Shown here: positions 1 through 31,851 of the stretch, one piece after another | Position numbering within the stretch: position 1 is the first letter of the stretch | How the letters are laid out: every line of letters begins with the position of its first letter | Translations under genes and position numbers: made by a program | Notes under the pieces: model-generated | The model's input: only the letters and a program-made list of their open reading frames with translations | What the model was told of the DNA's origin: nothing | The model's database searches: none | Source: a virus | Length of the DNA: 31,851 nt | IMG/VR virus record: IMGVR_UViG_3300030618_000054 | Location: 1-31,851 of that record | Reading direction: 5' to 3' (one strand)

Positions 1-1
1 A

Positions 2-1516
2 CCGGAAGACGAACAGAGCGAAGGCGGCATGACTGCGCCCCGCGAAGTCCCGCACCGGGGCGTGATCCAGGCAGTCGAAGATGAGATTGACGGTATTCAA
101 CCGGGCGGCGTCGACGACGACACGCCGATGACGTTCCTGGAGCAACACCTCTGGCTAGACCTCGACGGCGACGGCGTGCGCGAGCCCTACATCGGCTTCG
201 TGAGGCACGATAACAGCGTTTTGTACCGCCTGGTCGCGCGCTTCTACGAGGACATGGTGGAGCGCAATGACGACGGCGAGATTGTCCGCATCGAGCCCGA
301 GCACTACTTCACGAAGTACGAATTCATCCCCGCGCCGGACGGTTCTATCTACGGCATGGGGTTCGGCATGCTACTAGGCGCCACGAACCACGCCATCGAT
401 ACGATGATCAACATGCTGACCGACGCAGGAGCCATGAGCAACCTCGGCGGCGGCTTCCTGGCGCTCGGCGTGCGCGTGCGCGGCGGCGAATACGCTTTCC
501 GCCCGCAAGAGTGGAAGCGCACCGATTCAACCGCAGCGGATCTGAAAAACGGAATTTACCCGCTACCTATTCGCGAGCCTTCGAGCGTTCTGTTTCAACT
601 GCTGAACCTGCTTATCGACTGGGGATCGCGCATCGGCATGGCTACCGACGCGGCCACCGGGCAGAACCCCGGCCAGAACCAAAAGGTAGGCACGACACAG
701 GCTGTAATCGACCAGGGCGAGAAAGTCTTCAACGGGATCTACAAGCGCACGTACCGGGCGATGAAGAAAGAGTTTAGGCTGGTGTACCGCCTGAACTACC
801 TCGCCAAGCCCGTAACTGGCAAGTTTGAGTACGCCGACGAGTCAGGCCAAGGCGGCTTTGCGCTCTGGACCGACTATTTCGCGTCAAATAAAGCCGTGGT
901 CCCGGCGGCGGATCCGAGCATCGCATCGCGCGAGAAGCTCTTGCAGCGGGACATGCAAGTGCGCCAGATGGCGGGCTCGCTCCCCGGCTATAACCGGTAC
1001 GAAGTCGAGCGCCGCGTGCTTGACGCGATGGAAGTGCCAAACATCGACCAGATTTTCCCGAAACCGGGTTCCCCAGGCGCCGCGCAACCGCAACCGCCGG
1101 TGCAAGTGCAGGTCGCAACGATCAAAGCGCAGATCGAGCAAGCCAAGTTGCAGTCCGGCGACCGCCGGCATCAGCTTGAGACGATGGAGGAGGTACGCCT
1201 GAATTCGGCGCGCATTCTCCAGCTCGAAGCGCAAGCGCTGAAGTTAAAAGCAGAGGCAGGCGCGGCGGCGAACGACCCTATCCTCCAGATGATGGATAAG
1301 GAACTGGCAGCGGCGCAGCATTACCAGCAGCAGTTGAACGACACAGTAGACAATTACGTGAAACTTTTCGAATCACAACAGCAAGGAGCGCAAGGTGGAC
1401 AGCCTGGATCTACTCAGCAGGGACCAGTGGGAGGCGTGGCAGCGCCAGGAGGAAACCCAGCAGTTCAAGGAGTTTCTGAAGGTGCAGGTGGCGGAAGCCA
1501 AGGCGGCATGGGCTAG
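2..1516 (+). CDS. Portal (head-tail connector) protein, 5' partial
   Basis: Probable portal protein, which forms the dodecameric DNA channel at the capsid vertex. The frame is open to the window edge (Pro-Glu-Asp-Glu precede the first Met at 29), so the true start lies upstream. At least 504 residues are visible. The fold is not provable here; the call rests on length, position upstream of co-chaperonin, scaffold and capsid genes, an acidic N-terminal region with a D-L-D-G-D-G-V motif, a central Gly/Met-rich segment and helical repeats, as in large portal proteins of podoviruses. A Gln/Ala-rich helical part is followed by a Gly/Gln-rich tail of about 40 residues. That tail is read from DNA that also encodes the next gene in another frame. 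Alternative: another head-tail connector. Confidence 0.72.
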   Translation, partial: PEDEQSEGGMTAPREVPHRGVIQAVEDEIDGIQPGGVDDDTPMTFLEQHLWLDLDGDGVREPYIGFVRHDNSVLYRLVARFYEDMVERNDDGEIVRIEPEHYFTKYEFIPAPDGSIYGMGFGMLLGATNHAIDTMINMLTDAGAMSNLGGGFLALGVRVRGGEYAFRPQEWKRTDSTAADLKNGIYPLPIREPSSVLFQLLNLLIDWGSRIGMATDAATGQNPGQNQKVGTTQAVIDQGEKVFNGIYKRTYRAMKKEFRLVYRLNYLAKPVTGKFEYADESGQGGFALWTDYFASNKAVVPAADPSIASREKLLQRDMQVRQMAGSLPGYNRYEVERRVLDAMEVPNIDQIFPKPGSPGAAQPQPPVQVQVATIKAQIEQAKLQSGDRRHQLETMEEVRLNSARILQLEAQALKLKAEAGAAANDPILQMMDKELAAAQHYQQQLNDTVDNYVKLFESQQQGAQGGQPGSTQQGPVGGVAAPGGNPAVQGVSEGAGGGSQGGMG

Positions 1517-1649
1517 CGGTCAGTTCACGAACCATCAGGACATGACGCAAATCGCGGTGGCGAATCTCGCCGCCGTCGAAAACGTACAGTTTGCCGAACG
1601 CATAATCAACCTCGAATACGAGGATTACCTTACCGCAATGAAAGGTTAG
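1395..1649 (+). CDS. Small helical protein overlapping the portal 3' end
   Basis: An 84-aa acidic, helix-rich protein of unrecognised family (Trp, Gln and Glu rich N-terminus, ending LEYEDYLTAMKG). The start is GTG at 1395, preceded by AGGAG with good spacing. The first 122 nt overlap the portal 3' end in a different frame, so both proteins are encoded by one stretch. The next gene begins five bases after its stop, so it belongs to the head operon. Function unknown; position suggests a head assembly or virion protein. The downstream two thirds lie outside the portal and stay open, which supports a real gene. Confidence 0.7.
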   Translation: MDSLDLLSRDQWEAWQRQEETQQFKEFLKVQVAEAKAAWASGQFTNHQDMTQIAVANLAAVENVQFAERIINLEYEDYLTAMKG

Positions 1650-1653
1650 CCAA

Positions 1654-1971
1654 ATGCAAAATACCTCAGGCTTTATCCCCCTTGGGCACAGGCTTCTCGT
1701 GCTGCCTGATCCGATCGAAACGAAGACAAAAAGTGGCCTGGTGCTCGTGACTGAGACAACCGGTCGTGAAGAGATGGCTCAAGTCAAGGGCACCCTGGTC
1801 GCGATCGGTGACGGCTGTTGGAAAGATACGCCGACGCCGAATTGGGCTGTACCGGGCGACCGGATCGTGTTCGGCAAGTACTCAGGGCTCCTTTGGGCCG
1901 GCGCAGACGGCGAGAAGTACCGCATCCTGAACGATCTGGATGTCGTAGGAATGGAGGTTTCGAATGTCTGA
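1654..1971 (+). CDS. GroES-like co-chaperonin
   Basis: A 105-aa protein matching the 10-kDa chaperonin family, which caps the GroEL folding chamber. It shows the family's N-terminal strand (PLGHRLLVLPDPIETKTKSG), the mobile-loop region (residues about 20-38, TKSGLVLVTETTG), the G-T-L-V-A-I-G-D-G segment, the PGDRIVFGKYSG motif and a C-terminal strand. Length is close to the usual 95-105 residues. Known phage GroES-like proteins (T4 gp31) help the host chaperonin fold the capsid protein; the position just before scaffold and capsid genes fits that role. It overlaps the scaffold gene by 8 nt. Confidence 0.85.
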   Translation: MQNTSGFIPLGHRLLVLPDPIETKTKSGLVLVTETTGREEMAQVKGTLVAIGDGCWKDTPTPNWAVPGDRIVFGKYSGLLWAGADGEKYRILNDLDVVGMEVSNV

Positions 1972-2842
1972 AACGCAAAATGATTCAGAATTGCTTGACG
2001 ACGACGAAATTCCGGAATACCGTCCTGATAACGCCGATACCCCAAGTGGTGACGGCGATGTTGAGGAACAAGCGCGCGCACTGGGCTGGGAGCCGAAAGA
2101 CAAGTTTAAAGGGCACCCAGGCAAGTGGACTGACGCAGACGAGTTCCTTGAAACGCACAGTAAGAACAACGGCGCGCTGCGCAAAGCACTCGCCGAGCAA
2201 GCGAAAGATCTCGAAACTCTGAAGAAGCAGATGGTCGGTATGGACTCTGCGCACAAGAAGATTTTCGAGATGCAAATCAAAAAGCAGAAGCAGGAATTTG
2301 ACGATCAGATCACGTTCCTGAAAGCGCAAAAGCGAGAAGCGTTGCGCTCCGGCGAGCACGAAACAGCGGCAGACCTCGATGAGCAACTCGATGCGATCCG
2401 CGAACGCGGCCCGGAGTTACCCGATCTTCCCGACAACACCCCCAAAGGTATCGCCCCGAAAGACTGGCGCACAAACTCGGACATGGTTGAATGGTCCGCG
2501 CGCAATTCCTGGTTTGACAAGGACGAGGACATGACGATTTACGCTGGCGGATTGGGGCAGACGATCCGGCAGAAAAATCCGAGCATGCCGTTCCCGGAAT
2601 TGCTTGAACAAGTGAGCGCGAAGGTACGCCAGGCGTTTCCGCATAAGTTCTCTGCGACGCGGCGTAGCCCAGTCGAGAGCACAACGCCAGGCGCGAACAG
2701 CGCGGCGGCTTCCGGCAAGTCCTACGGCTCATTGCCGAAAGACGCAAAGGCAGCGTGCGACGAAGCGGTATCGGACGGCGGGTTGACCCAAAAGCAATGG
2801 GTCGACCTTTATTACGGGTATGACGATCGGAGAAGGAAATGA
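1964..2842 (+). CDS. Scaffold-like head assembly protein
   Basis: A 292-aa, highly charged protein. The N-terminal 30 residues are acidic, residues about 65-145 form a long Lys/Glu/Gln-rich predicted coiled coil, and the C-terminus is basic (ends DDRRRK). Composition, coiled coil and position immediately before the capsid genes are typical of phage scaffolding proteins, which guide procapsid assembly and leave before packaging. It overlaps the co-chaperonin gene by 8 nt and the next gene by ATGA. No protease gene is seen nearby. The call is by composition and synteny, not by a catalytic motif. Confidence 0.65.
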   Translation: MSETQNDSELLDDDEIPEYRPDNADTPSGDGDVEEQARALGWEPKDKFKGHPGKWTDADEFLETHSKNNGALRKALAEQAKDLETLKKQMVGMDSAHKKIFEMQIKKQKQEFDDQITFLKAQKREALRSGEHETAADLDEQLDAIRERGPELPDLPDNTPKGIAPKDWRTNSDMVEWSARNSWFDKDEDMTIYAGGLGQTIRQKNPSMPFPELLEQVSAKVRQAFPHKFSATRRSPVESTTPGANSAAASGKSYGSLPKDAKAACDEAVSDGGLTQKQWVDLYYGYDDRRRK

Positions 2843-3402
2843 GCAATCGCGAACGACTTAATGCTTTGGCTGGCGAGACATTGAAGGGTGAACCGGAAAC
2901 CGGCGGCAGTGTGCGCGGCCAGAATGACCGGGACATCAAGCGAACCACGGTTCGTGAACGCGGCGTCTTTAACGGCACGAACAAGAAGCTGTCGGTAGTT
3001 ACGAAAATTCCGGGCTACCAATTGCGCTGGTTCAATGACGCACCGGGCCGGATTGATACGGCGGTGGCGCGTAGCTGGTGGGAGTTCGTCACGCAAGACG
3101 AAATCGCGCAGTCGGACGGAAACAAGGTAGTCGGTCAGAATTCGGATGTAGGCAACAAGGTGCGCGCGATCGTCGGCACGACTGACATGAACGAACCCCT
3201 GTACGCCTACCTGATGAAGATCAAGAAGGAATGGTTCGACGAGGACCAGGAAGACGCAGCACAGAAAATCCGTGACTCCGAGAAAGAGATGATCAAGAAC
3301 GGAGGCATGAATACCGATCGGATCGGTGAGAAGTACCTGCCAGATCAGCGCAAATCGTCGCTGGTGATCAGGCAGGGTGAGTTCACGCGAAACGTGAATT
3401 AA
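2839..3402 (+). CDS. Conserved-type head-region protein, 187 aa
   Basis: Family not recognised. Start ATG overlaps the upstream stop (ATGA) with GGAGAAGG ahead of it. The protein is charged, with a central Trp pair (RSWWEFVTQDE) and a helical segment of Asp/Glu/Lys around residues 125-155 (FDEDQEDAAQKIRDSEKEM). It contains no signal peptide, membrane segment or zinc motif. Placement between scaffold-like and decoration/capsid genes suggests a virion or capsid-assembly protein. Confidence 0.75.
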   Translation: MSNRERLNALAGETLKGEPETGGSVRGQNDRDIKRTTVRERGVFNGTNKKLSVVTKIPGYQLRWFNDAPGRIDTAVARSWWEFVTQDEIAQSDGNKVVGQNSDVGNKVRAIVGTTDMNEPLYAYLMKIKKEWFDEDQEDAAQKIRDSEKEMIKNGGMNTDRIGEKYLPDQRKSSLVIRQGEFTRNVN

Positions 3403-3417
3403 CTTGGAGAATAGAGC

Positions 3418-4044
3418 ATGGCAAACGTGATCGCGCCGCATGGCTTCACACCGATCCGTGGTAACGGTATGTACACGGGTCAGGACAACATTTATTTCAT
3501 CCCGGCAACGGACGGCAACCAGTACAACATCGGTGATGCGGTGAAGTCGGCGGTCGGTACGGAGCCGAACGGTATCCCCTCGGTGACGAAGTCCACTGGT
3601 GCGGCATCCGAGTTTCAGCGCGGCGTGATCGTGGGCGTTATGCCCGTTCAGGCAGTCGGTACGCCTTCGCTTGTCGGCGTTCCGCTCCAGTTGGAAATTA
3701 TCAACATTCCAGCGGCCAAGACGCGTGGTTATTACGTCATGGTGAACGACAACCCGAACACGCTCTACCAGATCCAGGACGACGGCCTCAACGTCTTGAC
3801 CGCAGCGGCGAACAGCAAGAATGCTTCGTTCACGCCGGCGAACAACCCCAACGCGCAAATCCAGATCTCGGCAACGGTCTTGACCACGGCATCGGTCGCG
3901 GTGACCGCCACTCTGCCGCTGAAGATTCGCGGGTTGTACCAACAAGTCGCCCCCGGATCGGGTAATCAGTTTGGCGCAAACGCGATTTGGGTTGTGCAGT
4001 TCAACCTGCACGAATTGTCCTCGTCCGGCGTCGCTGGCGTTTAA
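3418..4044 (+). CDS. Probable head decoration/virion protein, 208 aa
   Basis: A 208-aa Gly/Ala/Val/Thr-rich, beta-rich protein without Cys, directly upstream of the major capsid gene. The N-terminus (MANVIAPHGFTPIRGNG) and a middle segment (RGVIVGVMPV... LEIINIPAAKTRGYYVMVNDNP) resemble capsid-stabilising or decoration proteins seen beside HK97-fold capsid genes, but no diagnostic motif is present. A clear ribosome site (TTGGAG, 11 nt upstream) precedes the ATG. Could instead be a minor capsid or other virion protein. Confidence 0.65.
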   Translation: MANVIAPHGFTPIRGNGMYTGQDNIYFIPATDGNQYNIGDAVKSAVGTEPNGIPSVTKSTGAASEFQRGVIVGVMPVQAVGTPSLVGVPLQLEIINIPAAKTRGYYVMVNDNPNTLYQIQDDGLNVLTAAANSKNASFTPANNPNAQIQISATVLTTASVAVTATLPLKIRGLYQQVAPGSGNQFGANAIWVVQFNLHELSSSGVAGV

Positions 4045-4071
4045 TAGCACAGGCTATCAGGGAGAAAGAAT

Positions 4072-4989
4072 ATGGCAGGCGGCGTAATCACAACCGGTTC
4101 CGAACCGAAACTGCTGTGGCCTGGGTTGTTTGCAACCTTCGGCCGCGGCTATAACGAAACGGCTCAGGAATGGAAGCCCCTCGTGGACGTGTTCTCGTCC
4201 AAGAAGGCGTATGAAGAAATCGTGCAGATCGTGGGCTTTGCGCCCGCGCCGACGAAGCCGGAAGGCACGCCGACGCAATACGATTCGGAATGGCAGGGTT
4301 TCACCACCCGCTTCATCCACATCGCCTACGGTCTCGGCTATATCGTGACGCAGGAAGAAATCGATGACAACCTGTACCCCCAGGTCGCCGCAGAACGTGC
4401 TGAAGCCCTTGGCTTCTCGTTCCGCCAGACCAAGGAAACGATTGTCGCGAACTTCTACAACAACATGAACGTGAACACCGGCTCGGACGGCGTGACGTTC
4501 ATCAGCGCGGCGCACCCCCTCCAGGGCGGCGGCACGGGCTCGAACACGTTGTCAGTTCCCGCCGACTTGTCGGAAGCCTCGATCGAAGATCTCGTGATTC
4601 AGATGATGTACACGACGGACGATCGCGGTAATCGAATCGCGCTCATGCCCCGGTCGTTGATCATTCAGCACACCGAGATGTTCAACGCGCAGCGGATTCT
4701 GAAGTCGACGTTCCAATCGGGAACCGCGAATAACGACATTAATGCCTTGAAGTACCTTAACATGTTCCCGGAGGGCATAAAAATAAATCGCTATTTAACC
4801 GCTCCGCACACGTTTTTTATTCGAACAAACATCATGGCGAAGCAAGGACCCATCCTATTTCAGCGAAACCCAATTCGCTACAGCGATGACGGGGACTTCG
4901 ATTCTGGGAACGTGAAGTACAAAGCCTACGAGCGGTATTCGGTAGGAATGGCCGATTGGCGCGGAATTTTCGCAAGTGTAGGCCCGTAG
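4072..4989 (+). CDS. Major capsid protein (HK97-fold type)
   Basis: A 305-aa protein of typical major-capsid length and composition, following a GGGAGAAAG ribosome site. It carries a Trp/Pro-rich N-terminal arm, a central helical spine (YIVTQEEIDDNLYPQVAAERAEAL), a G-rich loop (HPLQGGGTGSNTLS), and a C-terminal region typical of Mu-type/HK97-like capsid proteins (ALMPRSLIIQHTEMFNAQRIL... MADWRGIFASVGP). Context of scaffold and decoration genes supports this. The last 200 or so bases use unusual AT-rich codons (ATA, AAA, TTA, TTT) and drop to about 42% GC (hand count 4741-4860) against about 56% earlier (4261-4380). This may mark conversion linked to the adjacent endonuclease gene. Confidence 0.8.
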   Translation: MAGGVITTGSEPKLLWPGLFATFGRGYNETAQEWKPLVDVFSSKKAYEEIVQIVGFAPAPTKPEGTPTQYDSEWQGFTTRFIHIAYGLGYIVTQEEIDDNLYPQVAAERAEALGFSFRQTKETIVANFYNNMNVNTGSDGVTFISAAHPLQGGGTGSNTLSVPADLSEASIEDLVIQMMYTTDDRGNRIALMPRSLIIQHTEMFNAQRILKSTFQSGTANNDINALKYLNMFPEGIKINRYLTAPHTFFIRTNIMAKQGPILFQRNPIRYSDDGDFDSGNVKYKAYERYSVGMADWRGIFASVGP

Positions 4990-5014
4990 TAAGGTAATTG
5001 TAACAATAAGGTAC

Positions 5015-5043
5015 TTGCCAGTACTAGATGTTGTTGGTATGAT
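5015..5043 (+). promoter_or_regulatory. Sigma70-type promoter of the endonuclease VII-like gene
   Basis: TTGCCA (5015-5020), a 17-base spacer, then TATGAT (5038-5043) preceded by TGG, which makes an extended -10. An inverted repeat GTAC-N6-GTAC (5011-5024) surrounds the -35 box. It sits in the 80-base gap after the capsid gene and 27 bases before the endonuclease start, so the endonuclease can be transcribed independently of the head operon. Called by sequence only. Confidence 0.6.
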
Positions 5044-5069
5044 TGGGTCTCTTAAACGGAGATCCAATC

Positions 5070-5753
5070 ATGACCATCTGCAAAATCGAAGGCTGCAAAA
5101 TCGAAGGCTGCAACAGAGAAGTGAAAGTAAAAGGCATGTGCAAACCGCACTACGTCGCCGCATGGAAGAAAGAGAACGTTTCAATCGAGAAGCGCGAAGG
5201 AAACGACCTTTACAATGTATGGTGTTCCAAGGCGAAGAACAGAAGTATCGAATGGGGATCGTTCGAGCGTTTCAAGCAGGATGTAGGCGCCGCACCGGGT
5301 GAATCGTATCGTCTGACCCGGTTGGACAAGAAACTCCCTTGGGGGGCGGACAACGTCGAGTGGGCTAAGGTTTGGGTTCCGGTCAGAGAAGACGAGAGCC
5401 CGCAAGAGTACAGTAAGCGCGCGATTCAAGCGCACAAAAGACGCGAGAAGTACGGTGTGGATTCCGAGATGTACGACCGGATGTACAAGAGTCAGAACGG
5501 CCTGTGCAAGCTATGCCAGAGCCCCGAGAGATCCAAGATCAGCGGCACGCAACTCGCTTTGGCGGTAGATCACGACCATAAGACGGGTAGAGTCCGAGGA
5601 TTGCTCTGCACAATGTGTAACATGGCTTTGGGATCTTTCCGCGATGACGTAGACGTCATCAAAAGCGCGATACAATACTTGGAGCATCATAATGGTACCC
5701 AAACGGAAAATGACAGTCGACCACAAGCCCAAGAAGAAAATGAAGGGTGTTGA
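5070..5753 (+). CDS. Endonuclease VII-family HNH endonuclease (probable homing type)
   Basis: A 227-aa protein with an N-terminal Cys zinc-finger-like segment (Cys4, 9, 14, 24 and His27) and a C-terminal recombination endonuclease VII domain. That domain has Cys146-x2-Cys149, the DHDH catalytic motif at 167-170 followed by KTGRVRG, and Cys180-x2-Cys183, then the typical G-x-F-x-D-D...AIQYL helix. T4 endonuclease VII resolves branched DNA; stand-alone relatives in phages often behave as homing endonucleases. The ATG at 5070 follows CGGAGATC; the longer reading from 5043 would start inside the -10 box. It has its own promoter and overlaps the next gene by 62 nt, which looks like an insertion between capsid and the following head gene. 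Confidence 0.85.
   Translation: MTICKIEGCKIEGCNREVKVKGMCKPHYVAAWKKENVSIEKREGNDLYNVWCSKAKNRSIEWGSFERFKQDVGAAPGESYRLTRLDKKLPWGADNVEWAKVWVPVREDESPQEYSKRAIQAHKRREKYGVDSEMYDRMYKSQNGLCKLCQSPERSKISGTQLALAVDHDHKTGRVRGLLCTMCNMALGSFRDDVDVIKSAIQYLEHHNGTQTENDSRPQAQEENEGC
5079..5108 (+). repeat. 15-bp tandem duplication in the zinc-finger coding region
   Basis: Two exact adjacent copies of TGCAAAATCGAAGGC (5079-5093 and 5094-5108), giving the peptide CKIEGCKIEGC. The copy adds an extra Cys to the N-terminal finger of the endonuclease. Confidence 0.95.
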
Positions 5754-5868
5754 GGGCGGCATCAGCATGAGCGGCCCTGAGAAGTTGCTGGCCGCTTCCA
5801 AGCCGGCGCGCGGCGCGGCGAAGAAGACGGGCAGCACGCGCATCAAGCACAAAAAGGTCATGTACTGA
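5692..5868 (+). CDS. Small Lys-rich head-region protein, 58 aa
   Basis: A 58-aa strongly basic protein (17 Lys/Arg-rich positions, runs such as KKKMK and KHKK) of unknown family. The ATG lies inside the endonuclease 3' end in another frame and follows TTGGAG. Its stop TGA overlaps the next start (TGATG). A basic protein beside the capsid gene could bind DNA or be packaged in the head; this is inference. Close coupling to the next gene is the main support for it being real. Confidence 0.7.
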   Translation: MVPKRKMTVDHKPKKKMKGVEGGISMSGPEKLLAASKPARGAAKKTGSTRIKHKKVMY

Positions 5869-6074
5869 TGGCAAACAAGAAAAACGCTCCTGATGTGCTG
5901 CGCGATGGCGCGCGCATCGTCGGCGGTCCCGATGCTCGGAAGGTGATTGAGAACCCGCCGAATATGATCGCCAAAGACCAGCCGAGCATTCCCGGTCACG
6001 ACGCGGGAACCCACTCATGTCTGAGCGGCCCCGGCAAGAAACGATTTCCGCTGAAGTCCAAGAGCGGTTGGTAA
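5868..6074 (+). CDS. Small head-region protein, 68 aa
   Basis: A 68-aa basic protein of unknown family, start overlapping the previous stop by one base. It is Gly/Pro/Lys rich with one Cys and ends in a positively charged stretch (GKKRFPLKSKSGW). It continues the small-protein pair between capsid and the first beta-rich virion protein. No membrane or zinc motif is seen. Confidence 0.65.
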   Translation: MANKKNAPDVLRDGARIVGGPDARKVIENPPNMIAKDQPSIPGHDAGTHSCLSGPGKKRFPLKSKSGW

Positions 6075-6091
6075 ATATCTGGAGTTAAAGA

Positions 6092-6898
6092 ATGGCAACT
6101 AATTCGCAGCCGCCTGTACGCAACCCCAGCGGTCAGACGACCGATACCCCGACCGGCCCTTACGCAGACTGCGGCAACGGCAACCCGGCGTTCTACCATC
6201 AGTTTTTCGACGATTTCGACAACCAACTCGGCCCGACTGGCGCCTGGACGGTGTCCCCCACGCCTGCTCTTTCGGTTGTGCACACCCCCGGCGACGGCGG
6301 TCTTGCACTGTTCACCACTTTGGCAGCCGCAGGCTCCGCGTCGTCGATCCAGTTGCCAGCGGCCAGTTTCACGGCTACGCCCCCGCAAAAGCAGTTTTTT
6401 GAATGCCGTATGCAGGTCGCGACGCTCACGACCAACGCGTGGGTAGCGGGATTGGTCAACACGACCGCGACGCCACTCACGGCGGGCCAGATCACCGACG
6501 GTATTTATTTCAACAAAGCAGCCGGCTCGACCACGATCAACCTGATCGTTGTGAAAGCCTCGGTTGTTTCAGCTACGGTTCCGATCCCGGTCGGCGCAAT
6601 CGCCAACTACGCGGCGAACACCAATTTCGACTTGGCCTGGTACTTGAATCGTCACGGCGACATTCAGATTTTCGCGGCAAACCAGCTTATCGGCTTCATC
6701 CCTCAGTCAGGCACTGGGCCTTTGTCGCCGCCCCTGACTACCGGCACGATCGCGCGCACCGCTGGCGTGCCGCAAGTGGCGGCACCTGTAGTGCTGCCGA
6801 CCGTCAGCTTGAATGTTACGCTCGGCGTGTCGAACGGCGCGACCGCTGCGGCCACTACGATGACTGTTGATTTCGTATGCGCTTCCAAGGAGCGTTAA
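6092..6898 (+). CDS. Beta-rich virion protein, 268 aa
   Basis: A 268-aa Ala/Thr/Val/Pro-rich protein that looks like a beta-sandwich (lectin/concanavalin-like) fold, with segments such as FYHQFFDDFDN, an aromatic W at the end of a strand, and the late motif NFDLAWYLNRHGDIQIFAAN. It is probably a capsid fibre, decoration or head-tail structural protein. A GGAG at 6081 precedes the ATG by 8 nt. Family not certain. Confidence 0.65.
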   Translation: MATNSQPPVRNPSGQTTDTPTGPYADCGNGNPAFYHQFFDDFDNQLGPTGAWTVSPTPALSVVHTPGDGGLALFTTLAAAGSASSIQLPAASFTATPPQKQFFECRMQVATLTTNAWVAGLVNTTATPLTAGQITDGIYFNKAAGSTTINLIVVKASVVSATVPIPVGAIANYAANTNFDLAWYLNRHGDIQIFAANQLIGFIPQSGTGPLSPPLTTGTIARTAGVPQVAAPVVLPTVSLNVTLGVSNGATAAATTMTVDFVCASKER

Positions 6899-6901
6899 AC
6901 C

Positions 6902-7162
6902 ATGGCGTTCACCGCACCGGTAACCCTTGTCTTTTCGCTGATCGGTGACGGCGAGTCCACCGTTCTGACAACGTTCCTCGGGCCGCTGTTTATCGGTACC
7001 GGGCTCCCCGGAACGACGATCGCGCAGCGGTTGCTATCGATATATTCAAGTGACGGTAGCGCGGTCACTGCGACAGTGAACGGACAGACACTTGTTTCGA
7101 CGTTCCCTGTCGCTCCGGCCGACCAAACCGTAATTCGTTTGACAGTCAGTTTAGGGGTCTAG
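6902..7162 (+). CDS. Small virion protein, 86 aa
   Basis: An 86-aa hydrophobic, beta-rich protein without Cys, starting three bases after the previous gene and ending one base before the next ATG. The family is not recognised. The three consecutive beta-rich genes from 6092 to 7613 probably encode related virion components. Confidence 0.65.
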   Translation: MAFTAPVTLVFSLIGDGESTVLTTFLGPLFIGTGLPGTTIAQRLLSIYSSDGSAVTATVNGQTLVSTFPVAPADQTVIRLTVSLGV

Positions 7163-7163
7163 C

Positions 7164-7613
7164 ATGGCGGCAACTTTCACAGTTCGCGTGATGGAAGATG
7201 GGCCGCGTAATGCGATCCTTCTCGTGAACGGCAATAACGGCGTCGTCGCGGGAGCGGGCGGCACGGACCTAGGCGTCACGTCATTGATCTTGCCTTCGGC
7301 TCTCGGCATTATCAACCCCGCCACGGGGCAGCACGCCGCTTCGTTGCGCGTGGACACGATCGAGTGGGATATCCAGGCGGAAGCGGCGTACCAAGTTACC
7401 TTACTTTGGGACGCGACGGTCCCAGTCGAATTCTATAACTGCATTGGGCGGGCCAACAAGTACTTCAAGAACTTCGGCGGGCTCTACCAGCAAGCGGGGA
7501 TCGCAGGCTCGACCGGGGGTATCGATATTTCGACCACCGGAGCCAGCGCTACCGTGTTCGAAAGCTGGACCCTTACGCTCTACCTGGTGAAGAACGGTCT
7601 CAACCCGGCGTAA
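7164..7613 (+). CDS. Virion protein, 149 aa
   Basis: A 149-aa beta-rich protein with Gly/Ala/Thr content, containing TLLWDATVPVEFYNCIGRANKYFKNFGGLYQQAG and a C-terminal strand-rich tail. The motif pattern is typical of phage structural proteins that lie between capsid and fibre genes. No enzymatic motif. Function inferred from position only. Confidence 0.65.
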   Translation: MAATFTVRVMEDGPRNAILLVNGNNGVVAGAGGTDLGVTSLILPSALGIINPATGQHAASLRVDTIEWDIQAEAAYQVTLLWDATVPVEFYNCIGRANKYFKNFGGLYQQAGIAGSTGGIDISTTGASATVFESWTLTLYLVKNGLNPA

Positions 7614-7618
7614 CCAAT

Positions 7619-8017
7619 ATGGGGCGCGCAGATTTTTGGAAGAAAGGCCAGTGGCTAGTAATCTGCGATGTATGCGGAATGAAATACCATTCTGGCGATT
7701 TGAAAGAGCGCTGGGACGGTCTTATGTGCTGCCGCCAAGACTGGAATCCACGCCAGCCCCAAGACTTCGTGCGGGGCATCCCGGATCCGCAAGCCATTCC
7801 CTGGGGTCGTCCGGACGTTAAGCCGACTTTCGTTTCAAATCCGGTATCATTAGCCATTACGGATTTCTACGGGGCGTTTATGATCGATTTCACGAACGAC
7901 ATCATTGTTTCGTTCACGACGACCGTTCAGCCAAGCGGTACGCGCGCTTCAGTCTCCCCGCTGGTTCCCGGTACAGAACTGGAAATCCAAGATCAACAGA
8001 CCGTTCCAGGACCGTAA
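7619..8017 (+). CDS. Zinc-ribbon-containing phage structural protein, 132 aa
   Basis: A 132-aa protein. Residues about 14-40 have the pattern CDVCG-x-K...W-x-GL-x-CC-x-x-DW, followed by a DFVRGIPDP segment, as in small metal-binding proteins encoded next to tail fibre genes of many phages. The C-terminal half is hydrophobic and beta-rich (ITDFYGAFMIDF...). It ends in TAATG, overlapping the fibre gene. Zinc binding is inferred from the Cys spacing. Confidence 0.65.
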   Translation: MGRADFWKKGQWLVICDVCGMKYHSGDLKERWDGLMCCRQDWNPRQPQDFVRGIPDPQAIPWGRPDVKPTFVSNPVSLAITDFYGAFMIDFTNDIIVSFTTTVQPSGTRASVSPLVPGTELEIQDQQTVPGP

Positions 8018-9459
8018 TGTCGCTTAATTTCGGACAATTCCCGACTCCGCGCCTGCCGATCGCAAACGCGGATATCGTCGTCGGCTATCAACTCGTGGGT
8101 GGTGTTCCGACGCTCGCGCAGTACACCATGCTTCAAGTGTTCGCTGGCGCGTTCCCTGGCGGCGTGATTCCGGTCACGCAAGGCGGAACGGGGCTCGCCG
8201 CAGTCGCTACCGGCAGCGTGCTAGTCGGCGGCACTGCCGGCGTTTTGAATACCGCGCCCCCTGGCGCCGCCGGCACAGTGCTTGTCAGTCAGGGAGCCGG
8301 CCAAGTGCCGCTGTTCTCGAACCTGATCGTCACGAACGGGACCACGCAACCCCGCACGGACAATACGACCCTGGTCGCCACCGACGCATTCGTGAACCAG
8401 CAGATTATCAGCTCGACCGCAACGGTTCCTTTTCCGGTTGTCGGCGGCATCTACAACCAGGCGTCGAACGGCACCGGTGCGCAGATCGTCATTTTTGCGA
8501 GCGGGGGCGTGGTTAGTGGCGTGCTGACCATTTCGAATCCGGGATCAGGCTACGCGGTCGGCGATTTATTGCTTCTGCCTACCGGCAATACCGACGCTAT
8601 CGTGCGCGTGACCGCAGTATCGGGCACCGGTGTGACGACGGTGCAGGTGATCTACGGCGGCACAGGCTACACGACCGGTAACACGGTAACGGCCATCGAT
8701 GTCCCCCCGGGGCAGCGCACGGTGACGCTCACAGGCGTTCTGACCAGCAACGTCACGTTTATCATTCAGCGCGGCACGTTCTTGACCGCATCGCGCCGCG
8801 TCCAGTTCAACAACAACACGACCGGCGCATTTACCGTTACGGTTTTCTTGAGTAACGGCTCCGGCGGCACGACAGGCAGCGGCGTCGTTCTCCCGCAAGG
8901 TACGAACAATTCCAGCGGCGTGATCGTTGAGACTGACGGCCAGAACGACGTTTGGCTGTCAAATACGCCGCTTGGGATTGGCGCCGTGCCGACTACAGGT
9001 AACAGCGTCGTAACGGGTACTTTCAGCACGACGGGCAACGACGCGCTGATGTACAGCAACACCAGCGGGCAATCGATCCCGAACGCGGCGAACACCACGG
9101 TTACAGGATGGACGCAAGTATACGACCGGGTGAATACGAACTTCAACGCAGCAACAGGTGTTTTCACGGCGCCCGCTGCGGGGTTCTACCATGTCGACAC
9201 GATCCTGACATTCGCCAACGTGTTGAACGTAGTTAGCACGACTCGAAGCGTCACGATCGTAGTCAACGGGGTGATGCGGATACAGGGTTTCTACTCACCC
9301 TCGGCGATAACCTCAACCGTTAGTGTCCAGGCTTCGGGCGTGGTACAACTGACCGCAGGACAGACTATCACGGTCCAAGCGTTTCAGAACAACGGTGCGG
9401 CGTTGACGCTTAACGCGACTGCGATTAATACAACGCTGTCAATCCATAAGATCCCGTAA
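8017..9459 (+). CDS. Tail fibre/receptor-binding protein with C1q-like C-terminus
   Basis: A 480-aa Gly/Thr/Val/Asn-rich protein. The N-terminal 60 residues lead into the fibre motif VTQGGTGLAAVATGSVLVGGTAG. The middle is a repetitive beta-rich shaft. The last 130 residues resemble a C1q/TNF-like jelly roll: GWTQVYDRVNTNFNAATGVFTAPAAGFYHVD with later strands ending in LSIHKIP. C1q-like tips trimerise and can bind receptors, so this is a candidate host-recognition protein. Overlaps its neighbours by TAATG at both ends. Confidence 0.7.
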   Translation: MSLNFGQFPTPRLPIANADIVVGYQLVGGVPTLAQYTMLQVFAGAFPGGVIPVTQGGTGLAAVATGSVLVGGTAGVLNTAPPGAAGTVLVSQGAGQVPLFSNLIVTNGTTQPRTDNTTLVATDAFVNQQIISSTATVPFPVVGGIYNQASNGTGAQIVIFASGGVVSGVLTISNPGSGYAVGDLLLLPTGNTDAIVRVTAVSGTGVTTVQVIYGGTGYTTGNTVTAIDVPPGQRTVTLTGVLTSNVTFIIQRGTFLTASRRVQFNNNTTGAFTVTVFLSNGSGGTTGSGVVLPQGTNNSSGVIVETDGQNDVWLSNTPLGIGAVPTTGNSVVTGTFSTTGNDALMYSNTSGQSIPNAANTTVTGWTQVYDRVNTNFNAATGVFTAPAAGFYHVDTILTFANVLNVVSTTRSVTIVVNGVMRIQGFYSPSAITSTVSVQASGVVQLTAGQTITVQAFQNNGAALTLNATAINTTLSIHKIP

Positions 9460-10244
9460 TGGCAAACCTTCTGTACGCGAACAACGCAGCGGGAACACTG
9501 AATTCCGCGATCACAGCGGCGGCTACTTCGCTGACGCTCAACGCGGGACAGGCAGCGGCATTTCCGGCTCCGGCAGCGGGGCAGGTTTTTTATGCGACGC
9601 TCACTGATGCGGCGACGCAAACGCTTATCGAAATCGTTCAGGTGACTGCGGTTTCGGGAAACATTTTCTCGATCGTGCGCGCACAAGACGGCACTTCAGC
9701 GCTGTCGTGGAACGCAGGGGATATCGTCTCCCAGCGCACGATCGCGCTTGAACTGCGCAACTTCGAGAACGCGGCCGAAGGCAACTTCGCCGCGCTTGCG
9801 GTTCCCGTGACGCCTTCTACGACGCTCGGAATTGTAGGCACAAAGGTAGCTGACAACGCGAATGCGGGGAGCGTAGGCGAGTACTTGACGGCGGCAAGCG
9901 GCACTATTCCGATCGCGAGTGGAACCCCGGAGTCTGTGCTCGGCATTCCTCTTACCGCCGGCGATTGGGATATAAGCGCGACGAGCCTGTTTCTTTTTTC
10001 CGGGGTTACGGCGCTTAACGCTATAACTGTCTCTCTGAGCCCTACGAACGGCGTAGTAAATACGCAAATTGGCTCTACTACGGCACTGGCAGGTTCTTTC
10101 AATCCAACTACGCAGATTATTTCTAGCCCAGTTTTCCGGGTGAACGTGTCCGCGGTAACCAACTTTTTCTGCACGGTTCAAGCGAACTTCAACCCCGGCG
10201 TCGCCAGTGCTACAGTTGTTATCAATGCGAGGCGCGCACGCTAA
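9459..10244 (+). CDS. Tail/virion adaptor-type protein, 261 aa
   Basis: A 261-aa protein. Its N-terminal 100 residues follow a pattern common in phage tail-fibre-associated proteins: LNAGQAAAFPAP-x-GQVFYATLTDAA...IEIVQVT... RAQDGTSALSWNAGDIVSQRTIALEL. The C-terminal half is a beta-rich module. It is probably a fibre partner or attachment protein. It overlaps both neighbours by TAATG. Confidence 0.65.
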   Translation: MANLLYANNAAGTLNSAITAAATSLTLNAGQAAAFPAPAAGQVFYATLTDAATQTLIEIVQVTAVSGNIFSIVRAQDGTSALSWNAGDIVSQRTIALELRNFENAAEGNFAALAVPVTPSTTLGIVGTKVADNANAGSVGEYLTAASGTIPIASGTPESVLGIPLTAGDWDISATSLFLFSGVTALNAITVSLSPTNGVVNTQIGSTTALAGSFNPTTQIISSPVFRVNVSAVTNFFCTVQANFNPGVASATVVINARRAR

Positions 10245-10978
10245 TGGCCCAAACTTTCACGTTCTCCGTCAATCAGCAAACGCTTGTTCAAGCAGCGTTT
10301 CGTCTGATCGGCCAGTTCAACGACGACACGCCCCCGCCCAATACCGATCTCAACAACGCCGCGCAGGCGTTGAACCTGATGATCAAGTACTGGATGAGCA
10401 AGAATTATCCGCTCTGGTGCGTAACGGATCTCTCGTTCACGGTTGTTCAAGGGCAGACGCAATATCTGATCGGCCCGGACTCGACGACGCCGGGGCTCCA
10501 GGCGTATCGCGTGTTGCGCATCCCGATGGCGAGGCTCCAGTACGCGCTGCCCGCCGGCCCGTTCCCGCTGCAAGTGCCGCTGATTCAGCTTTCACGGCAG
10601 GAATACGACCAGTTAGGCCAAAAGACGGACCAAGGCACGCCAAACTCGTATTATTACGATCCGCAGCTTAATGACGGGATTTTGAGCCTGTATTTGACCC
10701 CGGACAGCAACCCGAACATCGTAATCCTGACTTGCCAACGCCCGATCGCGGACGTGATCAACTCGACGGACAGTTTCGACTTCCCGATCGAGTGGATGAA
10801 CGCGCTTAAATGGGGCCTGGCGGAGCAACTCTTGCCGGAATACTACGTGCCTGAGTCAATCGCGGCGCGCGTGGAACGCAACGCGAACAAATACCTCGAA
10901 GATATGCTGAACTGGGATCAGGAGGAGGCTTCGACCTTCTTCACGCCGGACCGACGTGGATATTCACGCCATGGCTGA
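10244..10978 (+). CDS. P22 gp4-like tail accessory factor (portal adaptor)
   Basis: A 244-aa protein resembling gp4-type head-to-tail adaptor proteins of P22-like podoviruses, which bind under the portal ring. The pattern is an N-terminal helix (VQAAFRLIGQ), LNLMIKYWMSKNYPLWCVTDLSFTV, a beta-sandwich middle and a C-terminal alpha-helical segment with PIEWMNALKWGLAEQLLPEY. The next gene is gp10-like, which matches the usual gp4-gp10 order. The family call is by sequence pattern and synteny. Confidence 0.75.
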   Translation: MAQTFTFSVNQQTLVQAAFRLIGQFNDDTPPPNTDLNNAAQALNLMIKYWMSKNYPLWCVTDLSFTVVQGQTQYLIGPDSTTPGLQAYRVLRIPMARLQYALPAGPFPLQVPLIQLSRQEYDQLGQKTDQGTPNSYYYDPQLNDGILSLYLTPDSNPNIVILTCQRPIADVINSTDSFDFPIEWMNALKWGLAEQLLPEYYVPESIAARVERNANKYLEDMLNWDQEEASTFFTPDRRGYSRHG

Positions 10979-12656
10979 AGAAGGTAGCGGCAACCGCCTC
11001 CAACTCGCGCAGACGATCTCAACTCGTGATCCGACGATGACGAGTGACGCGATCCTGTATAACTATTACGCGACGAAGAATTCAAACGGTCAAATCCTTT
11101 GCGAACGGCGATTCGGGATTCAGCCTGTATTCACGGCTACCGCAGCGGCGGGGCTCGGCCTTTTCCAGTTCGGAACTCAAGTTCTCGCCATCATCGGGAC
11201 GGAATTCTTTGTCAATGGCGTGGCGACCTCAGCGGTCGACGCTACAAGCCCTTACCAGTTCGTTTTGACCGGGATTGGTGGCACGGCGGTGTTTCTCAAG
11301 AACAACACCAACGCATATATCTGGAACGGCTCTACGCTCACGAAAGTCACAGACGTGAACTACCCGGCGACGACCGTACCGGGCGTAACGTACCTTGACG
11401 GCTACGTGTTCGTGCTCACTCCAGGCGGTACTCTCACTAACAGCAACCTGAACACGCCTGCGACGTGGAACGCTCTGAACACGATCAACGGTAGCCTGTC
11501 GGCGGATCCCGGCGCGGCGGTGAACAAGCTCTACAACTACATTGTCTCGTTCGGCACATTCTCGACGACGTTCTTTTACGACGCAGGTAACGTGCCGCCC
11601 GGTTCGCCGTTGCTCCCTGTGATCCAGGCGACTTGCAACATCGGCGTGGCGTCCGGAACTTCGGTAGTCGCGAGCGAGAACACGATATTCTGGATCGGGC
11701 AGACGCATCAGAAGGGGCGGCGCGTCTACATGCTCAATGGCCTGACGCCGCAACCGATTTCGGATCAGTTCATCGATAAGGTGTTGAACGCGGATCCGCT
11801 CACCCCCGGCACGGTGTACGCCTTCTATATCGAGATAAACGGCTCCGCGTTCTATGTCCTGACGCTATCTGCGAGCAATTTCACGCTGGTCTACAACTCG
11901 TCAGTCGGGATGTGGTCACGCTGGTCGAGCACCGTGCTCGGCACGCCGCAAGTCGCGGTTAGCGCGACGGTGACGAACGGCATCGTTACGGTGAATCTTC
12001 CGAACCACGGCCTGAGCAACCCCGCTATTGTGCGCGTGACCAGTGCTAACTCGGGTGCGATGTTCCTGGGAACATTCGTTGTTACGGTGATCGACGGCAA
12101 TACGATTTCGTACAATATCGGCTCGTCGCCGATTGGCGGCGGTATAAACAGCAACACGATCAACACTTTTACGATCGACGCGGAAACCGGCACCACGGGC
12201 TCCCAATCGGGGATCGGCACGCTCACTGTAACGCCGTTCGTGCAGAACTTCTTCCAGCCGGGTTTCTACGCGTTCACGAACAACACAGACTACCTGCTAG
12301 GCGTGTCCAGCGGCATCACGTATCAGATGCAGCAGGGCGTATCGAGTGACGCCGGTATGTTCATTTACGGGCTCTTGCGCACGAATGCGGGAGACTTTGG
12401 ATCGAATAAGTGGAAGTTCTATCCGACTATCGAGGTGAACGCGGACAAGGTTCAGGACACGGCTTACGTCGGCTACTCCGATGACGATTTCGTGAGTTTT
12501 GGACCGTTCCGACCGGTCAACCTGGGATCCGACCGCGCGTTAGTGCGCCGTGCGTCTGGTTCTCGCCGGCGCGCGTTCTCGCTTCTCTACATAGGCGGGT
12601 TCCAGGTTCGGTTTTACAATATCGAACTGCCCGACATGCAGGTGGGAACGAATTGA
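10971..12656 (+). CDS. P22 gp10-like packaged DNA stabilisation/stopper protein
   Basis: A 561-aa beta-rich protein beginning with MAEEGSGNRLQLAQTISTRDPTM and containing repeating strands with FFVNG, NAYIWNGS, TYLDGYVFVL and IFWIGQTHQKGRRVYMLNG. This matches the beta-propeller-like gp10 family, which closes the portal channel and anchors tail parts. It overlaps the preceding gene by 8 nt at ATGGCTGA; an in-frame GTG at 10956 is a less likely start. It ends overlapping the next TTG start. Confidence 0.72.
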   Translation: MAEEGSGNRLQLAQTISTRDPTMTSDAILYNYYATKNSNGQILCERRFGIQPVFTATAAAGLGLFQFGTQVLAIIGTEFFVNGVATSAVDATSPYQFVLTGIGGTAVFLKNNTNAYIWNGSTLTKVTDVNYPATTVPGVTYLDGYVFVLTPGGTLTNSNLNTPATWNALNTINGSLSADPGAAVNKLYNYIVSFGTFSTTFFYDAGNVPPGSPLLPVIQATCNIGVASGTSVVASENTIFWIGQTHQKGRRVYMLNGLTPQPISDQFIDKVLNADPLTPGTVYAFYIEINGSAFYVLTLSASNFTLVYNSSVGMWSRWSSTVLGTPQVAVSATVTNGIVTVNLPNHGLSNPAIVRVTSANSGAMFLGTFVVTVIDGNTISYNIGSSPIGGGINSNTINTFTIDAETGTTGSQSGIGTLTVTPFVQNFFQPGFYAFTNNTDYLLGVSSGITYQMQQGVSSDAGMFIYGLLRTNAGDFGSNKWKFYPTIEVNADKVQDTAYVGYSDDDFVSFGPFRPVNLGSDRALVRRASGSRRRAFSLLYIGGFQVRFYNIELPDMQVGTN

Positions 12657-13219
12657 AACTATTTCAGAAACTGCCGTACACGGTTGACGTGTCGGAAATC
12701 AACCGACAACTGGCAGAGCATCCGGAATTGTGGGACGGGAATCCGTTCCGGCGCACGGCGGCAGGCTCCGCTCACACTGAGATGCGCGACATATGGGTAA
12801 GGTATAATGACGCGAGCAAGTACCTTGCCAAGGGCAGTTTTGCCGGTTTCAACGACGAGCACGTGCCGGTCTGGTATCCGGCTTGGAGCAAAGTACCGTC
12901 ATTGCGTCCAGTGATTTTTGACTTGATGGCGCGCGTTGAGGGTGAAATGCTTGGCGGCGTGCTGATCACGCGCATCCCTCACGGCAAAGGTATCGCGCCG
13001 CACGTCGATAAAAGTTGGCACGTCGACTACTACGACAAGTTTTATATTTCGCTGCAAGCGGGACCGGGCGCCAAGTTTTGCTCTGAAGATGAGTCGATCG
13101 AGCCAGAAGTGGGCGACGTATGGCGCTTCGACAACCGCCACGAGCACTGGGTGACGAATGAAAGCGGTCAGGATCGAGTGACGCTGATTGTGTGCATCCG
13201 AACGGACAAGTTTAAATGA
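12653..13219 (+). CDS. 2OG-Fe(II) oxygenase, Asp/Asn beta-hydroxylase-like
   Basis: A 188-aa protein with an iron-binding facial triad: His117-x-Asp119 (PHVDKSW) and His165 within N-x3-H-W-V-T-N, followed by Arg175 (DRVTLIV) that could bind 2-oxoglutarate. The arrangement matches the aspartyl/asparaginyl beta-hydroxylase-like oxygenases, which hydroxylate amino-acid side chains of proteins or free amino acids. Start is TTG, overlapping the previous stop (TTGA), with GGTGGG upstream. It is followed by a cupin gene overlapping by ATGA. The substrate is unknown; a virion protein or host component is possible. Confidence 0.72.
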   Translation: MKLFQKLPYTVDVSEINRQLAEHPELWDGNPFRRTAAGSAHTEMRDIWVRYNDASKYLAKGSFAGFNDEHVPVWYPAWSKVPSLRPVIFDLMARVEGEMLGGVLITRIPHGKGIAPHVDKSWHVDYYDKFYISLQAGPGAKFCSEDESIEPEVGDVWRFDNRHEHWVTNESGQDRVTLIVCIRTDKFK

Positions 13220-13530
13220 TCGACCTTCAGACCAAGCACTATTTCTCAGGTCGCGAATACGCGAAAGAGATGCACATGCCGAAGGGCTCATGGGCGGAAA
13301 CGCACGAGCACAAGTACGACCACATTTCCATCCTCGCGTCAGGCTCGGTGCTTTTGACGATCGACGATGTGCATCACGTCCACGTGGGGCCGACCGCGAT
13401 CGTGATCCCGGCGCTTAAAAAACACCGGGTTTCGGCTTTAACAGACGTTGTTTGGTTTTGCGTTCACGCGACAGATGAGACGGACCCCGAAACAGTAGAC
13501 GAGGTGCTGATATGCCATTCGCAGCCATAA
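13216..13530 (+). CDS. Small cupin-domain protein
   Basis: A 104-aa single-domain cupin. The motif region reads ETHEHKYDHISILASGSVLLTID, then HVGPTAIVIPALKKHRVSAL, giving the His/Glu/His positions used for metal binding in cupins. It is coupled by ATGA to the oxygenase gene, so the two may act together or share a substrate. It overlaps the next gene by 19 nt. Function inferred from fold only. Confidence 0.75.
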   Translation: MIDLQTKHYFSGREYAKEMHMPKGSWAETHEHKYDHISILASGSVLLTIDDVHHVHVGPTAIVIPALKKHRVSALTDVVWFCVHATDETDPETVDEVLICHSQP

Positions 13531-14696
13531 CCGCGGGTACTATCGGCACCGCACTAGCGGGGGGCGCGGCGGCGGCCGCCGGCGGGCTTGCGGTCAACGC
13601 GATAGCGGGGGGCGGGGCAGGATCTAATCTCGCGTCTGGCGCTACGGGCATCGCGGGCGGACTTCTATCAGCTAGTGAAGCGCAAGGACTGGCTAACACA
13701 GCGGCCCCATTTAGTCAGTTCGCAGGTAACTCGGCGTCCGCGCTCAACGGCTTGCAGCAGTCGGGCCAGGTGGGCCAGGTCAACACGGGCGGGCAAAACC
13801 TCGTCAACAACTTTGCGCAGAACACGGGCGCGCAGACCAACCAGTATATCGCCCCTACCGAAGCCTTGGCGGGGCAGGCGCAGGGCGCGACACAAGCCGC
13901 GATCGCGCCGACCGTGAACGCCGCAAACGCGGGCGCAGCGGGGTTAAACGGGCTGAATCTGAGCGGCGTGAATTCGCAGATAAACAATCTGATAGCGGAT
14001 CCGAGCAGCATTTTCAATACGCCGCAATACCAAGCGGCATTCGGGCAAGGCCAAAGCGCGGTTAACTCGACACTGGCAGCGCAAGGGCTAAACGCATCCG
14101 GCAACCAACTCGCCGCGCTTCAGAGCTACGGCCAGTCGTTCGGGCAGAACGCCTACGCACAGGACTTGAGCCAGCTTCTCGGGGTGTCGAACCAAGCCGC
14201 CGGCCAGCAAGGGCAAAGTTTCAACCAACAAGCTACGGCTTCGGGGCTCGGGCTCCAGGCGAATCAGCAGACGTTCAACCAGAACGGCGCGGCGGCTCAG
14301 TTGTCACTGCAAGGCAACCAGCAAGCGTTCGGGCAGTTGCAAAGCGCGAATGGCAGCGGGCAAGCCGTGAATCAACAGGGTTTCAACCAGTTGTCGCAAC
14401 TGGCCGGTGTGGGTAACTACGGCAACGCTGCGAACCTGTTGCTCGGTCAATACAACGCCGCCGGGTCGTCGATCGGCGCCGGCATCGGCCAAGCCGCGCA
14501 GGGCATTGGCGGCTTGGCTGGTCAGGCGTTCAATGGCGGCTCAAACGACTTTGGCGGCGACTTCAGCACCGGCTTAGGTACGGATACCTCGGGTTCGGAT
14601 ATCTCTGGCAGCGGAGCGCTGTTCGGGACTTCGGCGGGGCAGTCGGGGTCTGACTTTAACTTCGGCGGCAGCAACTCTTTCGGCTTCACGGAGTAA
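13512..14696 (+). CDS. Ala/Gly/Gln-rich internal virion (ejection) protein
   Basis: A 394-aa low-complexity protein. Residues 10-55 are Ala/Gly-rich and hydrophobic (a candidate membrane-insertion segment), the rest is Gln/Asn/Ala/Ser-rich with repeated NQQ-x-FNQ and LQ-x-NQQ patterns. It has the position of P22 gp7 among three successive ejection-type proteins. Such proteins leave the capsid ahead of DNA and help form a channel through the envelope. Call is by composition and synteny. Confidence 0.65.
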   Translation: MPFAAITAGTIGTALAGGAAAAAGGLAVNAIAGGGAGSNLASGATGIAGGLLSASEAQGLANTAAPFSQFAGNSASALNGLQQSGQVGQVNTGGQNLVNNFAQNTGAQTNQYIAPTEALAGQAQGATQAAIAPTVNAANAGAAGLNGLNLSGVNSQINNLIADPSSIFNTPQYQAAFGQGQSAVNSTLAAQGLNASGNQLAALQSYGQSFGQNAYAQDLSQLLGVSNQAAGQQGQSFNQQATASGLGLQANQQTFNQNGAAAQLSLQGNQQAFGQLQSANGSGQAVNQQGFNQLSQLAGVGNYGNAANLLLGQYNAAGSSIGAGIGQAAQGIGGLAGQAFNGGSNDFGGDFSTGLGTDTSGSDISGSGALFGTSAGQSGSDFNFGGSNSFGFTE

Positions 14697-14698
14697 TT

Positions 14699-16795
14699 AT
14701 GGTGGCCTTGCTGGGGAACCTACTGTCCTCTGCGTCGCAGGGGTTCAACAACTACAACCAACAGCAGGAAGATCTCAGCTTCCAGAGGCAGGAGCGCGCC
14801 AACCAGTTGGCGGCGCAACAACTCGCGAACCAGAGCCAGACGCTTGCGAATCAGCAGCAGCAAAACGCGATTACGCAGGACCAAGCGCAAACCGGGTTCC
14901 TGACTGGCGCGGCGCAAGACGTGTACGGAAGCGGCGGCGCGAACAACCTCGCGAGCGCAGCGCAACCCCAGCAGGGCATATCTGGGCAAATCGCGCAGCC
15001 GGATCCGAACGGCGCCGGCCAACCCCTGGACGCTGCATCGACGCCGAAAATGACGGCTGCAACGGGCGGGCTCCCCGCCACGCAGAACGGGCAAGTGAAC
15101 GGCAAGCCGCTGACCCCGTTGCAGGCGTCGACGATGCAGTCGGAATCCAACGGCGTGGCGGCAGCGACTTCGCCCAAGGGCGCAACCGGGACGATGCAGA
15201 CGATGCCGGGTACGCTTCAGAACCCCGGTTTCGGCGTGCAACCCGCCCGCGATGACTCGCAAGCCGAGAAGCAGCGCGTGGGCGTGGACTATCTCGGCGC
15301 CATGCAGAAGCGCTACGGAAACGATGCAGATGCGTTGATAGCCTACAATTGGGGCCCGCAAAACGCAGATAAGTGGATCGCAGGCGGCCGAAAACCTGAG
15401 CAGCTACCGCCCGCCACCGCGAACTATGTCAAGACCACTCTCGGGCGTCTTCAGCAGACACAGCAGCAGGGGCAAGCGGCGCAACAGCAAGCGTCGGCAC
15501 TGGTGCAGCCTAGCGCAGCGGATAACCTGACCGCGCGCACGAACGCAGGCGTAGACGTTCGCCCGGACGAGTACCAGCAGGCGGCGCAGGCGACGATGAA
15601 ACAAGCGTCGATGTACAAGGACGCCGCGCAAAAGGCGTTTCAAGCCGGTAACGTGAAGGCAGGACAAGCGTTCGCTGAGAAGGCGAATGCGCTCACCGAT
15701 CAGGCGCTTAAAACGCAGAAAGACGGGTTCTCGGCTCAAAAAGACGCGAACACCGAAACCGCGAAGCTAGCCGTCGGCGTGAGCGACCAATCCTCGTATA
15801 ACAATTTCCAAGCACAGATCCGGAACAATCCGGCGATGCAACGCGCCGTGGGAGGGTTGAACCTGACCGGTGACTACACTCAAGACCGGCAGAAGATCCA
15901 GACCCTGGCCGACCGTACTGAAACGCTGAAAGACCAGCAAGAAATCGGTATCAAGAAGCAGGAATTGCAGCTTAAACAGCAAACCGAACAGCGCGAACAG
16001 GCGAAAGCCGATTTGCCGAAGATCCAGCAGCAGCAAGCCGTGGTCGCCGATCAGCAGCGGCAGCAGACCGTCGAAAAAACGGGCGTGCCGTTCGCACCTT
16101 CTATTGCGGCAAGCGCGCCGGTCGGTACGACTCCTCAACAGATCCAAGCGGCGCAGAAGACGGTTCAAGCTCAGAACGCGGCTTACGACAAGGCGAACGC
16201 GCCGGCTACGCAGGGGGCTCTCGCCGTTTCGGACTTAGCAGCGCAGGCTTACGTAGCGGTCAAGAATGATGTCGTCAAAACCGGTGGGATTTGGGCCAAT
16301 ATTGCCGAAAATACGGCCGAGGACAAGAGCAGGTTAGGAGGCGCCTACGCATTGTCGGACGAACAACAGAAGTTCGATAAGATCACGGCTTCGATGGTTC
16401 AAAATATGCAGCTATTGGCAGGCGCCAACGGCGGCGCGCGCTCGGCCTCTACAGCGGCCATGTACAATAACTACGCACGTGCAAAGCCTAGCATCAGACT
16501 CGGTAAAGACGCTAATTTGGCTGTAGCTCATGGGCTCTATGTAGGCGCGCAAGCGCAGGTTCAGATGAATCAATTCCTTGAAAAGTACCGCACCGCAAAC
16601 CCTGATGCCACTGTGCAGAGCGGAATCGCTCAATGGCACCGGTACGAGCATGCTGTGGGGCCGACGATGATATTTGATCCGGCGAGCAAAGAGAACGTGC
16701 CTAATACGGCTCTCATCCCGACACTTGAGGACGGCACACCTAACCACGCCTATAAGAACCCGGACAAATTTTTTCAGAACGGGGGGCACTTCTAA
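14699..16795 (+). CDS. Internal virion protein with lytic transglycosylase domain
   Basis: A 698-aa protein. Residues about 140-250 form a soluble lytic transglycosylase-type domain: catalytic Glu149 in MQSESNG, followed by SPKGATGTMQTMPGT, then RYGNDADALIAYNWGP. This cleaves peptidoglycan glycan strands with anhydro products. The rest is Gln/Ala-rich coiled coil (residues about 250-470) of internal-virion type. It likely opens the cell wall locally during DNA ejection. The C-terminal part uses different, less GC-biased codons, suggesting a mosaic origin. Confidence 0.78.
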   Translation: MVALLGNLLSSASQGFNNYNQQQEDLSFQRQERANQLAAQQLANQSQTLANQQQQNAITQDQAQTGFLTGAAQDVYGSGGANNLASAAQPQQGISGQIAQPDPNGAGQPLDAASTPKMTAATGGLPATQNGQVNGKPLTPLQASTMQSESNGVAAATSPKGATGTMQTMPGTLQNPGFGVQPARDDSQAEKQRVGVDYLGAMQKRYGNDADALIAYNWGPQNADKWIAGGRKPEQLPPATANYVKTTLGRLQQTQQQGQAAQQQASALVQPSAADNLTARTNAGVDVRPDEYQQAAQATMKQASMYKDAAQKAFQAGNVKAGQAFAEKANALTDQALKTQKDGFSAQKDANTETAKLAVGVSDQSSYNNFQAQIRNNPAMQRAVGGLNLTGDYTQDRQKIQTLADRTETLKDQQEIGIKKQELQLKQQTEQREQAKADLPKIQQQQAVVADQQRQQTVEKTGVPFAPSIAASAPVGTTPQQIQAAQKTVQAQNAAYDKANAPATQGALAVSDLAAQAYVAVKNDVVKTGGIWANIAENTAEDKSRLGGAYALSDEQQKFDKITASMVQNMQLLAGANGGARSASTAAMYNNYARAKPSIRLGKDANLAVAHGLYVGAQAQVQMNQFLEKYRTANPDATVQSGIAQWHRYEHAVGPTMIFDPASKENVPNTALIPTLEDGTPNHAYKNPDKFFQNGGHF

Positions 16796-18670
16796 ATGCC
16801 TGAGATCGATAACACAGGGCCGATAAACCCTACTATAGATAGTACGGGCCGGCCCACCACGGGCACTAAGCCAGCGCCCCCTGAACGCGGCCCGCTGGAC
16901 TTTGACGCACTCGGCGCGAAAGCATACCAGGCGCTAACCTTCGGGTTCGGCGCGGATCTGGATAGAGCGATTTTCGGCAAGCAAGCGGAGCAGACGACGC
17001 GCCAGCTTGTGAAAGACTACGACCACGACAACCCCATGTCCTCGGCGGGCATCGACTTGGCGGCGGCGGTTATTCAGACTGCGGCACTACCTGGCAGTGG
17101 CACGGCGGGGTTAGAAGGCACTGTAGGTCGGATAGCTACTCGTGTCGCCGGAAACACAGCCGGTCGCATTGCGGCAAACGTAGCTGGTACGACGGGGCGC
17201 TTGGCGACCAGCGGTGCGGGTATCGGCGCGCTACAAGGTTTCGGTTCGGGCGGAAGCATAGACGAGCGCGCGACGAGCGCGGCCAAGGGCGCGGCGGTTG
17301 GTGGTGTAATAGGCGCCGGCGCGAACTTTCTCGGTAAGGTAGCGCGCCCCGCCCTGGAAAAGACCGGTGTGCTCGACGCCGCGAAAGGCGCGTTCGATAA
17401 GGTACAAGCCGCGCTGAAGGGTGACGGCAAGTCGATGGCGGACTTGCAGAATTTCCTGAAAGCAAACCCTGGAGCGCGCGCAGCGGACTTCTCGCCCAAA
17501 GTGGCCGAAGCTGTCGCCAAGGCAGGCGGCGTAAGCAACAAGACAAGCGAAACTCTGGGAACTGCCAACCGCGCCGACGCAGCGGGGCAAACCGCTCGTG
17601 TTAGCGGCGGCGTCGCGCAGGGGCAACCGCTCGCTAAGCTGAAGCAACAAATGATTGACGACTTGAGCGACCTTCAGAACAAACGCCAATCGGCGTACAC
17701 AACCGCGAAAACCGAATCGAATCCGGTTACGCCGGAACTGCAAGACGCGCTCAGCCACCCCGAAGTGCAACCCTTGCTCAAGAAAGCGGTTGACGACTTC
17801 AACGCGGGTAAATCTGCCGGCGTGTCGGACTTGCAAGGCGCACCGAAAATCAAGATCCGCGACGGCAAGTTGTCCGCGCTACCCTCCGCACTCCTCGATG
17901 ACTTGCAAAAGTCAGTCGGCAAGGCTGCGCAGGAAGAGGGCGTCGGTTCGACGCGCTACGGTACGCTGTCGGCGCTTCAGCGCACATTAAAGGATCAGCA
18001 GACTGGCTCGATCAAGGACGCGCAGCAACTGGCAGCACGAGTCGGCGGCGAGCAATCCGGAACGGGTATCCTGGGGGCGCAAGAATTCGGTCACGCGTTC
18101 GCGTTCGGCTTGAAAAAAGCCGACACTGCGGCGTGGGACAAGATCAAGAACGACCCGGAACAGGTTCAGTACGCGCGTCTAGGCATGCTCAACGGGCTGG
18201 ACGAATACCTGACGAACGCCGGTCGAATGACGGAAGGCGCGCTCACCAAGATCGCAGACAAGATGCGCGATCCGCAAGTCGTGCAAGTGCTCGGCGCCAA
18301 GGGAGCGAGCGATGTGCGCAAGGTGTTCTCAGACGAAGCGGCCCGCCAGCGGGTGTCCGCGACGATGGAGCGCGGCGGGAGTCACCAGGCCGCGTTCCAC
18401 GACGAGAACCAATCGCGCATGGCGTCCCACGCGGCCAACGTCATTGGCGGTATGGGCCACGTAGCAGGAACCGCTGTTCGTTTCCTGACCGGAACGGGCA
18501 TGTCCGAGAAGCAAGCCGTGAACATCATCAAGATGGCGGCGCAACCGGGCGGGCTCGCAAAGATCAAGGCGATGGGGGCTCCCAAGAAAGTCATGGAAGC
18601 ACTTTACAAGCAGCGCAGCGGTATCGCGGGCGGCGCAGCGGAAGCGACCGACATCAAGGGCCAACGTTAG
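16796..18670 (+). CDS. Large internal virion/ejection protein with Gly-zipper region
   Basis: A 624-aa protein beginning directly after the preceding stop. The N-terminus is Pro/Thr-rich, then residues 80-190 form an Ala/Gly-rich Gly-zipper-like hydrophobic region (RIATRVAGNTAGRIAANVAG... AAVGGVIGAGANFLG) that could insert in membranes, followed by a long Lys/Ala/Gln helical region. It occupies the place of P22 gp16, the last ejection protein. Its TAG stop overlaps the stop of the opposing 18-aa peptide gene. Confidence 0.65.
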   Translation: MPEIDNTGPINPTIDSTGRPTTGTKPAPPERGPLDFDALGAKAYQALTFGFGADLDRAIFGKQAEQTTRQLVKDYDHDNPMSSAGIDLAAAVIQTAALPGSGTAGLEGTVGRIATRVAGNTAGRIAANVAGTTGRLATSGAGIGALQGFGSGGSIDERATSAAKGAAVGGVIGAGANFLGKVARPALEKTGVLDAAKGAFDKVQAALKGDGKSMADLQNFLKANPGARAADFSPKVAEAVAKAGGVSNKTSETLGTANRADAAGQTARVSGGVAQGQPLAKLKQQMIDDLSDLQNKRQSAYTTAKTESNPVTPELQDALSHPEVQPLLKKAVDDFNAGKSAGVSDLQGAPKIKIRDGKLSALPSALLDDLQKSVGKAAQEEGVGSTRYGTLSALQRTLKDQQTGSIKDAQQLAARVGGEQSGTGILGAQEFGHAFAFGLKKADTAAWDKIKNDPEQVQYARLGMLNGLDEYLTNAGRMTEGALTKIADKMRDPQVVQVLGAKGASDVRKVFSDEAARQRVSATMERGGSHQAAFHDENQSRMASHAANVIGGMGHVAGTAVRFLTGTGMSEKQAVNIIKMAAQPGGLAKIKAMGAPKKVMEALYKQRSGIAGGAAEATDIKGQR

Positions 18671-18723
18671 AAGTCTTGATAGGCGGCTACAACAAGAAAC
18701 AGGACGATCAGAAAGACTATCAT
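18667..18723 (-). CDS. 18-aa hydrophobic membrane microprotein
   Basis: An 18-residue peptide, MIVFLIVLFLVVAAYQDF, made of one short hydrophobic span and a polar tail. The ATG overlaps the stop of the upstream secreted-protein gene (TAATG on the minus strand), which suggests translational coupling. Its stop overlaps the stop of the opposing 624-aa gene. Family and function unknown; too short for homology. A spurious ORF is possible, but the overlap and membrane-peptide composition fit the cassette. Confidence 0.55.
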   Translation of the reverse strand: MIVFLIVLFLVVAAYQDF

Positions 18724-19028
18724 TACAGTGCTCCTTTGGTGGATGCTTTTGCAGTAGCGGTAAAACTGGAAGTGGCGTAGTCTAATTCCGCTCCGTCCTC
18801 GAACACGACGTGCAAGGTTTTGAAGTTGTCTGGGGTTTGCGTGACGCACCCGCGAATCGTGGACTTGAAAGGGATGTTGACGATAACCTCCAGGCCCGAT
18901 CGGCATTCCGATACGCCGGCCATCAACAGGTTAGCGCCACCGGAGTAGTTAGTCGCCGTACCCATAACCCAGGGGGCGGCAAAAGACGAAAGCGGGGCGG
19001 CGAGAAGCAAGGCAAGAATGAGTTTCAT
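18723..19028 (-). CDS. Secreted/periplasmic 101-aa protein of unknown family
   Basis: A 101-aa protein with a clear signal peptide: MKLILALLLAAPLSSFA, cleaved after about residue 17 (S-F-A). The mature part has two cysteines (Cys42 and Cys61) that could form a disulfide, and a Ser/Thr-rich C-terminus. It starts at ATG 19028 behind AAAGGATACCGTC. It is on the minus strand, antisense to the late operon, with its own extended -10 promoter at 19127. A microprotein gene lies on each side. Not recognised; a periplasmic protein that could alter host receptor, or block ejection of superinfecting phage, is an inference. Confidence 0.75.
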   Translation of the reverse strand: MKLILALLLAAPLSSFAAPWVMGTATNYSGGANLLMAGVSECRSGLEVIVNIPFKSTIRGCVTQTPDNFKTLHVVFEDGAELDYATSSFTATAKASTKGAL

Positions 19029-19039
19029 GACGGTATCCT

Positions 19040-19099
19040 TTAAACGCCAAGCAACGTGCAAAGAATCAGAAACAGCAGGAAAGCGATAAGAAATAACAT
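19040..19099 (-). CDS. 19-aa hydrophobic membrane microprotein
   Basis: A 19-residue peptide, MLFLIAFLLFLILCTLLGV, forming one hydrophobic span. The ATG follows ACGGAGATCACCATC, a good ribosome site, and is the first gene after the promoter at 19127. Its stop is 11 nt before the start of the secreted protein gene. It could act as a membrane peptide or a translational leader. Short length limits certainty. Confidence 0.55.
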   Translation of the reverse strand: MLFLIAFLLFLILCTLLGV

Positions 19100-19120
19100 G
19101 ATGGTGATCTCCGTTTGAAT

Positions 19121-19163
19121 GAATTCACTATAGCAGTTGCGCAATGGAATAGCAAATGAAAAT
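19121..19163 (-). promoter_or_regulatory. Extended -10 promoter P1 (antisense cassette)
   Basis: On the minus strand: -35 TTGCTA, 17-base spacer ending in TTGCGCAACTGC, then -10 TATAGT (19127-19132) with a TGC extension. The downstream sequence continues GAATTCA, shared with promoter P3. The spacer holds the dyad GCA-AC-TGC present in all four copies. It reads into the 19-aa, 101-aa and 18-aa genes. Confidence 0.75.
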
Positions 19164-20469
19164 TTTAGCCGTGGACTGTATCGGCGGGATGCTCGACTGG
19201 GCGATGCGATGCGTCGATGTCGGTCACGACGTGCGCTTGTGGGTGAAGCCCCGTGACGGCGAGCGGCGCAACCCGACGGGCGACGGCCTGGTCCCGCGCG
19301 TCGCGGACTGGAAAGCCTCGATGGCTTGGGCGGACCTTATCGTACTGTCGGATAACGCGAACCTGATGGACGAGATGGAGCCTTACCGCAAGAAAGGCTA
19401 TCCGATCTTCGGGCCGAACAAAGCCGGCGCGGAAGTTGAGCTGAACCGCCAGCTCGGGCAAGACCTGTTCAAGAAAGTCGGCATCAAAACGATGCCGTCC
19501 GTTGCGTTTTCCGACTACGACGCCGCGAAAAAGCACGTCAAAAAGACAATGGAGCGCTTCGTATCGAAGCCCAATGGCGATGCCGACAAGGCCCTGTCCT
19601 ACGTGTCGAAGTCGCCGCGCGACATGGTGGGGATGCTGGACCGCTGGAAAGTCGAGAACCCGCAGACGCAGGGGTTCATCCTCCAGCCATTCGTTCGCGG
19701 TATCGAGATGGCGATTGGCGGGTGGTTCGGCAAAAACGGCTGGTCGCAATGGTTCCTGGAAAACATCGAACACAAGAAACACCTCCCTGGCGACACCGGC
19801 GTCAACACGGGCGAGCAAGGCACTGTCATGAGGTACGTGAAGGAGTCGAAGCTCGTCGACAAGCTGCTAACCCCGCTAACGAGCTACCTGCACTCGATCA
19901 ACTTTCGCGGCTACTTCGACATGGCCGCGATCATCGACGAAGACGGCACGCCGTGGCCTCTGGAAGCCACATCCCGCCCCGGCTGGCCGTGCTTCATTAT
20001 CCAGTGCGCGTTGCACGTAGGCGACCCGGCGCAGTGGATGCTTGACCTTCTGCACGGTGAAGACACGCTCGAAGTGCTCGACGAAACAGCGGTCGGTGTC
20101 GTCGTGTCCATCCCCGACTACCCGTTCACGCAGTACACCAAGCGTAACTGCACAGGCTATCCGATCTACAACACCGAACGTCTGGTTTGCGAAGATATTC
20201 ACTTCTGCGAAGTGATGCTAGGCGATGTGCCGGACGAAGAAGATGACAAGATCGTCTATAAGAAAGGCCCGGTCACGTGCGGCGATTACGTGTTGGTCGC
20301 GACCGGGACGGACTTCGACATCCACGGGGCGCAGAAACGCGCGAAGCGCGCGCTGAAGACGATCGAAATCCCGAACTCCCCCGGCTGGCGCGACGACATT
20401 GGTGAAAAGCTGGAACGCGACTTGCCCGTGCTTCAGGATCTCGGCTACGCGCTGGAGTGGCACTACTGA
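19156..20469 (+). CDS. PurD-like ATP-grasp ligase
   Basis: A 437-aa protein of about the length of PurD (GAR synthetase). The N-terminal part has a Rossmann-like start and ...GYPIFGPNKAGAEVELNRQ..., the middle has the ATP-grasp region with MERFVSKPNGDADKAL, and later NFRGYFDMAAIIDEDGTPWPLEAT resembles the metal-binding Glu/Asn region. PurD couples ATP hydrolysis to amide bond formation between phosphoribosylamine and glycine. In a late phage operon, next to fibre-type and lysis genes, another ligase substrate is also possible. Start ATG 19156 has a weak GGAA upstream. It ends overlapping the next gene (TGATG). Confidence 0.65.
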   Translation: MKILAVDCIGGMLDWAMRCVDVGHDVRLWVKPRDGERRNPTGDGLVPRVADWKASMAWADLIVLSDNANLMDEMEPYRKKGYPIFGPNKAGAEVELNRQLGQDLFKKVGIKTMPSVAFSDYDAAKKHVKKTMERFVSKPNGDADKALSYVSKSPRDMVGMLDRWKVENPQTQGFILQPFVRGIEMAIGGWFGKNGWSQWFLENIEHKKHLPGDTGVNTGEQGTVMRYVKESKLVDKLLTPLTSYLHSINFRGYFDMAAIIDEDGTPWPLEATSRPGWPCFIIQCALHVGDPAQWMLDLLHGEDTLEVLDETAVGVVVSIPDYPFTQYTKRNCTGYPIYNTERLVCEDIHFCEVMLGDVPDEEDDKIVYKKGPVTCGDYVLVATGTDFDIHGAQKRAKRALKTIEIPNSPGWRDDIGEKLERDLPVLQDLGYALEWHY

Positions 20470-20756
20470 TGACACAGAACGTTCTCGGTCCGCCGCCCGA
20501 CCCGGTTACGCCGCCTAACTCGCCCGCATGGAACGGCTGGTTTCAGAAAGTCTGGACATTCGCGCCTCAAGGGAACTTCACCGTGGCGACGCTTCCCGCC
20601 GTGAACGCCATCCGCTCGCCGGTGCCCGGTCAAATCGCCTACGCGACGAACGGACGTAAAGTGGGGGAGACGGCGGGCAATGGTTCAGGCGTCCCCGTCT
20701 ATTGGTCGAACGGCGCCTGGCGCGTATTCAGTACAGATGCCGCGGTTACCGCTTAG
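20469..20756 (+). CDS. Small tail-type protein, 95 aa
   Basis: A 95-aa protein with a Pro-rich N-terminus (LGPPPDPVTPPNSPAWNGWFQKVW) and a C-terminus GQIAYATNGRKVGETAGNGSGVPVYWSNGAWRVFSTD, a pattern common in short phage proteins next to tail-fibre genes. ATG overlaps the previous stop. It may be a fibre-related or attachment component. Confidence 0.6.
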   Translation: MTQNVLGPPPDPVTPPNSPAWNGWFQKVWTFAPQGNFTVATLPAVNAIRSPVPGQIAYATNGRKVGETAGNGSGVPVYWSNGAWRVFSTDAAVTA

Positions 20757-20764
20757 GATAAGAA

Positions 20765-21088
20765 ATGGAGATAGAAAAAATCGTCGCTGCAATCCAATCA
20801 ATAAAAGTCGATTTGGATCAGCGTCACGAGGAAAACGCTACTCAGGCGAAGATCACGGAGTACAAGGTCGATGCTGCGATACGGGGTATCGACGAGCTAC
20901 GAACAGCCTTCCCGGAGGGTGACCTGAACGCCCACCGTCGCGAGCACGAGGCGGTTATCCACCGGACGGAAGCACGCGCTCGGCTCTACGAGGCGCTGCT
21001 TACCGAAGTAACGACTAAAGGGCTATGGGCGTTACTGGTGTTCGTGGGCGCCGCCGTTGTCTATTACGTGAGGGGCAAATTCTTATGA
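20765..21088 (+). CDS. C-terminally anchored membrane protein in the lysis region
   Basis: A 107-aa protein: an amphipathic helical N-terminal three quarters with charged repeats, and one transmembrane segment at the C-terminus (GLWALLVFVGAAVVYYV, residues about 86-102) followed by Arg-Gly-Lys. It sits directly before the endolysin, overlapping by ATGA. Candidate lysis accessory, holin-related or anchored regulatory protein; a single TM span and position are the only evidence. Confidence 0.6.
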   Translation: MEIEKIVAAIQSIKVDLDQRHEENATQAKITEYKVDAAIRGIDELRTAFPEGDLNAHRREHEAVIHRTEARARLYEALLTEVTTKGLWALLVFVGAAVVYYVRGKFL

Positions 21089-21516
21089 ACGAGAATCTCA
21101 GCTATACAGGGCAGAAGCTCACCGAAGAGTTCGAAGGCTGTTCACTGGTGCCCTACCAAGACTCGGCGGGGATCTGGACTGACGGTTACGGCAACACGCA
21201 TAACGTGATTCCCGGCATGCCGATCACGCAAGCGCAAGCCGAACTCGATCTCAACCGAAACATCGCGTGGGCGGTAATCTGCGTACAAAATTCGGTGACG
21301 ATCGCCCTGACCCAAGGTGAGTTCAACGCGTTGGTCGATTTCGTGTTCAACATCGGCAGCGGCAACTTTGCAAAGTCTACCTTGCTGGCGGACCTGAACG
21401 ACGGCAAGGTCGAGGAAGCCGCGCAGCAATTCACGCTTTGGGATTTGGCTGGCGGTAACGTGGTGGCGGGGCTCCTACGTCGGCGGATCGCGGAGCGGGG
21501 TGAATTCAATGAATGA
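21085..21516 (+). CDS. Endolysin, T4-type lysozyme (GH24)
   Basis: A 143-aa protein with the T4-lysozyme catalytic triad at matching spacing: Glu17 (EFEG), Asp26 (YQD) and Thr32 (GIWTDGYGNT). The next domain motifs NALVDFVFNIGSGNFAKSTLL and QFTLWDLAGG...GLLRRR match GH24. It hydrolyses beta-1,4 bonds of peptidoglycan for lysis. No signal peptide or SAR segment, so a holin is needed for release. The usual GYGHT is GYGNT here. Start at ATG 21085, one base after the upstream overlap. Confidence 0.9.
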   Translation: MNENLSYTGQKLTEEFEGCSLVPYQDSAGIWTDGYGNTHNVIPGMPITQAQAELDLNRNIAWAVICVQNSVTIALTQGEFNALVDFVFNIGSGNFAKSTLLADLNDGKVEEAAQQFTLWDLAGGNVVAGLLRRRIAERGEFNE

Positions 21517-21709
21517 CAACACGCTGAAACTGATCGCGGGTATCGTCCTGTTCGGAACCTGGGTAACGCTAGTGGTTTGCAAAGTGCAAAACGCTAACGA
21601 TTTGATTTCATGCATTAAAGATGCGCTGATCGGACTTGGCCTGTACCATATGGGAGGCGCGGTTGCAACAAAGCAAACTGCGGCCCCTTTTTCCTCTTCC
21701 AAATACTGA
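21509..21709 (+). CDS. Small membrane protein, holin candidate
   Basis: A 66-aa protein with one strong hydrophobic segment near the N-terminus (LKLIAGIVLFGTWVTLVVCKV) and a second weaker hydrophobic stretch (DALIGLGLYHMGGAVA). It starts inside the endolysin 3' end (overlap 8 nt). Size, two hydrophobic regions and position beside the endolysin make it a holin candidate; no family motif. An upstream GTG at 21500 would add three residues. Confidence 0.6.
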   Translation: MNDNTLKLIAGIVLFGTWVTLVVCKVQNANDLISCIKDALIGLGLYHMGGAVATKQTAAPFSSSKY

Positions 21710-21716
21710 GCAAACC

Positions 21717-22058
21717 ATGACGACTCTTACCGCTTCGCAAGTATTCTCGCAGCTCGCCGCGCTCGCCGGCCAAGACATTTTTCAAAACGTCCTGCCGGTC
21801 GTGACTTCGGCTCTCGCCGACATCGAAGCCAATCCGCAAGCCTGGGTGAACCCGGCATCTGCAATCCTGAAGGGTAACGCGTTTCTCGTGAACGTGATGG
21901 CGACGCTTCCGACGATGGAATCGCAAGCCGTGACGGGCGCCGCGCAACTGGTAGGCGCGATCGTGACAGCGTTGAACTCGAAGCTCGTAGCGGCCGCGGG
22001 AACGGCCACGCCGACGACTGTTGGTACGGAGATCGGCTCCGCGGTGACGGGTGGCTGA
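21717..22058 (+). CDS. Ala/Val-rich protein, 113 aa
   Basis: A 113-aa Ala/Thr/Val-rich protein with amphipathic or weakly hydrophobic helices and a Thr/Gly-rich C-terminus (GTEIGSAVTGG). It starts at ATG 21717, seven bases after the preceding stop. Not recognised; lysis-region position. No signal peptide. Confidence 0.6.
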   Translation: MTTLTASQVFSQLAALAGQDIFQNVLPVVTSALADIEANPQAWVNPASAILKGNAFLVNVMATLPTMESQAVTGAAQLVGAIVTALNSKLVAAAGTATPTTVGTEIGSAVTGG

Positions 22059-22060
22059 GC

Positions 22061-22543
22061 ATGGCTGAAATCGTTCTGCAATTCGTCGAGGGATCGGGGT
22101 TCAGTTCGGCCCTGATCAAATGGTTCGGCAGCGGCCTGTACTCGCACGTCGATACGGTCTTGCCGGACGGTACACTGCTCGGCGCGCGGAACGATGTCAT
22201 TCAAGGGATACCGGCCGGGGTTCAGATCCGGCCGGCGAACTACATTCAGAATGAAGCCATGCACCGCATCTCGTTGAACGTGAGCGACGAGATGTGGGAC
22301 GAGTACTACGGCTTCCTGCTCGACCAGATTGGCAAGCCTTACAACCGGCTCGGTATCTTCGCGTTTTTCATCAACGCGGAGTGGTCGGACATCGCGGCCT
22401 GGTTCTGCTCGCAACTGGTAACAGCGGCGCTGCAAGACTGCCAGTGGATGCCAGAACTCAGCCAACCGGCGAGCAAGATCGACCCTGACCGGCTGTTTCT
22501 GCTGATTTCCGCGCTGACTAGTCAAAGCCGCCTATATCGATAA
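22061..22543 (+). CDS. Permuted NlpC/P60 (YiiX-like) cysteine hydrolase
   Basis: A 160-aa protein with the circularly permuted papain-like order: His29 in YSHVDTVLPDGTLLGAR precedes Cys116 in WFCSQLV, with GKPYNRLGIFAFF between. This fits the YaeF/YiiX branch of NlpC/P60, which hydrolyses amide or ester bonds of lipids or peptides. No signal peptide. It ends the late operon, converging on a minus-strand gene with a 26-base overlap. Role may be lysis, envelope or peptidoglycan processing; the substrate is unknown. Confidence 0.72.
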   Translation: MAEIVLQFVEGSGFSSALIKWFGSGLYSHVDTVLPDGTLLGARNDVIQGIPAGVQIRPANYIQNEAMHRISLNVSDEMWDEYYGFLLDQIGKPYNRLGIFAFFINAEWSDIAAWFCSQLVTAALQDCQWMPELSQPASKIDPDRLFLLISALTSQSRLYR

Positions 22544-22673
22544 AAACGATATCGATCAGGCGCATCATAACTTCATCGCTACCTGTGACAATAAACAGGG
22601 TAAGCCCGATAAAACTGACCGGTACTAGTAGCGCAATCGCTACGAGGCGGCGAAGTATGGCGATTAGTATCAT
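22518..22673 (-). CDS. 51-aa single-span membrane protein
   Basis: A 51-aa protein: Arg-Arg near the N-terminus, then one transmembrane span (LVAIALLVPVSFIGLTLFIV, about residues 10-29), then an acidic tail with several Asp. Its ATG is one base after the stop of the outer-membrane protein gene, suggesting coupled translation. It overlaps the convergent hydrolase gene. Unknown family; partner of the outer-membrane protein by context. Confidence 0.6.
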   Translation of the reverse strand: MILIAILRRLVAIALLVPVSFIGLTLFIVTGSDEVMMRLIDIVFIDIGGFD

Positions 22674-22674
22674 T

Positions 22675-23325
22675 TCAAAACCTGTAAGTAAGGGTGACCA
22701 TCTGAACTCCGGTAGCGATACCCGGAACCGGGCTCCATAGCGGACGCATCTTGTAGTAACGGTACGATACCGATACGTTCTTGTATTCGATCGAAGCTCC
22801 GACTACCGGCGCGAACTGTACTTTGGTCTGATGGTTCAGGCTTTCCGTGACGCCGCCCGTTTCTGCCGTCTGGTGCCACGTAGCCCAGTAGGCCCAGTAC
22901 CCCGCTTCCAAGCCGAATTCGACACCGCGCCACGCGTAGGTCGGCTGGAGCGTGAGCGCAATCCCCTGCGTATGCCCTTGGCCGTTGAAGTACGAATACG
23001 TAGACTGCCGCTGCAAAACTTGATGCCGAACCGGATTGTAGTTAGCGTCGGGCACAGCGTCCGTCGAAGCCTCCTGCCGGCCCATGTAGACGTAGTCAGC
23101 GTGGTAGCGAATTGACCAGTTGCCGCGTTCGTACAGCGAGCCTGTGAGCCCGCCCATGAAGCCGATGTTCGTTAAAGACTCACTGTTGTCCAAGCCCTTC
23201 TGAACCCACACCCCGTCACCCATGTCGCGAGTCTTCGCGACGCCTACGCCTGCTTCAAGTTCGAAGAATGATTGGGCGTGAGCAACTAGCGGAGCCAACG
23301 CCAAAAGGACTACTAATGTTTTCAC
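22675..23325 (-). CDS. Outer-membrane beta-barrel-like protein
   Basis: A 216-aa protein with a signal peptide MKTLVVLLALAPLVAHA cut at the A-H-A site, then alternating hydrophobic/aromatic strands (SFFELEAGVGVAK, WSIRYHADYVYMG, FGLEAGYWAYWATWH, VSVSYRYYKMRP) and a C-terminal Tyr-Arg-Phe, the signature used for BAM-mediated outer-membrane insertion. GTG start at 23325 follows GAGGGGATCAAA; the GTG at 23358 lies on the promoter. Reads away from promoter P2. Likely sits in the outer membrane; phage outer-membrane proteins often block or modify receptors. Alternative is a porin-like moron. Confidence 0.78.
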   Translation of the reverse strand: MKTLVVLLALAPLVAHAQSFFELEAGVGVAKTRDMGDGVWVQKGLDNSESLTNIGFMGGLTGSLYERGNWSIRYHADYVYMGRQEASTDAVPDANYNPVRHQVLQRQSTYSYFNGQGHTQGIALTLQPTYAWRGVEFGLEAGYWAYWATWHQTAETGGVTESLNHQTKVQFAPVVGASIEYKNVSVSYRYYKMRPLWSPVPGIATGVQMVTLTYRF

Positions 23326-23354
23326 TTTGATCCCCTCGTTTGGTTTGTGTGGCT

Positions 23355-23385
23355 CCACTATAGCAGTTGCAAAACGGAAATCAAG
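23355..23385 (-). promoter_or_regulatory. Extended -10 promoter P2 (outer-membrane cassette)
   Basis: On the minus strand: -35 TTGATT, 16-base spacer ending in TTTTGCAACTGC, then -10 TATAGT (23357-23362) with a TGC extension. The 20-base core is identical to promoter P3. It lies 30 bases before the outer-membrane protein start. Confidence 0.78.
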
Positions 23386-23391
23386 CAGTAT

Positions 23392-23637
23392 TTACACCGG
23401 CACGATGTAGTTGCGATAATCGGCGTCGATATCGCGCTGATCTTGCGCGCGAGCTGCGGCGTTCCATTCGCGAAGTTCTGCGATAGCCTTCACGATGAAC
23501 TCGTCATGCTGGATGCACTGAAGCGTGGCTTCCTTCATGAACTTTGCGATTTCCATTTGCTCGGCGCGACTGCGCAGAACGGTTGACTTGAAGACTCGAC
23601 CGAGTACCTGGTCGAGCGGGATTTCGTAGCTGCTCAT
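23392..23637 (-). CDS. Small helical protein, 81 aa
   Basis: An 81-aa, mostly helical, charged protein of unknown family, with one Cys and many Glu, Ala and Arg. Its ATG overlaps the upstream stop (ATGA), so it is the last gene of the replication operon before promoter P2. Confidence 0.65.
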   Translation of the reverse strand: MSSYEIPLDQVLGRVFKSTVLRSRAEQMEIAKFMKEATLQCIQHDEFIVKAIAELREWNAAARAQDQRDIDADYRNYIVPV

Positions 23638-24059
23638 AAATCGTACTCCTTGACCTCAGGACGTCCAAGCGCGCGGCGCGCGGCCTGGCGCACTTCGAAC
23701 GTGACGGCGTGACCGAGATCCTCAGGGTTCAACAAACGCTTCGCGAATGACGTCAAGTCGAGCACGGTTCGCGTGTCTGTCTTTTGGGGTACGGCATCCC
23801 GCATCACTTCACGGGCTTGGTCTAGTACTTCAGCCATGTCCAGTTTAGAGAAGTACTCGCCGCTGGTTTCAGCCATTGATGTTTTCAGAGCCTGCGCCCG
23901 CGCTGCCGCTTCCTTCATCGCGGTTTCACTATGCGGATAGTGGATATGCTTTTCCAGTTGCGTGACTCGGGCGCGCAGTTGGTCGATCTCAAGCAACGGA
24001 TTGACTAGAGCCTGCGGCCTTCCGTTCTCGATGTGCTGCCTTTTAAAGTCTTCACTCAT
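23634..24059 (-). CDS. Helical coiled-coil protein, 141 aa
   Basis: A 141-aa protein with predicted coiled coil in residues 25-45 (IDQLRARVTQLEKHI) and a helical remainder. Family unknown. Its ATG overlaps the helicase stop (TAATG on the minus strand) and it ends overlapping the 81-aa gene, so it is operonic with the helicase and may be an accessory of replication. Confidence 0.65.
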   Translation of the reverse strand: MSEDFKRQHIENGRPQALVNPLLEIDQLRARVTQLEKHIHYPHSETAMKEAAARAQALKTSMAETSGEYFSKLDMAEVLDQAREVMRDAVPQKTDTRTVLDLTSFAKRLLNPEDLGHAVTFEVRQAARRALGRPEVKEYDL

Positions 24060-25429
24060 TACTTTCTCCTCTTCATGGCTTGCATCAAAATGTCCTGGAC
24101 CGATCGCTTGCTTTCAAGCCGATCCAGAATGTCGAAATCGACAGTGTCATTCGCCAAAATGTAGTGGATGAAAACTGGTCTGTCGTGCCCCGCTTGCATC
24201 TGGCGCGTCGGCCCTAAACGCTCGATGATTTGCTGATGCTCTTCCAGGTTCCAGTTCACCGAGAAAAACACGATGGTATTGCCGCCATCTTGTAGGTTAA
24301 GACCGTGCCCAGCAGAAGCAGGATGAGCAAACAGAATCGGTATTTTCCCCGCGTTCCAGCTTCTAATAGTTTCTGGATCGGAATCAAGCACGCGGCCGCG
24401 AGGAAAAGCGGTAGTAAGACGCTGAAGATCATGACGGAAATGATAGGCAACAAGAACCGGAGCGCCACCGGCCTCTTCAATGATGTCGTCAAGAGCTTGG
24501 ATCTTTGCATCGTGCGTCTCCGTCCAGTTGCGCGATTCATCGGTATAGATCGCGCCGTTTGCCAGTTGCAGGCACTTCTGCGTCTTGCTCGCCGCGTTCA
24601 GCGCTTCCACTTCGGTCGGCCCTAAGTGCCCCTCCAATTCCAGGAACATTTTCTTTTCCATGTCCCGGTACTGTTGGCGCGCTTTGTGGGGCAGATCCAC
24701 TACTATCTTGTTCCGGATCGGCTCGGAGAGATTGAAGTAGTCCTTCGCATCCAACGATAAGCAAACGTCGGAGATAAGCGTCTGTATCTCGCCTTGGGCT
24801 TGTTGGAGAGGCTCCATCCCAAACCCGTCGAAACTCTTCCGAAACCATCGCTCCGAGAAAGCCGAAAACGACTTGCCGAGTCTCTGGCCCCCATCTACGA
24901 ACCACATGGGACCCCATAAGTCTTTCAAACCGTTCGGCGCTGGGGTACCAGTTAGACCAATCCATCTATCCACCTTTTTATGCGCGACCTCCGCGAGTGC
25001 CTTGGCGCGTTTCGTACCTTGGCGCGTGCGGAAGCCTTTAAGTTTCGTTACCTCGTCCGCGACGATCGTCTTGAAAGGCCAGGGGCGCGGGTTGTACTTA
25101 TACCAGTCGATAAGCCACGGTAGGTTCTCGTAGTTGGTGGTGAATATAGCGGCGTCCGCCCGCAAAGCGAGCGCACGTTGAGCCGCTGTACCGGTAACCG
25201 CAGAGACTGGAAGGTCAAGGTTCCATTTCTTGACCTCGTCGGGCCACGTACTCTGTGCAACCCGGAGCGGCGCGAGTACGAGCGTAGGCCCTTCATCCAC
25301 GAGCTGGAGATGGCTGATCGCTGTGAGAGTCGATATAGTCTTACCGAGACCCATCGGTACGAAAGCATTGCAACGTTCCTTATCGAGAATGTGATCGATG
25401 ATCAGCTTTTGGTACGGGCGAAGCTGCAT
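24059..25429 (-). CDS. SNF2-family DNA helicase/translocase
   Basis: A 456-aa superfamily 2 ATPase. Q-type start LRPYQKLIIDHIL, Walker A VPMGLGKT with Lys30, motif Ia LAPLRVAQSTW, Walker B DEVT, motif III LTGTPAPN, motif V HGLNLQ and motif VI QQIIERLGPTRQ. Matches compact phage SNF2 helicases found next to VRR-NUC nucleases and family A polymerases. Likely remodels or unwinds DNA during replication or recombination. The ATG at 25429 overlaps the preceding 28-aa gene by TAATG and has GGAG nine bases upstream. Confidence 0.9.
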   Translation of the reverse strand: MQLRPYQKLIIDHILDKERCNAFVPMGLGKTISTLTAISHLQLVDEGPTLVLAPLRVAQSTWPDEVKKWNLDLPVSAVTGTAAQRALALRADAAIFTTNYENLPWLIDWYKYNPRPWPFKTIVADEVTKLKGFRTRQGTKRAKALAEVAHKKVDRWIGLTGTPAPNGLKDLWGPMWFVDGGQRLGKSFSAFSERWFRKSFDGFGMEPLQQAQGEIQTLISDVCLSLDAKDYFNLSEPIRNKIVVDLPHKARQQYRDMEKKMFLELEGHLGPTEVEALNAASKTQKCLQLANGAIYTDESRNWTETHDAKIQALDDIIEEAGGAPVLVAYHFRHDLQRLTTAFPRGRVLDSDPETIRSWNAGKIPILFAHPASAGHGLNLQDGGNTIVFFSVNWNLEEHQQIIERLGPTRQMQAGHDRPVFIHYILANDTVDFDILDRLESKRSVQDILMQAMKRRK

Positions 25430-25515
25430 TAATGCTCCGCCCCGTAAACGATACCCACTGACGCCCAAGTCATGAACCACCAGCAGCAGAACAGAATCAG
25501 AAATTCGATCATCAT
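25429..25515 (-). CDS. 28-aa membrane microprotein
   Basis: A 28-residue peptide that starts Met-Met-Ile-Glu-Phe and has one strongly hydrophobic, aromatic-rich span (FLILFCCWWFMTWASVGIV). Its ATG overlaps the VRR-NUC stop (CCATGATG) and its stop overlaps the helicase start (TAATG). Thus it is wedged between nuclease and helicase with one-base or four-base overlaps, which supports translation. Function unknown; may anchor or inhibit a partner. Confidence 0.55.
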   Translation of the reverse strand: MMIEFLILFCCWWFMTWASVGIVYGAEH

Positions 25516-25793
25516 GGCCTCGTCATAAATTCGATAAAGGAATCGACGTGCTGCAAGCTGTTGATCACGACTACGCAGAACCCTAACTTGCGCCAGCGCT
25601 TGTGCTCGCGCACCTGGTCGTCGCGCGGCTTCCCGCCGGTCGCCTTCAACTCGACCAGCGCGAATCGCTCGACAGGAAACCCTACTATCCGATCCGGTAC
25701 GCCTTTGCGACCGGGGCTCACGAACTTGCGCTGGATACCGCCGGCTACGCGAACCCGGTCGACGAAATACGATTCGATCTGAGACTCTTTCAC
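25512..25793 (-). CDS. VRR-NUC domain nuclease
   Basis: A 93-aa stand-alone VRR-NUC nuclease. PD-(D/E)XK-type residues Asp34 (GVPDRIV) and Glu48-x-Lys50 (LVELKA), followed by Gln60 (DDQ) and Val-Val-Val-Ile strand. It likely cleaves structured DNA, such as Holliday junction-like intermediates. Start GTG at 25793 overlaps the upstream TGA (GTGA); the other GTG nine bases earlier is less suitable. Part of the helicase-nuclease pair. Confidence 0.88.
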   Translation of the reverse strand: MKESQIESYFVDRVRVAGGIQRKFVSPGRKGVPDRIVGFPVERFALVELKATGGKPRDDQVREHKRWRKLGFCVVVINSLQHVDSFIEFMTRP

Positions 25794-25966
25794 CCGCGCC
25801 ACCCAATCAGCAAACCAAAAATAGCGCCGACGATCAGCACGCCGACGATCGCGCACAGGCGCTCGTGTTTCTTGCAGACTTCGATATCGTACCGATGGTA
25901 AGGGCCGAACGCTTCGTGGATCGTGCGCGGCGTTGGCCGGTAGTGTTTGTTATCTCTACTAAACAA
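25790..25966 (-). CDS. 58-aa small membrane protein with charged N-terminus
   Basis: A 58-aa protein starting at TTG 25966 behind AGGGGAAG. The N-terminal 40 residues are His/Arg/Lys-rich with two Cys, followed by one transmembrane span (AIVGVLIVGAIFGLLIG). An in-frame stop directly upstream means no ATG start is possible. It overlaps the zinc-ribbon gene and the VRR-NUC start by 8 and 4 bases. Family unknown; membrane tether inside the replication operon by context. Confidence 0.6.
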   Translation of the reverse strand: MFSRDNKHYRPTPRTIHEAFGPYHRYDIEVCKKHERLCAIVGVLIVGAIFGLLIGWRG

Positions 25967-26159
25967 GATCTTCCCCTGAGAGTTTTGACTCTAACGCTTC
26001 TACCCGTTCGAATAAATCGACGAGCAGGTCATTTTTCGAAACGTTAGGTGGGTTTTTGTGCCCTTCGCTGCAATACTGCGCATCGTCAAGGACTTCTCGC
26101 GTGCTTGCCTTCGGCAACCCTTTGTCACACTCGCGGCAGTACGACCATTCCCATCCCAT
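25959..26159 (-). CDS. Zinc-ribbon small protein, 66 aa
   Basis: A 66-aa protein. Residues 8-33 carry C-R-E-C ... C-S-E-G-H, a probable zinc site. The C-terminal half is a short coiled coil (LVDLFERVEALESKL). The ATG at 26159 follows GAGGAGAACAAC. It is the first gene after promoter P3. Possible DNA- or protein-binding regulator. Confidence 0.65.
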   Translation of the reverse strand: MGWEWSYCRECDKGLPKASTREVLDDAQYCSEGHKNPPNVSKNDLLVDLFERVEALESKLSGEDLV

Positions 26160-26182
26160 GTTGTTCTCCTCGTTTCAGTGAA

Positions 26183-26219
26183 TTCACTATAGCAGTTGCA
26201 AAACGCAAATACAACTACT
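26183..26219 (-). promoter_or_regulatory. Extended -10 promoter P3 (inside replication operon)
   Basis: On the minus strand: -35 TTGTAT, 17-base spacer with TTTTGCAACTGC, then -10 TATAGT (26186-26191) with a TGC extension. Downstream GAATTCA matches P1. Placed after the polymerase gene; reads into the zinc-ribbon, VRR-NUC and helicase part of the operon. Confidence 0.75.
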
Positions 26220-28290
26220 CTTTTCTATATCGCAAACCCTCGAACCCGGCTGCGGCTAAGGGAAGTCCTGGCGCCCAATCGTGCGGGGCGGCCATCAGAT
26301 CAGAAAGGCGTTCCGCGCTGTACTTGAGGCTGTTCGGCGCATACGTGATCAGTTCGTCGTGGACGCGCATTCTAGTTGAGTAGCCTGCTTTAGCGATTCG
26401 CGAGATGTGGTAGAACATCACATCTCGCGCGATCGCCTGGCAGAGATTTTCAAGAAGCATACCCCCATAGGTTTTAATCCGCTCCCACTTACGCGAATAG
26501 CGATTCATGCCCATGTACGAAATTGCGCCACTGTCGTCGACACGCGGAGCGGGGTAGGACAAGTCACGCCCGCTAGGTAGCTTCACGCGCAACCAGTTTC
26601 CTTCTCGGCGAAACACGATCATGTTGACGGGAAAATCGGTATGCGGTTCGTTGACCGCGCTACGCGCAGCGTCCTCTAGTCGCTTCCAAATCCCGCTGAT
26701 GTTCGAGTTCGCCGCGCGCCACAGGCGTTTGATCGAATCGCAAACACAAAACGTGTCGTGCTCCAGCCCGTATGTCGAGCGCTTCGTGTCGACCGACCAT
26801 TCCCAAAAGTTCTCGGCTTCGCCCCAAGTGCTATCCGGGATCGCGTCGCGGCCTACACGGGCTAGTTCGTCCAAGTCGATGCGGTAGGTAGCGGCACCTG
26901 TCAGGAAGGCGCCTACGCCCCCGGCATAGGCTAGCATAAGCTCCATTACTTTACCGATCTGGCGAAGCTTCTTCGTGACCGCGGCAGGAGGCACGCGGAA
27001 CGCTTCGCTATACGCCTTGATGTAGAGATCCGGGCCGGTTCCCGCGTCGTAATCCCTGAACGCCTGGAGCTTCCACTCTTCGCCGGCGATCCACGCCGCA
27101 ACGCGCCCTTCGATGTTCGCCAAGTCCGCGACAACGATCTTGTGCTTGGGCGGCGCAATGATGACGCCGCGCATGACGTTGGCGCACAACTCCATAACGT
27201 TGCCCGTCACGAGATCCGCGCAGCCCGCCTTGATAGCCTCGGTGCCCGTCTCGATCTCGTCCGCTTCGAGCGTCGGGCGCATCATGTTTCCCATCTGAAC
27301 CAGGCGGTGTGCGTCGCGACCTGTACGCCCCGCGCCGTTGAACTGGATGCCGCCCTTTAGAAAACCATCGCTGCTCACTGATCGTATAATGCGTTTGTAC
27401 TTGCTTACAGACGACGTGCTCGCCATAAGACGGATAGCAATAAGTGCACGGACTTCGTCTGGAAGCGCTGGGTCTTCCATCCTTCGTTCAAGCGTTGCGG
27501 CTCGCATATCGGGCAACGACACACCGTGCTCTGAGAGGATGTGGGCGAGCAGCTTGTCGCGCTGCGTTGCTGCGGTGACGTCTCCGTCCGTGGCTTCGCT
27601 AACATCTTCTGCAAGGCCGGCTTGCGCAACCCCGACCGCTTCAATCGCTTTGGTTGCGAGCTCAAGATCGACATATACGCCCTCGTCGTTTGTGCGTTGA
27701 GTTTCCTGCCAGCGTGAAAGCTCTTCAGGATTGTTCGGGAAATTCCACTTCGGCATTTTCTGATGCAGTACGCGCATCGAGGTAATATCGGACTTGGCGT
27801 ACTCGACGAACTGCGCCCATTCCACAGGGTGCGTCTCACGAGTCTTGCGCCGCAGCTTCTGGTTGGCGGGCTGCGGCATGCAAAACATGCGGATCAACTT
27901 CTTGCCTTCCTTGCTCTTTGCGACATCGACGCCGAGCTTGAAGATATCGCAAAGCGTGTCTAGCGAACCGGGTAAGCCGTGGCTGAACGCCTGGACCATC
28001 GTGTCGCGATGCTTGCGCGCGGGCATCTTCTTGTGAAAGAACGGAAGCGCGTGCCGAATCACGACGCGATCGAAGCTGCCCGAATTATGGCCCCAAAATT
28101 CATCCGCGCACTCGACGGCCTGTACCAATCCTTCGGACGGCATCGTTCCTGTCGTGCAATCCCAACACTGCACCGGGCCGTCGTCGACCGCCCACGCGAA
28201 CAACAGCACTTCCGCCTTCTCCGCGTACCGGTGCGCGCCGTCATTTATCGGGGTTTCGCAGTACGTTTCCAAGTCAAACCAGAGCCTCAA
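26215..28290 (-). CDS. Family A DNA polymerase
   Basis: A 691-aa polymerase I-type enzyme. The N-terminal 3'-5' exonuclease has ExoI FDLET (Asp6, Glu8), ExoII GHNSGSFD and ExoIII YAKSDI. The polymerase has GRTGRDAHRLVQMGN, motif A DLANIEGR, motif B RQIGKVMELMLAY and motif C RVHDEL with Asp645. No 5'-3' exonuclease domain. It probably replicates the phage genome with DUF2815 and the helicase. Start is TTG 28290, overlapping the HNH gene stop (TTGA), after AAGGAG. Confidence 0.92.
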   Translation of the reverse strand: MRLWFDLETYCETPINDGAHRYAEKAEVLLFAWAVDDGPVQCWDCTTGTMPSEGLVQAVECADEFWGHNSGSFDRVVIRHALPFFHKKMPARKHRDTMVQAFSHGLPGSLDTLCDIFKLGVDVAKSKEGKKLIRMFCMPQPANQKLRRKTRETHPVEWAQFVEYAKSDITSMRVLHQKMPKWNFPNNPEELSRWQETQRTNDEGVYVDLELATKAIEAVGVAQAGLAEDVSEATDGDVTAATQRDKLLAHILSEHGVSLPDMRAATLERRMEDPALPDEVRALIAIRLMASTSSVSKYKRIIRSVSSDGFLKGGIQFNGAGRTGRDAHRLVQMGNMMRPTLEADEIETGTEAIKAGCADLVTGNVMELCANVMRGVIIAPPKHKIVVADLANIEGRVAAWIAGEEWKLQAFRDYDAGTGPDLYIKAYSEAFRVPPAAVTKKLRQIGKVMELMLAYAGGVGAFLTGAATYRIDLDELARVGRDAIPDSTWGEAENFWEWSVDTKRSTYGLEHDTFCVCDSIKRLWRAANSNISGIWKRLEDAARSAVNEPHTDFPVNMIVFRREGNWLRVKLPSGRDLSYPAPRVDDSGAISYMGMNRYSRKWERIKTYGGMLLENLCQAIARDVMFYHISRIAKAGYSTRMRVHDELITYAPNSLKYSAERLSDLMAAPHDWAPGLPLAAAGFEGLRYRKE

Positions 28291-28769
28291 GTTCTTTCTC
28301 CTTCGTTGGCGAACTCTTTGAATAGCGCCTTAGCTGCGGCGCAGTAAGCCGCGTGCGCTTCTTCGGGCGTCAAATACTGCCCTAAGTAAATAGATTTGCC
28401 GTGCACCTTTATCCCGGCTTGCCATTTCTGCGAGGCTTTAGAAAAGCAAACGCCCTTAAAGCCTGAAGTGTTCGTCGCTTGCAGCTTCTTTCGATTAGCG
28501 CAATTCTGGCTGCGTGTACATATTCGCAACTCAGACTTACGGTTATCAAGTCTGTTGCCTTTCTCGTGGTCCACTTCGACAACAGGGTCGGTAACCCGCA
28601 TGACTTCACGATGCATCTTCACTCGTTTCTGGCTGGCCTTGCCGACTCGCGGCAGATTCCGATAAGCGTAACCTTTCACGTCAAGACACCAGTTAAAGAT
28701 CGAGAGTCGTTCGAAGTCTTCGTCGTCTACCAGCGCTACACGGTGCTTGCCCACCGGAATCTGCTTCAT
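28287..28769 (-). CDS. HNH endonuclease with AP2 DNA-binding domain
   Basis: A 160-aa protein. N-terminal HNH domain with VDHEKGNRLDNRKSEL (His68, Asn76) and CTRSQNCANRK, then a C-terminal AP2 domain (SGFKGVCFSKASQKWQAG, residues about 101-150). This is typical of phage homing endonucleases. It is inserted between the DUF2815 and DNA polymerase genes and its stop provides the polymerase TTG start overlap. Presumed target: the intact DUF2815-polymerase junction of related phages. Confidence 0.88.
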   Translation of the reverse strand: MKQIPVGKHRVALVDDEDFERLSIFNWCLDVKGYAYRNLPRVGKASQKRVKMHREVMRVTDPVVEVDHEKGNRLDNRKSELRICTRSQNCANRKKLQATNTSGFKGVCFSKASQKWQAGIKVHGKSIYLGQYLTPEEAHAAYCAAAKALFKEFANEGERT

Positions 28770-28780
28770 GTCAGTCTGCC

Positions 28781-29368
28781 CTATGCGAGGTCATCGTCTG
28801 CTTCAATAGCATCGAATCCTTCGTCGCTCGGCCGACTTGCGCCGCCGAAGCTGTCGCCTGCGGCATCGAACTGCACGCCCAGGAGCCCGCAACGTATGCC
28901 GCTATAGGTGCCACTCTGCGCCCACATCTCGACCTTGGCATTCACGTAGCATCCTGCGTAGATCACGCCTTCCGACCCGTTCAGGCGCTTAGCCTTACCC
29001 GTCTCCGGATCCTTGACGTTGTGCAGGAACAGCGGAGCGCCGTCTTTCTGTTTGCGAATCGCGGACAGCGCGTACATGTTCTCGAAGCCATCGTAGACTT
29101 CGCCTGACTTGTCTTTCTTGTTCTTGATGTACGAGAACTTGTTCTTGTTGGTCCGCATGTCTTCGAGGAAGGCTTCGGCCTTCTTGCCCCACGCGGCGGT
29201 CGCTTCGCTGTTGATCGCGGCTTGGATCGCCTTATCGTTAGCCGAGCCCGGCTCGACGATCAGCGTAGCCGAGTGGCGGAAGTCGCCCTGCCCCTCATAC
29301 TGCGCCGGCGTGAAAAGGTCGTCGATAAATGCGATGCGGACGTGCTTCAATTGAACGATGGTTCCCAT
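28781..29368 (-). CDS. DUF2815 ssDNA-binding-type protein
   Basis: A 195-aa protein of the DUF2815 type, found with DUF2800, family A polymerase, VRR-NUC and SNF2 helicase in phage replication modules. The predicted OB-fold-like core includes VRIAFIDDLFTPAQYEGQGDFRHSATLIVEPGS and YAGCYVNAKVEMWAQ. The C-terminal tail is acidic (DEGFDAIEADDDLA), a feature of ssDNA-binding proteins that recruits partners. Start ATG 29368 with AAGGA upstream, three bases after the preceding stop. Confidence 0.85.
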   Translation of the reverse strand: MGTIVQLKHVRIAFIDDLFTPAQYEGQGDFRHSATLIVEPGSANDKAIQAAINSEATAAWGKKAEAFLEDMRTNKNKFSYIKNKKDKSGEVYDGFENMYALSAIRKQKDGAPLFLHNVKDPETGKAKRLNGSEGVIYAGCYVNAKVEMWAQSGTYSGIRCGLLGVQFDAAGDSFGGASRPSDEGFDAIEADDDLA

Positions 29369-29371
29369 GAT

Positions 29372-29536
29372 TTATTCCTTAGTAAGAATGATTTGATGCA
29401 CTTCGAAGGGGTTGTGCCCGTCCTCGTGGAATAAATCCCACGCTGCCTTTAGGGCTTCTACATCCGGATGATCGTCGACGGTGAAGTTGCATATTTCGCA
29501 CTTTCCCGGATCTATAAATTGAACATTTATTAGCAC
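29372..29536 (-). CDS. Small acidic protein with CxxC, 54 aa
   Basis: A 54-aa acidic protein starting at GTG 29536 inside the end of the DUF2800 gene, behind GAGGAG. It has one CEIC motif (Cys13-x2-Cys16) and a helix-rich C-terminal half. It fills the gap between DUF2800 and DUF2815 exactly, with overlap and spacing as elsewhere in the operon. Unknown family. Not found by an ATG-only search. Confidence 0.6.
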   Translation of the reverse strand: MLINVQFIDPGKCEICNFTVDDHPDVEALKAAWDLFHEDGHNPFEVHQIILTKE

Positions 29537-30756
29537 AAATCCTCCTCGTCGACGGTTTCAAATCCGTCTTCGATCGGTTTGATTTCAATAGCCGGACGCT
29601 TGTCCGTGTCCAAAACGACGTGCGGTTTTCCTTCACCCTGAACGATGAGTTGTTCGATCTTCTTGACGCGACGCGGTTGGTCTTTCAGCGCTTCGAGAAT
29701 CGGCTTCGGCCCGAGCAGTTTGAATGAGTACATCTGCTCAGTCTTCAGCCGGAAAGCCTTCATCATGGCTTCCGCTTCCTCTTCGCTCGACCACTGGCGG
29801 TTGCCGCGCTTGCCCGCAACAACCTTCACGCCTGGCACCTTGCGGCCCGCGAACACTTCAAGCTCGATGCGAGCCCGAATCGCCTTCATGTGATCCTCGA
29901 TCGCTTCAAGGAATTCGAAGCGCGCGCCCAGTTGCTCGATCGTGAGCGTATCGACGTTCGGCACTTCGCCGACTTCGAAACCGATCTCTGTCTTGGCCGC
30001 CAGCCAGTCTTCTTTAGCTTTGCAAACCGCAGAAGCTTTGCACCACATGCAAGTCTTTTCGCCGGGGGCGAAATTCTCAGGAAGGAGCAGCGCGCCGCTG
30101 TTGTAAATCTGAATTGCTTTATGCGCTTCCGGCTGCGCAACTTCGTTCACCCATTTGTTCAGCTCATCGGGCGTCGTCGACCACTCGTTCCCGGTTCGCA
30201 AAGGCTGCTCGATCACGAGATTCACTTCCGTGAAATCCTCGACGAGCCCGAACTTCTCCAGCGCCCCGTGGCCGTACATCATGAGTTGCGGATTCCACTC
30301 GGCATCGACCTCCTGGTAACCGAACTTCGCATCGATAACATCGATTGAAGCTGTGCCGTCCGGCCATGAAACGATCAGCACGATATCCGCGCGGCCCGTG
30401 GCGCCTTCTTCGCCCGTGATCTGGTCGATAGGTACGTCCTGCTCGATCTCAACAGTTCCGGTGCAACCGCGCAATTCGTAACCGAGAATGCGCTCTCGCA
30501 CATTATCGAGCACGGCTTGTACATCTGCGGCGAACGACTTGTCGACTTTGTGACCCTTGCCGAGTGTATGGCCAAGGTAGTCGATCGCGTTCTTTTTGAA
30601 CTCCAGGCACAAGCTCATAAGCTCGTGCTTGTCGGTCCCGAGATCCGCAGCACCGGATGAGCTATCCGGCTGGCCTTTCTCCATTGCAAGCGAGTTCGCG
30701 CAGTTGAGATACCGATGCGCGCCGGACGGACTGGCTAACGCGTGGTATTCAGGCAT
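29530..30756 (-). CDS. DUF2800 Cas4-like Fe-S nuclease
   Basis: A 408-aa protein of the DUF2800 type. PD-(D/E)XK-type residues Asp124 (GRAD), Asp142 and Lys144 (VIDAKFG), then Gln157/Tyr161. Cysteines Cys19 and Cys236-x2-Cys239-x5-Cys245 match the [4Fe-4S] arrangement of Cas4/AddB nucleases. Probably a 5'-3' exonuclease for recombination-linked replication. Start ATG 30756 overlaps the upstream gene by 8 bases; longer readings lack a ribosome site. Confidence 0.85.
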   Translation of the reverse strand: MPEYHALASPSGAHRYLNCANSLAMEKGQPDSSSGAADLGTDKHELMSLCLEFKKNAIDYLGHTLGKGHKVDKSFAADVQAVLDNVRERILGYELRGCTGTVEIEQDVPIDQITGEEGATGRADIVLIVSWPDGTASIDVIDAKFGYQEVDAEWNPQLMMYGHGALEKFGLVEDFTEVNLVIEQPLRTGNEWSTTPDELNKWVNEVAQPEAHKAIQIYNSGALLLPENFAPGEKTCMWCKASAVCKAKEDWLAAKTEIGFEVGEVPNVDTLTIEQLGARFEFLEAIEDHMKAIRARIELEVFAGRKVPGVKVVAGKRGNRQWSSEEEAEAMMKAFRLKTEQMYSFKLLGPKPILEALKDQPRRVKKIEQLIVQGEGKPHVVLDTDKRPAIEIKPIEDGFETVDEEDLC

Positions 30757-31174
30757 CGGAAGACTCCGGATCCAAACCGTCAACCACCTTCGACAAGTAC
30801 ACGACGGCATCGGCCCACTGTTCGGGCTTCAGTTCCTTGCCGTTCGCGACGCCCAAGCGAGAAAGCGCGGCTACCGCCTTCTCTTTGGACTCCTTGCTAA
30901 TCGCGATGATGAGCTTCTTCACGTCGTCATAAGTTACCGGCTTGGATTCGAGCGCGGAACTCGGCGAAGTGTCGGAAGTGATCGTCGGTTGTTCGTTTGG
31001 GGCTTCGGCCTTGACTTGCTTCTCGACTTCCTTGAGCGCGGCCTTGGAAGTCTTGACGACTGTTTCTGCGGCGGCTTGGGGCGGCGCGAGATTCAGGATC
31101 AGGGCTTGCTTGATGAGCGCGCCCAGGTTGTTAATTGCTTCGGTGTTTGCTGCGAGAGCCAATTCTAACGACAT
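30749..31174 (-). CDS. Early operon first gene, 141 aa
   Basis: A 141-aa protein of unknown family. Helical N-terminus MSLELALAANTEAINNLGALIKQA, Lys/Glu/Ala-rich and Ser/Thr/Pro-rich middle (a linker), and a helical C-terminal domain. Similar small proteins open replication operons with DUF2800 and DUF2815 genes. ATG 31174 follows AAAGGAGATCAC. First gene after the divergent TTGACA promoter. Confidence 0.7.
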   Translation of the reverse strand: MSLELALAANTEAINNLGALIKQALILNLAPPQAAAETVVKTSKAALKEVEKQVKAEAPNEQPTITSDTSPSSALESKPVTYDDVKKLIIAISKESKEKAVAALSRLGVANGKELKPEQWADAVVYLSKVVDGLDPESSDA

Positions 31175-31205
31175 GTGATCTCCTTTGGTGGGTAACGCAA
31201 GAAGG

Positions 31206-31234
31206 AATTTAGGCGCGAAAAATCGACGTGTCAA
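31206..31234 (-). promoter_or_regulatory. Consensus sigma70 promoter for the replication operon
   Basis: On the minus strand: -35 TTGACA (31229-31234, perfect consensus), 17-base spacer, -10 TAAATT (31206-31211, 4 of 6). It lies 32 bases before the first operon gene and back to back with promoter P4, making a divergent early control region. Confidence 0.75.
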
Positions 31235-31248
31235 GAAATATTTTGCAT

Positions 31249-31277
31249 TTGCATTTTTGTTTTGCAGTTGCTATAGT
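31249..31277 (+). promoter_or_regulatory. Extended -10 promoter P4 (rightward)
   Basis: -35 TTGCAT, 17-base spacer holding TTTTGCAGTTGC, then -10 TATAGT (31272-31277) with TGC extension. The dyad is GCA-GT-TGC, the inverse of the GCA-AC-TGC in P1-P3. Reads into the SAAR-repeat gene. Confidence 0.75.
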
Positions 31278-31308
31278 TTGCAGCACACTAACCCCGAGGA
31301 GAAAACAG

Positions 31309-31851
31309 ATGAAAGCATTTCACGGTGACCCGGCAGTAAAAGAGAAATACCTGGCGCGACTCAAGGCGCATCACGCGGCGGACGAGATTGTGCAAGGAAC
31401 AGGTTTTGAAAACGGTCACGGTTGCGCGGTTGGTTGCACGCTCAATAACTACGACCACTTGGCTTACGAGCACGAACTGGGTTTGCCGGAATGGTTGGCG
31501 CGGCTTGAGGATCGGATTTTCGAAGGGCTGCCGCCTGTCGATGCGCAGCGGTTCGCGGTTGATTTCCTGGGGGCGGTTCCGGTCGGGGCAGACGTCGATA
31601 AGGTGCGGTGGCGTCTCGCAGTGCAACGGCATACGCGAGACCGCGACCGGTTGCTATCGAACAAAGAACCGTATGCGGGGCAGTGCGTTGCCGCTATCGA
31701 TCAAGTAATCGCGTACTGCGAATCTGAAATTAGTGGATCGGCGGAGTCGGCGGCGCGGTCGGCGGCGCGGTCGGCGGCGCGGTCGGCGGCGTGGTCGGCG
31801 CGGTTGGCGGAGTCGGCGGCGCGGTCGGCGGCGCGGTCGGCGGCGTGGTCG
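31309..31851 (+). CDS. SAAR-repeat protein of unknown function, 3' partial
   Basis: An open reading frame from ATG 31309 (after CGAGGAGAAAAC) that is still open at the window end, so at least 181 residues. The N-terminal 140 residues are a charged, mostly helical domain with Cys pairs (HGCAVGCTLNNYDHLAYE), similar to a conserved domain in some phage proteins that end in Ala-rich repeats. From residue about 145 it is a repeat of SAAR and SAAW tetrapeptides, with a SARLAE interruption, so probably a long helix. Function unknown. First gene after the rightward promoter P4. Confidence 0.75.
   Translation, partial: MKAFHGDPAVKEKYLARLKAHHAADEIVQGTGFENGHGCAVGCTLNNYDHLAYEHELGLPEWLARLEDRIFEGLPPVDAQRFAVDFLGAVPVGADVDKVRWRLAVQRHTRDRDRLLSNKEPYAGQCVAAIDQVIAYCESEISGSAESAARSAARSAARSAAWSARLAESAARSAARSAAWS
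31741..31851 (+). repeat. 12-bp tandem repeats encoding SAAR/SAAW
   Basis: In-frame 12-bp units of GCGGCGCGGTCG or GCGGCGTGGTCG repeated in two blocks separated by a short GCGCGGTTGGCGGAGTCG spacer, forming a higher-order repeat of about 50 bp. Cut by the window end. Encodes the Ala-rich helix of the partial gene. Confidence 0.9.

Follow-up and report, generated by a model that had tools for sequence, protein, structure and literature searches.

A putative early, exchangeable envelope cassette in an uncultivated phage, possibly serving superinfection exclusion

Superinfection exclusion is served by two early exported phage proteins whose role has been tested, Spackle of phage T4, a periplasmic lysozyme inhibitor (PMC7677548), and Llp of phage T5 (PMC9586334). 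Phage morons and accessory hot spots combine a promoter of their own and a fixed site with variable content, which often consists of envelope proteins. The locus described here has features in common with both groups. It lies in a 31.8-kb viral contig, the whole length of which is referred to as the window; our analysis is based on sequence, and the records of the relatives are metagenomic fragments.

Plus-strand structural genes extend from base 29 to approximately position 22,500 of the window, and minus-strand replication genes from position 31,234 down to approximately 22,700. Genes for the portal, capsid, head closure, and endolysin were identified, along with those for an SLT virion protein (g698), an SNF2 helicase, a family-A DNA polymerase, and a DUF2800 nuclease. 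Scans with Rfam and for tRNAs gave no matches in the window. The cassette is located on the minus strand and is embedded in the plus-strand late block (Table 1). A preliminary description had placed a promoter and three ORFs there, and their coordinates hold, as does the reported overlap of the 18-aa start with the preceding stop, in which the TAA of the 101-aa gene and the ATG have one base in common (TAATG). All three ORFs are preceded by a Shine-Dalgarno (SD) sequence. When the whole window was scanned for SD-preceded ATG ORFs of 15–32 aa with a mean hydropathy of at least 2.0, exactly two were retrieved, the 19-aa and 18-aa ORFs of the cassette, and 60 first-order Markov resamplings of the window yielded none. 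The gap occupied by the cassette contains no terminator-like site; the nearest candidates are inside g624 and are no commoner than in shuffled sequences.

Table 1. Positions of the cassette elements, the bordering genes, and other features of the window
Feature	Position	Strand	Remarks
Predicted promoter	19127–19155	minus	TTGCTA, 17-nt spacer containing GCGCAACTGC, TATAGT; extended TGC; motif as at early genes
19-aa hydrophobic microORF, MLFLIAFLLFLILCTLLGV	19040–19099	minus	CGGAG upstream; private to the window phage
101-aa exported protein gene	18723–19028	minus	AAAGGA upstream; predicted signal peptide; all six members share Cys42 and Cys61
18-aa hydrophobic microORF, MIVFLIVLFLVVAAYQDF	18667–18723	minus	AAAGGAG upstream; start overlaps 101-aa stop, own stop overlaps end of g624; place and character conserved in relatives
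g624, conserved virion-side gene	16796–18670	plus	Hot-spot border; convergent to the cassette, stops overlap
ATP-grasp/PurD-like gene	19156–20469	plus	Other hot-spot border; divergent from the cassette
Lysozyme-type endolysin gene	21088–21516		
Barrel-like exported protein gene	22675–23365	minus	Approximately 217 aa
Motif site	23357	minus	Before the barrel-like exported protein gene
Motif site	26186	minus	Before an early gene
Motif site	31277	plus	Before the rightward right-end gene
Tandem motif copies	31239–31277	plus	TTTTGCAxTTGC repeats in the rightward early promoter
Right-end gene	31300–31851	plus	Begins MKAFHG; long SAARSAAR... low-complexity repeat runs off the contig end

Four copies of the string TGCTATANT were counted in the window, against an expectation of 0.17. 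A promoter weight matrix was built from eight sites, the cassette promoters of the window phage and its relatives, so that the cassette site of the window was part of the training set and the other three window sites were left out. In a scan of the window this matrix found four sites at 27.7–30.0 bits, located before the cassette and before the three other genes listed in Table 1; the next-best sites scored 16.9 bits (overlapping one of the top four) and approximately 12 bits. The same motif was found at early genes of relatives, at all six exported-protein cassettes, and in other occupied slots of the kinds described below, with only a weak match in G008. The cassette promoter motif is phage-specific, and the earlier claim that the cassette shares its promoter with early genes stands in the form of a shared motif. 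The rightward early promoter has a second, overlapping motif copy in tandem, which is also present at the same place in three relatives (L033, L049, and L052), and the motif spacer is conserved, as if bound by a regulator. The barrel-like protein, with its own early motif copy, ends in TLTYRF, which resembles an outer-membrane beta-signal; its relatives share 25–52% identity, and it has no family match.

Relatives were gathered from IMG/VR through ATP-grasp and capsid searches. In those examined, the gene order g698, g624, ATP-grasp, and downstream genes is kept, and the content of the gap between g624 and the ATP-grasp gene varies. The window, G001, G002, G003, L053, and L061 have the exported protein with a terminal microORF. 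In G004 and G005 the slot is taken by a 95-aa membrane protein with an HNH endonuclease next to it. G006, L054, L063, and L085 have a 76-aa membrane protein of one kind, which in L063 and L085 precedes a hydrophobic microORF of 16 aa. G007 has just a hydrophobic peptide of 24 aa, and G008 (L044:5606–6421) a pentapeptide-repeat protein. The slot is empty (78 bp) in G009, and the two flanking genes of several remoter relatives overlap each other by approximately 4 bases. Judged by these contents, the gap is a hot spot for insertions, bordered on each side by a conserved late gene. Presence or absence at a fixed site among close relatives is a feature shared with morons, as is a promoter of its own, recognized here by motif, and the variable content is what would be expected of the phage-carried accessory trait proposed in the preliminary description. 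The ATP-grasp gene at the border, which is in the late block ahead of the lysis genes, is kept in every relative examined (37–89% identity) and encodes a PurD-related protein (NCBIfam TIGR00877, E = 5.4e-21, below its cut-off; Pfam GARS_A). In L049 and L036 the HNH endonuclease gene in the hot spot adjoins the gene of the 95-aa membrane protein, and the endonuclease may drive cassette exchange.

The 101-aa protein is carried by five related contigs at 41–45% identity. Its lineages are few, with three main types among six contigs, and the proteins are 41–47% identical between these types, compared with 86–100% for the ATP-grasp protein. The dN/dS ratios of 0.08 (L053–L061) and 0.24 (G002–G003) indicate that the gene is under purifying selection. 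Between G002 and G003 its dS is 0.87, approximately twice that of the two neighboring genes (0.48 and 0.46), a difference that speaks for local allele exchange more than for positive selection. No relative beyond the six loci was found by tblastn against INPHARED or in IMG/VR or GTDB genomes, and there is no paralogue elsewhere in the same phages. The protein has no sequence-family match in Pfam, PHROG, NCBIfam, PADLOC, or the PDB, which agrees with the earlier impression that the gene set is undescribed; the Pfam searches extended to E values of 10 for four relatives and 0.1 for the window protein, limits at which a distant member could escape. Weak PHROG matches (E 0.2–0.4) were not accepted as a relationship.

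An A-x-A site closes each of the six predicted signal peptides, with no lipobox Cys after it, and the only Cys residues of the 101-aa protein are those at positions 42 and 61. A first structure model, calculated from four sequences with the signal peptide kept, was discarded (pLDDT 47). The AlphaFold model obtained from six sequences after removal of the signal peptide is of moderate confidence (pLDDT 66, pTM 0.51) and is all-beta, with six strands and a single short helical turn. Its best full-length matches in BFVD are uncharacterized phage proteins of 91–111 residues (E 0.007–0.07, probability 1.00, TM 0.6–0.7). One of these entries, from Erwinia phage phiEaP8 (probability 1.00, TM 0.66, E 0.07 by fold), appears to be AWN06258.1, which was picked from the annotated record by its length of 111 residues. 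This protein also has a signal peptide, a C...GC pair, and a similar length, and in a profile comparison, which was not significant, both Cys residues are in register. The model bears a weak resemblance to uncharacterized phage proteins, among them probably the exported two-Cys protein of phiEaP8. Structure comparison with the PDB gave nothing above Z 4.5; the top rows included the small envelope beta proteins PliC, NlpE, and Blc, but also unrelated Tudor domains. Foldseek matches in the PDB to Tudor, polo-box, and myosin SH3-like domains (E above 0.1) were treated as background. Known exclusion proteins showed no sequence match and no confident fold match to the exported protein.

In all six loci, the stop of the exported protein gene overlaps the start of a hydrophobic terminal microORF, through TAATG or TGATG in four of them and GTGA in L053 and L061; in the five relatives this microORF is 19–27 aa long. 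Two close pairs differ at 8 synonymous and 3 non-synonymous codons (P = 0.003; neutral expectation 72% non-synonymous). By these substitutions, the terminal microORF is a conserved coding sequence under purifying selection. None of the five relatives with the exported protein contains the 19-aa upstream ORF. In these relatives, the ribosome binding site after the promoter leads directly to the exported protein; in the window the same site serves the 19-aa ORF, and a new one farther on serves the exported protein. This difference in arrangement indicates that the 19-aa ORF is private to the window phage. The preliminary description is therefore to be amended: the three-part gene set is not conserved, and of the two microprotein frames it had proposed, the terminal one recurs in relatives and the upstream one does not. 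A common origin of the two by DNA similarity was unconvincing, with 0.04–0.08 of shuffles equally good.

The export signal, the two Cys residues, and the hydrophobic peptides suggest that the products of the cassette belong to the inner membrane and periplasm. A fixed slot in which the membrane and exported proteins vary points to an accessory role that changes with the host or competitor, and the cassette is probably a swappable tool that guards or alters the host envelope during infection. Exclusion is its most likely role, since it is the one served by Spackle and Llp; we hold the reading of an early, exchangeable envelope cassette for superinfection exclusion ahead of all others, at slightly short of even confidence. 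To judge from the promoter class, host RNA polymerase would read the cassette soon after infection. The 101-aa protein would reach the periplasm via Sec and fold there into a small beta structure that probably contains a disulfide, and the microprotein would reside in the inner membrane, its ratio to the 101-aa protein being fixed by stop-start coupling. A second phage would then most likely be excluded by interference with a receptor, with DNA passage, or with the wall-cutting protein of the incoming phage. The 19-aa peptide upstream would be a recent addition in the window phage.

Alternatively, but with a rather low probability, the exported protein could be a periplasmic inhibitor of peptidoglycan-cutting enzymes, Spackle-like in its job and perhaps PliC-like in shape, that guards against lysis from without, or against premature lysis, by binding to the phage lysozyme or to the transglycosylase of the virion. 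Candidate targets are encoded (g698 and the lysozyme-type endolysin), early inhibition of lysozyme in the periplasm has its precedent in Spackle, and the small beta model weakly matches PliC (Z 4.3, rmsd 3.1, 60 aligned residues). However, by the structure-comparison tool's own note a Z of 4.3 is background. Nor does the exported protein vary in step with g698 or g624: in G001 these two proteins are divergent (43–50% identity to the others), and the exported protein shares 66–71% identity with its counterparts in G002 and G003. This makes a dedicated inhibitor of either protein less likely.

Less probable again is a lysogenic-conversion or host-fitness gene that stems from a prophage or carrier state and alters the envelope to the host's benefit. 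The phage family can be temperate in part, as indicated by the integrases of two relatives, G007 and G009, and a separate promoter and accessory distribution are compatible with such a gene. However, no integrase was found in the window, G003–G006, or G008, no capsid relative turned up among the 84,980 genomes of bacteria and archaea that were searched for prophage copies, at the sensitivity used, and the promoter motif is common to lytic early genes. Behind this possibility we rank a T4 RI-like regulator of lysis timing, in which the exported protein and membrane microproteins would act on the holin or endolysin from the periplasm. The lysis genes are approximately 2 kb from the cassette, whose products are predicted to be exported or membrane-bound, but the cassette has an early-type promoter on the opposite strand, pointing away from those genes, and relatives whose lysis genes are of the same kind have an empty slot or one with other contents. 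Least probable of all is that the microORFs are untranslated and the 101-aa gene alone matters, the short hydrophobic frames being chance or leader sequences, as the non-conserved 19-aa ORF might suggest, in view of the invariant stop overlap, hydrophobicity, and synonymous excess of the terminal microORF and the occurrence of similar ones after the unrelated 76-aa gene and, in G007, alone.

The exclusion reading can be extended to a new kind of two-part system, in which a periplasmic beta protein works at a fixed ratio with an interchangeable membrane microprotein of <30 residues. The microprotein is viewed as an interchangeable partner because similar ones also occur after the unrelated 76-aa membrane protein and, in G007, one occurs by itself. 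We consider this extension unlikely, if less so than the alternatives above. If superinfection exclusion is the role of the cassette, one slot in an uncultivated phage family gathers small genes that act on the envelope and are driven by an early promoter, and it supplies a short list of exclusion candidates. There would then be evidence that phage membrane peptides of 16–27 residues, mostly missed by annotation, are genuine conserved genes.

Compared with known systems, the cassette resembles morons and accessory hot spots in its promoter, fixed site, and variable content of envelope-type proteins, and differs from them in the lack of a detectable terminator and in its stop-coupled membrane microproteins of <30 residues. 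PliC and MliC are small periplasmic beta proteins that the exported-protein model resembles weakly, at background level, and the Pfam searches, within the E limits given above, gave no match for the exported protein. Llp and Cor are, like it, small phage proteins of the periplasm or outer membrane region, and Llp has a disulfide; both are lipoproteins, whereas the six exported proteins lack the corresponding Cys. T4 Spackle (Sp, gp61.3) is an alpha-helical bundle (PMC7677548) with no sequence match to the exported protein, which is modelled as all-beta with moderate confidence. The two are nevertheless alike in their small size, two Cys residues, export signal, and early expression, the last two being predicted for the exported protein from its signal peptide and early-type promoter motif, and Spackle is its likely functional analogue.
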